Origin: a virus
IMG/VR virus record: IMGVR_UViG_3300013114_000124
Span: 1-54,403 of that record
DNA length: 54,403 nucleotides
Direction: 5' to 3' (one strand)
Shown: piece after piece, positions 1 through 54,403 of the stretch
Numbering within the stretch: the first letter of the stretch is position 1
Layout of the letters: every line of letters begins with the position of its first letter
Translations under genes and position numbers: made by a program
The notes under the pieces: model-generated
Databases searched by the model: none
Told to the model about the DNA's origin: nothing
What the model saw: the letters and a program-made list of their open reading frames with translations, nothing else

Positions 1-61
1 CGTGGTCTACTCGGTTCTTGTTTCCGTTTGCGTCTGTCCAAACTTGATTAAAATATCCCAT
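1..61 (-). CDS. Partial protein, N-terminus only
   Basis: A reading frame starts with ATG at 61 and runs off the left edge of the window. The visible part reads MGYFNQVWTDANGNKNRVDH. An A-rich leader precedes the start and a tRNA-like gene lies 30 bp upstream in the same direction. Twenty residues are too few to assign a family, so no function is proposed. It is called because the frame is open to the edge and the orientation matches its neighbours. Confidence 0.5.
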   Translation of the reverse strand, partial: MGYFNQVWTDANGNKNRVDH

Positions 62-90
62 TTTCTATTTGATTTTAAGGGTTAAACTTG

Positions 91-170
91 TACCCGCAGT
101 GTGATTCGAACACACGTCTAAACATCTGTGTATCATAGATGAATTGTCCTAACCTCTAGACGATGCGGGC
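91..170 (-). tRNA. tRNA-like gene 1 with enlarged anticodon domain, anticodon not assignable
   Basis: Read on the minus strand, a 7-bp acceptor stem (GCCCGCA with TGCGGGT, ending in a G-U pair), TC at positions 8-9, a D arm (GTCT, 8-nt loop, GGAC) and a T arm (GTGTG-TTCGAAT-CACAC) are all clear. The region between D and T arms is 7 nt longer than in a normal tRNA: the only good helix there, CATCT/AGATG, has a 9-nt loop and is offset. CCA is not encoded; the discriminator A is followed by CAA. It could be a degenerate tRNA or a tRNA-like RNA. A second gene at 1024-1103 has the same layout and the same 80-nt length. Confidence 0.6.
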
Positions 171-183
171 GCACTTTAATTAT

Positions 184-615
184 TTATATTAAGCTATTAC
201 GTAGCTTATCTATAAACGATTCAACCTCATTGGATTGTTTTTCTATTTCGTCACTCCATACCTTTGCTAGATGAATAGAAAGGATTTGATTTTCTTTTAA
301 AACACGTTCTTTTGTCCAAATATTTTCAGTACCAAACCAAACAGTGTCCCATCCTACTACCCACATGTCCTCCATGTCTGCAACCTCTTCCCATCCTATA
401 ATATCGTCTGAGTTTTTAGAGAATGTAAGATTAACATGAGCATGGTGTTCTAACTTCTTATTTATCTCACCATATCCTAAACCGAAGTACGGATGTCTTC
501 TTGGTAGTGCAACATATCCGTTTCCCCAACCTCCTAACCCTTGTGGAGTCCAAGTGTTTTCTTTTAAAAATGCTTTCATGATATTTATATTAAATTTGTT
601 TATTATCTCAGCCAT
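184..615 (-). CDS. Conserved phage protein of the GWDTxWxG type
   Basis: This 143-residue soluble protein has a core reading YVALPRRHPYFGLGYGEIN, then HHAHVNLTFS, then WVVGWDTVWFG. The pattern resembles a widespread phage family of unknown function that carries a 'VHGGLTYS ... WWFGFDTAHAGD' core; I match it from memory of that motif, so the family link is inference. The start overlaps the stop of the upstream membrane gene by 13 bp; an internal ATG at codon 13 (MKAFLKENTW) is an alternative start. The last 40 residues are charged and probably helical. No catalytic residue can be named. Confidence 0.6.
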   Translation of the reverse strand: MAEIINKFNINIMKAFLKENTWTPQGLGGWGNGYVALPRRHPYFGLGYGEINKKLEHHAHVNLTFSKNSDDIIGWEEVADMEDMWVVGWDTVWFGTENIWTKERVLKENQILSIHLAKVWSDEIEKQSNEVESFIDKLRNSLI

Positions 616-845
616 CTGTTCAATTTTAAAGCTATTTTATATCTTAAAGTATTGCCGTGTTTTGCACGATTGATAGTGAACGCTATCTTATAGATTTGAT
701 AACCCACGACCATAGCAGTTAAGCCTACAGTTTTAGCTACTACAAATGTTTGTAGGTTAAAGCCACTAGTTTGTTCTGCTAACACTAAGCATAGCCCTGC
801 CATTATAAGCAAAGCTGATATGCTAAAAGTTAATATGTGTCTCAT
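603..845 (-). CDS. Small two-helix membrane protein
   Basis: The 80-residue product has two hydrophobic segments, about residues 5-23 (ILTFSISALLIMAGLCLVL) and 33-55, then a basic tail rich in Arg and Lys, which would leave the tail in the cytoplasm by the positive-inside rule. It overlaps the next gene by 13 bp, so the two are probably translated together. No family is recognised. Size and position among accessory genes would fit an inner-membrane accessory protein, but nothing in the sequence shows a function. Confidence 0.55.
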   Translation of the reverse strand: MRHILTFSISALLIMAGLCLVLAEQTSGFNLQTFVVAKTVGLTAMVVGYQIYKIAFTINRAKHGNTLRYKIALKLNRWLR

Positions 846-847
846 GA

Positions 848-1000
848 TTATATTAGTTTTAATTGCCTTTGCATTTCTTTATAGCGCATAATATCCCACG
901 CTTTTTTATAGCCTATGTTATGTAATTGCATTAATTTATGCACCATTTTTTCTTCGATAGACTGCACTCGCATACGTCTACGTTTTGGTTTATTTGCCAT
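848..1000 (-). CDS. Small basic protein, 50 aa
   Basis: An ATG at 1000 opens a 50-codon frame beginning MANKPKRRRMRVQSIEEKM and ending in a TAA at 848-850, 3 bp before the start of the membrane gene at 845. The N-terminus is strongly basic (KPKRRRMR) and the rest looks helical with a 'GYKKAWDIMRYKEMQRQL' segment. Spacing and direction fit an operon with the two genes that follow. No family is recognised; a small nucleic-acid-binding protein would fit the charge but is not shown. Confidence 0.5.
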   Translation of the reverse strand: MANKPKRRRMRVQSIEEKMVHKLMQLHNIGYKKAWDIMRYKEMQRQLKLI

Positions 1001-1023
1001 TTTTATTTAATTTAATTGATTTG

Positions 1024-1103
1024 CACCCATAGACAGATTCGAACTGCCGTCTATACACCGCGACGATTTTAGTGTATTGTCCTAGCCACTAGACGATATG
1101 GGC
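1024..1103 (-). tRNA. tRNA-like gene 2 with enlarged anticodon domain, anticodon not assignable
   Basis: The minus strand shows the acceptor stem GCCCATA/TATGGGT (again with a terminal G-U pair), TC, a D arm GTCT...GGAC and a T arm GGCAG-TTCGAAT-CTGTC. The stretch between the arms is 7 nt longer than normal and contains a helix TACAC/GTGTA enclosing a 13-nt loop. As in tRNA-like gene 1, CGTCTA on the 5' side can pair with TAGACG just before the T stem, an alternative 6-bp helix kept in both. The 3' end is G followed by CAA, so CCA is not encoded. It lies just downstream of a terminator. Confidence 0.6.
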
Positions 1104-1109
1104 ATGATA

Positions 1110-1140
1110 TAAAAAGCCCTACACTTTTACATGTAGGGCT
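1110..1140 (-). terminator. Intrinsic terminator after the Rho-N-like gene
   Basis: On the minus strand a 9-bp stem (AGCCCTACA/TGTAGGGCT) with a short A/T loop is followed by five T residues. It ends the transcript carrying the gene at 1171-1593; the tRNA-like gene at 1024-1103 lies just beyond, so that gene needs read-through or its own promoter. Confidence 0.75.
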
Positions 1141-1170
1141 GTGAGGGATATGGATTGAGGCAAAAAAGGT

Positions 1171-1593
1171 TTATGCCGTTACTAAAGCTATTAATTCAGC
1201 TTTTTTCATCTTTGAAAATTTGGTTTTACCTTGTTTTTTAGCTACCTCTTTAAGCTGCGCTACGTTCATCTTCTCAATTGGAGTTAATGTAGGTGCAGTA
1301 TCAGATAAATTCGCAGCGCTTTTAATAGCCTTGTGTATTGCTTGTAACACAAAGAATGGGCTGTAATTTCCTGCCTTTGAAACTCGCACGTTCTCCTTGA
1401 ATGTAGCGTAAACATCGTTGTTTTCTCTAATCTCACTCAATATTTGAATGTATTGCGTGCTAAGCTCTATTTCATCTCTAAAAAGCCACAGTATTTTTAC
1501 TGCACCTCCTAATGATTTGCACTCTCGTTTTAACGCCTTGTTAGTGTTTAAAACGTTCATTTTGTAAGCTGAAATTTTGTTTGATTTTGCCAT
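1171..1593 (-). CDS. Protein with C-terminal Rho-N/SAP-like helix-turn domain
   Basis: This 140-residue protein ends in a segment reading MNVAQLKEVAKKQGK and then KFSKMKKAELIALV (residues about 105-138). That is the two-helix pattern of Rho N-terminal, LEM and SAP-type nucleic-acid-binding domains ('L..lk..ak..gi......kkaeLi..i'). The N-terminal 100 residues are basic and unassigned. The start lies 45 bp downstream of the terminal hairpin of the large RNA, in the same direction, so it may be expressed by read-through from that RNA or from a weak AT-rich promoter in between. It ends at a good intrinsic terminator. Function is inferred only as nucleic-acid binding. Confidence 0.6.
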   Translation of the reverse strand: MAKSNKISAYKMNVLNTNKALKRECKSLGGAVKILWLFRDEIELSTQYIQILSEIRENNDVYATFKENVRVSKAGNYSPFFVLQAIHKAIKSAANLSDTAPTLTPIEKMNVAQLKEVAKKQGKTKFSKMKKAELIALVTA

Positions 1594-1637
1594 AATTTAA
1601 AAATTTAATTATTGTTTATTGATTTTAATTAATAGAT

Positions 1638-2337
1638 GCCCATGACAATATGCACTACGTGTCATGGGCTATTGATATGTACCACTTTTGTGGATTTCAC
1701 GCACTGGTTTACTGCGCTTATGTAAATATATGTATACGGATTTATTCCGTTGGTGTAACTTAATAAAATGTTGGGTTTTTTTGAGCCTTGAAATATACAC
1801 GTTAGTACCACAGCTATTTTATTGTACTTTTGATAACTCATTACCTAGAGATAAAACCCGTCTGAAAAATGTTGGCGTATCGCTGACTAATGTATATGCA
1901 GGTTAGTTTCATACCTTTCCTGCCAACCACTCGAATAATCACGCTAGGGTATTTTACTCCCATTGTCACGCAGTGGCAACCTTTTTACACCTTTACGGTG
2001 CCCTATATGCGTTCACGCTTCTCACGCCCAACTGATAGGTTTTAATTCGTTTCAGTAAGGATTCTACTCACTTTGCGCTATAATAGTAGTTTAACGTGAC
2101 TAAACTCGCCATACGATTCACCCAATGCGCTGCACTCCTAATGCTTGACCATACCTGTGCTTACAGGGCATTTCACCCTTATTATATGCTTACACCTTTG
2201 TGCTTAGCATACCTGCTGAATTGCAGTACACGTGTAGAATTGCCATTCTACCATGGCGCCATTGTGGCTCCAAAACTACTTCGCTACCTAGTAACAAAGT
2301 TTTAAAATCATGTTGAAATCGTTATTTCGTTTCAACA
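1638..2337 (-). ncRNA. Large structured non-coding RNA, about 700 nt
   Basis: No credible gene is present on either strand, but the minus-strand sequence is a chain of hairpins: 2312-2336, 2258-2268 (GCCA/TGGC), 2234-2251 (GTAGAAT/ATTCTAC), 2185-2211 (TATGCT/AGCATA with inner CAC/GTG), 2154-2167 (CCTGT/ACAGG), 2088-2106 (AGTTTA/TAAACT), 1988-2000 (CACC/GGTG), 1947-1961, 1736-1750 (ACGGA/TCCGT), 1682-1693 (CCAC/GTGG) and a closing 9-bp stem 1638-1669. A TATGTTTG promoter element sits directly before the first hairpin. Size, complexity and the nearby tRNA-like genes recall the giant phage RNAs GOLLD and ROOL, but I cannot confirm membership from sequence alone. It could be a new class. The exact 5' and 3' ends are estimates. 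Confidence 0.65.
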
Positions 2338-2340
2338 GTA

Positions 2341-2371
2341 CAAACATACGTGGCATTTTTGACATAGTAAA
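2341..2371 (-). promoter_or_regulatory. Promoter of the large RNA
   Basis: Minus strand: a -7 element TATGTTTG at 2348-2341 lies 20 bp from a T-rich -33 position (TTT at 2371-2369). Transcription would begin about 6 nt on, at the base of the first RNA hairpin. The core TGTCAAA...CGTATGTTTGTA closely matches the serine recombinase promoter at 8842-8872. The first dyad of the repeat array (2368-2392) overlaps the -33 position, which suggests regulation by whatever binds the array. Confidence 0.6.
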
Positions 2372-3671
2372 ATCCTGATAATCAAGCAGTTAGAAATTAA
2401 AGTGTTGATAATCAGACAGTTAGCTAAGTAGCTGAGTATCAAGGACTTAAGCAAAATGCCTTCTCGGTTAAAGCGCTGAGTATCAGGTAGTTAGCTTGTT
2501 TGTAATCGCCGTTTTTCCCAAACTGAAAACCTAGAGTAAAAAAAATTCAAAAAAAATTAAAAAGGGCTTATAAGTAACTGATATTCAAGTAGTTACAAGC
2601 AAAAAAAATTTTAAAATTAGCTTTAAAGTTAAAAGGTTGATAATCAAGCAGTTATAAAATCGAGTTTGTAAGTAGCTGAGTATCAATAAGTTATAAATTT
2701 AAAAAATTACGTTTGTAAGTATCTGAGAATCAAGTAGTTAGAGTAAGTAGTTGATAATGAGGCAGTTACGTTAAAGTGTTGATACTCAAGTAGTTAGGCT
2801 ATAAGCACGTAAAAAGTTAAAGTGCTGAAAATCAGGTAGTTAAGTTTTGGCTAGGTAGAAGTTAAGCTAAAGTACTGAGTATCAGCAGGTTATGTTTAAA
2901 TGGTGTTTGTAAGTAGCTGAGGTTCAGGCAATTACGATTCTGGCTCATAAGGTAGATTAAAGGTAAAACGTTGATAATGAGGCAGTTACGGCTAAGTAGC
3001 TGAGTATCAGGCGCTTACACCGGCACCGAGAATTAAATAGTCGTAACTATCTGAAAGTCAGGCAATTAGGCGTAACTATCTGAGAATCAGGCGCTTACAC
3101 TGGCACCGAGACTTAAATAGGCGTAACTATCTGAGTATCAGGCGCTTACACCGGCAAGCATATTTAAGTAGTTGTAACTATCTGAGAATCAGGTAATTAG
3201 ACGTAACTAATTGATAATGAGGCAGTTAGATTAACTCTTAAAGTATATGGAATTCGCGCGCGCGTAAAGAGCGTAACTATCTGAGAATGAAGCAGTTAGA
3301 CGTAACTAATTGATAATGAGGCAGTTACGGTAGAGTGGGTGAATTGAGTGGGTAAATAATTGATAATGAGGCAGTTACGGGTAAGTGTTTGATAGTCAAA
3401 TGATTAGAGTATAAGTAGTTAATAGTAATATATAAGCCTGAGTATCAAGCAGTTAGAATAAAAAACCTACAATACATAACTGTTAAGCGCCTGATTGTCA
3501 AGGTGTTAAGTTTGTTAAGCTAGTGTTTAACAGATTTTACAGATACATTAGACAAAAGATGTAACTATCTGAGTATCAGCGATTTAGACTAGTGTTTTAG
3601 GGCATTTCAATAAATAAGTTATTAAAAAAGTCAAAAAATTTGCTCGTAAAAGCCTGAAAATCAAGCCCGTA
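2368..3671. repeat. Array of about 28 copies of a 25-bp dyad (iteron-like)
   Basis: The unit is TAA-N5-TGA-N3-TCA-N5-TTA, an interrupted palindrome. I count about 28 copies; the exact spacing is kept in nearly all (for example 2368-2392, 2398-2422, 2425-2449). About six replace the right-half TCA with TGA, and the last few are degenerate. Copies are separated by 1 to about 70 bp of AT-rich sequence, in places nearly abutting. Units near 3000-3300 are most alike (TAACTATC on the left; GGCGCTTA or GGCAGTTA on the right). Stop codons in every frame exclude coding. Dyad symmetry points to a dimeric DNA-binding protein; an origin of replication, a centromere-like site or a large operator would all fit. 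Confidence 0.85.
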
Positions 3672-3724
3672 CGCCTAAAAAAATCGGTTTTCCTTTTCAA
3701 AAAATTCCCGTTCCATTTATGTAA

Positions 3725-3796
3725 TACCTTTGTACCTAGTCCGTCCTCAATAATTTCAAATTGGCTTGCATATGTGGAAAATATTTCGTATATTGC
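3725..3796 (+). promoter_or_regulatory. Two plus-strand promoters for the rightward early genes
   Basis: A TACCTTTG element lies at 3725-3732. A better match is TTG at 3766-3768, 20 bp spacer, TATATTGC at 3789-3796, 40 bp before the first gene. Together with the minus-strand promoter at 2341-2371 they bracket the dyad array. Confidence 0.55.
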
Positions 3797-3835
3797 AAAG
3801 ACAGGAAAGTTACAACTAATTAAAATTACCGTAAA

Positions 3836-3997
3836 ATGGGCGTTAAAACACCAAAAAATGAGAAAAATACAGAGGTTTCGGCATACCCGTGCTTTACTGA
3901 GGAAGCTATAACTATCACTACTTCCTTCAAAGTACCCGTACCCGTTACATACAGGGTTGCTACGCCTCGCAAAATAAATAAAAGTGACGACAACTAA
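3836..3997 (+). CDS. Small protein, 53 aa
   Basis: The frame opens with ATG at 3836, 40 bp after a good promoter, and stops at 3995-3997. The product starts MGVKTPKNEKNTEVSAYPCF and contains a hydrophobic, threonine- and proline-rich middle (ITITTSFKVPVPVTYRVATP) followed by a charged tail ending KSDDN. It is the first gene of a rightward early cluster. No family is recognised. The promoter, the close downstream gene (28 bp) and the lack of any overlapping alternative support it being real. Confidence 0.5.
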   Translation: MGVKTPKNEKNTEVSAYPCFTEEAITITTSFKVPVPVTYRVATPRKINKSDDN

Positions 3998-4025
3998 GTT
4001 TCAAATAATTTAAAGCCAAATAAGG

Positions 4026-4373
4026 GTGAAAACACAAAAAGAGACAGAGCAGAAAATAAATCACGGCCTAAGTAATGAATTATACACATTGTTGTGCGCC
4101 GTTGATTTTAAGCCGAAGTCAATGGCTTTTTATAATAGTAGACAAAAACCTAATGGAAGTTGGGATAACTTTTTAGACCACGTTGACTGTATGCAAAAGT
4201 GCGTTAAAAACCATATGGGCGGAAACTATGGATTAGCTGACGAATATCTAATAGTAAAGCACGATGGGATATTTAATTTTCGATACTTTGGCGACTCTTC
4301 TGCTAAAATAGAAAAGATTGCAGAAGCAGATAAGGAAAGTGTTTTACAGTATTGTGTACTAAAATCGTTGTAA
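4026..4373 (+). CDS. Unknown early protein, GTG start
   Basis: The first in-frame start is GTG at 4026 (KTQKETEQKINHGLSNEL...). An in-frame ATG is not available until the middle of a compact domain, so GTG is preferred. The 115-residue product is soluble, with aromatic-rich segments (SWDNFLDHVDCMQKCVKNHMGG; then NFRYFGDSSAKIEKIAE, ending in a hydrophobic helix). It lies between two other small genes with gaps of 28 and 24 bp. I do not recognise the family. Position suggests early expression; a small host-takeover or DNA-binding role is possible but unsupported by motifs. Confidence 0.55.
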   Translation: MKTQKETEQKINHGLSNELYTLLCAVDFKPKSMAFYNSRQKPNGSWDNFLDHVDCMQKCVKNHMGGNYGLADEYLIVKHDGIFNFRYFGDSSAKIEKIAEADKESVLQYCVLKSL

Positions 4374-4397
4374 TTTAATTATAAAAACAAAGTAAAA

Positions 4398-4565
4398 ATG
4401 GAAGATTTAAAAGTATTAGCCACAGCGCTAAATGACGCTACTAAAAAAGGGGCCTTCAATCTTGATGAAGCAGTAGCGATTTCTCAATCAATTAACAATT
4501 TAGTTAAGGCGTTGAAAAATTGTGAAAAATGCAAGCCTTGCGACTCAAATTGTGAAAAAGAATAG
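4398..4565 (+). CDS. Small cysteine-cluster protein, 55 aa
   Basis: ATG at 4398 opens a 55-codon frame starting MEDLKVLATALNDATKKGAF. The first 40 residues look like a helix-turn-helix-shaped bundle; the C-terminus carries a C-x2-C-x2-C-x3-C cluster (residues about 44-53), which could bind zinc or an iron-sulfur centre. The gene follows 24 bp after its neighbour, in the same direction, so it is probably the last gene of the early cluster. No family is recognised. Confidence 0.5.
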   Translation: MEDLKVLATALNDATKKGAFNLDEAVAISQSINNLVKALKNCEKCKPCDSNCEKE

Positions 4566-4642
4566 CACTTTGTCGGATAAATTGACATGTTTTTAAATAA
4601 AACTATGGTTTTTCCGTAAAATTATTGTATTTGTTTTATGTT

Positions 4643-4728
4643 TATATTTGTACTGTTGTATTAAAATGATTATAATATAGCGTAAGCAATCGAAACTAGC
4701 CTACCTCTTTCGGGGTAGGTTTTTTTAT
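4643..4728 (+). ncRNA. Candidate small RNA with promoter and terminator
   Basis: A TATATTTG element at 4643-4650 is followed by about 50 nt without a reading frame and then by a perfect intrinsic terminator at 4700-4727. A transcript of about 70 nt starting near 4657 is predicted. The -33 element is weak, so the same terminator may simply end the upstream operon. No RNA family is recognised. Confidence 0.35.
4700..4727 (+). terminator. Intrinsic terminator
   Basis: A 6-bp stem CCTACC/GGTAGG with an 8-nt loop is followed by eight T residues. It ends the early cluster and/or the candidate small RNA. Confidence 0.8.
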
Positions 4729-4787
4729 GCTCCAATTTTTCTTATATTGTTACCCTAAAACGTTTTAATAATTAAAATCATAGTATT

Positions 4788-5117
4788 ATGGCAAAGAATG
4801 GGCCCGTTAAAAAGGGGAAAAAGAAGACCCACGTAGTAAAGGGTAAAAAGAATACTACATTGGTCACGAGTAAGTCTGTATCGGACGCTAAGAGTAAATC
4901 AGGAGTTTTTAAAAGTAGGCCTGCGTATAAAGGTAAGGAATCTAAATCAGGAGTCACAACTCACGACGGTACTTTTCATAAAGTGACTGGCCCTGTATCA
5001 AGAAGAGCTGCTAGAAAAGTCTTAGCTAAAGACAAAGCTCTATACGGAGCAAGCTCTGCGGCTCATAGTGCAAGAACTAATAGGTTCGCGACTGCAAAAA
5101 GAAGAAAAAGTAAATAA
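4788..5117 (+). CDS. Small, highly basic Lys/Ser-rich protein
   Basis: This 109-residue protein is dominated by lysine, arginine, serine and glycine (start MAKNGPVKKGKKKTHVVKGK, end TNRFATAKRRKSK), with no hydrophobic core except a short helix around SRRAARKVLAKDKALYG. That composition is typical of nucleic-acid-binding or histone-like proteins. It is a single-gene unit: a TATATTGT promoter element lies at 4743-4750 and an intrinsic terminator follows 35 bp after the stop. A DNA-condensing or internal virion protein is a reasonable inference; a second small basic protein is at 13407-13697. Confidence 0.65.
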   Translation: MAKNGPVKKGKKKTHVVKGKKNTTLVTSKSVSDAKSKSGVFKSRPAYKGKESKSGVTTHDGTFHKVTGPVSRRAARKVLAKDKALYGASSAAHSARTNRFATAKRRKSK

Positions 5118-5151
5118 TATAGAAAGGAGACTACAAATATATCTTAGAAGA

Positions 5152-5177
5152 GGCCTACTTAATAGTAGGTCTTTTTT
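5152..5177 (+). terminator. Intrinsic terminator
   Basis: An 8-bp stem GGCCTACT/AGTAGGTC with a TAAT loop and six T residues follows the basic protein gene. Confidence 0.8.
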
Positions 5178-5826
5178 ATTACGCCCCCTCTAACAAAAGC
5201 CTACCTTAGAAAAAAGCCGCGCGCGCCGCTAATAAACTGATAGAGGGATTACAATTTTTTTATAGGTACAAATAAAGCTCTCCAAGGTAAAGCGTACTTA
5301 TTTATATAAAGTTACAATTAAATATAGGGGGGCATAGATATGTAGCTTTAAAAAACGCAAGGAGTTTACCTGCTCCCGCCGAGACTGAGTTTAAGCTTAC
5401 AGTTACAGTACGCTTTATCATGCTCCGAAGCCGCAAGGCATCACTTGCACTCTCACTGGCGTTCGTTCACAAGTGAATCAAACTAAAATTTTTGTTTTTT
5501 GTTAGCGAGGAATCGTAACTTTGTGGGTGCAGTACCTAGAGGGAGGCCGAACCTAAAAGGGTACTTATTAGTAGCGCTTAAAAAAGAAATACTATAATTT
5601 TCGCGTCCCTTAAAAAAACATTAGATTTAAAAATTGTGACGGCTAAGTCACTGATTAGCTAAAAACACTCGTAAGACCGTTATTCACACGGACGCATTAT
5701 TAATCAATTGAAATCTAAAAAGAATGTGAGACGTGTCAAAGGAGATTTAAGTTGCCTGAACCAAGTGCCTTACGATTATGACACAAGTTTAGAAACTTTT
5801 TACGTAGATTTTCGACTACTGATACT

Positions 5827-5857
5827 GCAATATACAAAAAATATTTCATATATCCAA
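5827..5857 (-). promoter_or_regulatory. Minus-strand promoter without a gene downstream
   Basis: Minus strand: TTG at 5857-5855, a 20-bp spacer, and TATATTGC at 5834-5827. The spacing equals that of the best promoters in the window, yet no reading frame lies downstream for more than 600 bp, so it may drive a non-coding RNA. Confidence 0.5.
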
Positions 5858-6017
5858 ATCGCAACAAAAAATACCTAATCGTCGCGGTATACTTGCACTA
5901 CAAATATAAGGATTATTTTAACACTGTATTTTTACGCCCAAAGCCTTATTGCAACTGAGTGTTAATAACTTTTCTTATGCTCGCATAGTACTAAAAAAAG
6001 CGTAAAGAAAAAAGTCT

Positions 6018-6025
6018 TATATTGC
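6018..6025 (+). promoter_or_regulatory. -7 element directly before the metzincin gene
   Basis: TATATTGC ends three bases before the ATG at 6029. With the usual 5-7 nt to the start of transcription the mRNA would have almost no leader. The -33 position is weak. Confidence 0.5.
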
Positions 6026-6028
6026 ACC

Positions 6029-6592
6029 ATGAAAAGATTTGCTTACGTTTTTTCAATAGTGTTTATTTTATTTGTTAATTTAAAGGGGAGCTCGGCTTAC
6101 ATATCCAAATCACCAATTACTCATTCAGCCTCTCCCCTTTATTTTTTAGACACTTCTGACGCGTCCTCTGTAAAAGTTGACAAACCCTTAATGCCTTACT
6201 ACGTATCATTCCTAAATTATATAGAAGATAACGACATAAAGTCTGAATATTTAGCTAGGAAGCTAGATGATATAGTGCTTTACCCTTTAGAGGACGGGTT
6301 ATACGGCCTTTACTCACCTGAAAATAGACAAATAGTGATAAACTCAAAGTATTTATACAGCGCTACTATATTAAGGAAGGTAATGTTCCACGAATTAGGA
6401 CATGTATACGGACTTAATCACTCAGAAAGCGGTATAATGCAAACTTATCAGACACCCTTAGATATATACGCATCTTACTTTACAGGAGAAGAGTACGACC
6501 CCTCCATATGGGAACTGCACAAAGCTAAAATGGCTCAAGACATAAAAAAGTCTTTTGTTTACGTTATTAGCAGAGAAAATTTGCTAGATTAA
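6029..6592 (+). CDS. Secreted metzincin-type zinc metalloprotease
   Basis: The 187-residue product begins with a clear signal peptide (KR followed by a hydrophobic stretch, residues 2-18, with a cleavage site near SSA at 21-23). The zinc site is HELGHVYGLNH at residues 121-131, the HExxHxxGxxH signature of metzincins, followed by the Met-turn GIMQ with Met137. These are the catalytic features of matrixin/archaemetzincin-like proteases. Export to the periplasm or beyond is expected. The domain of about 110 residues before the site is short compared with most matrixins. A promoter element ends three bases before the ATG. The target is unknown; attack on host envelope or competitor-phage proteins is inference. 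Confidence 0.8.
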   Translation: MKRFAYVFSIVFILFVNLKGSSAYISKSPITHSASPLYFLDTSDASSVKVDKPLMPYYVSFLNYIEDNDIKSEYLARKLDDIVLYPLEDGLYGLYSPENRQIVINSKYLYSATILRKVMFHELGHVYGLNHSESGIMQTYQTPLDIYASYFTGEEYDPSIWELHKAKMAQDIKKSFVYVISRENLLD

Positions 6593-6615
6593 AAAATAAT
6601 TTGTATATTAGAGGT

Positions 6616-6978
6616 ATGAAACAGACAATATCATACCTAGAGACAATAAAGTTACCTCACAACGGAGAACTTACCAAAACGCTTACTAAAATCGAAGGAC
6701 TTATTCACTCAGAGGAAGATTTATCCAAAGAGGGTATAGGAATCTCTAAAATCTACACCATAGAGAATGAAGACGGTATTTTCAGGCTTACTATTTATTC
6801 TGATGGCTACGGAACCTTAGCTAATGTTAAATCAGGCCCGGAGCAACAGAAAATGTGTTTAGCAGAAAGAATTTTGAAGCTCGACAAAGATATTTTCCAA
6901 ATGAAGCTTAAAATTAGAGACTTAATCTTCGAGAGAGATTTTTACAAAGAGGAAGCAATGAAAAAGCAGCCCAAGTAG
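6616..6978 (+). CDS. Unknown protein with C-terminal coiled coil
   Basis: ATG at 6616 is preferred over the upstream TTG because a TATATTAG -7 element (6604-6611) lies between them. The 120-residue product starts MKQTISYLETIKLPHNGELT, has a beta-rich middle (IYTIENEDGIFRLTIYSDGYG) and ends in a long heptad-like helix from about residue 75 (LAERILKLDKDIFQMKLKIR). The stop codon lies inside a hairpin terminator shared with the converging tail-fibre gene. I do not recognise the family. Confidence 0.55.
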   Translation: MKQTISYLETIKLPHNGELTKTLTKIEGLIHSEEDLSKEGIGISKIYTIENEDGIFRLTIYSDGYGTLANVKSGPEQQKMCLAERILKLDKDIFQMKLKIRDLIFERDFYKEEAMKKQPK

Positions 6979-6985
6979 GCTGCTT
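6964..6985. terminator. Bidirectional hairpin between converging genes
   Basis: An 8-bp stem AAGCAGCC/GGCTGCTT with a 6-nt loop has A residues on its left and T residues on its right, so it can act on both strands. The stop codon of the plus-strand gene is inside the loop. Confidence 0.65.
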
Positions 6986-7010
6986 TGTTGTAAAGTTACT
7001 AAATGAATTA

Positions 7011-8750
7011 TTATCTTTCCTTAACTGACCAAGTTGAATCTATTTCTAAAGTACAGTTATCATCATCTAACAGGTTTGCTATCTGCCAAAATACAAAATC
7101 GTTCTGATTTAGTATAACAGAAGTCTGTCCTGACCAAATACCTACATCTCTACCTCCTTGAAAGTTGTTAACTGTCCTTACTTGAGAATAAACTGTAGTT
7201 GTAACAGCATTAGCATCTGTCTTCATTAAGAATAGTTCGTAATTATCGTTATTCTTACCGTCTATCAATAAATCCCAATTAACTGTAAACTCTCTAGGGT
7301 TAATACCTATATGTCTTAATCTACCCGCAGAAGGGCTGTCGAAATGTTGTAAGTCTATCGTAGAAAAGTTTCCGTTTAAGTCCACTTGCACATTCTGAGC
7401 ACTTATAACAGTCTGAACCTCAGCGTCGTTGTTTATAGCTCCGCCAACAAAGGTATTAGCTATCCCTATATTGTTATCCCAATCACAAGGTAAATCAGCA
7501 GGGGATAAGTTAGGGAATATGTTACTGTCGTTTGCATCAAAAGCACCATCCCTACTTAATATGGCCCCTTTAACCTGAATAGTTGAAGGATTTGGGAAGT
7601 TGGACACTTCAAAATCACAAAGTGGCGCTAACGTAGGTAAATCACAGTTAATATCAGTTAAAAACCTTGAGTTCATTTGGAATGCTACACCTTCTTTAAA
7701 TAGTGGAGCAGTCATTGTGCCCGCTAAACTTCTAACAATACTTGTAGTTATTCTGTAACCACCTCTCCATAATCCGTGAAGCGTTAATGAAGGTGACCCT
7801 CCAAATCTACCTGTACCACTTTCTAACCCTTGCCTGTAATCATATATGTCCCCTAAACTGGTACAGTTTATATAATTTATCCTAGCAAACTCAAAAGCAT
7901 TGAATCCTGTACTATCATATAGCTCGTACACTTTAGAACCTGCTCCTGTAACTGATACATAGTAGTCAGCACCTAACAAGTTACCACTACCTATAGCTAT
8001 AGATTCAGAAACAAACATTGTGTAGTTATCTTCAGATGATGTAAGACCACTAATATCAAAAGATAGGCCTAATATAGTCATACCTGTAGGAGGCACAGTT
8101 ATCTGTGTACTACCCATATCAATTATACCGTCTAAGAAATATTGCTTAGTTGAATCTATTGTACCACCTAAAGTAGTGTCTTTATTAGCTTGAGTAACTA
8201 ATATTCTGTTATCTAAACCTCCCGCACTAAGTAAAAGGTTATTAATTTCATTAGCTATTGCGTTTCTATCTGACACCCACACAGAGCCATCCCAAACATA
8301 CCAACCTTCAGGGTAGTAATTGCCTCCTAGTGTACCAGGTAGCCAAGCAGTACCTTGAGAGTTTTCTACGTAAGCTATATCTCCTATCTCACTACCTGCA
8401 ATCAGAGCTGAGTAATTATCAGCTTGCTGCTTTATAGGTATACCTCCACCATCAGCGGCAAATACTATAGGGTTTAAGTATAATATTAAAGAGTCTAAAT
8501 CACTAAACGTAGTTACACCGTCAGAGCTATACTCAGAAATAGGTCTCTCCCTAGTTATTACAGTTTGATTTTCATTTACACTACGTATCCCTACAGTTAC
8601 TTCGCTCTTTATTACATTATCAGACGAATCTAATAAAATAGTTCCGTATGTTATAGTGTAGTCTCCTCTTCTATATTCTAGGCCGTCGACATTAAACAGA
8701 GTGTCTGCATCTACGGTACTAGCTTTTACAGTTATAAATTTCTTTGCCAT
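7011..8750 (-). CDS. Tail fibre / receptor-binding protein
   Basis: This 579-residue protein has three parts. Residues 1-95 form a domain shared with the fibre gene at 9666 (same order of VDGLEYRRGDY, VTVGIRSVN and a TFSDLDSLILYL helix). Residues about 100-170 carry the 'GWYVWDGSVWVSDR' cell-wall/fibre linker pattern. The rest is glycine- and asparagine-rich beta structure that ends in a C1q/TNF-like run (VGIWSGQTSVILNQNDFVFWQ). It is the only virion-type gene here on the minus strand and faces away from the serine recombinase. A good TATCTTTG promoter element lies 30 bp upstream. A receptor-binding role follows from architecture, not from a direct match. Confidence 0.7.
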   Translation of the reverse strand: MAKKFITVKASTVDADTLFNVDGLEYRRGDYTITYGTILLDSSDNVIKSEVTVGIRSVNENQTVITRERPISEYSSDGVTTFSDLDSLILYLNPIVFAADGGGIPIKQQADNYSALIAGSEIGDIAYVENSQGTAWLPGTLGGNYYPEGWYVWDGSVWVSDRNAIANEINNLLLSAGGLDNRILVTQANKDTTLGGTIDSTKQYFLDGIIDMGSTQITVPPTGMTILGLSFDISGLTSSEDNYTMFVSESIAIGSGNLLGADYYVSVTGAGSKVYELYDSTGFNAFEFARINYINCTSLGDIYDYRQGLESGTGRFGGSPSLTLHGLWRGGYRITTSIVRSLAGTMTAPLFKEGVAFQMNSRFLTDINCDLPTLAPLCDFEVSNFPNPSTIQVKGAILSRDGAFDANDSNIFPNLSPADLPCDWDNNIGIANTFVGGAINNDAEVQTVISAQNVQVDLNGNFSTIDLQHFDSPSAGRLRHIGINPREFTVNWDLLIDGKNNDNYELFLMKTDANAVTTTVYSQVRTVNNFQGGRDVGIWSGQTSVILNQNDFVFWQIANLLDDDNCTLEIDSTWSVKER

Positions 8751-8779
8751 TATTATCTTGTTTAGTGTGTGTTATCTAG

Positions 8780-8872
8780 CAAAGATACTAAAAAAATACG
8801 AGGTAAATAAAAACTATTTTACTGTAAAGTTTGTTAAACGTTTGGAATTGTCAAATATATTTCGTATGTTTG
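8780..8872. promoter_or_regulatory. Divergent promoters between fibre gene and recombinase
   Basis: Leftward: TATCTTTG at 8787-8780 on the minus strand. Rightward: TTG at 8842-8844, 20-bp spacer, TATGTTTG at 8865-8872. Both leaders contain ACACACTA shortly before the ATG (minus strand near 8772-8763; plus strand 8888-8895), forming an inverted repeat around the promoter region. This could be a shared leader element or part of a recombination site. Confidence 0.6.
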
Positions 8873-8899
8873 TAAAACACAAATAAAAAACACACTATT

Positions 8900-9604
8900 A
8901 TGCAGAACACAAATTACGTTATTTACTACAGAGCTAGTACAGAGAAACAAAGAGATGGTTTAGGATTAGACGCGCAAAAGGCAGCGATAAGCAAATTCTT
9001 AAATAACTACGGAGGCACAATCGTAGATATAGTAGAAGAGATTGTGTCAGGTGGAGCAGACGTAAGAGAAGGTTTTAACCAAGCTTTAAAAGTAGCTAAA
9101 GAAACAAGCTCTACTTTATTAGTACACAGAATAGATAGATTATCTAGGTCAGGATTCATGACCATAGCTTTATTAGAGCAAGAAGGAGTTAACTTCATAG
9201 AAGCTGACGCGCCTAATGACTCTAGTTTCTCTAAAAACATTAAGTTCTTAGTAGCTAAAGAGGAGAAAGAGAAAATCCAAGCTAGGGTTAAAGGAGCTCT
9301 ATCAGAAATTAAAACTAAGATAGGTCAGAATGGATATCACATCTCTAAAGCAGGTAATAAGATTACATCTTTAGGCTCTCCTCAAAACTTATCAGAAGTG
9401 TCTAGACAAAAGTCAATAGTGTCAAGAAGAAACAAAGCTCTTAACAATATTAATAATAAGAAGGCTTACTCTGTAGTAGAGTTAATGGAAGGTAAATCTC
9501 TAAGAGCTATAGCAACATACCTTAACAATAACGGATTCAAAACATCTAGAGGTAAGGACTTCAGCGCCTCTCAAGTATCTAACCTACGTAAGCTTTACTC
9601 TTAA
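8900..9604 (+). CDS. Serine recombinase (resolvase/invertase family)
   Basis: The 234-residue enzyme carries the resolvase catalytic motif YYRASTEKQ with nucleophile Ser13, and the downstream DRLSR motif at residues 79-83 that completes the active site. The long helix after residue 110 (EEKEKIQARVKGAL) matches the dimerisation helix, and residues about 200-234 (KSLRAIATYLNNNGFKTSRG...) form the small DNA-binding helix-turn-helix. Size fits invertases and resolvases and is much smaller than large serine integrases. It sits between two related fibre genes that point away from each other, the setting of phage host-range inversion systems. Inversion is inference: no long inverted repeats flank it. 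Confidence 0.85.
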   Translation: MQNTNYVIYYRASTEKQRDGLGLDAQKAAISKFLNNYGGTIVDIVEEIVSGGADVREGFNQALKVAKETSSTLLVHRIDRLSRSGFMTIALLEQEGVNFIEADAPNDSSFSKNIKFLVAKEEKEKIQARVKGALSEIKTKIGQNGYHISKAGNKITSLGSPQNLSEVSRQKSIVSRRNKALNNINNKKAYSVVELMEGKSLRAIATYLNNNGFKTSRGKDFSASQVSNLRKLYS

Positions 9605-9611
9605 GGGGTAC

Positions 9612-9642
9612 TTGCACATATAAAATAAAAGTTGTATCTTTA
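9612..9642 (+). promoter_or_regulatory. Late-type promoter for fibre gene
   Basis: TTG at 9612-9614, 20-bp spacer, TATCTTTA at 9635-9642. The core CTTGCACATATAAAATAAAA is almost identical to that at 11200-11219, which suggests a shared regulator. Confidence 0.65.
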
Positions 9643-9665
9643 CCTCTAATATAAAAATATAAAAT

Positions 9666-10538
9666 ATGGCAGTATTAAAAGCAGGAGCAGCAAGCTCCAC
9701 ATTCAATTTAGATGGTAACGAGTATTCTAAAGGTTTATACGAAACTATCTACAGTAACGTAAGTATCTTACCTGACGGAGAGTCAGATGAAAAGGTGCTT
9801 CAAGTAGGTCTACGAAACATAAATACAGGCGAGACTATCCAAGAGCCTATAATGATTAGGGCTTGGAAAAATGGTAGTAATGTAGCTTACACTACACTAG
9901 ACGCCTTGATATCAGATTTAAACTCTTTGGCAGGTGTAGGTTCTTCGGGGCCTTTAGAAGTACCGACATCCTACCCAACAACAGACGCAGCTAAGGCCGG
10001 CAAGACCTTTATATATAAAGGTACGCAGTGGGTGTATCTAAATCAAGAAATGATTAACGACAGAAATTGGCAAAACATAGCTGCAGTAAGTGTAGGATTC
10101 CCTGCTCCACTTGAAGATAGTAGAACAAACTATAAAGTTGTCAGACCAACTGCATCAGCTTGGAACGTATCGGGAGTAGCAGATTTCGAATTGGCCAATT
10201 ATAACTACGTAAATGGTACAGGTGGTGACGTAGAATTTGACGCTATAGGTTACTCCTCTGTACATTTAATGCAATCATTGTCCGTCAATATAGGTGCAGG
10301 TAATACTTTAGTAAAACTTAGAAACGTAGGTCTATGTGCTAATTTAGAAGACGTAGGGACAAGTTCCGCCATGTACTTATCGTCCAAAGGTATGAGTGCA
10401 GCCACTATAGACGACATATTTACTCAGTTACCTGCAACAACAAAAACAGCGACAATTGACGTAAGGTCTAACCCAGGTTCAGCAACTTGCGACGCCTCAA
10501 TAGCAACAGCGAAAGGGTACACAGTAGTGACAGCTTAA
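9666..10538 (+). CDS. Tail fibre protein, paralogue of 7011-8750
   Basis: The 290-residue protein starts MAVLKAGAASSTFNLDGNEY. Its first 90 residues parallel those of the leftward fibre (LDGNEYSKGLY, LQVGLRNIN, TTLDALISDLNSL). A middle linker (FIYKGTQWVYLNQEMINDRNW) resembles the virion-attachment linker seen there. The C-terminal 120 residues are beta-rich, ending in a leucine-rich-like stretch (SSKGMSAATIDDIFTQLPATTKTATIDVRSNPGSATCDAS is summarised here as a repeat-like tail). It is followed two bases later by the glycosyltransferase-like gene. A short adaptor or alternative fibre is likely. Confidence 0.65.
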   Translation: MAVLKAGAASSTFNLDGNEYSKGLYETIYSNVSILPDGESDEKVLQVGLRNINTGETIQEPIMIRAWKNGSNVAYTTLDALISDLNSLAGVGSSGPLEVPTSYPTTDAAKAGKTFIYKGTQWVYLNQEMINDRNWQNIAAVSVGFPAPLEDSRTNYKVVRPTASAWNVSGVADFELANYNYVNGTGGDVEFDAIGYSSVHLMQSLSVNIGAGNTLVKLRNVGLCANLEDVGTSSAMYLSSKGMSAATIDDIFTQLPATTKTATIDVRSNPGSATCDASIATAKGYTVVTA

Positions 10539-10540
10539 TT

Positions 10541-11188
10541 ATGAATTTATACTCAGTAGCAATAGGGAAGAAGTACGAAATTGAAGCTAAGAGACTTCAA
10601 GACAGTATGAAACCACTAGATGTAACAGTACTTACAGAAAGAGACGTAGAGAGAAAAAGCGAAGACAATTTGATTAATGGGTTATACCATAAGTCAAACT
10701 TCGCTAATTACATAGATGGTGTAGAAGGCCCTATAGTCTTTCAAGACGCAGATATGTTCACTCTATCAGATAACCCTTTTAAAGATTTTAAAGTTAAAGA
10801 AGACACGGAGCTTGCTTACGTACCTTACGAGGGTACGTGGCACCTCCCTGACGAAATCAGACAGAGCGCTTTCAATTACCACGGGCATAAGATAAATAGT
10901 GGTTTCATGTACTTTAAAGACTTAGAGGTAGCTCAAAAGATTTGTAACCAATGGCGATACGAATATCTTGAAAGAGAGAAGTTGTACGATGTTTTTAAAG
11001 GTACAAGTAAGTATGAGTACGACGAGTGGGCTTTAATGATAGCTTTACAGAAACTAGATAGTATAAAGGTAGAGTTGTTAGACAGCAAGTGGAACGATTG
11101 GTCTTTAAACTTAGGTGACGAGATAGTCGATAATACCTCTATATTCCTACAGAGTCACGGGCACTTAGACATATTAAAAAGCGAGTAG
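10541..11188 (+). CDS. Glycosyltransferase-like protein (GT-A fold, DxD)
   Basis: The start at 10541 (MNLYSVAIGKKYEIEAKRLQ) avoids overlapping the upstream gene. The 215-residue protein has the features of nucleotide-sugar transferases of the GT8/GT77 kind: an N-terminal beta-alpha unit (YSVAIGKKYEIEAKRL), the metal-binding DxD in VFQDADMF (Asp69-Asp71), an INSGFMYFK segment at residues 118-126, and a YDEWALMIAL helix. It would transfer a sugar from a nucleotide donor in the cytoplasm. The acceptor is unknown; its place between fibre genes suggests decoration of a virion protein, and modification of host surface sugars is an alternative. Confidence 0.65.
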   Translation: MNLYSVAIGKKYEIEAKRLQDSMKPLDVTVLTERDVERKSEDNLINGLYHKSNFANYIDGVEGPIVFQDADMFTLSDNPFKDFKVKEDTELAYVPYEGTWHLPDEIRQSAFNYHGHKINSGFMYFKDLEVAQKICNQWRYEYLEREKLYDVFKGTSKYEYDEWALMIALQKLDSIKVELLDSKWNDWSLNLGDEIVDNTSIFLQSHGHLDILKSE

Positions 11189-11200
11189 CTAAAGGGGTGC

Positions 11201-11231
11201 TTGCATATATAAAATAAAAGACGTATATTTA
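11201..11231 (+). promoter_or_regulatory. Late-type promoter
   Basis: TTG at 11201-11203, 20-bp spacer, TATATTTA at 11224-11231. The core repeats that at 9612-9642, and both begin within about 15 bp of a stop codon followed by an AGGGGT sequence. Confidence 0.65.
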
Positions 11232-11261
11232 TAAAATAATTAATTTTTAAACAACAATTTT

Positions 11262-11801
11262 ATGAGAAAAGGAATATCAGCATTCTCTTATCTACCGCCA
11301 CTAGAAATCTTTTTAGATGATTTCTCGCCTTGTAGCACAGAGTCTATTATAACAGCTTTAGAGCACTTAGCTCAAGAACAAGCTAAAGGATTAGTTGACG
11401 GAACTTACAGCGAAACGCTTAGCATGAACACACCGTATACCACTTGTCAGTGGGGATATATAGTTCAGTTAGGTAACGTTGCAGGAGACGTGGCTGTAGT
11501 TAGTGTAGGAGAGAACACACAAGATACTGACGCAATAGGCAGAGCAGGATTAACAACTAGAAGAAAGGTCGACGTAGGTACTACAGTAACAGGACAGGAG
11601 TACACTATCAGGTCTCTAATAGCAGCTATAAACTTCATAGAGAAGTTAGAAGACGAGGTTGCTGAGACAGGTTCTGACACAAGTACAGACGGGACTTACA
11701 CAGACGTTTTATTATCAGGGCCAACTCCTTATAGACAATACAAGTGGACTATTACAAAGTTAGGTATAGTTTACACAATAACACCAACAACAGAAAGCTA
11801 A
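11262..11801 (+). CDS. Virion-associated protein with duplicated domain
   Basis: This 179-residue protein contains the same pattern twice: DGTYSETLSMNTPYTTCQWGY, then later DGTYTDVLLSGPTPYRQYKW, each followed by 'LG' and a beta strand. A helical linker (IRSLIAAINFIEKLEDEVAE) lies between. The next gene carries one copy of the same pattern (NPFKTYTWEYTKGG), so the two genes are related. No enzyme motif is seen. The fibre neighbourhood and a late-type promoter suggest a structural role, possibly a small tail or decoration protein. Confidence 0.5.
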   Translation: MRKGISAFSYLPPLEIFLDDFSPCSTESIITALEHLAQEQAKGLVDGTYSETLSMNTPYTTCQWGYIVQLGNVAGDVAVVSVGENTQDTDAIGRAGLTTRRKVDVGTTVTGQEYTIRSLIAAINFIEKLEDEVAETGSDTSTDGTYTDVLLSGPTPYRQYKWTITKLGIVYTITPTTES

Positions 11802-11805
11802 GATT

Positions 11806-12345
11806 ATGAGTATAAAGAAAACAAACGCATTACAAGGCTCACAAGCCTTTAAGCAAAGATGGCAAATCGGAGATTATCACCCAATAGAGGCTTACGAAGC
11901 TTTAGCGCATTTTGTGCAGGTTTGGTCAGACGAAGGGAAAGTAGGAGAAGACCAAGATGAAGTTCTTCACCCTGCAGGTAAGAGACCAGGTACAGTAGTA
12001 TCTATTTCTACATCTTACGACGGAGCTACGCAGAGACAGGATTTTGTAATTGAGAACGGCCCTGCACCGGCAGGTTATAGTTTTGAACTTAACTCTAAAA
12101 ACAGAGATATTAAGATTGTTCTTGGCACAGGTACATATTCTTCAGACGCAATAACGGCTTTTCTTAAAGCTGTAAAAAAGATGGAGAAACAAGGGAAAGT
12201 TAAGAATAACTATTTTATTGGCGCAGGCGCAGATATACAAATAGAGTGTAAAGGTAAGAACCCTTTTAAAACGTATACTTGGGAGTATACTAAAGGCGGA
12301 ACTAACGGAGAAGATTACACAGCTATCTATATCGGAGAAAACTAA
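11806..12345 (+). CDS. Virion-associated protein, relative of the upstream gene
   Basis: The 179-residue product begins MSIKKTNALQGSQAFKQRWQ and ends with a region like that of its neighbour: GTGTYSSDAITAFLKAVKKM helix, then IQIECKGKNPFKTYTWEY and a final beta strand. Gene spacing is 4 bp, so the pair is co-transcribed, and the pair ends at an intrinsic terminator 30 bp on. Same length and shared C-terminal domain point to an old duplication. No function can be assigned beyond a probable virion or tail role. Confidence 0.5.
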   Translation: MSIKKTNALQGSQAFKQRWQIGDYHPIEAYEALAHFVQVWSDEGKVGEDQDEVLHPAGKRPGTVVSISTSYDGATQRQDFVIENGPAPAGYSFELNSKNRDIKIVLGTGTYSSDAITAFLKAVKKMEKQGKVKNNYFIGAGADIQIECKGKNPFKTYTWEYTKGGTNGEDYTAIYIGEN

Positions 12346-12374
12346 TAGGTTAATATTAGATATATACTTAAGAG

Positions 12375-12397
12375 AGGTGGGCTTTGCTCACCTTTTC
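12375..12397 (+). terminator. Intrinsic terminator
   Basis: An 8-bp stem AGGTGGGC/GCTCACCT with a TTT loop and a T run ends the fibre/glycosyltransferase unit. Confidence 0.8.
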
Positions 12398-12401
12398 TTA
12401 T

Positions 12402-12432
12402 TTGCATAAGTCAAATATTTTTCTTATATTTA
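12402..12432 (+). promoter_or_regulatory. Promoter giving a near-leaderless mRNA
   Basis: TTG at 12402-12404, exactly 20 bp, TATATTTA at 12425-12432; only CATT separates it from the ATG at 12437. Confidence 0.7.
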
Positions 12433-12436
12433 CATT

Positions 12437-12985
12437 ATGGACGATAAGCAAAACGAAAGAAGAAGGCATGAAGAGGGAAGTTTGCACCAAAGGGTTGCAA
12501 ACAACCTCTCTATACGTAGAGCACCTCTGAAAAAACAGAAAGCTATGCGAGAAAAGGTTAAAGTGTCTAAAGCTGACTATACGTTTCTTCAGTATAGTTA
12601 TTTAATTTGGAAGTGGGCAATAGCTAATCACGGACTAACTAATAGGGGTATAAACGTTTTATTATACCTACACCCACTAATAGCCTTTGAGTATAGGGAC
12701 TTTAAGTTAGCCCTAAAAGAGTTAGGCTCAACCGACCACAGTACATTTGGTAAGATGAAAAAGGAAGGTTGGATAAAGTTATGGAGTAAGGATGAAAACA
12801 AGAACTTCTACTGCTTAACACCTAAAGCTAATACACTTATAGCTAGAATGCACAGAATGCATATGATGGAGGAACAAATACCGATGTCACCTAGAAGAAA
12901 CGTACTAGCGAAAGAAGAAACTAAAAAAGATAAAGACTTAATGAAATTATTCAAGAAGTTTAACGAGAAAGTAAAAAATAAGTAA
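12437..12985 (+). CDS. Winged-helix transcriptional regulator-like protein
   Basis: The 182-residue protein has a basic, disordered-looking N-terminus (to about residue 50) and then a winged-helix-like core: YLIWKWAIANHGLTNRGINV, LLYLHPLIAFEYRDF, KLALKELGSTDHSTFGKM (recognition-helix candidate) and WIKLWSKDENKNFYCLT for the wing. The layout 'helix, LGSTDHSTFGKMKKEGWI, beta hairpin' is that of MarR-like phage regulators. A charged tail (KEETKKDKDLMKLFKK) follows. It has its own near-leaderless promoter and starts a new unit just before the structural genes, so it is a candidate late-gene regulator or a ligand for the dyad array. Confidence 0.6.
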   Translation: MDDKQNERRRHEEGSLHQRVANNLSIRRAPLKKQKAMREKVKVSKADYTFLQYSYLIWKWAIANHGLTNRGINVLLYLHPLIAFEYRDFKLALKELGSTDHSTFGKMKKEGWIKLWSKDENKNFYCLTPKANTLIARMHRMHMMEEQIPMSPRRNVLAKEETKKDKDLMKLFKKFNEKVKNK

Positions 12986-12986
12986 T

Positions 12987-13322
12987 ATGGTAGCAAGTAG
13001 AGAGTTAGCTAGAAAAATCCACAAAGATTTTATAAATAGAGGTTGCAAAGAGTTTAGTAGCACGTGGGAAAACTTAGACCCTGCAGATAAAGAGTTTTTT
13101 GTAGGCGCTATGACATACGTACTAGAAGAGGATAAACCCTTAGCATCAGATATACATGATTTTTGGTTAGACTACATGATAGACAAAGGGTGGGTTTTCG
13201 CTAAAAACCTTGATACGGGAGAAAAGTTTTCACCAATGATGCGTAACTACAGAGCTTTAGATAAAGAGTCTAGAAAGAGGTACACAGCCTTCTTTAGTAA
13301 TAGACCCGCTAAAGTAAACTAA
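12987..13322 (+). CDS. Unknown protein, 111 aa
   Basis: It starts one base after the stop of the regulator gene (MVASRELARKIHKDFINRGC) and ends before an intrinsic terminator, so the two genes form an operon. The protein is soluble and mostly helical, with tryptophan/phenylalanine clusters (SSTWENLDPADKEFFVGAMTY; DFWLDYMIDKGWVF). No known domain is recognised. Co-expression with the regulator suggests a linked regulatory or assembly role, but this is a guess from context alone. Confidence 0.55.
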   Translation: MVASRELARKIHKDFINRGCKEFSSTWENLDPADKEFFVGAMTYVLEEDKPLASDIHDFWLDYMIDKGWVFAKNLDTGEKFSPMMRNYRALDKESRKRYTAFFSNRPAKVN

Positions 13323-13341
13323 TAGTAACAAGATAAATATC

Positions 13342-13379
13342 AAAGGGCTTACATGTAAAATGTAGGCCTTTTATTTTTT
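13342..13379 (+). terminator. Intrinsic terminator
   Basis: An imperfect stem (AAGG..C.T..ACAT with ATGTA.G.CCTT) with one mismatch and a bulge, followed by a long T run. A TATATTTG element (13382-13389) for the next unit follows at once. Confidence 0.65.
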
Positions 13380-13406
13380 AGTATATTTGTACAAAACTAT
13401 ATCCAT

Positions 13407-13697
13407 ATGCCACCTAAGAAGAAAAAATACAGTGAACTTAGTAAGACAGCTAAGTATTATAGAAATAATCCTGAAGCTCGCAAGAAGAAAGCTAAGACAG
13501 ATACAAAGATAAATTCTAGACCTGAACAAAGAAGAAAAAGGAGAGAGTTAGAGAAGAAGAGGCAAGAAGCTAGAAGAAAAGGTGTTGATACATCTAAGTC
13601 AGACTACGACCACGCAGTTGGCAGGAGAGTAGCTGTTAGTACGAATAGAGGAAGAAAAGAAAAATCAAGACTAAAAGGCTCTAAGAGAAATGGGTAG
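13407..13697 (+). CDS. Small conserved basic phage protein
   Basis: The 96-residue product is extremely basic (PPKKKKYSELSKTAKYYR..., then long Arg/Lys/Glu helices) and ends in a conserved-looking patch (SDYDHAVGRRVAVSTNRGRKEKSRLKG). Small proteins with 'KYYR.NPEAR.KK ... YDHA ... NRGR' recur next to structural genes in Bacteroidetes phages, as I recall; the family link is by memory. It overlaps the next gene by 8 bp and has a TATATTTG promoter element 17 bp upstream of its start. Nucleic-acid binding or a packaged internal protein is likely. Confidence 0.65.
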   Translation: MPPKKKKYSELSKTAKYYRNNPEARKKKAKTDTKINSRPEQRRKRRELEKKRQEARRKGVDTSKSDYDHAVGRRVAVSTNRGRKEKSRLKGSKRNG

Positions 13698-14457
13698 AAT
13701 TAAAGACATAGTTGTAGACAAGCCCGGCTCTAGGAAAGATTTAGTAGTAGGTTCAGATTTCGACAATTTCGGGGTAACTAGAAACTATGGTTTAGGGGGA
13801 ATAGCGGACGTTATAAACAGAGCGTCAGGTAAGTCTGTTTTTATATATAAGTACACGGAAACCTTATCAGAGCTAGACACAAAAAACGCTGTGATGTCAT
13901 CTGTAAACGGAGATTTAGATTCTGCTACAGTAACATCGTACAGGTTTAGTAGGATAGATGATAACGGTAATGACTTAAGTGATATAGTTACTATATATGA
14001 ACCTAATTCAGACGGAATTGTCTTACAGATTACTTCTGTAGAAGACGCATCTAAGATAGCTGCGTATACTATAGTATCAGCAACTACAACAACAAACTAT
14101 GTTGAGATTCAAGTACTTAAGTACAGAGACTTAACAACAGCAATTTTTGAAAGGAATAAAGAGTTTTCTTTATCTTTCGATTATGTAAACAACAACCTTA
14201 ATGTTACAGAAGCCACTAATACTTCTCAGTTAGTAAATGACGGAGAAAGTGGTAACCCGTTCATATCGGCCTACACACACTCTCAAGGTTTACCCAACAA
14301 TGTGTGGACAATAAACCACAACTTAGGCAGAAGGCCTTCGGTTAACGTGGCAGACTCAGCAGGAACCCTTATGGAAGGGGCAGTCGAGTATATAGATGAA
14401 AACAATTTAACAATAACCTTTAATAATGGCTTCTCAGGAGAAGCGCACTTAAATTAA
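13690..14457 (+). CDS. Tail fibre / spike subunit
   Basis: This 255-residue protein begins MGRIKDIVVDKPGSRKDLVV and has alternating beta segments. Its C-terminal 75 residues (YTHSQGLPNNVWTINHNLGR, then PSVNVADSAGTLMEGAVEYI) match the pattern of a common phage fibre tip domain ('Y.h.q..p...W.inHnLg..p.v.v.d..G....g.v.yi..n.v.i.f....sG.a.l'). That motif ends many phage tail fibres. It is translationally coupled to the basic protein upstream and is followed 6 bp later by another fibre gene. A role in host contact is well supported by architecture. Confidence 0.7.
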   Translation: MGRIKDIVVDKPGSRKDLVVGSDFDNFGVTRNYGLGGIADVINRASGKSVFIYKYTETLSELDTKNAVMSSVNGDLDSATVTSYRFSRIDDNGNDLSDIVTIYEPNSDGIVLQITSVEDASKIAAYTIVSATTTTNYVEIQVLKYRDLTTAIFERNKEFSLSFDYVNNNLNVTEATNTSQLVNDGESGNPFISAYTHSQGLPNNVWTINHNLGRRPSVNVADSAGTLMEGAVEYIDENNLTITFNNGFSGEAHLN

Positions 14458-14463
14458 TAAATA

Positions 14464-15648
14464 ATGGCATTAAAAAGATTTTTAGTAGATATAGATTTAA
14501 ACAAGAATCAACTGCTTAACGCAGTATTGCAAAACTTAGCTACACCTCCATCTAACCCATCAGAAGCTCAGATGTATTACGATACAGCTGATGACACAGC
14601 TTATATATGGGATGGTACACAATGGTTAGATTTAGCTAAATTACAAAACGCATCTGAAGTACCTTTTACACCAACAGGTAACACAGTGTCAACTGACGTA
14701 CAAGCAGCTATAGAAGAGTTACAAACAGAGATAGACACTATTTCAGGTTTTTCAGGTAACACCAACCTTAGCAACACACCTACAGCTACTCAAGTAACAG
14801 TTGAATCAGACACAGGTAATAATACTGTAATAGCAGCAGCTACAAATTCTGATGCCGGTGTAATGTCAGCGTCAGACAAATCTAAACTAGACGGTATAGA
14901 AGCTTTAGCAGACGTTACAGACTCAACAAATGTAGATGCAGCAGGAGCGGTAATGAATTCAGATACTTCTACTTCAGCTATGAACTTTGTTATAGACGAG
15001 GACGACATGTCATCTAACACTAATACTAAGGTGCCTACACAACAGTCCGTAAAAGCTTATGTAGATAGTCAAGTTACAGGGTCGTTAGTGTTTATGGGGG
15101 ACTATAACGCGTCTACTAACACACCTGACTTAGAAAGTGGCTCAGGAGTTTCTGTAGGTGACACATACGTAGTCACTGTAGCAGGTAACTTTTTCACAGA
15201 GGCAGTACAAGTTGGTGATATGGTGATAGCCAAAGAAGCTTCAGCTAACACACTCGCTAAGTGGTCTGTAGTTAATAAGAACATACCTGACATAGTTGAC
15301 GCATCGACAACATCTAAAGGTATAATAGAGTTGGCTACACAAACAGAGGTTAATACAGGTACTGATGCTGATAGAGCTGTAACACCTGCAACATTAGCGG
15401 GAACACTTGGTGTAACAGGTTCTCTTTCAACAGTATTAACATATACAGAGTTAATAGGGGACAACTCCTCTACATCAATAGTAGTGACTCACAGTATTGG
15501 CAATCAGCATGTTCAGTCTCAAGTATTTGACGCTACTACAGGAGATAAAGTTATCTGTGAAATAGAAAATACAAGCACTAACACTACAACATTTAAGTTT
15601 AACGTAGCCCCAACTACAAATGAACTAAGAGTAGTTATACAAGGATAG
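14464..15648 (+). CDS. Tail fibre protein
   Basis: The 394-residue protein starts with a short virion-attachment domain (residues 1-60: FLVDIDLNKNQLLNAVLQNL; then the PSEAQMYYDTADDTAYIWDG and TQWLDL linker). A Thr/Ser-rich shaft follows, containing DAGVMSASDKSKLDGIEA, SVKAYVDSQV and ASTTSKGIIELATQTEVNTG; the last is the classic 'tS.GivelAT.aE...Gtd...avTpatl' fibre repeat. The C-terminus (about 310-394) is a tip domain like that of the previous gene (VVTHSIGNQHVQSQVFDATTG). Family and role are clear from these motifs; the receptor is unknown. Confidence 0.8.
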   Translation: MALKRFLVDIDLNKNQLLNAVLQNLATPPSNPSEAQMYYDTADDTAYIWDGTQWLDLAKLQNASEVPFTPTGNTVSTDVQAAIEELQTEIDTISGFSGNTNLSNTPTATQVTVESDTGNNTVIAAATNSDAGVMSASDKSKLDGIEALADVTDSTNVDAAGAVMNSDTSTSAMNFVIDEDDMSSNTNTKVPTQQSVKAYVDSQVTGSLVFMGDYNASTNTPDLESGSGVSVGDTYVVTVAGNFFTEAVQVGDMVIAKEASANTLAKWSVVNKNIPDIVDASTTSKGIIELATQTEVNTGTDADRAVTPATLAGTLGVTGSLSTVLTYTELIGDNSSTSIVVTHSIGNQHVQSQVFDATTGDKVICEIENTSTNTTTFKFNVAPTTNELRVVIQG

Positions 15649-15657
15649 TATTACAAT

Positions 15658-16767
15658 ATGGCGCAAGTAGAATGCAAAACGGACTTACTAGTAGAAGGAA
15701 AAGTTACAGCTGATTACGCTGTTTTTCCTGCTAACACAACACTACCTTCAACTTCTGCTGAAGCACTATATGCAACTTCAGGTAGTTTATATGTACAATC
15801 AGGTCAACACGTATATAATAGAGCTGATGAAGATGATAGTGGTAGTGGTAATGTGTATTCTTACAGTGGAGGTACAATACTAGGAGCTTTTTATGGGCCT
15901 AATGCAGCTAACTCAATTGGTGGCGTAGGATTAGAAGTGTACGGATATACTAAAACTGATAGTATAATATTAGATAACTTTGAAGAAGCTCAGTGTACTG
16001 CAGCAGGGCAAATCGTCTTTGATATTAATGACACAAATGCTCTACAATCAACAGGTAACTACAACACTAACCCTATAGGCTTATATGTGAACGATGGAGC
16101 TGCTTCAAATAATATAAAAAGAATATGGACTACCGATAACTTTACTAGCGTTGTTGATTTAACAACAGCTCAAACAATAACAGCTAACAAGACTTTTAGT
16201 GGGGCTGATTTACTTTTAAAGGATGACGACAATATTACACTTGGTACAGGTAAAGACACAAACATATTCCACGGTACTCAAGACTCTGATTTAGGCACTC
16301 ACTTTATGACCTCAAGTGGAGGATTCTATTTTAGAAAAGAAGGTACAGTAGCAGAGTTGCTTCATATAGATATATCTGACGGTGACATTAAAGCAACAAA
16401 CGATTTATACGCAAACGATTATTATGGTAATGATGATGTAACTAAAACAGATATACCTGAAAATGCAACTGTTATAAATTCAGTATCTTCAACAGGTAAT
16501 TATGCTGTTAAAGCAGGCAGACTTATTATATCAGATACTTACTTTGTAACCAATACAGGTCAAACAGGTTTTAAAACATTAGCAACACTACCTGTGGGTT
16601 CTAGACCTGATGCACCTAGACAAATAAGAGGTTATGAGGTTGAAAGTGGTGGGGTAGCTGATAACATAGTTTTAATATTATTAGATACAGATGGAACCTT
16701 AAAGACTACAGTAAAATCTGAAGCTTCATATTATTTTGACTATGAGTGTACATTAACACAACCGTAG
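15658..16767 (+). CDS. Tail fibre / spike protein
   Basis: This 369-residue protein is rich in Gly, Ser, Thr and Asn and almost wholly beta by pattern. Segments such as LLLKDDDNITLGTGKDTNIF and GDIKATNDLYANDYYGNDDV are typical of phage fibre shafts that describe trimeric beta-prism or beta-helix folds. The C-terminal 90 residues (YAVKAGRLIISDTYFVTNTG ... SYYFDYECTLTQP) look like a tip. It is 9 bp after the preceding fibre gene and is the last gene before the lysis module. A receptor-binding or shaft role is inferred from composition and position. Confidence 0.65.
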   Translation: MAQVECKTDLLVEGKVTADYAVFPANTTLPSTSAEALYATSGSLYVQSGQHVYNRADEDDSGSGNVYSYSGGTILGAFYGPNAANSIGGVGLEVYGYTKTDSIILDNFEEAQCTAAGQIVFDINDTNALQSTGNYNTNPIGLYVNDGAASNNIKRIWTTDNFTSVVDLTTAQTITANKTFSGADLLLKDDDNITLGTGKDTNIFHGTQDSDLGTHFMTSSGGFYFRKEGTVAELLHIDISDGDIKATNDLYANDYYGNDDVTKTDIPENATVINSVSSTGNYAVKAGRLIISDTYFVTNTGQTGFKTLATLPVGSRPDAPRQIRGYEVESGGVADNIVLILLDTDGTLKTTVKSEASYYFDYECTLTQP

Positions 16768-16790
16768 TTTTTTTATAACCTAATTATTAG

Positions 16791-16798
16791 TAACTTTG
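16791..16798 (+). promoter_or_regulatory. -7 element before the lysis module
   Basis: TAACTTTG at 16791-16798 lies 45 bp before the holin start; the -33 region is T-rich but has no clear TTG. Confidence 0.45.
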
Positions 16799-16842
16799 TA
16801 TAAACACTATTATTCATAACTATAAGCAAAAAAAAAGTAAAA

Positions 16843-17343
16843 ATGAAATCAGTAACATTCTTTTTTAAGAAAATAACCCTAGCTAAGGCCATACTCCTTA
16901 CGCTTAGTCCTGTAATAGCTATAATAGTGAATATGAAAACAATGTTAATCGCCCTAGGGTTTATAATCTTTATAGATATGTTGACGGGAATAAGAAAAGG
17001 TTTACACAAAAAAGGTATACCATTTAACCCTATAAAACCTATCTTTTGGAAGAATGTTCAATCAGCAGGTCTAAGGTCTACATGGAGAAAGACTTATGAG
17101 TACGCTATAGGAATAATCGTATTCGCCGTTCTAGACGGAATGGTTTTAGGTAACATTGAAGTAGCTTTATTTCAAAAAACATACTCACTAACCCAAATAG
17201 CAGTAGCAGTGGCCTGTATAATAGAGGCGTACAGTATACACGAAAATATGGAAGCCGTTAGCGGTAACAACTTATTCAAAATATTACTAAAAGGTTTTCC
17301 TGATAAATTCAGCAAAATTTTTAAGGTGATAAGTGGAAAATGA
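16843..17343 (+). CDS. Phage holin family protein
   Basis: The 166-residue protein has hydrophobic segments at about residues 12-30 (AILLTLSPVIAIIVNM), 30-48 (LIALGFIIFIDMLTGIRKG), 85-105 (YAIGIIVFAVLDGMVLG) and 120-138 (TQIAVAVACIIEAYSIHENM). The second, 'FIIFIDMLTGIRKGLHKKG', is the hallmark of the Bacteroidetes phage holin family 4-type proteins ('..D..tGi..a...g..'). It forms the inner-membrane lesion at lysis. The start of the next gene overlaps its stop by 4 bp (ATGA), and three other lysis-type genes follow. Confidence 0.75.
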   Translation: MKSVTFFFKKITLAKAILLTLSPVIAIIVNMKTMLIALGFIIFIDMLTGIRKGLHKKGIPFNPIKPIFWKNVQSAGLRSTWRKTYEYAIGIIVFAVLDGMVLGNIEVALFQKTYSLTQIAVAVACIIEAYSIHENMEAVSGNNLFKILLKGFPDKFSKIFKVISGK

Positions 17344-17759
17344 AAATATTAGTAGAGAGGTACAGTTACGGAGAAAAGCAAACAATAGGTAGGTTATACT
17401 TGTTGAACCGTCACGAGGAGGTGGTAGAGCAATTTTGGTCTTTAGAGCTACCTTGGAAGGATAACGAAAGAAGAGTGTCTTGTATACCTGAAGGTAAGTA
17501 CATAGGTAAGAGACATGAGAGCGTAAAACACGGAGACTCTATTTGGATACAAGATGTACCTGATAGAAGTGAAATATTAATACATAAAGGTAACTACTAT
17601 ACAGATATATTAGGTTGTATCTTGATAGGTAGTGATTTGTACGACATAAATAAAGATGGGTTACTAGACGTAACTAATAGCCGTAATAGTATATATAGAC
17701 TTATGAAAGCTATAGTATTTAAAAAAGGTAGTATAGAAATAGAGGTAAAAAAGATATGA
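17340..17759 (+). CDS. DUF5675 family protein, probable lysis enzyme
   Basis: The 139-residue protein contains the DUF5675 pattern in order: SLELPWKDNERRVSCIPEGK, then HGDSIWIQDVPDRSEILIHK, then GNYYTDILGCILIG and a DINKDGLLDVTNS stretch. The motif pair 'R..ILiH.gN...dt.GCi..G' resembles the catalytic His/Cys arrangement of L,D-transpeptidase-like folds, but the activity of the family is not established as far as I know. It sits between two holin-like genes with ATGA overlaps at both ends, so a cell-wall role at lysis is likely. Confidence 0.75.
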   Translation: MKILVERYSYGEKQTIGRLYLLNRHEEVVEQFWSLELPWKDNERRVSCIPEGKYIGKRHESVKHGDSIWIQDVPDRSEILIHKGNYYTDILGCILIGSDLYDINKDGLLDVTNSRNSIYRLMKAIVFKKGSIEIEVKKI

Positions 17760-18064
17760 TAAGAGGCTATATAAAAACAATGGGGTATCTATTCGTACAG
17801 CCTTCAGTAATATCTTACGATAAGCAGAAGCATTGTGCTTTAGCAGTATTCCTGACTATAATTACATACTTCCCTGTATTAGAAGAGTCTGCCAATATAT
17901 TTATTTCATCTGCAGTCTCTTTTGCTTCAGTAAGTTTAATATCTTGGGGAATAGAGTTCTATCAAAAATGGTTTACAACAAACAGACACTTTGATAAGTT
18001 GGATGCTATTTACATGCAGATAACCAATGTAACATTAATATTGTTATATATAATTATATATTAA
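17756..18064 (+). CDS. Small membrane protein of the lysis module
   Basis: The 102-residue protein has three hydrophobic segments: about residues 29-42 (ALAVFLTIITYFPV), 48-68 (IFISSAVSFASVSLISWGIE) and 85-102. Between them lie a DKQKH motif at residues 22-26 and a DKLDAIY motif near residue 79. Polar Asp/His residues near the membrane edge recall small Bacteroidetes phage membrane proteins of the 'DK..H ... E.yq......D..D......g' type. The start overlaps the DUF5675 gene by 4 bp. A spanin-like or holin-accessory function is inferred from context only. Confidence 0.55.
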   Translation: MIRGYIKTMGYLFVQPSVISYDKQKHCALAVFLTIITYFPVLEESANIFISSAVSFASVSLISWGIEFYQKWFTTNRHFDKLDAIYMQITNVTLILLYIIIY

Positions 18065-18065
18065 G

Positions 18066-18530
18066 ATGAGTAATAATCCAAAATTAAAGAAGAACGGAGG
18101 TAAAGGAACTGCTGTAGGCAATTTCTTAAGAAGTATAAACTTTGGTAAAGTAACTGAAGTCGTAGGAAGTGTCCTAAGTGGAGACATTAAATCAGCTGTA
18201 CAAATATTAAGAGATAGTAAAGAGCTCTCCGCAGAACAATTCCAAATTGCCCTAAAAGAGCTTGAGATGGATACTATAGAGATGCAGGAGATAACGAAGA
18301 GGCTACAAAGTGATAACGAACATGATATCACAAGGTTGGTCAGGCCTGTTACTTACGGATTGATGTTCTTTTTGTTTATAGTAGTAGTTATATTAGATGG
18401 TAATATAGGAGAATTTGAAATAAAGGATGCATACGTACCAGTGATAGAATCACTATTCACAACAATGACTGTCTTCTACTTTGGCTCAAGAGGACTTGAA
18501 AAGATGGTTAAGACATTTAAAAGAAAATAA
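18066..18530 (+). CDS. 3TM-type holin (GTA-holin-like)
   Basis: The 154-residue protein has a soluble helical N-terminal half (GKVTEVVGSVLSGDIKSAVQ; SAEQFQIALKELEMDTIEMQ) and a membrane C-terminal half. The signature RPVTYGLMFFLFIVVVILDG at residues about 92-111 and SLFTTMTVFYFGSRGLEK at 131-148 fits the 'holin of 3TMs' family from gene-transfer agents and phages. It would act as holin or as a tail-length-independent lysis helper. It follows the previous gene by one base and closes the four-gene lysis set; having two holin-like proteins suggests a holin/antiholin pair. Confidence 0.75.
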   Translation: MSNNPKLKKNGGKGTAVGNFLRSINFGKVTEVVGSVLSGDIKSAVQILRDSKELSAEQFQIALKELEMDTIEMQEITKRLQSDNEHDITRLVRPVTYGLMFFLFIVVVILDGNIGEFEIKDAYVPVIESLFTTMTVFYFGSRGLEKMVKTFKRK

Positions 18531-18535
18531 TAGTA

Positions 18536-19810
18536 ATGGCAAAAATAGACAACGACACAGCTTACATACTAGATTTACAAATAGACCCTAACGACACCGT
18601 AATAGGCTCAGACGCAAATGCTGCAGGCAGAACAAAGCAATATAGTTTTGGTCAAATAGCAGCTTTCTTACAAACATCTCCTGACGTAGCGCCTGGTCTA
18701 CAAACAGTAGTGGACATAGAGAATACAACTACTAGAGACATAGAGTTTTTAAGTGACGCAAAGTTACTCATAACAGACCAAGTTTCTTACTCCCCTATAT
18801 TAGGAGCGAAGATGGAAATGACTCTCACTGACACTAGTACAAGTAGTCTTTACGGCTCTTTAAAATACATAAAAAAATCAAACGGCACAGGTTCAGAAAC
18901 ATCGGTAGCTAGTTATAACTACATAGAAAATAACGGAGATGTTGACTACGGTTTTCTAAGAGGAGGGTGGAATCACACAAGGGACACAAAAACAGGTGTA
19001 CCTCATCAAATGGTATCAGGAGAAAACCTAATTCAGTTTAGAAACTCTAATACTTCAGGAACCGGAGTAGTAAGTTTATTATCGGGTCTAGAAAACACCG
19101 TATCCCTTCAAAACTACGGGTTCAACGGAACTTTACAAAACGTTCTAGGATGTAGAAGTCAAGTCCAAGCTGACGTACCTGACGCAACAATAGAGGATGT
19201 GTTTGTTATGCTGTCTGAATTAGATATATCTAATGGAACTACAATAAACCATTGGGTAGGTATTCAGATAGATGTTACTCAAACACAAGGAGAAGGACAA
19301 ATCTTGGGCGGCTCTTTCTTAGAGATAGCACAAGGTATAGATGAGGACATGGCTAGAACAAACGGCATTAAAGCTATAAACAGTTTAGTAGATATACCTT
19401 CTTTCTTCTTAGGAGACATAGAATTAGGAGACGGAGTATACTCAGCCGCTTTAAGAAACGGAGAGAACCAAACATCAGATATAATAGTAGAAACACCAAA
19501 AGTATCAGGTGTACTAGCTTTAAATCCTATACTAGAAGAAGACACTAACGTTACAGGAACAAAAGATATAGATTGGGATAAAGATACATTTAACCTTACT
19601 TTAACAGGCAACACAACCCTTACTCAGTCTAATTTACCTGAAACAAATATAACTAAGACAATAACTATCTACACAACAGGTAACTTCGACTTAACACTAC
19701 CTGCAAGTTGGGATAGGGTGCAGGGTTCTTATGACTCTGATTCAGATAATCAAATAGTTGTAGAATACATAAGCCCTGGCAATTATTGGGTTAGCATATC
19801 AAATATATAA
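18536..19810 (+). CDS. Virion structural protein, fibre-like
   Basis: This 424-residue protein opens with a short repeat-like region (MAKIDNDTAYILDLQIDPND; GSDANAAGRTKQYSFGQIAA) similar in style to the fibre protein at 13690 (VVGSDFDNFGVTRNYGLGGI). That is a likely virion-attachment domain. The body is Gly/Asn/Thr-rich beta structure, ending FDLTLPASWDRVQGSYDSDS and NYWVSISNI. No enzyme motif is seen. It lies between the lysis and packaging genes, 5 bp after the holin. A tail fibre or spike role is inferred from the shared N-terminal pattern. Confidence 0.6.
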   Translation: MAKIDNDTAYILDLQIDPNDTVIGSDANAAGRTKQYSFGQIAAFLQTSPDVAPGLQTVVDIENTTTRDIEFLSDAKLLITDQVSYSPILGAKMEMTLTDTSTSSLYGSLKYIKKSNGTGSETSVASYNYIENNGDVDYGFLRGGWNHTRDTKTGVPHQMVSGENLIQFRNSNTSGTGVVSLLSGLENTVSLQNYGFNGTLQNVLGCRSQVQADVPDATIEDVFVMLSELDISNGTTINHWVGIQIDVTQTQGEGQILGGSFLEIAQGIDEDMARTNGIKAINSLVDIPSFFLGDIELGDGVYSAALRNGENQTSDIIVETPKVSGVLALNPILEEDTNVTGTKDIDWDKDTFNLTLTGNTTLTQSNLPETNITKTITIYTTGNFDLTLPASWDRVQGSYDSDSDNQIVVEYISPGNYWVSISNI

Positions 19811-19812
19811 TT

Positions 19813-20112
19813 ATGGCAGGTAAAAAAAATTTTTTCAAACCTATCGTAGAAGAGAATGTTTTAGTAGCTTTCAATGTTAGTGTAACAGTTTACCCTGACG
19901 CTTGTACTTTCGTAGACGGTAACGCCTACCCTCCTTACTTTATCACATTTTATCACAACGGAGCAGGCGCAACGCCTACAATAGGTGACACAGTGTATAC
20001 AGATGCAGAAGGAACTACAGTAACCCCACCTAACGGGTACTATGTAGAAGCCACACTAACTAAATTAGCTATAGGCGCAGGCGGAGTAGTAGTTGACCCA
20101 GGTTGTAGGTAA
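19813..20112 (+). CDS. Small protein with a 'YYHDG' C-terminal domain
   Basis: The 99-residue protein carries a compact beta domain with the pattern FYHNGAGATPTIGDTVYTDA, then PPNGYYVEATLTKL and a terminal GGVVVDPGC. The same pattern (TYYHDGAFFSPGIGDKVYID ... VTDVFIC) ends the giant stabilization protein at 31249-35349. Two conserved cysteines, one before and one at the end of the domain, could form a disulfide. It follows the fibre-like gene by 2 bp. This is probably an exchangeable surface-exposed virion domain; its ligand is unknown. Confidence 0.55.
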   Translation: MAGKKNFFKPIVEENVLVAFNVSVTVYPDACTFVDGNAYPPYFITFYHNGAGATPTIGDTVYTDAEGTTVTPPNGYYVEATLTKLAIGAGGVVVDPGCR

Positions 20113-20135
20113 ATTACAGGTACAGTAAATTTTAT

Positions 20136-20143
20136 TATATTTG
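20136..20143 (+). promoter_or_regulatory. Promoter element of the packaging operon
   Basis: TATATTTG at 20136-20143, with a TTA at 20114-20116 about 19 bp upstream, 28 bp before the next ATG. Confidence 0.55.
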
Positions 20144-20171
20144 TAATAAATCTAATTTAATTTAATTAAAA

Positions 20172-20402
20172 ATGAAAGGGAGCATAAGAAAAATTATAGT
20201 TGGTGACAGCTATAACTTCAACATCAAGTACTTAAAAGGCACAGAATACAGAGTAGGCCCTAGAAAGTGCACAATTACAGATTTTATTACTAACGAGGAC
20301 GAGTCAATCGATATCTATGTTACAGATGGTACTTCCGTATTTATTTGGAAGACTATCATAAGTAAACCATTAGAGATTGAGTACGACGTAAACTTTGAGT
20401 AA
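20172..20402 (+). CDS. Unknown small protein, 76 aa
   Basis: The first gene of the packaging operon encodes a 76-residue, beta-rich soluble protein (MKGSIRKIIVGDSYNFNIKY; DGTSVFIWKTIISKPLEIEY). Its stop codon is one base before the ATG of the GroES-like gene, so the two are translated in series. The size and pattern would fit a small barrel or SH3-like fold. No family is recognised. Its tight link to the GroES-like and terminase genes suggests an assembly or packaging role. Confidence 0.55.
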   Translation: MKGSIRKIIVGDSYNFNIKYLKGTEYRVGPRKCTITDFITNEDESIDIYVTDGTSVFIWKTIISKPLEIEYDVNFE

Positions 20403-20403
20403 T

Positions 20404-20982
20404 ATGAAATCTAGTTACTATTTTATAGTAGAGGTAGAGAAAGATTATAACAACTACGAGACTCTACCTAACGGTTTAAAAATTATGACTAATAACTCTA
20501 TAGAAACTGTAGAGGCTATTAACAGAGTAGGTACTATAATATCAGCACCCAAAGGCACAATAGCTGACAAAGGGGACAAGCTACTTTTTCACCACAATAT
20601 ATGTAGGAGAGAACACGGATTCAAAGGAGCTAAAAGGCTAAGCCCTTTTCAAGTAACTAAGAATATCTTCTTTGTACCTATAATGGAATCTTACATGATA
20701 GACAAAGGTAATGGTTGGCAATCAGTAGACCCATATGTATTTCTACTACCGATAAAAGAAGAACCTAAAGTATTAGCTAATGGCCTAAAGATTGTAGCTA
20801 AAGACCACAAAGGTATGAACGAATACTCGGGTATAGTAGCTTACGGAAATAAAGCTTTAGAGCAACAAGGGATAAAAGAAGGAGATGTAGTAGGTTTTAC
20901 AGAGTACTCTCAACATGAGTATGAACTTGACGGAAAGATATACTACAGAATGACTACTAATGATATAACATGTAAATATTAA
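20404..20982 (+). CDS. Tandem GroES-like (chaperonin-10 fold) protein
   Basis: ATG at 20404 is preferred over the upstream TTG. The 192-residue protein has two consecutive segments that read like GroES. The second (residues about 107-192) runs DPYVFLLPIKEEPKVLANGL, then YSGIVAYGNK, IKEGDVVGFTEYSQHEYELD and YYRMTTNDITCKY. That is the order of GroES: N-terminal strand, mobile-loop region, 'G.V...G', 'v..GD.V.f..y', 'ee.....ilai'. The first half repeats it more loosely (YYFIVEVEKDYNNYETLPNG; NRVGTIISAPKGTIADKGDK). It is separate from the normal groES at 52056 and lies one base before the terminase gene. A dedicated cofactor for capsid folding is plausible. Confidence 0.65.
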   Translation: MKSSYYFIVEVEKDYNNYETLPNGLKIMTNNSIETVEAINRVGTIISAPKGTIADKGDKLLFHHNICRREHGFKGAKRLSPFQVTKNIFFVPIMESYMIDKGNGWQSVDPYVFLLPIKEEPKVLANGLKIVAKDHKGMNEYSGIVAYGNKALEQQGIKEGDVVGFTEYSQHEYELDGKIYYRMTTNDITCKY

Positions 20983-20983
20983 G

Positions 20984-23632
20984 ATGCAAGGATTATCTAG
21001 TGACATACAACAAGGATTAGACGTTATAATAGAAGGTCTTAACTATGAGTTTGAGGTTGACGCCATAGAACCTGATAAGATTAAGGCAACTATGGCATCT
21101 AAATTATCTTCATTTAAGATTGCTAAACAGTTGTTACTTAAGTGGTATAATAGCCCTAATTCACCTTCTCAGAGCAAATTCGAGAACTATGTGACGGATA
21201 TCATAGATTCAGGAGAAAAGTCTCTTAAAACGCTTAGAAAAGCTTTAAAAGCAAAAATAGACTACGACGAGCTAGAAGAACATAAACATAAGGCCGCAAT
21301 GGAGGCAAAATTGGTTATACTGAATAGTATTAACGAAATGGAGTCGTCTATAGTAGAATTAAAGGTTCAGCTAGACAGCGGTACAATTAACCTTAAAGAG
21401 TCAGAGTTTGACAGAGGTTGGGCAGAAAAGTACTCTTGCCAAGAGTTTTACCCTGAATCTAACTACTACAAAGATTGGTTAAATAAAGAAGATGACGCAG
21501 TTGTTATAGACCCTTTAGGTTCTAGGGGAGAGATAATAATTTTAGACGGACTTAAGGTACAACTACCAAAACCTCCTAAATCAAGCAAGGACATCTTATT
21601 CCACGATAAGAAGAAAGAAGACCAATTTTGGACAAGGCAAGAACCACCTAAAGGTTTAATACCCGATAACGCAGAGAGTTACACAGAGTATATACTAGAA
21701 GAGTTTAGAAGAAGGAGAGAAGGTGTTTGGTTTTATAACAGAGGTGAAAAGGTGTACCTACCAGGGGAGTACTACTTTTACTTACAATGGGGCAGAATAT
21801 TCGACGGAGGTATAAGACCACAATTTAGATACGCACAATTAGACATGTTCTATCACGCAAAAGCTTGTATGATAGATACACGTTGTCTAGGGCAAATATT
21901 CTTGAAGTCTAGACGTACAGGTTTTACGTATATATTAGTTGCTATCATCTTAGAGAGTGTAACATCTACACTTAACAGACACCACGGACTGACATCTATG
22001 ACAGAGGACGACGCTGAAAAAGCTTTTAGTAAACTGTCTTACATGTTCCAAGAGTTACCTTTCTTCTTTCAACCTATAGTAAAAGGTAAAGTAGACTCAC
22101 CTAAAAAGTTAGACTTCGGTAAACCTAGTAACGCAACTAAAAAGGCTAAGAAAGAAAAGGACACAACTACAGACGGATACTTAAACTCATCAGTTGACTT
22201 TGAAGCAACTAAAGTAAAAGCTTATGATGGTCAGTCTATGAAGATATACCTCGGAGACGAGAGTGCTAAGTGGGAGAGAGCGAGTTACATAGAACACTTG
22301 AATACACTTATGCCTACTGCCTTTCAGGGTGGTAGAGTTGTAGGTAAGATATTTTTAGGTTCTACAATGGGTAGACTAGATAAGGGTGGAGAAGATTTCA
22401 AAACCTTATACGTAAACTCTAAAGTTGTAGACAGAAGAGACTCAGGATTTACTCCTACAAAACTATACTCATACTTTCTACCTGCACACAAAAACTACGA
22501 AGCTTGTATAGATAAGTATGGCTTCTGTCACGAAAAGGCACCGAAAGAAAAGACTTACAATATCTTTGGTACACTGATAGAAAAAGGTTCTGTACAACAG
22601 ATACAAGAGTATTACGCAGACGCTAAGAAATCAGGAGAGGTAGCACTTAATGCAGCTTATAGAGCGTTCCCTATGACAGAGAACCACGCTATGAGAGATG
22701 AAGCTGAATCATGTGTATTCAACTTAGGCAAGATTACAGACCAACAAGATTATAACGACACACTAGAAGAACACGAACTTTATGTAAGAGGTAACTTTGA
22801 GTGGGTAAACGGAAGACATTCCTCAGTAGAGTTTTACCCTGACGAAAGAGGTAGGTTCAAAGTTTGTTGGATGCCATCAAGAGCTGACGGAACATATCAA
22901 CTCAGAAATAATGTTGTTAAAATAAGAGACGTTTGGTTCCCTAAGAACGACTACGGTTGTATAGGCGTTGACTGTTATGGTAGTTATACTAAAGGTGTAA
23001 ACAGACAGTCTAAAGGTGCCGCGCACGCATTTTCAAAAGCTAGCAACACTGTAGGAGCGCCTAGAGACCAATTTTTATTTGAATACATAGAAAAACCTGC
23101 AACACAAGATATATTTAACGACGATATAATAAAAGCAGCGTGGTTCTACGGAATACCAATACTAGCTGAGAACAACAGAAGAGATTTTGTTAGGTATATA
23201 TACTTAGACGGAACAGGAGGGTTCTCTATGAAGAGAGTTGATAAACTTGCATCAGAACTTCGAGGTGACGACGCCCTCTTAGGAGGACAGCCTATGACAG
23301 GTAAGGACATACTAGATTCTCACGAAAATGGTTTAAGGACTTATATCCAAAGAAGACTTGGCTATGCTAATGACACAGAAAGTATGAAGTTTAGACCTGA
23401 AGGAGAAATGGGAAAAATGCCTTTTGAAGAAACAATGAACGATTGGAAAAAGTTCGACCCAAACAACAGAACAGCTCATGACGCAACGATTTCATCGGGA
23501 TTGGCTATCATGGGATGCGCAAGGGAAAAGTATAAACCAACACGTAAAAAAAGAGACCCTAAAAAATTTGTACCTTTGTTGAAGAAGTATAACAACTCAG
23601 GACAATACGGCACTTTAATAAAAGGTAGATGA
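20984..23632 (+). CDS. terL: Terminase large subunit
   Basis: This 882-residue packaging motor has an N-terminal 300-residue helical region, then the ATPase. The Walker A-type loop is FLKSRRTGFTYILVA near residue 305 (variant P-loop of the RRTG type used by crAss-like and related terminases). Walker B is MKIYLGDES near 421. The C-terminal RNase H-like nuclease has acidic residues in YGCIGVDCYGSYTKG (about 661) and AHDATISSGL (about 832). It pumps DNA into the prohead and cuts the genome. It overlaps the portal gene by 4 bp (ATGA). Length exceeds the usual 500-650 residues because of the N-terminal extension. Confidence 0.9.
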   Translation: MQGLSSDIQQGLDVIIEGLNYEFEVDAIEPDKIKATMASKLSSFKIAKQLLLKWYNSPNSPSQSKFENYVTDIIDSGEKSLKTLRKALKAKIDYDELEEHKHKAAMEAKLVILNSINEMESSIVELKVQLDSGTINLKESEFDRGWAEKYSCQEFYPESNYYKDWLNKEDDAVVIDPLGSRGEIIILDGLKVQLPKPPKSSKDILFHDKKKEDQFWTRQEPPKGLIPDNAESYTEYILEEFRRRREGVWFYNRGEKVYLPGEYYFYLQWGRIFDGGIRPQFRYAQLDMFYHAKACMIDTRCLGQIFLKSRRTGFTYILVAIILESVTSTLNRHHGLTSMTEDDAEKAFSKLSYMFQELPFFFQPIVKGKVDSPKKLDFGKPSNATKKAKKEKDTTTDGYLNSSVDFEATKVKAYDGQSMKIYLGDESAKWERASYIEHLNTLMPTAFQGGRVVGKIFLGSTMGRLDKGGEDFKTLYVNSKVVDRRDSGFTPTKLYSYFLPAHKNYEACIDKYGFCHEKAPKEKTYNIFGTLIEKGSVQQIQEYYADAKKSGEVALNAAYRAFPMTENHAMRDEAESCVFNLGKITDQQDYNDTLEEHELYVRGNFEWVNGRHSSVEFYPDERGRFKVCWMPSRADGTYQLRNNVVKIRDVWFPKNDYGCIGVDCYGSYTKGVNRQSKGAAHAFSKASNTVGAPRDQFLFEYIEKPATQDIFNDDIIKAAWFYGIPILAENNRRDFVRYIYLDGTGGFSMKRVDKLASELRGDDALLGGQPMTGKDILDSHENGLRTYIQRRLGYANDTESMKFRPEGEMGKMPFEETMNDWKKFDPNNRTAHDATISSGLAIMGCAREKYKPTRKKRDPKKFVPLLKKYNNSGQYGTLIKGR

Positions 23633-26106
23633 GAAAAAATTATAAGTATTTAAAAATGTCTGCGAATTCCGCTAGGCCTAATCCGCTTGCCTCATCAGAG
23701 GAGAAAGATACTGAAGAGTACGGATTAAAGTACGCTAACTTAATAGAATCGGAATGGTTCTACATAAAAGACGGTAATAGCGGTAATAGTTATCAAGATA
23801 AGAGACAGAAGTTTGATAAATTAAGAAAGTACGCGAGAGGAGAACACTCTACAGATTTACACAAGGAACTTATAACAGGAGGTACAGACGGAGAGTCTTA
23901 TTCTAATTACGATTGGAGACCTATCCAAATACTACCTAAGTTTGTTAAGTTAGTTGTTAACCAAATGTTAGAGAGACTATATCAGATAGACGCTAAAGCT
24001 GTCGACGGAGTTTCTCAAGGTTTAAGAGATAAGCATAAAGAGCTTTTACAAAACCTTATGGTTAATAAGCAAATGTACTCACAAGCTAAAGATGAATTAG
24101 GAGTAGACTTAGTACCGCCAGGTATGGAACCTCCTGATACACCTGAAGAAATAGATTTAAGAATGAATCTAGAGTATAAGCCAAACATAGAGATTGCTAT
24201 GGAGGAGGCTATAAAATATACTCTTAATATAAATGAGTACGACGAAGAGCAGAAACAACTACTAAAAGATTTAGTAGAGATAGGAGTATGCGCAGTATAT
24301 CACTCGACTGACCCTTCTAAAGGCCTTAAAGTAGAGGCAATAGACCCTGCAGACATGGTGTGGTCTTACCCTACCAAAAAGAATTTTGGTAACGTTTATT
24401 ACTACGGAAGAGTAAAACGTATGACTGTAAATGAATTACAGAGAATTGCAGGACGTAAGTTTACAGACGAAGAGATTAGAGATTTTGCTAACGTATCTAG
24501 TGAGTGGCAAGGCTACAACAAGATATCAAATGAGTTTTGGTACAGAGGAGAAGACTTATCTGCCCACATGGTAGATGTACTATTCTTTACTTTCAAAACG
24601 ACTAAAAATAAGAAGTATAAAAAGAAGTACAGAAAAGACGGTTCTTTCACTATCAAAGAAAGAGAGTCAACTTTCATTAAGCCTGACAGCATAAGAGATA
24701 AAGAAATAGCTCAAGGATATAAAGAGTTTGATGTACTAGAAGAAGTAATGGACGTGTGGTACGAAGGAGCTAAGGTTCTAGGTACTCAGTCTTTATTTAA
24801 TTACAGAGAGTGTTCTACTATGGTTAGACCTGAAGGATACTTACAATCAGAAGCTATGTCAAACTACATAGTTTACGCACCTGAATTATACCAAGGAAGG
24901 ATACAATCTTTAGTAGAGAGAGTTATACCTGATATAGACCAAATGCAACAGCTTAAGATTAAAATTCAACAATTCATATCTAAAGCTAAACCAAATGGTA
25001 TTTTCATAGATATAGACGGATTAGACGAAGTTGATTTAGGAAACGGTAATACACTTACTCCATTAGAACTTATCAGATTCTATGATGACACAGGTAATAT
25101 GATAGGTACATCTAGAATGGCTGACGGCTCTATACAAAACGGAAGAGCTATCCAAGAACTTAACAACGGTCAGATAGCAGGTTTAGAGCAACTCATGAAC
25201 GCGTATAACTTTTCTTTTAACTTACTAAGAGACGCTATAGGTATAGGCCAAGGAGCAGACGCATCTTTACCTCACCCTGACACATCAGTGGGAGCTCTTC
25301 AGCAACAACAGATAAACTCTAATGTTGCTACTAGATACATACTAGACGCTCAACTTAAGATGACTCAGTACTTAGCAGAAGGATTATCATTAAGGTTGAG
25401 AGATATATTCAAATATCCTAGATTACTTAAGGCTTATATTAACTCTATAGGTAAGGTTAACGTAGAGATAATCAAATCAATAAATAACTTACACCTTCAC
25501 GATTTTGGTATAACTATAACACTTAAGCCTGACGCACAAGAGAAAGCTTTATTAGAGCAGAACATACAAGCAGAAATAGCTCAAGGAGGTTTATCTACAA
25601 CTGACGGAATAGATATCAGAAGAGTGGGTAACTTAGCTTTGGCTAATCAAATGCTTAAGATAAGAAAAGAGAAGCACGTAAAAGAAGCTCACGCAAGAGA
25701 GATGGAGAAAATCCAAGCTCAAGCAGAGAGTAACACACAAGCAGCTCAAGCAGCGTCTCAGATAAAACAGGAAGAGTTCCATATAACTAATCAAGGTAAA
25801 CTAGAATTAGAGAAAGTTAAAGGAGATAATGCTCTACAACTGATAAATAGAGAACTTGAAGCTAAGAAAGAACTTATGGCTTTAGAGTACGAATACCAAA
25901 CGGGCATAAAGAAGAAAGAGAGCGATAACCTAAAAGATAGGGAAACTATAAAAGAAGATAGAAAAGATAAAAGGCAAGCTGAATCTGCTACGCAACAATC
26001 TAGAATAAAAGCAGAGTCTAAGAAAGAAAATCCTCAGCCAATAGAGTTTCAGTCAGCTAACGCAACTATGACTGGAGACTTTGGAATGGACGATTTTACC
26101 GTATAA
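23629..26106 (+). CDS. Portal protein
   Basis: The 825-residue protein overlaps the terminase stop by 4 bp; a second in-frame ATG ten codons later (MSANSARPNPLASSEEKDTE) is an alternative start. It has the features of long crAss-like portals: an N-terminal acidic region, a beta-rich wing (VSSEWQGYNKISNEFWYRGE; KKYRKDGSFTIKERESTFIK), helical stem segments (YQGRIQSLVERVIPDIDQMQ) and a Gln/Glu-rich coiled-coil tail from about residue 680 (HAREMEKIQAQAESNTQAAQ). It forms the dodecameric DNA gate at the head vertex. Order terminase-portal-scaffold-capsid supports the call. Confidence 0.85.
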   Translation: MRKNYKYLKMSANSARPNPLASSEEKDTEEYGLKYANLIESEWFYIKDGNSGNSYQDKRQKFDKLRKYARGEHSTDLHKELITGGTDGESYSNYDWRPIQILPKFVKLVVNQMLERLYQIDAKAVDGVSQGLRDKHKELLQNLMVNKQMYSQAKDELGVDLVPPGMEPPDTPEEIDLRMNLEYKPNIEIAMEEAIKYTLNINEYDEEQKQLLKDLVEIGVCAVYHSTDPSKGLKVEAIDPADMVWSYPTKKNFGNVYYYGRVKRMTVNELQRIAGRKFTDEEIRDFANVSSEWQGYNKISNEFWYRGEDLSAHMVDVLFFTFKTTKNKKYKKKYRKDGSFTIKERESTFIKPDSIRDKEIAQGYKEFDVLEEVMDVWYEGAKVLGTQSLFNYRECSTMVRPEGYLQSEAMSNYIVYAPELYQGRIQSLVERVIPDIDQMQQLKIKIQQFISKAKPNGIFIDIDGLDEVDLGNGNTLTPLELIRFYDDTGNMIGTSRMADGSIQNGRAIQELNNGQIAGLEQLMNAYNFSFNLLRDAIGIGQGADASLPHPDTSVGALQQQQINSNVATRYILDAQLKMTQYLAEGLSLRLRDIFKYPRLLKAYINSIGKVNVEIIKSINNLHLHDFGITITLKPDAQEKALLEQNIQAEIAQGGLSTTDGIDIRRVGNLALANQMLKIRKEKHVKEAHAREMEKIQAQAESNTQAAQAASQIKQEEFHITNQGKLELEKVKGDNALQLINRELEAKKELMALEYEYQTGIKKKESDNLKDRETIKEDRKDKRQAESATQQSRIKAESKKENPQPIEFQSANATMTGDFGMDDFTV

Positions 26107-26115
26107 TATTTTTAT

Positions 26116-26123
26116 TATCTTTG
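26116..26123 (+). promoter_or_regulatory. Promoter element before the scaffold gene
   Basis: TATCTTTG at 26116-26123, with a T-rich -33 region inside the end of the portal gene, 32 bp before the next ATG. A separate promoter would raise scaffold and capsid levels over portal and terminase. Confidence 0.55.
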
Positions 26124-26154
26124 TAGTAATTAAATTTAATTAAATCTAAAAAAC

Positions 26155-27345
26155 ATGGGAATACTAAGCAACGGTAACAATAACCTAACTAGAGCTCAGT
26201 CAATTATTTCAAGCATTGGTAAAGGAGAAGTAAAACCTGAATTACCTGCTGTAGACGGAGAAGCTCCTGTAGCAGAAGAAACACCTGTAGCAGAAGAAAC
26301 ACCTGTAGTAGAAGAGACACCTACAGTTGTTGAAACACCTGCAGAACAAATTACTGAAGAAACACCTGTAGTAGAAGAAACACCTACAGTTGAAAATACA
26401 CCGCAAGTGGAAACACCTGTGGCAATAGAACCTGAAACGCCACCGGCACTTTCAGATATTCCGGACGAAGTTATCTTGTCTAAACTGAGCGAGACGCTTG
26501 GAAGAAAGATTGAGAATTACGACGACCTGAAACCTAAAGAAATTGCAGTTGACCACGAGTTACAGCAATTATTAGAGTGGAAAGAGAAAACAGGTTTAAG
26601 TCTAACCCAATGGGCTGACTATAACAAAGATTACTCTTCTATGAGTGATGTAGATGTAGCTAAAGAGACTTTAGCAAACAAATACCCTACATTCAACGCA
26701 GAAGAAATCGAGTTTGAATTAAGCAACCTCGTTCCTGACGAATACGATGACGACAGGGATAAAATGAGAAAGCAGATTGAACTAAAGAAGTTAGTAGCAG
26801 AGGGAAGACAAATGTTAGAGTCGAAGAAGTTTGAATTAAAACCTAACACGGGTCTAACAGAGGAGCAACAGAAAGCTATCGAGTTTGCTAAACAAGCTGA
26901 ACAAAGTCAGGCGCAGGCATTGGAAAGCCAAAAAGCTTACGCAAATAACTTGAACCTTGCTGCTCAAAACTTGGACACTATTTCGCTTAATTTAGCAGAA
27001 GGTGTTCAGATTAACCATAAGGTAGAAGATAACGTTAAGAATAGTCTTAGCGACTATGTGTTAAAAATGCCTCATTGGTATAATCAGGACGGTAGCCCAA
27101 ATCACGAGAACATCGCGAAGGACGGCTACAAAATTAAGAACTTTGACTCATTGTTGAAAACAGCTTATGAACAAGGGAGAGCAGCGCAGCTTGAAGAAAG
27201 TATCACAGGCAAACCTAAAGCATCTATGGATGTATCAGGTAAACCTCAAGAAGGTCAAGGTCAAACAAAGAAAGGGAACATAAACGAAGTTGTCAATAAA
27301 TTATCAGGAGGCAATAAGAAGAGGTTTCGTTTCAGAAGTAAATAA
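26155..27345 (+). CDS. Probable scaffold / head maturation protein
   Basis: The 396-residue protein lies between portal and capsid, the usual scaffold position. Residues about 35-100 are a low-complexity acidic run built on VAEETPV, VVEETPT and TVENTPQ repeats, expected to be disordered. The rest is charged and helical (ELQQLLEWKEKTGLSLTQWA; MRKQIELKKLVAEGRQMLES), and the C-terminus is basic (GGNKKRFRFRSK), as in scaffold proteins that bind the capsid through a basic tail. No protease motif is seen. Function is inferred from position, charge and predicted helicity. Confidence 0.7.
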   Translation: MGILSNGNNNLTRAQSIISSIGKGEVKPELPAVDGEAPVAEETPVAEETPVVEETPTVVETPAEQITEETPVVEETPTVENTPQVETPVAIEPETPPALSDIPDEVILSKLSETLGRKIENYDDLKPKEIAVDHELQQLLEWKEKTGLSLTQWADYNKDYSSMSDVDVAKETLANKYPTFNAEEIEFELSNLVPDEYDDDRDKMRKQIELKKLVAEGRQMLESKKFELKPNTGLTEEQQKAIEFAKQAEQSQAQALESQKAYANNLNLAAQNLDTISLNLAEGVQINHKVEDNVKNSLSDYVLKMPHWYNQDGSPNHENIAKDGYKIKNFDSLLKTAYEQGRAAQLEESITGKPKASMDVSGKPQEGQGQTKKGNINEVVNKLSGGNKKRFRFRSK

Positions 27346-27379
27346 TAAAGTAATTTTTAATTTTTAATTTTTTTAAACA

Positions 27380-28720
27380 ATGGCATTAAATGCAAATCCA
27401 GCTCCATCGTTTACTCCAAGCTCTATCAAGAAGCCTACGAGCGAGAACTATATCGACATCTTCGATTACACTACTCAGTACGAACCGGACGCTTACGAAA
27501 AGTTAATATCTATCTATGGAGACCAATCTCTTATGGGTATGTTATTTGAATTAGGTAGCGAAGAAGCTATCTCATCTGACCAATACATTTGGACTGAAAA
27601 AGGACGTTTACACACTTCTTACAGTGACGTAGCTCGTGCAGCTAACGTATTTACTAAAGCAGGACATGTTTACCGTGTAGGTGAAGTTGTTGCTTGTAGT
27701 GGTAACGGAAATTTCCAATTAGGTCGTATTACAGCAGTAGACGCTAACACTTTCACAGCAGTACCTTATAAGGCTGCAGGTTGGTTAGTTGGTACAGCTG
27801 ATATCACAACTTTCATCTCTCACTCTGAGTTCAAGAAGAACACAGGAGGTATGGAAGGTTCTTTAGAAACTGATTTTACTGTTCTTAACAACAAGACTAT
27901 CATTTTCAAAGACAACTACATCGCTTCAGGTTCTGACGTAACTCAAGATTCTTGGGTACAGACTGACAACGGAGGTTTTGTATGGTACTTACAGTCTGAA
28001 TTAGACGGACGTAGAAGATTCGAAGACAGAGTTGAAATGGGTCTTATCTTAGGACAAGACGCTGAAGCAGGTTCTGACGCTGCAACTGCAGGTTACGAAG
28101 GTTCTGAAGGTTTATTTGAGTCAGTAAAGAGTAGAGGTAACATCTTTGATGGTTTAGCTACTGCTTTAACTGATTTTGATTCTATCCTTAAGCGTTTCGA
28201 CCAACAAGGAAAAATCCGTGAGTATATGTTCTACGTAGACAGAGACCAATCTTTAGCTATCGATGACTTATTAGGTTCATTGAACGCAGGTTACTCTACT
28301 GGAATTTCTTTCGGTATGTTTGATAACTCTGAAGAAATGGCTGTAAACTTAGGTTTCACAGGTTTCAAAAGAGGAACTTACAACTTCTACAAGTCTGATT
28401 GGAAATTGTTGAACGACCCTACTTTATTAGGTGGTGTTCCTGCAGCAGACGGTAAAGTAAGAGGTTTATTAGTACCTTACGGAGATAAGGAAGTTTATGA
28501 CGGAACTAGCACTATGGCTGACCGAATCACTAAGCCTTACTTATCTATCAAGTACAGAGTTAAAGGTCAAGAGAACAGACGTCACAAAACTTGGATTACA
28601 GGTTCTGTTGGAACGTCAACTCCAACTGATGACAATGACCACATGAGAGTAAATCACCTTGCAGATAGAGGTGTATGTGTGGTAGGAGCTAACAACTTCA
28701 TGATTTTTGAAGGAGCATAA
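27380..28720 (+). CDS. Major capsid protein
   Basis: The 446-residue protein has the size and place of a crAss-like/HK97-fold capsid protein. Features include an extended N-arm (residues 1-60, Pro-rich start), a loop-like region with GYEGSEGLFESVKSRGNIFD, and a P-domain-like centre with FDSILKRFDQQGKIREYMFY and the C-terminal strand NRRHKTWITGSVGTSTPTDD. It is followed by a strong terminator as the last gene of its unit. Arginine is often coded CGT here, whereas neighbours almost always use AGA, fitting selection for very high expression. It builds the icosahedral shell. Confidence 0.85.
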   Translation: MALNANPAPSFTPSSIKKPTSENYIDIFDYTTQYEPDAYEKLISIYGDQSLMGMLFELGSEEAISSDQYIWTEKGRLHTSYSDVARAANVFTKAGHVYRVGEVVACSGNGNFQLGRITAVDANTFTAVPYKAAGWLVGTADITTFISHSEFKKNTGGMEGSLETDFTVLNNKTIIFKDNYIASGSDVTQDSWVQTDNGGFVWYLQSELDGRRRFEDRVEMGLILGQDAEAGSDAATAGYEGSEGLFESVKSRGNIFDGLATALTDFDSILKRFDQQGKIREYMFYVDRDQSLAIDDLLGSLNAGYSTGISFGMFDNSEEMAVNLGFTGFKRGTYNFYKSDWKLLNDPTLLGGVPAADGKVRGLLVPYGDKEVYDGTSTMADRITKPYLSIKYRVKGQENRRHKTWITGSVGTSTPTDDNDHMRVNHLADRGVCVVGANNFMIFEGA

Positions 28721-28736
28721 TTAGCTTATCATATAT

Positions 28737-28765
28737 AAGGGGGTGGGAAACCACCCCTTTTATTT
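28737..28765 (+). terminator. Strong intrinsic terminator after the capsid gene
   Basis: A 10-bp stem (AAGGGGGTGG with CCACCCCTTT) closed by a GAAA tetraloop and followed by a T run. Confidence 0.9.
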
Positions 28766-28822
28766 TAACACTAAGTAATATATTAACAAAGCGTACAATA
28801 CGCAAACTAAATTTAATCTAAA

Positions 28823-29605
28823 ATGGCTACAAAAGCAAAAGCTAAAGCAAGTAGAGAACTAGTACCTGTTAGCTACAGGCAATTAAAAAACTCGTCTTTA
28901 ACTTTCGAATTAAAGACAGGCAGAGACAACAACTTAGTTGTATTTCACGAAGAAACTGAAATAACGAGAGCAATAAAACATTGCCCCAATCAAAAATCTA
29001 TCTTCGTAGACGAACAATCGGACATGGCAGTAGTTAAACCTATTGTATTTGTTAACGGAGTGTTCCACACAGAACCAAAAGACGTAATCACACAAGATTT
29101 CCTTAGCATACACCCAGGATTAGGTGTAACCTTTGAAGTTATAGACGACGAAGCAGATACTCAAGATATGTTAGAGTATGAAGATATCATCTTAGATATT
29201 AAGAGCGCTATCCGAAATAAGTCTAAAGAAGAGGGAGGAATCGAAGAAATTAGAGTCGTAGTAGGAGCACTTATCTCAGACGTAGGGCAGGCAGCTAATA
29301 TGTCTCCTTCAGAGCTAAGATATGCAGCTTACGAACAAGCAGAAACAAACCCTAACCGTTTCTTAAACGACGAAGGAGAAATTGCAATCTTTGATGACGC
29401 ATCTATCACTAGACAAGCTATATCACAACAAGGCTTCTTATCAGGAGTTATATCATTATCACCTGACGCTAAGTCTGTAATATGGTCAGATAACAAAGCA
29501 GTAATATGTAGCATACCTGCAGGTAAAAGCTACTCTAAATACTTTGCTGAGTATCTAGGCACAGAAGACGGAATAGCTGTAATGAAAGAGTTAAGTAAAA
29601 GGTAA
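28823..29605 (+). CDS. Virion protein downstream of capsid
   Basis: The 260-residue protein begins with a basic Ala/Lys stretch (ATKAKAKASRELVPVSYRQL). It has a beta-rich first half (KNSSLTFELKTGRDNNLVVF; KPIVFVNGVFHTEPKDVITQ) and a helical middle (YAAYEQAETNPNRFLNDEGE). It lies where crAss-like phages carry a head auxiliary or head-completion protein, between the capsid and ring-protein genes, and is bounded by terminators on both sides, so it is a single-gene unit. A promoter is not obvious; an AT-rich TATATTAA near 28779 is weak. The exact role is unassigned. Confidence 0.6.
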   Translation: MATKAKAKASRELVPVSYRQLKNSSLTFELKTGRDNNLVVFHEETEITRAIKHCPNQKSIFVDEQSDMAVVKPIVFVNGVFHTEPKDVITQDFLSIHPGLGVTFEVIDDEADTQDMLEYEDIILDIKSAIRNKSKEEGGIEEIRVVVGALISDVGQAANMSPSELRYAAYEQAETNPNRFLNDEGEIAIFDDASITRQAISQQGFLSGVISLSPDAKSVIWSDNKAVICSIPAGKSYSKYFAEYLGTEDGIAVMKELSKR

Positions 29606-29625
29606 TCAATCCTACAGATATTTAT

Positions 29626-29669
29626 AAAGGGGCTATAGAAATGTAGCTCCTTTTTTTTATGTATATTTG
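29626..29669 (+). promoter_or_regulatory. Terminator and adjoining promoter
   Basis: A 10-bp stem at 29626-29653 (AAAGGGGCTA with TAGCTCCTTT) runs into a long T stretch. At once a TATATTTG -7 element follows at 29662-29669, starting the next unit. The promoter overlaps an upstream in-frame ATG, which rules that ATG out as the start. Confidence 0.7.
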
Positions 29670-29688
29670 TATATATAAAACTTTAATA

Positions 29689-30384
29689 ATGATAGACAAC
29701 GTATTCCAAACAGTTAAGACAATAGTTAACAAAGAACTCGCAGGCAACCTTACTCCTACAGAGCTTAACAAGTTAGCTAAACTTGCTCAAGATGAGATAT
29801 TTTCTTCTTACTTTGAAGATATAAACCTACTTAAGAACAAGCAGAACAGAGGATTAACAAATCTTAATAATGCTAACTTGCCACAGAAGGTTAGACAGAA
29901 GATAGATATATTCAGCACTACAGCGATTATAACAGAAGGCTCAGGACTATACACTCTACCTACAGATTTATATTTCATAGAGGATAGAGGTATAATATAT
30001 GGGAACGAAACTGTTGTTGATGAAGCTCAGAAGTCAGAGTTACCATTCTTAAACTCCTCTATTGCAGCACCTTCAACAACCTTTCCCGTATATGAAAGAT
30101 TAGGTAACGATATAAAAATATACCCTAACACAATAACAGACCCTATAACTGTTAGGTATATAAGAAGACCTTTAACACCTAAGTGGACTTACACAGAGGT
30201 TTTCTCTAAAGAGCTTTTTAACCCTTCAGCAGTGGATTACCAAGACTTTGAAATACACCCATCAGAGTTTGATAACCTAGTACTAAAGATTTTATCTTAC
30301 GCAGGTATAAACCTAAGAGAGGGAGAGGTAGCTTTATACGCAGAAAACAAAATGAATCAAGAGAATATTAAACAAGGGAAATAA
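29689..30384 (+). CDS. Head-tail ring protein (connector)
   Basis: ATG at 29689 (MIDNVFQTVKTIVNKELAGN) is chosen because an upstream ATG at 29659 lies inside the promoter. The 231-residue protein has a helical N-terminus followed by a beta barrel-like part (GSGLYTLPTDLYFIEDRGII; VYERLGNDIKIYPNTITDPI; VRYIRRPLTPKW). The segment 'iki.P.....i.v.Yir.P..P.W' is typical of ring or neck proteins in crAss-like and related podoviruses. It would sit below the portal. It overlaps the next gene by one base. Confidence 0.65.
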   Translation: MIDNVFQTVKTIVNKELAGNLTPTELNKLAKLAQDEIFSSYFEDINLLKNKQNRGLTNLNNANLPQKVRQKIDIFSTTAIITEGSGLYTLPTDLYFIEDRGIIYGNETVVDEAQKSELPFLNSSIAAPSTTFPVYERLGNDIKIYPNTITDPITVRYIRRPLTPKWTYTEVFSKELFNPSAVDYQDFEIHPSEFDNLVLKILSYAGINLREGEVALYAENKMNQENIKQGK

Positions 30385-31247
30385 TGCCAATAAGAAATTT
30401 TACAAATTTAGATAATTACTATAATGATAATGACCAATGGGGCAATCACCAATATGTAACTATAAAAGATGTGGTTAACAACTTCATGTTTGAACAAGAA
30501 GATGATAGTTACGTAGGTAGTGTTAATAGGAACAGAGTTGTTTATCACGCTAAGAGAGCTGTTCAAGAATTATACTTTGATGTTTTAAACGAAGTTATAG
30601 CTATTGAGTTTGACCTTACACCTACTCTAATTATACCTATCCCGCATGACTACGTTAACTATGTTAGAATATCGTGGGTAGACAGTAACGGAAAATTACA
30701 CCCTTTAGCAGTAGATAACAGTAGTAACTTAGCTCAAGCTTATTTACAAGATGATTCATACGAATACCTGTACGACCAAGACGGAGCAATCTTACAAGGT
30801 AATCACATACAAGATTTAGGCGGGGACACACTAGGAGACCAAAGTTACCTAGCTGCGTCAGGAGTATCTTCTCCTATGCCTAACTTTAACACGGACGCAT
30901 CTAAGGTATTTAAGAATGGTTCTTACAAAATAGATAAGGACAGAGGTGTAATACAATTCTCATCTACAGTTACAGGAAGAACTATTGTTTTAGAGTATAT
31001 ATCAGACGGGCTGTTCCAAAGAGAGGATTCTGATATAAGAATACACAAGTTTGCAGAAGAAGCAGCTTACAACTTCATATACCACAAGCTAATCTCAAAG
31101 AAAAGGAATGTACCTTACAATGAGAAGATGAGAGCTAGACAAGAGTACTACAACTCGAGAAGAGTGGCTAAAAGAAGAATAACTCCTATAAGATTTGAGG
31201 AAATAAGACAAGTTATGAAGTCTCAAAACAAAATGATTAAGAACTAG
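30384..31247 (+). CDS. Second head-tail ring / tail tube-like protein
   Basis: The 287-residue protein starts MPIRNFTNLDNYYNDNDQWG. An N-terminal helix pair (IKDVVNNFMFEQEDDSYVGS; VVYHAKRAVQELYFDVLNEV) is followed by beta strands (DLTPTLIIPIPHDYVNYVRI; GVIQFSSTVTGRTIVLEYIS). The pattern is that of the tail tubular/stopper proteins that stack under the portal. Its place after the first ring protein and one base before the stabilization protein gene supports this. The C-terminal 60 residues are basic and helical. Confidence 0.65.
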   Translation: MPIRNFTNLDNYYNDNDQWGNHQYVTIKDVVNNFMFEQEDDSYVGSVNRNRVVYHAKRAVQELYFDVLNEVIAIEFDLTPTLIIPIPHDYVNYVRISWVDSNGKLHPLAVDNSSNLAQAYLQDDSYEYLYDQDGAILQGNHIQDLGGDTLGDQSYLAASGVSSPMPNFNTDASKVFKNGSYKIDKDRGVIQFSSTVTGRTIVLEYISDGLFQREDSDIRIHKFAEEAAYNFIYHKLISKKRNVPYNEKMRARQEYYNSRRVAKRRITPIRFEEIRQVMKSQNKMIKN

Positions 31248-31248
31248 T

Positions 31249-34200
31249 ATGAAACAAGAACAAGGTAAAAATACATTCATAGGAAGTAGAATGGATAAAG
31301 ATACCGACTCTCGTTTACTAGAGCCAGGTGTTTATAGAGATGCCCTTAATGTAAGGGTAGGTAATTCTAGCGGTTCTGATGTAGGGGCCTTAGAAAACTC
31401 TCTATCTAATAAAAAACTGACTAACAAAAGTTTTGGAGCTAATGCTACGTGCATAGGAATGTATTCAGATAAAAACGAACAAAAGGTATATTGGTTCGTT
31501 GTCTCAGACGATGGTAGCTACGTAATGGAACATGATTTCCCTAACGGAGTTACGTCTGTTGTATTAGAAGATACCTCAGCAGGTGTTCTCAACTTTAACA
31601 AAGAGTACTTAATAACAGGAGTTAACATTATAATAGATACAGACAAGAAAAGGAGACTTTTATATTGGACTGATAATCTAAACCCTCCTAGAAGTATTAA
31701 CATAGATAGAGCTAAGACTTACGGAGCTAACAACTTTACAGAAGAGCAGATAAGTGTAATCAAAGCTCCCCCTTTACAAAAGCCTTCTATAGCATTAGGA
31801 CAAACTAACACAGGCTTAGAGAATAACATAGAGGAAAAATTCTTAAGGTTTGCTTATAGATATAGATACCTAGACGGTGAGTATAGCGCACTCTCTTCTT
31901 TCTCTGAAACAGCTTTCTTAGCTAAGCCCTTCAACTTTGACTACGCAGTAAGTTCTAACGAAGGTATGGTAAACAACTTTAGTAAAGTTAGTATCGCCTT
32001 TAATACAGGCTCTAAACTAGTTACTGAAATAGATGTAGTGTTTAAAGAATCAGGAACTAATACAGTCTATTTAGTAGACAGTTACAAAAAAGAATCTAAG
32101 AATTGGGGAGACAATGAGAATCAATTTGTAGAGTTCTTCAACAATAAAATAAAGAAAGCTTTAGACCAAGACCAATTATTTAGGTTATATGACGCAGTGC
32201 CCCTCAAAGCAAAGGCACAAGAGTTAATAGGTAATAGGTTAGTATACGGATTCTACACAGAGAATTATAACATAGAGGACGCTAACGGTTCTGCAATAGA
32301 TGTAGATTTCTCTCTAGAGGGTATTAACACAGCTATAAATATAGGCACACCTACAGAGTCACTTAAAAGTAACAGGGATTACGAGATAGGTATAGTTTAT
32401 CTAGATAAGTACGGAAGACAAACATCTGTACTTACATCGGAGAATAATACTATAAACTTCCCTAACATAGACTCTTTAACTCAAAATCAAATTAAAGCTG
32501 TAGTAAATAGCCCTGCACCAAACTTTGCAGAAAAGTTTAGATTCTACATTAAACAAACAAGAGAGGATTACGATATAATCGTACCCACTATTTTTTATTT
32601 GGACGGGCCTTACGTATGGGTTAAATTGGAAGGTAGCGAAGACAATAAGATAGAGGAAGGAGATTACTTATATGTAAAAGCTGACACACAAGAGGTATTA
32701 CCTCAGTTGGTGCAAACCAAAGTGTTAGAGATTAAGAATCAACCCAAAGATTTCTTAGAAGACAGTAACAAGCAGTTATCAGGTAATTACATGAGATTAA
32801 AACCTAATAACTATAGGCTAGACCCTGACGACTACGAATTTTACGATTGGGACAGTTACGACAGTTCTAAAAACGCTAATGATAACCCTATAAGAGGTAA
32901 CCAATCTTATGTAGAACCTGCAGTTTATTATGGTACGTCACTATCAGATGACTTAACATCTAGCGGAACTTACACAGGCTTAGTTGACGAGAGATACGAA
33001 ATAGAGATAATAGTTACAGGAGCGACAGATGAGTTTAGATGGACTAAAGATGAAGGTCAGAATTGGTCAGCTAACACACCTATTACAGGTGCTGCTCAAG
33101 CAATAGAGAACGGAGTTGAAATAACATTCGCATCTGTAACAGGGCACAGCTTAGATGACTCTTGGGTAGTAGGAGCTAAGTCAAGTTCAGACGACAGTTT
33201 TGGAGGTTCGGAGAGTTCTAAAGCTTACGGATTTTTTAAAGGGCCTGATACAAATAACGGCGTTATATATGGAGGCGCTAGGATAGAGTGGGAATACTCT
33301 GAGTACGGAGAAGAAACTCAAAAGATAACTAGGAACTTCGTATCAACTAGAAAGTACGAAAACATAGAAGAGTGGTATTACGGAGATAATATTTACGACG
33401 AGATATCTGAAATAGGAGAGAGTAGAATATGGTTTAGAAGAGGGCTCGTAGAGTTCAATTACCCCGGCAACCAATACAATAACTCTAAGCACATCACAGT
33501 AGACCCTGCAGAGGATATGGTTATGATTGTGAAAAGTAAAGGTACTCAGAACAGCGACCTTGACGGAGTTGTAAAACTAAGAACAAGCTTAGAAATATTC
33601 CAAGCAGAGCAAAATGTAATCTTTGAAACTATACCGTTTTCAAATGATGCAGCGCCATTCTTTGAGATAGGACAAACTTACGACGTAGTTAATGGGTTCC
33701 ACACTAGCAGTAACGCTTCAGATGTAGACCAAGCTTTAGGTGTAGCAGGAGAGTTTGTACTAGATGTGTTTAACTGCATAGCTTGGGGGAACGCTTTTGA
33801 AAGCTACAAGATAAAAGATTTGTTTAACGCTAAGACTATGAAGATAGACACTAGACCTTCTGATAGTATCGAAGATTACTCAGAGAACATAAGGATAGCG
33901 TCTTTAACTTATAGCAAGGTTTATGAGCAAACTCTTAATTATAATGGTACTAATGAGTTTAACTTATCTACTATAAACTTTGTAGATATAGACGACAAGT
34001 ATAACTCTATACAGAAACTATTCTCTAGAGACACAGATTTAATCGTTTTTCAAGAAGATAAGCTACACAAAATGCCTTTTGAGAAAGACGTATTATTTAC
34101 TGCCGCAGGAGAAGGAGCTGTAACAGAAAGTAATAAAGTATTTGGTAAAGAGATTCCTTACGCAGGAGAGTTTGGTATATCTCTTAACCCTGAGAGTTTT

Positions 34201-35349
34201 GCTTTCTACGGCAATAATATATATTTCACTGACCAAAGAAGGGGGTCTGTAATGAGACTTAATCTTAATGGTTTAGTAGCCATCTCTAATAACGGAATGA
34301 AAGATTTCTTCAGAGATGATTTTAGAAGTAAGAACACTAAAAAATTAGGAGGGTTAGATTTATATAACAAACAATACGTACTGTATTCAGACGATACAGA
34401 GATACCTATTGGTTCAGGAGGAAATGGTGTAGACCCTAATGAGGGGACTACTCCTACCCCAGGGTACATACCTTTTAATTGTGGCAGTACTGTAGAGGTT
34501 ACAGGAGTAACTAATTCTACGCCTCTCAAAGTAAAAGCACTACAAGTAAATGGTCTAGGAGATATATTCGTAAATTACAATCTTGAGACAGTTTCAGATA
34601 TAGTAATAGACAATAATGGAGATATAATAAACTTCCCTTCTCAGGGGCCAGGACTAGGTTCGGTATCTTTTACACAAACTTACGACGACGTAGATTTCAT
34701 ATTAATAGACGTCACTCCTATAGCAACTCCGGGAGAGTTTGAAGTCAAAATTGGTTCGCCTTGTTTAGTTCCTGACACACCTGCACCTGACCCTGTAGTA
34801 GCAACCAAAGATGACTACACAGTGTACAAAGGTACAGTGGACAACGTGCTTAATGTATTATATAATGATATATACACACTACCTGTAACTATTACTATAA
34901 CATCAGCGCCTACAGAAGGTACTGCTGTTGTAAGTGGTAACAATATATTGTACACCCACACTAATGTAGTGGACGGAGATTCAGATAGCCTTACTTATCA
35001 AATAGATGACGGACTTACTACAGACACTGCAATAGTTACTATAACAGCTCTTACAGACCCCGGAGGAGGTGGCAATCCTTCAGAAGGTACTGCATTCCAA
35101 ATGTCAACGTCAACTGCACTTAACCCTGCAGAGCCTGACAACGGACAAGTAGCTTGCTCAATAACGTCTTTAAACACTTATTACCATGACGGAGCTTTCT
35201 TTAGCCCTGGCATAGGAGATAAGGTTTACATAGACTTGTACATGTCTCAACCTGTAGTAGGGGGCAATGAGTACAGAGCTATAGAGTTTGGTAGAACAAT
35301 AAGAATAGATAATACAGGAACAGTAACAGATGTGTTTATCTGTGAATAA
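31249..35349 (+). CDS. Stabilization-like tail/neck protein with C-terminal Ig-like and YYHDG domains
   Basis: The 1366-residue protein opens with the signature of crAss-type 'stabilization' proteins: NTFIGSRMDKDTDSRLLEPG, then YRDALNVRVGNSSGSDVGAL. The long body has beta-propeller-like segments (RRLLYWTDNLNPPRSINIDR; NNIYFTDQRRGSVMRLNLNG). From about residue 1180 a cadherin/Ig-like module appears with 'NVLNVLYNDI', GTAVVSGNNILYTHT and DSLTYQIDDGL, the tandem-95/VCBS-like pattern. The last 60 residues are the YYHDG domain shared with 19813-20112. Probably it lines the tail hub or neck; the added domains may contact the cell surface. Confidence 0.75.
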   Translation: MKQEQGKNTFIGSRMDKDTDSRLLEPGVYRDALNVRVGNSSGSDVGALENSLSNKKLTNKSFGANATCIGMYSDKNEQKVYWFVVSDDGSYVMEHDFPNGVTSVVLEDTSAGVLNFNKEYLITGVNIIIDTDKKRRLLYWTDNLNPPRSINIDRAKTYGANNFTEEQISVIKAPPLQKPSIALGQTNTGLENNIEEKFLRFAYRYRYLDGEYSALSSFSETAFLAKPFNFDYAVSSNEGMVNNFSKVSIAFNTGSKLVTEIDVVFKESGTNTVYLVDSYKKESKNWGDNENQFVEFFNNKIKKALDQDQLFRLYDAVPLKAKAQELIGNRLVYGFYTENYNIEDANGSAIDVDFSLEGINTAINIGTPTESLKSNRDYEIGIVYLDKYGRQTSVLTSENNTINFPNIDSLTQNQIKAVVNSPAPNFAEKFRFYIKQTREDYDIIVPTIFYLDGPYVWVKLEGSEDNKIEEGDYLYVKADTQEVLPQLVQTKVLEIKNQPKDFLEDSNKQLSGNYMRLKPNNYRLDPDDYEFYDWDSYDSSKNANDNPIRGNQSYVEPAVYYGTSLSDDLTSSGTYTGLVDERYEIEIIVTGATDEFRWTKDEGQNWSANTPITGAAQAIENGVEITFASVTGHSLDDSWVVGAKSSSDDSFGGSESSKAYGFFKGPDTNNGVIYGGARIEWEYSEYGEETQKITRNFVSTRKYENIEEWYYGDNIYDEISEIGESRIWFRRGLVEFNYPGNQYNNSKHITVDPAEDMVMIVKSKGTQNSDLDGVVKLRTSLEIFQAEQNVIFETIPFSNDAAPFFEIGQTYDVVNGFHTSSNASDVDQALGVAGEFVLDVFNCIAWGNAFESYKIKDLFNAKTMKIDTRPSDSIEDYSENIRIASLTYSKVYEQTLNYNGTNEFNLSTINFVDIDDKYNSIQKLFSRDTDLIVFQEDKLHKMPFEKDVLFTAAGEGAVTESNKVFGKEIPYAGEFGISLNPESFAFYGNNIYFTDQRRGSVMRLNLNGLVAISNNGMKDFFRDDFRSKNTKKLGGLDLYNKQYVLYSDDTEIPIGSGGNGVDPNEGTTPTPGYIPFNCGSTVEVTGVTNSTPLKVKALQVNGLGDIFVNYNLETVSDIVIDNNGDIINFPSQGPGLGSVSFTQTYDDVDFILIDVTPIATPGEFEVKIGSPCLVPDTPAPDPVVATKDDYTVYKGTVDNVLNVLYNDIYTLPVTITITSAPTEGTAVVSGNNILYTHTNVVDGDSDSLTYQIDDGLTTDTAIVTITALTDPGGGGNPSEGTAFQMSTSTALNPAEPDNGQVACSITSLNTYYHDGAFFSPGIGDKVYIDLYMSQPVVGGNEYRAIEFGRTIRIDNTGTVTDVFICE

Positions 35350-35362
35350 AAAAAGATAACTA

Positions 35363-36103
35363 ATGGCTTACACGATAACATTTGATGAGGGAGCTAAAGG
35401 ATTTACGTCCTTTTTCTCCTATGTACCTGAGTTTATGATAGGTATGAATAACGATTTTTTCACCGTAAAGGATGGACAATTGTATATGCACAACGACGAA
35501 GAGAATCCTACAAGGAACAATTTCTATGGGGCTCAGCACAATACTAAAATTACATATGTAGAGAACAGTTTTCCTTCTCAAGTTAAATTTGTTAAGTCTA
35601 TGAAATTAGAGGCTAACAGACCTTTACAGACTGACATAAAAGCTTTTGTTTCAGACGAGAATTCTTCAGCTATGGACTCAACCATATCAAGCGATGAATA
35701 TGTAGAGAAAGAAGGTATGTTCTACTCTTACGTAAGAAGAAACGAGAATGGAGGAAACTACAGCGATAAGAATGTGTACGGAATAGGGGAAGTGTTCGAC
35801 GTATCAGGCTCAACCGTAACTTTCGCCACTCCTATACCATTAGGCTCTATAGCAGCAGGAGATAATATACTAGACGTTAATGGCTCTGTCTTAGCTCAAA
35901 TAGTATCGTACTCAGGCTCAAGTATGGAAACAACCCCTAACTTAGCAAGCCTCCCCGGCGACTTTTTAATAGGTCAAAAGAGCGCTAGAATAGAGGCAGG
36001 TAACTTGAGAGGATATAACTTCGAAGTTACTTTAGAAGATAGCAATACAAGTAGGTTAGAACTGTTTGGGAGTAAACTTAACACATCTAAGTCAAACCCT
36101 TAA
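35363..36103 (+). CDS. Virion structural protein
   Basis: The 246-residue protein starts MAYTITFDEGAKGFTSFFSY. The opening segment and VPEFMIGMNNDFFTVKDGQL with LYMHNDEENPTRNNFYGAQH recall domains seen next to stabilization proteins in Bacteroidetes phages ('t..y.e..kgwtsf.sf.pe.....n..yys...g.lw.h'), as I remember them. A long beta-rich middle contains GSIAAGDNILDVNGSVLAQI. It follows the giant gene by 13 bp. A tail hub or spike-base role is inferred. Confidence 0.65.
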   Translation: MAYTITFDEGAKGFTSFFSYVPEFMIGMNNDFFTVKDGQLYMHNDEENPTRNNFYGAQHNTKITYVENSFPSQVKFVKSMKLEANRPLQTDIKAFVSDENSSAMDSTISSDEYVEKEGMFYSYVRRNENGGNYSDKNVYGIGEVFDVSGSTVTFATPIPLGSIAAGDNILDVNGSVLAQIVSYSGSSMETTPNLASLPGDFLIGQKSARIEAGNLRGYNFEVTLEDSNTSRLELFGSKLNTSKSNP

Positions 36104-36109
36104 TGACAT

Positions 36110-36140
36110 TTGGTTTATAAGATATTTTTTCGTATATTTA
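36110..36140 (+). promoter_or_regulatory. Promoter for the exported protein gene
   Basis: TTG at 36110-36112, exactly 20 bp, TATATTTA at 36133-36140. The core resembles the recombinase promoter (TTTGG ... TTTCGTAT). Only 7 bp separate it from the ATG. Confidence 0.7.
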
Positions 36141-36147
36141 CGTATAT

Positions 36148-36507
36148 ATGAAAAAGTTCAACAAAAGATTATCGGCGCATGTAGTACTAAGTATTATTTG
36201 CGCCATTTGTTCTAATGGGTACGCCCAATATCAAAACGATTGGGACGCTACAGAGATATTATACGAGATGAATAAATCTTGGTCTGTAGGTAACGGATGC
36301 TTAGAAGGTCACCACAAGGTAATTGATGTGTATAACGGATTAGAGTTAAACGGTAATACCCTAGAGGTTATGGATTCTACTATCCAAATCATAGGAGGTA
36401 AGGTTACTAACTTTGGTGTAGATGTAGACATACTCAATCACCCATTAATTATATACAGATGTGAGAACTCTGTTATATTAGAATTTCCAATAACTTTATC
36501 CGATTAA
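36148..36507 (+). CDS. Exported protein of unknown function
   Basis: The 119-residue product starts with a signal peptide: basic KKFNKR, hydrophobic core VVLSIICAICSNG and a YA-Q cleavage site near residue 27. The mature part of about 90 residues is soluble, with KSWSVGNGCLEGHHKVIDVY and beta strands ending in VILEFPITLSD. It has its own promoter in the middle of the virion block, so it is expressed separately. An exported phage protein here could act in the periplasm (superinfection exclusion, envelope modification) or be an internal virion protein; the sequence does not decide. Confidence 0.55.
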   Translation: MKKFNKRLSAHVVLSIICAICSNGYAQYQNDWDATEILYEMNKSWSVGNGCLEGHHKVIDVYNGLELNGNTLEVMDSTIQIIGGKVTNFGVDVDILNHPLIIYRCENSVILEFPITLSD

Positions 36508-36517
36508 ATATAATAAC

Positions 36518-36913
36518 ATGATAGAATTTAATAAAACTAAAAAAGAAGACTTCTACACAGTGTACAAAAAAATGTGTAAAGCTCACCAATTTCCTGCTAT
36601 GCACATAGATAACATCGAAGATGTTTTCATTTGTAAAAGAGAAGGGCTATTAATGTATAGCTGTTTTAAATGGAACACAGGCTCAGGTATGTGTATGATA
36701 GGGTTCCCTGTTAGTAACTTATATGTGCCAAAAGAGCTTAGGGAAGGTTTATTACCAAAGTTCTTAAATTACATCTCAGATGTTTGTAAATCAGAGGGCT
36801 ATAATATAATATGGACAACCTCAGCAACACAGAGGGTTGAGAGAGCTTTATCTCAAAGTGACTTCCAAAAAGGAGACCAAAACGTAAATACTTACATAAA
36901 AGTTTTGTCTTAA
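36518..36913 (+). CDS. GNAT acetyltransferase-like protein
   Basis: The 131-residue protein has the alpha/beta order expected for a small GNAT fold: an N-terminal helix (TKKEDFYTVYKKMCKAHQFP), strands VFICKREGLLMYSCFKWNTG and MCMIGFPVSNLYV, a helix KELREGLLPKFLNYISDVCK, a strand YNIIWTTSAT and a helix RVERALSQSDFQ with a final strand. The acetyl-CoA loop (R/QxxGxA) is not evident, so activity is doubtful. Similar short GNAT-like proteins occur among phage structural genes. It follows the exported protein by 10 bp. Confidence 0.45.
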   Translation: MIEFNKTKKEDFYTVYKKMCKAHQFPAMHIDNIEDVFICKREGLLMYSCFKWNTGSGMCMIGFPVSNLYVPKELREGLLPKFLNYISDVCKSEGYNIIWTTSATQRVERALSQSDFQKGDQNVNTYIKVLS

Positions 36914-36922
36914 TATTTTTCT

Positions 36923-36930
36923 TATTTTTG
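36923..36930 (+). promoter_or_regulatory. Promoter element before ejection-protein genes
   Basis: TATTTTTG at 36923-36930, 25 bp before the next ATG; the nearest TTG (36905-36907) is only 15 bp upstream, so the -33 element is poor. Confidence 0.4.
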
Positions 36931-36955
36931 TATATAACTTAAAAAACATTCATAA

Positions 36956-37459
36956 ATGGGAGCAGCAAGCGCAGGTATAGGGGCAGTAGGAGGAATAGCA
37001 CAAACTATAATAGGGGCAGGCCAAGCAAGGAAGGCTAGAAAAGCTATCGAAAACTATGACCGACAAGATATCACAAACTTATCAGAAGGGTTAAAAGTTA
37101 GCACTAAAGGTGCAGACTTAGCTACACAAGAATTGGCTAGAGCTAACGCAACAACTGTTTCTGCACTTAAGGCAGGAGGAGTTAGAGCGCTAATGGGAGG
37201 TATCCCTCAGATACAGGCATCTACCGTAAATCAAATGGCTAAAATAGGTGCAGACTTAGACGAGCAAGTAATAAACATTCAGCAGCAAGAGATAGCAGGA
37301 GCAGAGAAAGCTAGACAGATGATAGAGAGAAGAGAGGAAGCTGATTTAGCAGGTCTAGGACAACAGATGTCTACAGGGCAACAAACAATGGCTTCAGGTT
37401 TATCAGGATTCGCAGGTTCAATGGGGCAAATGGGTACGCTTTTTGCTGACGAGGATTAA
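36956..37459 (+). CDS. Internal virion / ejection protein, small
   Basis: The 167-residue protein starts with a glycine/alanine-rich, membrane-like helix (AASAGIGAVGGIAQTIIGAG), then basic QARKARKAIENYDRQ, then long Gln/Ala helices (LDEQVINIQQQEIAGAEKAR). The C-terminus is again Gly-rich (SGLSGFAGSMGQMGTLF). This arrangement is that of T7 gp14- or P22 gp7-type ejection proteins that form a channel across the host envelope. It is directly upstream of two larger proteins of the expected ejection set. Confidence 0.65.
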   Translation: MGAASAGIGAVGGIAQTIIGAGQARKARKAIENYDRQDITNLSEGLKVSTKGADLATQELARANATTVSALKAGGVRALMGGIPQIQASTVNQMAKIGADLDEQVINIQQQEIAGAEKARQMIERREEADLAGLGQQMSTGQQTMASGLSGFAGSMGQMGTLFADED

Positions 37460-37483
37460 TATAGTAAATAGAAAAACAAAATA

Positions 37484-39073
37484 ATGGCTAAAGGTAATTA
37501 CGCAGCATATCAACAGTTACAACCTATAGATATAGATTGGACTGAAATAGCTAAGTCAGGGGTAGACGCTGAGCTAGCTAGAAGAGATAAGAAAAGAGCA
37601 GAAGAAAAGGCAGAGCAAGATGAGCTACAGACAGTAGAGTTCACCCCGTTAGAAGATGTTGTAACAAACGTCGATTCTCTTGACCAAGCTATGGCTCTAG
37701 GTATACAAGAGGCAGGTGAGATTAATCAGCGAGATTTCGACAAAGCTAGTAAAGATATAGACTTTAAGAGAAGCTCTGAGTATAAGGTTAGACACGCAAA
37801 CATACAAAACTACCCTAAAAGACTTAAGACACTTTCTCAAGGAGTTGCTGAATTAGCTAAGAGGTACTCACAGGCAGAAATGGATGGAAAGGTATCGGAT
37901 TGGGACGATAGTTTAGGAGCTACACTTCACGGAGCTTTTGTTACAGAGAAAGTAATTTTTAAGGCTGATGAAAGAACGGGCGAGCCTTACGCAATGGTTG
38001 CTCAAACTAAAGAAGACCTTAAGACAGGTAAAGACGGTGATAACCCTAATGGTTACGTATATAATGATGACGGCAGTATCTCTATGAAAAAGGTTACCAT
38101 TAACGAGGTATTCAAAGGATTAGGAGAATACAGAATAACTAATAAAGTTGATGTGGCAGCTGAAGCTCAGAAGTTCGGAAAAGCTTTAGGTAAAAAGGTA
38201 GAGACTGATATAGACGGAAATATGGCTTCAGGCTTAACTATAACTAAAGAGCAGAAGTTCGAGTTTATACAAGAAAAAGCTAATGAAGCAGCTATGGACT
38301 TACTAGGTTCTGCAGGTGCTCCTACAGACTTAGCTAAGAATATTTGGGCTGATAAAATGGGTAGAAAGAGTAGAGAGCTTACTGAAGAAAATATGTTAGA
38401 GATTAGAGATGATTTTGTACAATCAGCGTCTGCTTATTACGACCAAACACAAGAGAAAAGTTTTAATCAAAGAGCTACAGGTGGAACATCAAATTCAGGT
38501 AAAAATGATATAGAAGTTCACACACCTTCTTACGTAACTGACCCTTCTACGGGAGCGTTATCTAAGGCTAATATAACAGTCCCTGTAACTAAAGATGGTC
38601 AAACAGTTAATAAAGAGTTTAAAGATGTATACGAAGTTCAACTAGGGGGAGTTAACGGAGTTCTTTTAGAAGAGTCTGAAACAACTGTTAGGACTGTTAA
38701 GAATTTCTACGTAGATGATAAGGGTAACACTTTTGCAGATGTCACAACCTCTATTAAGCCTTCAGGTAGAGTGGATTTCAAGGACGAGGACGAGTTAACA
38801 CAAGCTATTGTAGTGGGAGCTATTAAGAATTGGGAGTCTGAAACAAAGACTATAAAACTATCTAACAAGCAATTCCAAGCTATAGCTACAAACTCCGCGG
38901 TTGTAGATGAAAAAGGTTCAGGATTCTCTAACGGAAAAGCCTTTATGGATTACTTAAAACGTAAGAGAGGTGGTACACCAACTCCTACGAGCACCCCTAC
39001 CAACTCTGGTTTCGACATTCACAGTTACAAAAATAAGGGGACTAACGACACTCAGCACGGCCCACAACAATAA
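37484..39073 (+). CDS. Internal virion / ejection protein, medium
   Basis: The 529-residue protein begins AKGNYAAYQQLQPIDIDWTE and continues with charged helices (VDAELARRDKKRAEEKAEQD) and no transmembrane segment. Its C-terminus is Pro/Thr-rich (TPTPTSTPTNSGFDIHSYKN) and ends polar. Length, helicity and the position between the small ejection protein and the giant polyvalent protein fit the second component of a podovirus ejection apparatus. No enzymatic motif is seen. The call is by context and composition. Confidence 0.6.
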   Translation: MAKGNYAAYQQLQPIDIDWTEIAKSGVDAELARRDKKRAEEKAEQDELQTVEFTPLEDVVTNVDSLDQAMALGIQEAGEINQRDFDKASKDIDFKRSSEYKVRHANIQNYPKRLKTLSQGVAELAKRYSQAEMDGKVSDWDDSLGATLHGAFVTEKVIFKADERTGEPYAMVAQTKEDLKTGKDGDNPNGYVYNDDGSISMKKVTINEVFKGLGEYRITNKVDVAAEAQKFGKALGKKVETDIDGNMASGLTITKEQKFEFIQEKANEAAMDLLGSAGAPTDLAKNIWADKMGRKSRELTEENMLEIRDDFVQSASAYYDQTQEKSFNQRATGGTSNSGKNDIEVHTPSYVTDPSTGALSKANITVPVTKDGQTVNKEFKDVYEVQLGGVNGVLLEESETTVRTVKNFYVDDKGNTFADVTTSIKPSGRVDFKDEDELTQAIVVGAIKNWESETKTIKLSNKQFQAIATNSAVVDEKGSGFSNGKAFMDYLKRKRGGTPTPTSTPTNSGFDIHSYKNKGTNDTQHGPQQ

Positions 39074-39100
39074 ATTTAATTTAATTTAAACTTTCGTATA

Positions 39101-42100
39101 ATGAACGAAGAATATTTAAAAGGATTACACGGACACTTAGGGATAACTGACGATTACTCAACTTGGGTAAACGCAGTACAAGGAGACGAAGAATATTTAA
39201 AAGGACTACACGGACACTTAGGAATAACTGACGATTACCAAACTTGGGCAAGTGCTGTGTGGGGAAAGACTACAGCCGATTCTATGGAGTCTCGTTTGGA
39301 TTCGGTGGTACAATTTTCTCAATCGGAATCGGAAGAGACAAATCAGGAGCAAGAAGTTACTACTTCGGAAGAAACTGAAACATTTGACACAAGTTTCCCT
39401 GAGGATATGATATCTCAAAGTAAAACGGAGAATGTTATACCTAGTGGAGATGGTACGCTTGTAATAGGTGGCGAAGAGATTTCCGTAGAAGACATGGAGA
39501 TTTCTGAACTATATGACGCGTACAAACAAGCAGGGTACATTTCTCAAGCTGACGTTTCTGAAGTAGAGGCTACAATAGAGGCTCAAGCAAAAGGAGATTT
39601 TTCTACAGTAGAAACAATAAAAGCTTACGCAAATACACTTATGAAGTATGGGCCCGCATCAGGTATGCACAGCCCTATATTTGATTATATGGATAGAGAC
39701 GAAGCCTTGTTTGCTAGACAACAGAAAAATAAGGTTGATTTTCTTAACGCTTTACCTGAAGATAAGGTAACAGAGTTAAAAGAATACGCTTTCAACAGAA
39801 CTGAGCAAATATCAGCTGATAACTTAAATGTTTTTGCTCAGAATAAACTTCTAGAAAGTAAGATTAAGACAGTTGTATCTGATTTAGAGCAGATGTCTTT
39901 ATCTATGGAAAAGATAAAAGAAGATGGCGGTGTCTTACCTAAAGAAGCTGCTGATGAGTATCTAAAGGCTTATAAAGAAGCTGTATCTTTACAAACTACT
40001 TATAAAGAAAATACTAATATACTAGAGTCTAATACAGAGGATTTAGGAGAGACTTGGGAAGAATTAGACCTTCTTAAAAGAAACTACGGCGGACTTGACT
40101 ATTATCAAGAGAAGCTGAGATTAAGCGCTGCGCATATTGCAGGTGGACTTGTTCAACTTCAAGCTATGGCAGGAAACCCTGCGACCTTAACACCTGACGT
40201 TGAGCTTATGTATACAATGCAGAAGTATAGAGAGCAAGTGGCTGCAGACGAGGATATGTTAAGGCCTGCTATGTCAGTAGAGCAGATAAACGGCTTAGAG
40301 GACTTTGGTATGTGGGCAGGTGAGCAAATAGCTAACCAATTACCTATATTATTGACACTAACAGCTACAGGCGGTACATCAGGGTTAGTTTTACTTTCTT
40401 CTTCTACAGCAGGTAGTAAGGCAGGTGAGATGACAGACTCTAATGTGAAAGGTGAAACAAACTTTTCAGCGGGAAATATACTTTTAACTAGTATAGGTCA
40501 CGGAGCAGCCGAATACTTAAGCGAGAGAGTTAGTTTAGGTATCCTTAGTAAAGGTAACAGAGTTATAAAGTCTGCGTTAAAAGGTAAGAAACCTGGAGCT
40601 AAAATACCTACACCTGAGTATTCTAGTATAAGAACAGGCGTATCTAATTACGCAAAGAAAACTTGGGGAGCAGCTTGGCAAGAAGGTAGCTCAGAGTGGG
40701 CTAACACTTTAGCTCAGAATATGTTAGATATCGCAGCGGGAGCAGAAGATGTAAACCCTTTTGACGGAGCTTTAGATGCATTTGCATCGGGCGCGTTTAT
40801 GGGTAAAGCTATGCAAACAGTTCCCTCTGTTGTAGGTATGGCTATAAGACCATTCACTAGAAAGGAAATATCTAAAAAGATTAAATCTAATCTAGAAGAT
40901 TTAGAGGCTTTAGCTTATATGTTAGAGACTCAAGATTTAAGCGAAGCGTCTCAGAACATTGTTAAAAGAAAGATGCAAAATATCATGACTCAGTCTGAGT
41001 CTATGATAAATGAAACTTTAGGAGAAACGTCTAAAGTAGGTTCTAAAGGTTTACAGAGAATATTAGAGATAGAGAAAAGAGCAGGTATATTAAGAAAGTC
41101 TGTAAAAGAAATAGAAAATTCTGATTTACCTACAGAAACTAAAACTCAAATTAAAGCTGAGGCTAAGGCTGAAGTAGACGCTTTAAGAAAAGAGAAAGAA
41201 AATATATTAGATGGGAGTAAACAAGATGGGGAGAAATCCCGAGTACAACAAGAACTCGAAGCAGCAATACAAGGAGGAGTCGAAGTTGAGCAAGGAGGAA
41301 AAGGAACTGCAGAAGTTCAAGGAGAAAATGCTGAAGCACGAGATACTGATACAGACTCTGAAGGAGTGCGGACAGATAAGCAGGGAGATACGAAACTCGA
41401 TGACGGAAAAGCAACACAAACAACTGCAGCAAAACCTGAAACTGTAGATGTAGAACCTCTAAAAAAGAGAAAGAGACAATTAGAAGAGGAGCTAGTTGAT
41501 ATAGAGGACGACGCTACTGCAGAAAAGATGGAGGCTGAAATAGAGCAGTTAAATACTCAAATATCTGAAGCTAGTAAAGTTGCTACTCCAGTAGTAGACA
41601 ATTCGGCTAAGATACAAGCTAAGGACGACGCTACTAATCAAGATGTTACTGATGAAGTATCAAATATCCAAACTAAGTTGCAGGAGGCGGGTAAACAAAA
41701 AGAGCTTGATACTTTAGGGGACAAGTATTTCAAAATTTTAGAAGACCAAGCCAAGAAGGAAGAATCAGGACAGGAGTTAGATAGATACGACAAAGCTAGA
41801 AAAACTAGAGCGTTTAATAAGATTGCTAAGTTAGGCAAAGAGTTAGGTATAGACCCTATGTATTACTTAGAGAACAAGGGCGCGCTACCTAAAGAATCTG
41901 CACCTAAGAAAGCAGCACCTAAGAAAGCAGCACCTAAGAAAGCAGCACCTAAGAAAGCAGCGCCTAAGAAACCTGCGGCTGAAAAAATAATCGAGTCTTT
42001 TGAAAAACATGTTAAAAGTAAAGGAGTTACTTGGAAATCTATGTTTGCTATGGAAGGCGAAGTGTACAACGAGTTGTACGATATGATTAGTAACAAAGAA

Positions 42101-45100
42101 ATAACTGAGGAGGAGTACGAGGCTTTTAAAAGGAGACTAAATAAAGCTAAAGATAATGTTGAGACCAAGATAGCTGAAAATCAGTACGGAAAAGGCTCTC
42201 TTATGCATAAGCTTTCTCAAGAAATTCAAAAACTTTATAAGAAACATAAAGATACTAAGGTTAAATTAGAGAAAGAGATAGATGATGTAGTAGACAAAAT
42301 CTATAGTTTAAACAGACAGAGTTTAGATGTAGATAACATGAGTGAACGTCTAAAAGAACTTGACACTCTTAATAAAAAGAGAGAGAGTTTACAAGCTAAG
42401 ATAGACGAAGCTGAAAGGAAGTATCAAGACGCTACAAATACGTTTGACGCTATAGAAGGTACAATTAGTGCTTACGGAGCAATTGCTGAGGGCGTAGACC
42501 CTAGGATAACAATCCTAAAAAAACTTGAAGGATTTATAAAAGAGTTTGAGAGTACCAAAAACCCAACTGAGCAAGAAAAAAGGTTCAACGCTCATAACGT
42601 CGAAGAAAGAAATTCTATAAAGAATAACCTTAAAGATTTCCCTACTAAAGTTCCTTATAAGAAAAAATCTCTTACTCAAGAAGATATAGAGTCTGCATTT
42701 GACCTTAACCCTGAGCAAAGTGAAGCTGCAGCTATTGTAAGTGATATAATGATAGAGAATATGGCTGCTATAGAAGGCATTTCTGTAGAGGAGATGAGAA
42801 AGAAGATAGAGTTTAAGAAAAGTAACGTTGCTCCTGACGGAAGTCTTAAGCAAGACGCTGAGAGTAATGTGCAACCTTTCTACTCCCTTATAGGTAAGGC
42901 CATGTCTAAATTGGCTAAGCTACAGCCTTCTACACCTCAAGTATGGGTTAAGAAGATAGTAGAAGAAGGTGGTAGAGGCACTAAGTCAGAGTCAGACCTA
43001 GTTAAACTAGAAACTACCTTGAGAGAGTATTTAGAGATTACTAACGCTTTAAAAATAAATAAAGGTAAGCCTAAGAAGACTATATCTTACTCAGAGGTTC
43101 TAGGAGTCATTTCTGAAACAAGTAACGTTGATATAAGAGTTATTGTTAAAAGGAGTCTTACAAAACCTCAGTTAGAGGCTGAAGAGAGATTGTGGAAACG
43201 AGACGGGGAACTAGAGGATAAGGTAGAAAAACTAGACGAAAAGATAAAGAAACTTAAAAGTGAGTTATCTGAATCCGAAATGTACACTAACCCTGAGTTA
43301 GCAGAACTTACAGCCCAACGAGCTAAAGCTATAGTAGAGGTGCGAAAACTTTTCTCTCACCTTAAAGAACTTAATGACCAAAATGTAGTTTACAGTAGTG
43401 ACTCACAATATGTGTTGCAAGGGCCTGAAGGAGGCGGTAGAACAGAGGTTATTATAGCGCTACCTTACTTAGACTTTAAAGTAATGAATGAGGAGCACTT
43501 CCAAGGTGTTGAGGATTCTATTGTAGGTTGGACTAGAAATAGTGTTAGGGTAAACCCTGCTACAAATTCTAAAGTTCTTTTAATAGAGGAGTTTCAGTCA
43601 GATTGGGCACAGAATCAAAGAAAGTACGGTGTAAAGGGAGGCCCTAAACAGAGAGAGCTTCAGAGAAGAGAGTCAAAATATCAAAAGTCTGCTCAGTACT
43701 TAGAGACGTTGGTTGAAAATTACAATGATTTCTTAAAGAAAACTTTTGGCCAATTTGCAGCTTTAAGGGGTTACGAAAAGACTTTTTACGGTTTCTTACA
43801 AAAGCCACTATCTCCATCAGACCCTATGTACACTAACTTTGGTTTTAATCACAGTTTTGTGGCTAACGGGCTTGCTCTACCTGAGACTATGGAGTTTTTA
43901 GCAAAGGTTTCTGAAATGCAAGGTAGACCTGCAACTGCTAAGAAGTTAAGAGAAGCGGCTAAAGAGGCTGAGTACAAAATATCAGAAATGATAGGGGCTC
44001 AAGAAATGCTTAATGAAGATTATATAGCCATAGCTGAACATATGGATTATGACTCTTATTTTGGAAAGGGTGCAGTAGCTGCTCATGCAGAAGATATAAA
44101 AGAGTATACAGAATTTCTTAAGAACATGCTTTCAGTTGGTAACCTTTTCTCAAATGTTCTAACTAAAATAGACCCTGACTTTAAAGACCTCGCTCCTAAC
44201 GCCATAAGAATTATTTACAATAATGTAACTTCGATAGGTGCATTAGAGAACTTTGACTCTGAAGTACAACGGGACGGTATACAAGAGGGCCTTGCAGAGA
44301 TGTTTGAAAAAGAAGGGTTCCCTAATCTAAAAACACACTTGGACGAGGTTGTAAGTGAAGTGTATAATATTATTGGCGCTCCAATAGTCTCCGGTATAGT
44401 GACGGAATACCTAGAAGGTACGGAATCTAACTTCATGATGTTCAAGGAGAGAGTATACAATCCTGTAGAAATGCCTAATCCTTACGCTAAGAACAATGCT
44501 TGGATAGGACTTACTTTCAGAAAAACTCTACAAATGGCTATTGAGCAAGGTCTAGACCAAGTGGCTTGGACTACAGGTCAGCAACAGTCTGCTAGATGGG
44601 GTCAATTAGAAGGTAAAGAAAAGCAAGGTATAGAGTACTTCTATAACAATATGATACCTAAAGAGGTATTAAAAGAGGCTAAACGATACGATAAGAACGC
44701 TAAGGTAGAAGTAATAGACTTAGACCCTTCTAATAAAGATAATAACTTGGCTGTTGGAAAACAGTTAGCTATCACTATCACGCCCGCTATGAGAATGGCT
44801 ATTCGCGAAGGTGGCGTACCACTATTCCAAAATGGCCAAAGCCCACAAGGAGCTATGTCGGTTAAGAATGGTAAGTATATCGTACACGCGATAACTAACC
44901 CTAACGTAACTACTCCTTTACATGAGTTAGCTCACGTATATGAGGATTACTTAACTCCTGAAGAGAGACAAGTAGTTTTAGGATTTGCAGGTAAGACACA
45001 GTGGGATAAAGAAACATCTGAGAAGTTTGCTAGAGGTGCTGAAAAATACTTGTCTAAAGGCACTGTACCTAACAATCCTCAGTTAGCAGAAATATTCTCT

Positions 45101-48100
45101 AAGTTCAAAGATTGGTTAACTGATATATACAACGGCATAACAGATAGTTCTATTGATATAGAGCTCAATCCTGCTATGGAGGCGATATATGAGAAGATGT
45201 TTACTCCTCAGAACAAAAACAGAAATGTCAATAAGGAAGTAAGAAAAATGCTTAGTGAAGGTAAGACTGCTAAAGAGATATTTGCAGAGTTTACATCTAA
45301 GAGTGAGAGAATGCAAGCTAAGAATATCCTTAAGAGACTGATAGCTCAACCTAAGACTCCTGAAGAGGCTTTAAAGGCAGCTAGAAAAAGTTACAATAAA
45401 GCTAAAGCAAAAGCTAAGGCTAAGAAACCTAAGAATATTTGGAAAGAAACAATCTTTAATTTAGCTAAGTATTTTACTGATAAGCAGTATCTACCTAAGA
45501 GAATGCTTAAGAAAGCGGGCGGAGATTTAGTTAGAGATTATATGGTAGCATCTAAAGGTTCGCCAGGCTACGCTAAAAGATTGTTTGATAAAGCTTACAA
45601 TAAAATATATAGAGGCTTAACTAAAGAGCAGATAGATGACCTTAATAAAATTATATTACAAAGAAGGTTTATAGCTATAGATAAGAATAGAGCTAAGAGA
45701 GGTCTAGACCCTGTAACTCACTCTGATTTCCAAAATCAAGAGACTGCTGAATTAACTTTAGAAGGTCTTAGAGAAGAGTTGGGAGATAAGGAGTTCAACG
45801 AACTTAATAAAAGAGCTACAGCGTACTTTTCTGAGTTTAAGAACTTACTAGATATGATAGAGAAGGCGGGTATAGTTAACAAAGAATTTAGAGATAGTTT
45901 CTTTGATGTAGATTATCAACCTAGATTATTCTTACAGTTCTTGCAGACACAGGAGCAAGAGAACTCTATTCAAGAAATGGGAGCGCCTACATCTACGTCA
46001 CTTACTTCTAAGCAAGTTCAAACTATGGAGAAAGGTAGTGACGAAGCTTTAGTAGTGGATTCTATGTACTTATTAGGAAGGTCTCTTAATATGAGAGCTA
46101 AGACAGTAGCTATGAACAGAACTACTACTAAACTTGCAGAGTTTATGAAAGAGAGATTAGACTACATTAAGAAAACAAAGAAGAGTATAAGTGAAGGTAA
46201 ACTAAAAGGTAAAGAACTTAAGAAGGCTAAAAAAGATATTAAGTACTTCGAAGAATTACAAAGAAGAGTTAAACTTAACCCTATTATAGGTTTCACAGAG
46301 TCAGGTAACCCTAAGTATAAGTTTAAGCCTGAGCCAGGCGAGAGAATTGTTTCTTACTACGTTAATGGTGTTAAACATCAGATGATAATGGAAGAAACGT
46401 TCTATGACCAATATAACGATAACTTAAAAGGTGTGTTTACTAATAGTGACGTAAGAGAAAAAGCTGCTGTCTTATCCGGCACAGCACTTGTTAAGACTAT
46501 AGCTACAGGTAATAACCCTGCGTTCTTCCTTACTAACTTCCCTAGAGATTTGTTCTTTGTAGCATCTTTCTCTAAGGAGTATGGTAGAAGGAATGGAGGA
46601 GTGTTCGGAGCATATAACCCTCTGTCTGCTATTTCAGTTCTTTGGGATTTTGGTAAGAGTGTATATGAAATTGCAGCTGCTAATAATACTAAATTTAAGT
46701 GGCTTAAAGATAATGGTAGTTTTGAGAAATTTGTAGAGTACGGAGGTATGTTGGATTTCTTACACACACAAGGAGAGTACAAAGGTACAAAAGGTCTTAA
46801 AGGACTGTATAACGATAAAGTTGGTAACCGAACTAAAGAGACCCTTAGCCTTGTAGGTGACGCTCTATCTCTTAAACCACTCCAAACTTATTCTGAAATA
46901 GGTTTCCGTTTAGCAGTTTTCAACAAGTCTCTTGCGAACTCTCTGAGACTTTCAGAGTATAAAGATATGAAAGACGTACCTGCTGATGTATTAGAAGAGT
47001 GGTATATTAGTGCTGTTGCGTCTGCTAGAAGTTTAACAGACTTTAGTCAAGGAGGTATTTACGCAAAAGATTTAGATGCTGTAGTACCTTACCTTAATGC
47101 GGGTATTCAAGGTACAAGGTCTGCTGTTGACGCTATAGCGGAATCACCTTCAGACACATTATATAGAATGCTTACAACAGGTTTCACGTTGACTGCTATA
47201 CCTGTCGCAGCTTCAGCTCATCTTATAGCCGGGGCTAATTGGGGAGATGACGACGAAGATATGAAAGGTTTGTCTGCGGGAGGCCAATACTTAAAAGCTT
47301 TAGAAGGTGTTAGTAGATATGATAGAATTAATTATCAAATTATTTTCACAGGGGATAAAGACGAGAGAGGTGAGTATAAATATGTTAGAATAGCTAAGCC
47401 ACACTTCGTTACGCCTGCATCTATATTAGCTCATCACTTATTAGAGGAGTATATAAGACAAGATAATAATCTTTCACCTGCAGGAGAGCAGAAGCTGATT
47501 GAAGACTTATCATTTGCTTTTGAGAAGAATATATCTCCTGTAGAATTTAATATACTAGGTAATACGGCTAGAACTCCTTTACTTAAAGCGGCATTAACTT
47601 ACGCTTTAGGTTACGACTTCTACCGTGAGCAACCTTTATCTTATCAGAAAGGTAAAGTGGCTCCTGAAGCCGAAGGTTTTGAGTCTAGAGGTGTAGAAGA
47701 TTTCTATAAAGCTATAGGAGAATATCAGCAAATGTCACCTGCTAGATTAAAGGGAGCTATTGAAAGTCTTATAACTACTCCGTCTACCTCTGCTTATGTT
47801 GCATTAGCTTATGGTGGAGCAGACGCTTTGTTCGCTGATAAAGATTTGAAAGGGCCTGCAGAAATAATGGGTGAAGCTCTTAAGAAAAGTGTTTCAGGCC
47901 GTCTTTTGAAAACTACTAGTGAGTTTAACAGAAGAGTAGATTGGGATAAGAGACTTAAAAATGAGATTGTAGCTAAAGATGTAAAGAATCTTAAAGATAG
48001 GTACAGACTTAAAGAGTTGGCTATCCAAGAAAGGGACGGTAAGGTTACAAGAGGTGAGGTTATGGACTACTTGAAGAAGATAGGGAATGATAATCTTATG

Positions 48101-48352
48101 CAAATGAAGAGGTTGGCTAACGTGTATAAAGAAATGGTAGCTAACCCTAAGATAGACCCTAACGTAGCTGATTTAAAATACAGAGACGATAAGGAGAGAG
48201 CTTTAATACTGACTGAAATCTTTGGAGAAGAGTTACTTAAAAAAGATACTTTTGCTAAAGATGAGAAGAAGTTATATGAAGAGCTTCTGAAGAATAAGAT
48301 ACTCAATAAAGGAACTATGTATGAGTACTTGAAGTTAATAGATAAACTATAA
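39101..48352 (+). CDS. Giant polyvalent virion protein with HELAH metallopeptidase
   Basis: A 3083-residue protein. Residues 1-56 hold a tandem 28-residue repeat (EEYLKGLHGHLGITDDY twice). Helical regions and a hydrophobic patch near 410-440 follow; about 930-960 is a basic linker of repeated APKKA. Near 1493 and 1821 the paired motifs LIEEFQSDWAQ and QVAWTTGQQQSARW mark a large-polyvalent-protein-associated domain (LPD23-like). HELAH at about 1941-1945 with a downstream Glu near 1973 is a gluzincin-type zinc site. NPAFFLTNFPRD near 2472, with membrane-like helices after it, matches an LPD38-like domain. Such proteins are packaged and injected with phage DNA. It is the last gene before the convergent terminator. 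Confidence 0.8.
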   Translation: MNEEYLKGLHGHLGITDDYSTWVNAVQGDEEYLKGLHGHLGITDDYQTWASAVWGKTTADSMESRLDSVVQFSQSESEETNQEQEVTTSEETETFDTSFPEDMISQSKTENVIPSGDGTLVIGGEEISVEDMEISELYDAYKQAGYISQADVSEVEATIEAQAKGDFSTVETIKAYANTLMKYGPASGMHSPIFDYMDRDEALFARQQKNKVDFLNALPEDKVTELKEYAFNRTEQISADNLNVFAQNKLLESKIKTVVSDLEQMSLSMEKIKEDGGVLPKEAADEYLKAYKEAVSLQTTYKENTNILESNTEDLGETWEELDLLKRNYGGLDYYQEKLRLSAAHIAGGLVQLQAMAGNPATLTPDVELMYTMQKYREQVAADEDMLRPAMSVEQINGLEDFGMWAGEQIANQLPILLTLTATGGTSGLVLLSSSTAGSKAGEMTDSNVKGETNFSAGNILLTSIGHGAAEYLSERVSLGILSKGNRVIKSALKGKKPGAKIPTPEYSSIRTGVSNYAKKTWGAAWQEGSSEWANTLAQNMLDIAAGAEDVNPFDGALDAFASGAFMGKAMQTVPSVVGMAIRPFTRKEISKKIKSNLEDLEALAYMLETQDLSEASQNIVKRKMQNIMTQSESMINETLGETSKVGSKGLQRILEIEKRAGILRKSVKEIENSDLPTETKTQIKAEAKAEVDALRKEKENILDGSKQDGEKSRVQQELEAAIQGGVEVEQGGKGTAEVQGENAEARDTDTDSEGVRTDKQGDTKLDDGKATQTTAAKPETVDVEPLKKRKRQLEEELVDIEDDATAEKMEAEIEQLNTQISEASKVATPVVDNSAKIQAKDDATNQDVTDEVSNIQTKLQEAGKQKELDTLGDKYFKILEDQAKKEESGQELDRYDKARKTRAFNKIAKLGKELGIDPMYYLENKGALPKESAPKKAAPKKAAPKKAAPKKAAPKKPAAEKIIESFEKHVKSKGVTWKSMFAMEGEVYNELYDMISNKEITEEEYEAFKRRLNKAKDNVETKIAENQYGKGSLMHKLSQEIQKLYKKHKDTKVKLEKEIDDVVDKIYSLNRQSLDVDNMSERLKELDTLNKKRESLQAKIDEAERKYQDATNTFDAIEGTISAYGAIAEGVDPRITILKKLEGFIKEFESTKNPTEQEKRFNAHNVEERNSIKNNLKDFPTKVPYKKKSLTQEDIESAFDLNPEQSEAAAIVSDIMIENMAAIEGISVEEMRKKIEFKKSNVAPDGSLKQDAESNVQPFYSLIGKAMSKLAKLQPSTPQVWVKKIVEEGGRGTKSESDLVKLETTLREYLEITNALKINKGKPKKTISYSEVLGVISETSNVDIRVIVKRSLTKPQLEAEERLWKRDGELEDKVEKLDEKIKKLKSELSESEMYTNPELAELTAQRAKAIVEVRKLFSHLKELNDQNVVYSSDSQYVLQGPEGGGRTEVIIALPYLDFKVMNEEHFQGVEDSIVGWTRNSVRVNPATNSKVLLIEEFQSDWAQNQRKYGVKGGPKQRELQRRESKYQKSAQYLETLVENYNDFLKKTFGQFAALRGYEKTFYGFLQKPLSPSDPMYTNFGFNHSFVANGLALPETMEFLAKVSEMQGRPATAKKLREAAKEAEYKISEMIGAQEMLNEDYIAIAEHMDYDSYFGKGAVAAHAEDIKEYTEFLKNMLSVGNLFSNVLTKIDPDFKDLAPNAIRIIYNNVTSIGALENFDSEVQRDGIQEGLAEMFEKEGFPNLKTHLDEVVSEVYNIIGAPIVSGIVTEYLEGTESNFMMFKERVYNPVEMPNPYAKNNAWIGLTFRKTLQMAIEQGLDQVAWTTGQQQSARWGQLEGKEKQGIEYFYNNMIPKEVLKEAKRYDKNAKVEVIDLDPSNKDNNLAVGKQLAITITPAMRMAIREGGVPLFQNGQSPQGAMSVKNGKYIVHAITNPNVTTPLHELAHVYEDYLTPEERQVVLGFAGKTQWDKETSEKFARGAEKYLSKGTVPNNPQLAEIFSKFKDWLTDIYNGITDSSIDIELNPAMEAIYEKMFTPQNKNRNVNKEVRKMLSEGKTAKEIFAEFTSKSERMQAKNILKRLIAQPKTPEEALKAARKSYNKAKAKAKAKKPKNIWKETIFNLAKYFTDKQYLPKRMLKKAGGDLVRDYMVASKGSPGYAKRLFDKAYNKIYRGLTKEQIDDLNKIILQRRFIAIDKNRAKRGLDPVTHSDFQNQETAELTLEGLREELGDKEFNELNKRATAYFSEFKNLLDMIEKAGIVNKEFRDSFFDVDYQPRLFLQFLQTQEQENSIQEMGAPTSTSLTSKQVQTMEKGSDEALVVDSMYLLGRSLNMRAKTVAMNRTTTKLAEFMKERLDYIKKTKKSISEGKLKGKELKKAKKDIKYFEELQRRVKLNPIIGFTESGNPKYKFKPEPGERIVSYYVNGVKHQMIMEETFYDQYNDNLKGVFTNSDVREKAAVLSGTALVKTIATGNNPAFFLTNFPRDLFFVASFSKEYGRRNGGVFGAYNPLSAISVLWDFGKSVYEIAAANNTKFKWLKDNGSFEKFVEYGGMLDFLHTQGEYKGTKGLKGLYNDKVGNRTKETLSLVGDALSLKPLQTYSEIGFRLAVFNKSLANSLRLSEYKDMKDVPADVLEEWYISAVASARSLTDFSQGGIYAKDLDAVVPYLNAGIQGTRSAVDAIAESPSDTLYRMLTTGFTLTAIPVAASAHLIAGANWGDDDEDMKGLSAGGQYLKALEGVSRYDRINYQIIFTGDKDERGEYKYVRIAKPHFVTPASILAHHLLEEYIRQDNNLSPAGEQKLIEDLSFAFEKNISPVEFNILGNTARTPLLKAALTYALGYDFYREQPLSYQKGKVAPEAEGFESRGVEDFYKAIGEYQQMSPARLKGAIESLITTPSTSAYVALAYGGADALFADKDLKGPAEIMGEALKKSVSGRLLKTTSEFNRRVDWDKRLKNEIVAKDVKNLKDRYRLKELAIQERDGKVTRGEVMDYLKKIGNDNLMQMKRLANVYKEMVANPKIDPNVADLKYRDDKERALILTEIFGEELLKKDTFAKDEKKLYEELLKNKILNKGTMYEYLKLIDKL

Positions 48353-48353
48353 A

Positions 48354-48380
48354 AAAAGGGGGGCGAAAGCCCCCTCTTTA
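48354..48380. terminator. Strong hairpin between converging operons
   Basis: A GC-rich stem (GGGGGGC with GCCCCCT) closed by a GAAA tetraloop, with A residues before and a T-rich run after, can stop transcription from both sides. Confidence 0.85.
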
Positions 48381-48381
48381 A

Positions 48382-48459
48382 TTAAAGTACGTTGTACAAA
48401 ATAGTTAAAACAGTTACATAAAAAACTGTGTTAGCTAATAAACATTTTATCTTTTTCAT
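48382..48459 (-). CDS. Tiny single-span membrane peptide, 25 aa
   Basis: ATG at 48459 overlaps the stop of the nuclease gene in ATGA fashion, a sign of coupled translation. The product is MKKIKCLLANTVFYVTVLTI followed by LYNVL: a short basic start and one hydrophobic span of about 18 residues. Its stop lies at the foot of the terminator hairpin. It is the last gene of the minus-strand operon. Peptides of this kind can be toxins, holin helpers or exclusion factors; none is shown. The chief doubt is its small size. Confidence 0.45.
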   Translation of the reverse strand: MKKIKCLLANTVFYVTVLTILYNVL

Positions 48460-49091
48460 AATTCTTGATTAATTAAATTAAATACTCTGTAGTAATCGCT
48501 GATTGACTCAGCTGTTTTCTTAACTACATTTTTTATCTTTTCTACATTCTCTTTAGAGATATCTTGGGGAATCTTTTCTACCTTTGTACCTAATACAAGT
48601 TTCTCCCCCCTAAAAGCATTGCCGTCTCTCTCAATAAGCTCTACCCAAGCGTTCTCAGGAAGTTTGCCTGTTTCTTGCTCAATAGCTGCGGCATAAATAC
48701 CTAATTGGTTATATTCTTCGTCTTCATAGACCGCTACCTTATTCATAGCTCCAGTCTTATAGTCAATAAGGGTTTTACAGTCCTTATCGTTAGTGTCTAT
48801 AAAACCTAGAACATAAAAGTCAACAAAATCTAATTTGATTTCTCTCTCAAACTCATCTAAACGAGTTACTTTGTTTAGCACCTTCTTTTCTTTGGCGCTA
48901 AATTCGCTGAAGTCTCCTCTCTCAAGTGCCTCTCCGATAAGGGAGCCGAATTCTGTGTAAGCATTGCCTTCAAACCTCTCACCGAAAAAGTAAGAGAGAA
49001 TGTAATCCTTCTTTGAATCCTTCCACTTGGATACTTGACTGTATGATAAATAGTTTACACCTTTATCATCTTTCCTTGGTAAATCTATCAT
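48456..49091 (-). CDS. PD-(D/E)XK nuclease (RecB/Cas4-like)
   Basis: The 211-residue protein opens with LSYSQVSKWKDSKKDYILSY, the usual helix before the core of RecB-type nucleases ('lS.Sqi..y..cp..y...y'). The catalytic signature is GFIDT with Asp99, then LIDYKTG with Asp110 and Lys112, then QLGIYA (Gln129, Tyr133). The upstream histidine of Cas4/AddB enzymes is absent, and no iron-sulfur cysteines are present, so it is closer to phage exonucleases of the RecB family. It probably processes DNA ends in replication or recombination. It is coupled by overlaps to the tiny membrane genes on both sides. Confidence 0.75.
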   Translation of the reverse strand: MIDLPRKDDKGVNYLSYSQVSKWKDSKKDYILSYFFGERFEGNAYTEFGSLIGEALERGDFSEFSAKEKKVLNKVTRLDEFEREIKLDFVDFYVLGFIDTNDKDCKTLIDYKTGAMNKVAVYEDEEYNQLGIYAAAIEQETGKLPENAWVELIERDGNAFRGEKLVLGTKVEKIPQDISKENVEKIKNVVKKTAESISDYYRVFNLINQEL

Positions 49092-49267
49092 ATTAAATAT
49101 GCTGCTAATAAGATTAGTGTTATTTTAAATACAGATACTCCTATTATGATTACTGCCGTAAAATTATCTATGAACTCTTTGTAATTAATGTACCTAAGCT
49201 CAAGGTTCTTTATTTCCCATAGTATTAATACTAATACTGCTACTGTGTGTATAATTAAGTCTAACAT
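49088..49267 (-). CDS. Small two-span membrane protein, 59 aa
   Basis: ATG at 49267 overlaps the stop of the exonuclease gene by 7 bp, and the TGA at 49088-49090 overlaps the ATG of the nuclease gene. Two hydrophobic spans are evident: residues 4-17 (LIIHTVAVLVLILW) and 38-59 (AVIIIGVSVFKITLILLAAY). A polar loop (EIKNLELRYINYKEFIDNFT) connects them. The frame fills the whole gap between its neighbours, which supports it. No family is recognised; host-membrane interference is one possible role. Confidence 0.6.
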   Translation of the reverse strand: MLDLIIHTVAVLVLILWEIKNLELRYINYKEFIDNFTAVIIIGVSVFKITLILLAAYLI

Positions 49268-50166
49268 AATTCTTTAATGTGTTTTTTAGTTATTTTTGTT
49301 ACTTTTCCTTTTGCTCTTGAGGGTATTGTGTTTAATATCTCAATAGCTTTCTTCTTGTCCTCAGGGCTCAGACTAGATAAAATATCTTGGAGTTTTTGCT
49401 TAACACTTTTTGTGTAATCTCCTCCGTCCCTCAAATAAGTAAGTATTTTTTCAGTAGGCTCAGTATAAGATGTAGCGCTTCTGAAACTTTCTAAAGGTTT
49501 CTCGTACCTAAGCTTTCTGAAAAGGTTTACCGTAGCGAAGACATCTTTCTCACAATAAGAAACAATCTTATCTATGCCTCCTTCGTAGAATACTCTGCTT
49601 ACATCTGCTCCCGAAATGTCGTCCTTTGGAGAAGGTAATCCTAAAGCAGCTATAACAGATGCTAGTGACTGCTTTTTCCAAGCAGTACCTTTCCATAGGA
49701 GGGCTGTATCAAACACAGAAGTCTCCCAAGGTTTTAAGTGAGCAGTATCAAACAATAAGTGTAGTTGAACACCATTAGCCATACACCTTCTCATGATGTA
49801 AGGCATATCAAAGTCTAATATATTGTGGCCACATAACCAAGTCTTATTATTCGCGAACTTACTTATAGAGTCGTTAAACTCTTCTAGTAAAACTTTCTCA
49901 TCTTCGTTACTAAAACTTTTGATGATAAGTTCTCCACCTCTAACTGCTCCTATAGATATCGTAACAATTCTACCGTACTCTGCGTAGAGAGGGGCAGTCT
50001 TGTTATAAAGCTCTATAAGCTCAGAAGAATCTTCTACGTTACGTAGATGGTCGTATGCCCACGCGTCGTATAACTCGTGATTCTCATCAAAGTTATTAGT
50101 TGCCGCAGCAGTCTCAACATCAAAGAATAATATATCTTCTATGTTCTGTTTAATCAATAGTCTCAT
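49261..50166 (-). CDS. DEDDy 3'-5' exonuclease (PolB-exonuclease-like)
   Basis: The 301-residue protein has the three exonuclease motifs of the RNase H-like DEDD family: ILFFDVETA with Asp16 and Glu18, then CGHNILDFDMPYI with Asp118/Asp120, then SYCEKDVFAT near residue 205 giving the YxxxD third motif (DEDDy type). The spacing and the 'GHNilDFDmPyi' motif fit predicted 3'-5' exonucleases related to PolB. It would supply proofreading or DNA degradation. The C-terminal 80 residues are a charged extension without known domains. No polymerase domain is attached. Confidence 0.8.
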   Translation of the reverse strand: MRLLIKQNIEDILFFDVETAAATNNFDENHELYDAWAYDHLRNVEDSSELIELYNKTAPLYAEYGRIVTISIGAVRGGELIIKSFSNEDEKVLLEEFNDSISKFANNKTWLCGHNILDFDMPYIMRRCMANGVQLHLLFDTAHLKPWETSVFDTALLWKGTAWKKQSLASVIAALGLPSPKDDISGADVSRVFYEGGIDKIVSYCEKDVFATVNLFRKLRYEKPLESFRSATSYTEPTEKILTYLRDGGDYTKSVKQKLQDILSSLSPEDKKKAIEILNTIPSRAKGKVTKITKKHIKELC

Positions 50167-50485
50167 AATCTCTATATTTGTTTAAAGTGTACTCATTAAG
50201 AGTAACGTATCTATTATCATCGGGAACTATAGCCCTAGCTAGTAGCTCAGCAGAATCTCTGAACTGCTCTATATAAAAGTTTATAGCTCTTTCGTGAGAG
50301 GCGTCGTAATTAATTGTGAAAGGTCTTACGTACTTAAGTCCGTCGTCATCCTTACACTGTAATATAGTTGATATGCCTACTCTTGTCCAACTCCCTTCTG
50401 AAGGAGTTACTGTTAAAGCTATAGAGGGGTATATAACCCCCCTTAGCTCATTCAACCTTTTAATAGTTTTCTCTCTTCTATCCAT
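50150..50485 (-). CDS. Unknown protein, 111 aa
   Basis: The product starts MDRREKTIKRLNELRGVIYP and is a soluble alpha/beta protein with PSIALTVTPSEGSWTRVGIS and a helix FYIEQFRDSAELLARAIV. It overlaps the exonuclease start by 17 bp, and groEL lies 5 bp upstream, so it belongs to the operon. The overlap suggests translation linked to the exonuclease. No motif or family is recognised. It may be an exonuclease partner, but that rests on linkage alone. Confidence 0.55.
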   Translation of the reverse strand: MDRREKTIKRLNELRGVIYPSIALTVTPSEGSWTRVGISTILQCKDDDGLKYVRPFTINYDASHERAINFYIEQFRDSAELLARAIVPDDNRYVTLNEYTLNKYRDYETID

Positions 50486-50490
50486 AACTA

Positions 50491-52053
50491 TTAGTTTCTA
50501 GCTACAACTGCGTCAGTGGTCAAAAACGCACCTGCAACAGATACAGCGTTAGTTAGCGCAGATTTTGTAACCTTCTTAGGGTCAACTATACCTGCTTCAA
50601 TCATGTCTACAAGTTCTCCTGTATTAACATCGATACCTTCTGTAGGTTTAGCAAAACTCATTAAGTCCGTGCTATCTATACCCGCATTAGCTAATATCTG
50701 CTCAAACGGAGCGCTAAGAGACTCTAACAACATAACGTAACCTTTAACGAAAGATTCGCTATTTTTAGTAGGGACTTCTCTTAGTAAGTTAAGAGAAATA
50801 TCTAGTAGTGTTACACCACCACCGGCAACGATACCTTCTTCAAGGGCCGCTCTAGTAGCGTTGATACCATCTTCAATTCTATCTCTCTTCTCGATAAGCT
50901 CGCTATCTGATGAAGCACCGATATGAAGAGTTGCAACTCCTCCGCTGATTCTAGATAAACGCTCTTGCAAGTCTTTACGCTCTATGTCGTTGTTCTCAGC
51001 TTTAATTCTAACTTTAAGCTCTTCGATAGTTTCTGTCAAGTTGCCTTGATTACCGATAAGAATACTGCTACTTACATCAGCTATAAACTTATCCACTCTG
51101 CCTAAGGCTTCAGCTCCTAAAGAAACACCTGTCTCAGACGCTACAATCTTAGCTCCTGATAGCTTAGCTACGTCTGATAGAATGTCAGAGTTAATTTTAA
51201 GAATCTGAGGAGTTCTCACTACACAAATCTTACCTCGTATAGCTCCGCTATCTACGTTACTACGTATTGTAGAGAATACAAAAGGGTCGATGTCGTCACA
51301 AATAATCACTAAAGAGTTATGAGGATTGTCCGCGCTCCATACTGCGTTAAACATTTCTACTAAGTTATCTCCTCTCTCTATCTTACCTTTGTAAAGTAAT
51401 AAGTAAGGATTCTCAAGGGCACACTCATATTTGATAGGGTCTGTAACAAAGATAGGGTCTATAAAACCATTATCTAATTGTATACCTTGACCTACTTCGA
51501 TAGTAGTCTCCCTAGTGTCAGATGGCTTAGTGATAACTAAACCGTGCTCACCAATCTTAGAGAAAGCTTCTGCTATTAAGTTACCTAAATCTTTATCTCC
51601 GTTAACAGATATAGTGGTAACATCTGAAAGGTTATCATTAGAAACTTGTATAGCTCTTGAGTCTAACTCAGCTAAAACATCCTCTAAAGCTGCGTCCATA
51701 CCTCGTTTGAGTTGTATGGCTGAGGCTCCTTCTTCTAATGCTTGCAACCCTGCGTTGAAAATACTCTGAACAAGTACAGAGGCTGTAGTTGTGCCGTCAC
51801 CTGCTTTAGTGTTTGTTCTACCTGAAGCCTCCTTAACTATAGATGCCCCAATCTCCTTGAAACGACCTACAGGGTCGATACTTCTTGCAATAGATACTCC
51901 GTCCTTAGTGGTGATGTATCCGCCCTCTCCTACAGGTATGATTACTGTCCTACCTTCGGCTCCCATAGAAACTTTCACTGTGTCAGCTACTTCGTCTACT
52001 CCTTTTTTTAATTCTTGTCTCGCGTCGTCAGCGAATTTAATTACTGTTTTCAT
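50491..52053 (-). CDS. groEL: Phage GroEL chaperonin
   Basis: The 520-residue protein is a full-length group I chaperonin. Nucleotide-binding residues match E. coli GroEL: TTKDGVSIA (Asp51, equivalent to Asp52), AGDGTTTASVL (Asp86, equivalent to Asp87) and RIEDGINATRAALEEGIVAG, which keeps the catalytic Asp398 equivalent. The GPKG of cellular GroEL is GAEG here, and the Gly-Gly-Met tail is absent (ends DAVVARN). ATPase function should be intact. groES is immediately upstream (2 bp), as in bacterial operons. It probably folds the capsid or large virion proteins during infection. Confidence 0.95.
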   Translation of the reverse strand: MKTVIKFADDARQELKKGVDEVADTVKVSMGAEGRTVIIPVGEGGYITTKDGVSIARSIDPVGRFKEIGASIVKEASGRTNTKAGDGTTTASVLVQSIFNAGLQALEEGASAIQLKRGMDAALEDVLAELDSRAIQVSNDNLSDVTTISVNGDKDLGNLIAEAFSKIGEHGLVITKPSDTRETTIEVGQGIQLDNGFIDPIFVTDPIKYECALENPYLLLYKGKIERGDNLVEMFNAVWSADNPHNSLVIICDDIDPFVFSTIRSNVDSGAIRGKICVVRTPQILKINSDILSDVAKLSGAKIVASETGVSLGAEALGRVDKFIADVSSSILIGNQGNLTETIEELKVRIKAENNDIERKDLQERLSRISGGVATLHIGASSDSELIEKRDRIEDGINATRAALEEGIVAGGGVTLLDISLNLLREVPTKNSESFVKGYVMLLESLSAPFEQILANAGIDSTDLMSFAKPTEGIDVNTGELVDMIEAGIVDPKKVTKSALTNAVSVAGAFLTTDAVVARN

Positions 52054-52055
52054 AC

Positions 52056-52325
52056 TTAATCTAAAATTGCTATTATATTACCTGCTTGAATTATGAAATG
52101 GTCTTCGCCATTATGTTTACATTTCCCCGGCTCTCTAGGCTCTAAGTAGTGGACAAAATCGCCTGGTTCAGTCACATCTACTTTCTCTCCCACTAAAACA
52201 ACTTCCGCTACGGGAAGGCTTAGTCCGTCATCTTTAATCTCTAGACCTCCTTCGGTCTTAATGGTGCCTGCTAATCTTTTTAGCAACACTCTTCCGTTAA
52301 CTACTTTGGTTACGTTCTTACTCAT
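52056..52325 (-). CDS. groES: GroES co-chaperonin
   Basis: The 89-residue protein has the GroES order: a first strand VVNGRVLLKRLAG, a mobile-loop region KTEGGLEIKDDGLSLP, then AEVVLVGEKVDVTEPGDFVH, then the roof and last strands ending FIIQAGNIIAILD. Length and the 'GniIAil' end are typical. It caps the GroEL ring. It precedes groEL by 2 bp and its start overlaps the stop of the exonuclease gene by 8 bp. It is smaller than, and distinct from, the double-domain GroES-like protein at 20404-20982. Confidence 0.85.
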   Translation of the reverse strand: MSKNVTKVVNGRVLLKRLAGTIKTEGGLEIKDDGLSLPVAEVVLVGEKVDVTEPGDFVHYLEPREPGKCKHNGEDHFIIQAGNIIAILD

Positions 52326-53277
52326 TTTCTGATTTCCATTTTAAATATGATGAATTTGACATTTTAAATTGTACTTGGTCGTCTAAACAAATCATGTGTC
52401 TTTGGATAGTACCTGCAGGAGTTACAGAAAGGTTTCCGTTAAACTCTCTTATGTTACTTCCTCCACAATTAGGGCAAGTATGTTTACCTAAACCTTTGTG
52501 GACACCTAAATGTGTCTTGTGACCCATATACTTTCTCATCTCTAAGTATAACTCCTCTGTAGAAACAATGTCTCCTACATTGTAGTCTATCATCTTCTGT
52601 AAGTACTCTTCCTTCTCTTCGTCTGTACCGAATTGAATCTTATCCCACATAGTTATACCTTCGTGACTTTGCTTAACAGTTACTCCTAAATACTCAGATA
52701 AGTAAGCCATTGAGTAGCTAGGGATTCTGAATAACTTCTTAGCTTGCTTCATAACGTCAAAAGACTTTATGTGTAAGTTGACAGTCAGTTTATACTTAGC
52801 TGCTCTAGCGTTAATCCACTTGTTATCAAACTTATCGTTATTGTATCCGATAACCATGTCAGCGGTATTATAAACCTGCAAGAAATCTCTCATGAGTTGC
52901 TCATCAGATTGGTCTTTATCCCAAGCTATAGAGTAAACTTTGTCTTCTCCTAGCCACTTATAAGATACCGTTATGATACGAGGCTCTTCTTGTAGTTGGG
53001 TGTGGTTTATATAAGTTTTACCTGACCAAAATACCATAGCAGGTACTCTGCAAGTTTCTAAGTCGTAAACTAAAACCCTAAACTTGTGCTCGTTACCAAT
53101 TTGTGTATTAAGACCTAAAGCTTTAGCCCAATTCCTAATACTTCTTCTAGTAACTCCGAAGTGCTCAGCTAGTTCTTTTTGTATATCTGACATTAGAACG
53201 CCTTGGCTCTTTGTCTCATACTTTCTGCTTATTAACTCCTTATCTTTAAGGGTTAGTGTACTATACGATGTCTCCAT
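52318..53277 (-). CDS. HTH-exonuclease-zinc-finger fusion
   Basis: The 319-residue protein has three parts. Residues about 28-58 form a helix-turn-helix (LMSDIQKELAEHFGVTRRSI, then RNWAKALG). The RNase H-like exonuclease follows with VLVYDLETC (Asp72, Glu74), VIGYNNDKFDNKWINAR and a DYNVGDIVSTEELY motif giving the YxxxD type residues. Near residue 257-262 a CPNCGG pair, with a later Cys in ICLDD, may bind zinc. The combination suggests sequence-targeted DNA processing or recombination. It overlaps groES by 8 bp and the coiled-coil gene upstream by 17 bp. Confidence 0.75.
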   Translation of the reverse strand: METSYSTLTLKDKELISRKYETKSQGVLMSDIQKELAEHFGVTRRSIRNWAKALGLNTQIGNEHKFRVLVYDLETCRVPAMVFWSGKTYINHTQLQEEPRIITVSYKWLGEDKVYSIAWDKDQSDEQLMRDFLQVYNTADMVIGYNNDKFDNKWINARAAKYKLTVNLHIKSFDVMKQAKKLFRIPSYSMAYLSEYLGVTVKQSHEGITMWDKIQFGTDEEKEEYLQKMIDYNVGDIVSTEELYLEMRKYMGHKTHLGVHKGLGKHTCPNCGGSNIREFNGNLSVTPAGTIQRHMICLDDQVQFKMSNSSYLKWKSENE

Positions 53278-53470
53278 GTACTAATTGCTCTTTTAACATA
53301 TTAAGTTTGCTCCTTACGTCCTCTATGAACTGAATGCATGATTCTTTGTCTCTGTCTACTAAAGAATCCGATAAGTCTGCGACATCATCTTGAATGTCAT
53401 TTATTTGGCTATTAATAACCTTAAGCCTTCTGCTATCTAAAGACTCTCTATTCTCTTTTTTGTTGCTCAT
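53261..53470 (-). CDS. Small coiled-coil protein
   Basis: The 69-residue product (MSNKKENRESLDSRRLKVIN...) is almost all helix with heptad spacing of Leu/Ile/Val (INSQINDIQDDVADLSDSLV; FIEDVRSKLNMLKEQLV). It is acidic and soluble. It overlaps the next gene by 17 bp and lies 4 bp after the 50-codon gene upstream, so it sits inside the operon. No family is recognised; small coiled coils of this type often mediate dimerisation or regulate a partner enzyme. Confidence 0.55.
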   Translation of the reverse strand: MSNKKENRESLDSRRLKVINSQINDIQDDVADLSDSLVDRDKESCIQFIEDVRSKLNMLKEQLVHGDIV

Positions 53471-53474
53471 GATT

Positions 53475-53627
53475 TTAAATTAAGTTTGTTACGTACAATA
53501 AATGTTTGAAATTTGTATCCATATTATTTAGGATAATCTTTCTGTGTTCAGTCTCTAATTCGTCTAGCGCATATGCCTTTGATATCGCTGACTCTTCTAC
53601 AACTTGTTCGAAAGTTTTTCTACTCAT
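53475..53627 (-). CDS. Small protein, 50 aa
   Basis: ATG at 53627 overlaps the end of the PDDEXK nuclease gene by 8 bp and the TAA at 53475-53477 stops 4 bp before the next start. The product begins MSRKTFEQVVEESAISKAYA, continues LDELETEHRKIILNNMDTNF and ends KHLLYVTNLI. It looks like a small helical bundle. The frame exactly fills the gap between two genes of the operon, which supports it. No family is recognised. Confidence 0.5.
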   Translation of the reverse strand: MSRKTFEQVVEESAISKAYALDELETEHRKIILNNMDTNFKHLLYVTNLI

Positions 53628-54078
53628 TAAGTGTTTTTATTAATTCTACTACTTTATCACAATCTGCCTGCCTTCTAGGTACAAACAGAACTGTGTCGTG
53701 GCCCTCCTTCACTATCAGCTTCTTAAAAAGCTTCCATGTTCTTGAGAAGTCAGGCATTGCTCGACCTTTAGTTTCTATAACCCAACTAAGGGGCTTACCT
53801 TTTGGAGGAGTGAAGTCAGGAGTGTAAACCATATCTGCGTAAGACTTGTTACCCCTGTCTTTGAAATCACCCTTGCCATTTAAGAATCTCTCGTAAGACT
53901 TGCCGTCGTATTTGAAACCTTCTATGATAACAAAGCTCTGTCCTTCGTATTCGAATTTAATCTTCTCTTTTTTAAGAGCCTTATACATATAAAGCTCCAA
54001 ACTAGATTTAAACTCTATTCCGTTAAACGTAACCTTCTTAGAGTTCACAGGTTTCCGACGTCTTTTTTTTCTACTCAT
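53620..54078 (-). CDS. PD-(D/E)XK endonuclease, DUF1064-like
   Basis: The 152-residue protein has a basic start (SRKKRRRKPVNSKKVTFNGI) and then the DUF1064 / phage endonuclease pattern: IEFKSSLELYMYKALKKEKI, then YTPDFTP with Asp88, then WVIETKGRAMPDF with Glu102 and Lys104. A final alpha/beta unit ends in VLFVPRRQADCDKVV. The family includes predicted Holliday-junction-type or structure-specific nucleases that act late in replication. Its start overlaps the stop of the upstream gene by 8 bp. Confidence 0.75.
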   Translation of the reverse strand: MSRKKRRRKPVNSKKVTFNGIEFKSSLELYMYKALKKEKIKFEYEGQSFVIIEGFKYDGKSYERFLNGKGDFKDRGNKSYADMVYTPDFTPPKGKPLSWVIETKGRAMPDFSRTWKLFKKLIVKEGHDTVLFVPRRQADCDKVVELIKTLNE

Positions 54079-54385
54079 CTACACTAACTTCTATTTTTAA
54101 TAGTTCAGCTTTCAAGCAGTTGTCTAAGTGCCTCTCTGTCGAATTGAAACTTTGGCTACTTGTAAGTCTAAATAACTTTTTGACTAGTCGACCTAAATCT
54201 TCATCTCTGATTCTCTCGTCTTCAGTCTCTTGGCTAGTTAAACCTGTGTCTAGCACAACTTTAAGTCTGCGAACTATGCTGTTATAAACGAATCTAAAAT
54301 GGGCGTTCCATTCGACTCTCTTTCTTGCTCTCTTAAGATATGTATATAAACAAGCTCTAGTCTTCTTGTAACCTCGCTCTGTCAT
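54071..54385 (-). CDS. Unknown basic helical protein, 104 aa
   Basis: The product begins MTERGYKKTRACLYTYLKRA and is mostly helical and rich in Arg and Lys. It has no clear helix-turn-helix, although FVYNSIVRRLKVVLD and DLGRLVKKLFRL could form one. Only 18 bp of sequence lie upstream inside the window (AAAGGTATATACAAG on the minus strand), so the promoter or preceding gene is unseen. It overlaps the nuclease gene by 8 bp. No family is recognised. Confidence 0.5.
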   Translation of the reverse strand: MTERGYKKTRACLYTYLKRARKRVEWNAHFRFVYNSIVRRLKVVLDTGLTSQETEDERIRDEDLGRLVKKLFRLTSSQSFNSTERHLDNCLKAELLKIEVSVDE

Positions 54386-54403
54386 AAACTTGTATATACC
54401 TTT

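Follow-up and report, generated by a model that had tools for sequence, protein, structure and literature searches.

The window analysed here, the whole 54,403-nucleotide stretch of IMG/VR virus record IMGVR_UViG_3300013114_000124, carries on its minus strand a large RNA that, judged by sequence comparison, is a real structured RNA family, so far confined to this Callevirus-like lineage. This conclusion is drawn from compensatory changes with no broken pairs among homologues and from the match of a covariance model (R1) to the window. The portal protein places the window as a relative of Callevirus, a phage of marine flavobacteria: it shares 64% identity with those of the Cellulophaga phages phi38:1, phi40:1 and Calle (Callevirus, Pervagoviridae), and all remaining relatives in the same collection fall below 36%.

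Coding content and folding of the RNA

The RNA and its elements occupy the following positions in the window.

1638..2338, minus strand: structured non-coding RNA of about 700 nt (fold z, no ORF, syntenic and structural homologues)
2341..2348, minus strand: Bacteroidetes sigma-A type promoter -7 box TATGTTTG (TAnnTTTG), assigned from sequence and published consensus
2311..2337, minus strand: 5' hairpin of 10 pairs (mean pair probability 0.96)
2184..2226, minus strand: core hairpins A (2226-2213) and B (2212-2184) (covariance model match, pair counts)
2160..2183, minus strand: most conserved element AAUAAGGGUGAAAUGCCCUGUAAG, with hairpin 2179-2165 (21/24 identical to Calle_1)
1638..1669, minus strand: 3' hairpin of 10 bp, a bulged C and 3 bp, with the loop GNGNA (paired in 3/3 sequences)

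The preliminary description had proposed a large, structured and non-coding RNA on the minus strand, starting at a promoter-like element, and the present results bear this out: the fold z is about -4, the homologues carry compensatory changes, and the longest minus-strand ORF within 1638-2338 is 59 aa. The minimum free energy (MFE) of this strand is -199.5 kcal/mol (z -4.05, with 0/60 shuffles equally good), and the antisense (plus) strand reaches a z of only -1.5 to -1.7. At least eleven hairpins had been claimed, and the MFE structure contains 15, but the number alone is within the range of the shuffles (13.2 +/- 2.1), so that stability, rather than hairpin count, sets this stretch apart. 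The promoter expected at the 5' hairpin is present as TATGTTTG, 3 nt ahead of the hairpin 2337-2311; it has the TAnnTTTG form that serves as the -7 box of sigma-A promoters in flavobacteria (PMC9723704). The closing hairpin at the 3' end also exists (1669-1638, folding energy z -5), although its pairs number 10+3 and not the 9 first counted.

Homologues and conserved structure

The comparison of the RNA rests on three distinct sequences, those of the window, phi38:1 and Calle_1. Both cultured phages carry a stretch of about 600 nt without conserved coding sequence 5' of an orthologous small gene, which is intergenic and without RNA annotation in phi38:1 (5' of gp056) and in Calle_1 (5' of Calle1_33).

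NC_021796 ~32933-33540, minus strand: phi38:1 RNA counterpart, upstream of gp056

The layout in both is a TACATTTG box followed by a 5' hairpin, with a strong hairpin ending the stretch about 55 nt before the gene. In Calle_1 the TACATTTG box is at the same place as the window TATGTTTG, and the 5' hairpin is unrelated in sequence to that of the window; the stretch folds with a z of -4.7 to -5.2. A short CDS, gp057, is annotated in the phi38:1 stretch, in a frame that is closed in Calle_1. These phages resemble the window in the position of the RNA, the type of promoter, the core and 3' hairpins and the gene that follows. They differ in that their stretches are about 90 nt shorter, lie alongside a large tRNA island, lack the palindrome array and have two promoter-like regions in tandem. 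The tandem regions upstream of the Calle_1 RNA are 50 nt each (L006 5028-5077 and 5266-5315), lie 238 nt apart and are 74% alike. BLASTN with the RNA against phages and plasmids gave no match, and the homology is therefore apparent solely via synteny and structure.

To assess the agreement between predicted structure and substitutions, we compared phi38:1 with Calle_1, which differ by 38 substitutions across 610 nt. A structure derived from phi38:1 on its own shows 4 double compensatory changes in Calle_1 where 0.39 are expected (reached in 1/5000 placements) and 7 broken pairs where 14 are expected (10/5000). The same test on the structure predicted from Calle_1 only is weaker (59/5000 for double changes and 1123/5000 for broken pairs), and in the antisense control the broken pairs are near expectation (1890/5000), yet 3 double changes occur. 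The alifold consensus of the two phages has 14 changed pairs, 7 of them double and 0 broken, on a structure chosen on that same alignment.

The window adds a more distant sequence to this comparison. Its top 24-base match to Calle_1 is 21/24 (AAUAAsGGUGAAAUrCCsUGUAAG), the maximum in 400 shuffles being 20, and the three-hairpin core with AUAAsGGUGAAAUrCCsUGUAAG is present in the window; within this element, hairpin 2179-2165 is retained through a C-G to G-C change. Model R1, which covers the 80-nt core and was built from phi38:1 and Calle_1 alone, was searched with filters off, and its top match in 54 kb is window 2154-2231 on the minus strand (26.1 bits, E 0.0041; runner-up 16.2 bits). In the three-sequence alignment of the core, which was fitted to the model, 55/55 cells are paired, and 8/20 pairs are altered on both sides with 0 broken (matched by 0/500 shuffles). 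When the 3' hairpin is aligned on sequence only, 39/39 cells are paired, 7/13 pairs are altered on both sides and 0 are broken (again 0/500), and the bulged C and GNGNA loop occur in 3/3 sequences. Core and 3' hairpin together have 15/33 base pairs altered on both sides and 0 broken. Homologues had been called for as a check on the proposed stems, and those found in phi38:1 and Calle_1 have substitutions that keep them. Beyond these two elements the profile alignment of the window with Calle_1 is poor (z 2.0, with at least 1/40 shuffles higher), and direct MAFFT alignment of the whole RNA is unreliable; homology is thus demonstrated for core and 3' end, and would by inference extend to the middle.

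Among the matches listed in the IMG/VR motif scans, the real ones are phi38:1 and Calle_1 only, the others having no stem or lying inside ORFs. Neither a search of 46 related records with the RNA model nor protein searches for the small gene product that included genome contigs gave a convincing new member, and the RNA model had no match in the deposited relatives Panino, Gundel_1, phi13:2, MW202828 and elemo. A second model, R2, found none in 400 genomes from the family of a Lacinutrix bin. Since fragments are numerous among the related virus records and no positive control accompanied the search of 400 genomes, rarity is not proven. The best of 100 motif-preselected loci under R2, L226 3347-3423 on a 163-kb virus contig (26.6 bits, E 0.048), was judged to be chance, as was a pattern match in Panino that lies inside a CDS. 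Large gaps in other relatives gave no match; one of them is a GTG-start gene, and another, 1.1 kb long and in the contig of a related phage, adjoins a type III hammerhead ribozyme (L113 5161-5217, minus strand, 49.6 bits). The plus strand of this last gap also folds well (z -3.8).

The transcription unit and its protein

1171..1593, minus strand: gene encoding a predicted helical protein of 140 aa whose C-terminus is Rho_N/SAP-like (Pfam, orthologues, AF2)
1115..1140, minus strand: intrinsic terminator closing the RNA-gene unit (counterpart in Calle_1)

The small gene starts 44 nt downstream of the RNA on the same strand, and in the window, phi38:1 and Calle_1 alike the RNA lies directly 5' of the orthologous gene. 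A search of 50,697 phage records gave orthologues in the seven Callevirus records and in no others, and no relative examined has the RNA without the gene or the gene without the RNA. Neither a TAnnTTTG box nor a terminator was found between the RNA, with its 3' hairpin, and the gene. The first intrinsic terminator comes only after the gene, both here and in Calle_1 (L006 6520-6551). Hence the RNA is not clearly stand-alone, and of the independent giant RNA first envisaged the promoter-like start stands, but not an end of its own before the next gene.

The best reading, in our opinion, is that the RNA is co-transcribed with the small gene and that the encoded protein is its probable partner, as this arrangement of sequence elements suggests. 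The protein is basic and predicted to be helical (AF2 model, mean pLDDT 76), and its C-terminal tail differs between the window and Callevirus. RNA binding by this protein is suggested by the Rho_N/SAP-like Pfam scores of the window copy, which are below the curated cut-offs, and by a short, weak and non-significant fold match of its C-terminus to the Rho RNA-binding domain. Host sigma-A polymerase would transcribe RNA and gene together; the RNA would fold, perhaps with processing beside its 3' hairpin, and would become the RNA part of a ribonucleoprotein (RNP) whose protein is the co-encoded Rho_N/SAP-like product, and the RNP would act in trans, as OLE RNA does in concert with its partner proteins. 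That the RNA is transcribed, accumulates, is bound by the product of the gene and acts in trans is what we infer from the DNA sequence. To the whole proposal, a lineage-specific structured RNA co-transcribed with a gene and acting as an RNP in trans, we give about an even chance of being correct. That it represents a new class of large phage RNA, a trans-acting defined particle with a co-encoded Rho_N/SAP-like protein and, in some carriers, a tRNA island and tmRNA, we hold to be unlikely.

The main rival is a long cis-acting 5' leader, a UTR that controls the small gene, for example through feedback binding by its protein. A single promoter and a single terminator common to RNA and gene, with no promoter box between them, would suit such a leader, as would their co-occurrence in the relatives examined; however, a leader of 600-700 nt and 15 hairpins would be a large one, and the most conserved element is situated about 570-590 nt 5' of the start codon. 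The predicted fold is more open around the start of the gene than elsewhere, which implies that simple masking of the start codon is not how the RNA works. We regard control in cis as somewhat unlikely.

Neighbouring elements and known RNA classes

Around the co-transcribed RNA and gene, the window contains these further features.

2366..3671, plus strand: array of 28 imperfect 27-bp palindromes (consensus nnTAAnnnnCTGAnnATCAnGnAGTTA), adjoining the RNA promoter
1024..1103, minus strand: tRNA-Glu-like gene with an enlarged anticodon arm (Rfam tRNA 50.7 bits; missed by ARAGORN)
91..170, minus strand: another tRNA-Glu-like gene, its anticodon arm likewise enlarged (Rfam tRNA 41.3 bits)

The palindrome copies are all oriented alike and separate the RNA promoter from the plus-strand genes; the rest of the window has only two weak matches, and the array was not found in Calle_1. 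This neighbourhood bears on another possibility, that the RNA or its promoter helps to start phage DNA replication at the divergent region. A local minimum of cumulative GC skew falls at window 2349, on the promoter, the skew minimum of the complete Calle_1 genome (35762-35900) is near the RNA start (near 36060), and the 28 palindromes beside the promoter are iteron-like. The skew switch is nevertheless also the switch in gene direction, a sufficient cause by itself, the array is missing from Calle_1, and the RNA runs away from it, and we consider a role as an origin transcript quite improbable.

The tRNA-Glu-like genes, both 80 nt and without a UUC loop, lie 0.5 and 1.5 kb downstream of the RNA. 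The nearness of tRNA-like genes, noted earlier at 0.5 kb, holds for phi38:1 and Calle_1 too, which have a tRNA island and, downstream of the RNA, normal tRNA-Glu genes. In phi38:1 about 19 tRNAs surround the RNA locus, and a tmRNA is found at L007 11707-12068 (plus strand, 87.6 bits).

GOLLD and ROOL are large phage RNAs of function not known (PMC12286853). Similar to the window RNA, they are structured and often near tRNA islands, and the GOLLD trait of phage origin near tRNAs is seen in the window. Unlike them, the window RNA has no Rfam match, shares a unit with a protein gene and is known from one phage lineage only. Rfam at gathering score gave two tRNA matches only in the whole window, and relaxed thresholds gave nothing relevant there. 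Membership in GOLLD, ROOL, OLE or HEARO, which had been suggested, found no backing in the covariance-model search, with no match even at E 5 and permissive filters in the window or the Calle_1 counterpart. A highly divergent GOLLD or ROOL, which size, dense hairpins, phage origin and nearby tRNAs might suggest, is very improbable against this lack of a match. OLE (PMC11332333, PMC12054373) is likewise a structured RNA, of about 600 nt, and works as an RNP, as proposed for the window RNA, but it belongs to Bacillota genomes, whereas the window RNA comes from a Bacteroidetes phage, has no Rfam match and has a putative partner protein. That there is no RNA at all, only chance hairpins within a DNA control region, would accord with a hairpin count not above that of shuffles but is scarcely credible given the strand-specific stability and the compensatory changes in homologues.

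The structured RNA family described here is thus placed outside all Rfam families, with a candidate protein partner encoded next to it. Because its relatives are in the cultured phages phi38:1 and Calle_1, its production and its function are directly testable in the laboratory, and such a direct test of function is a rare opportunity for large structured phage RNAs.
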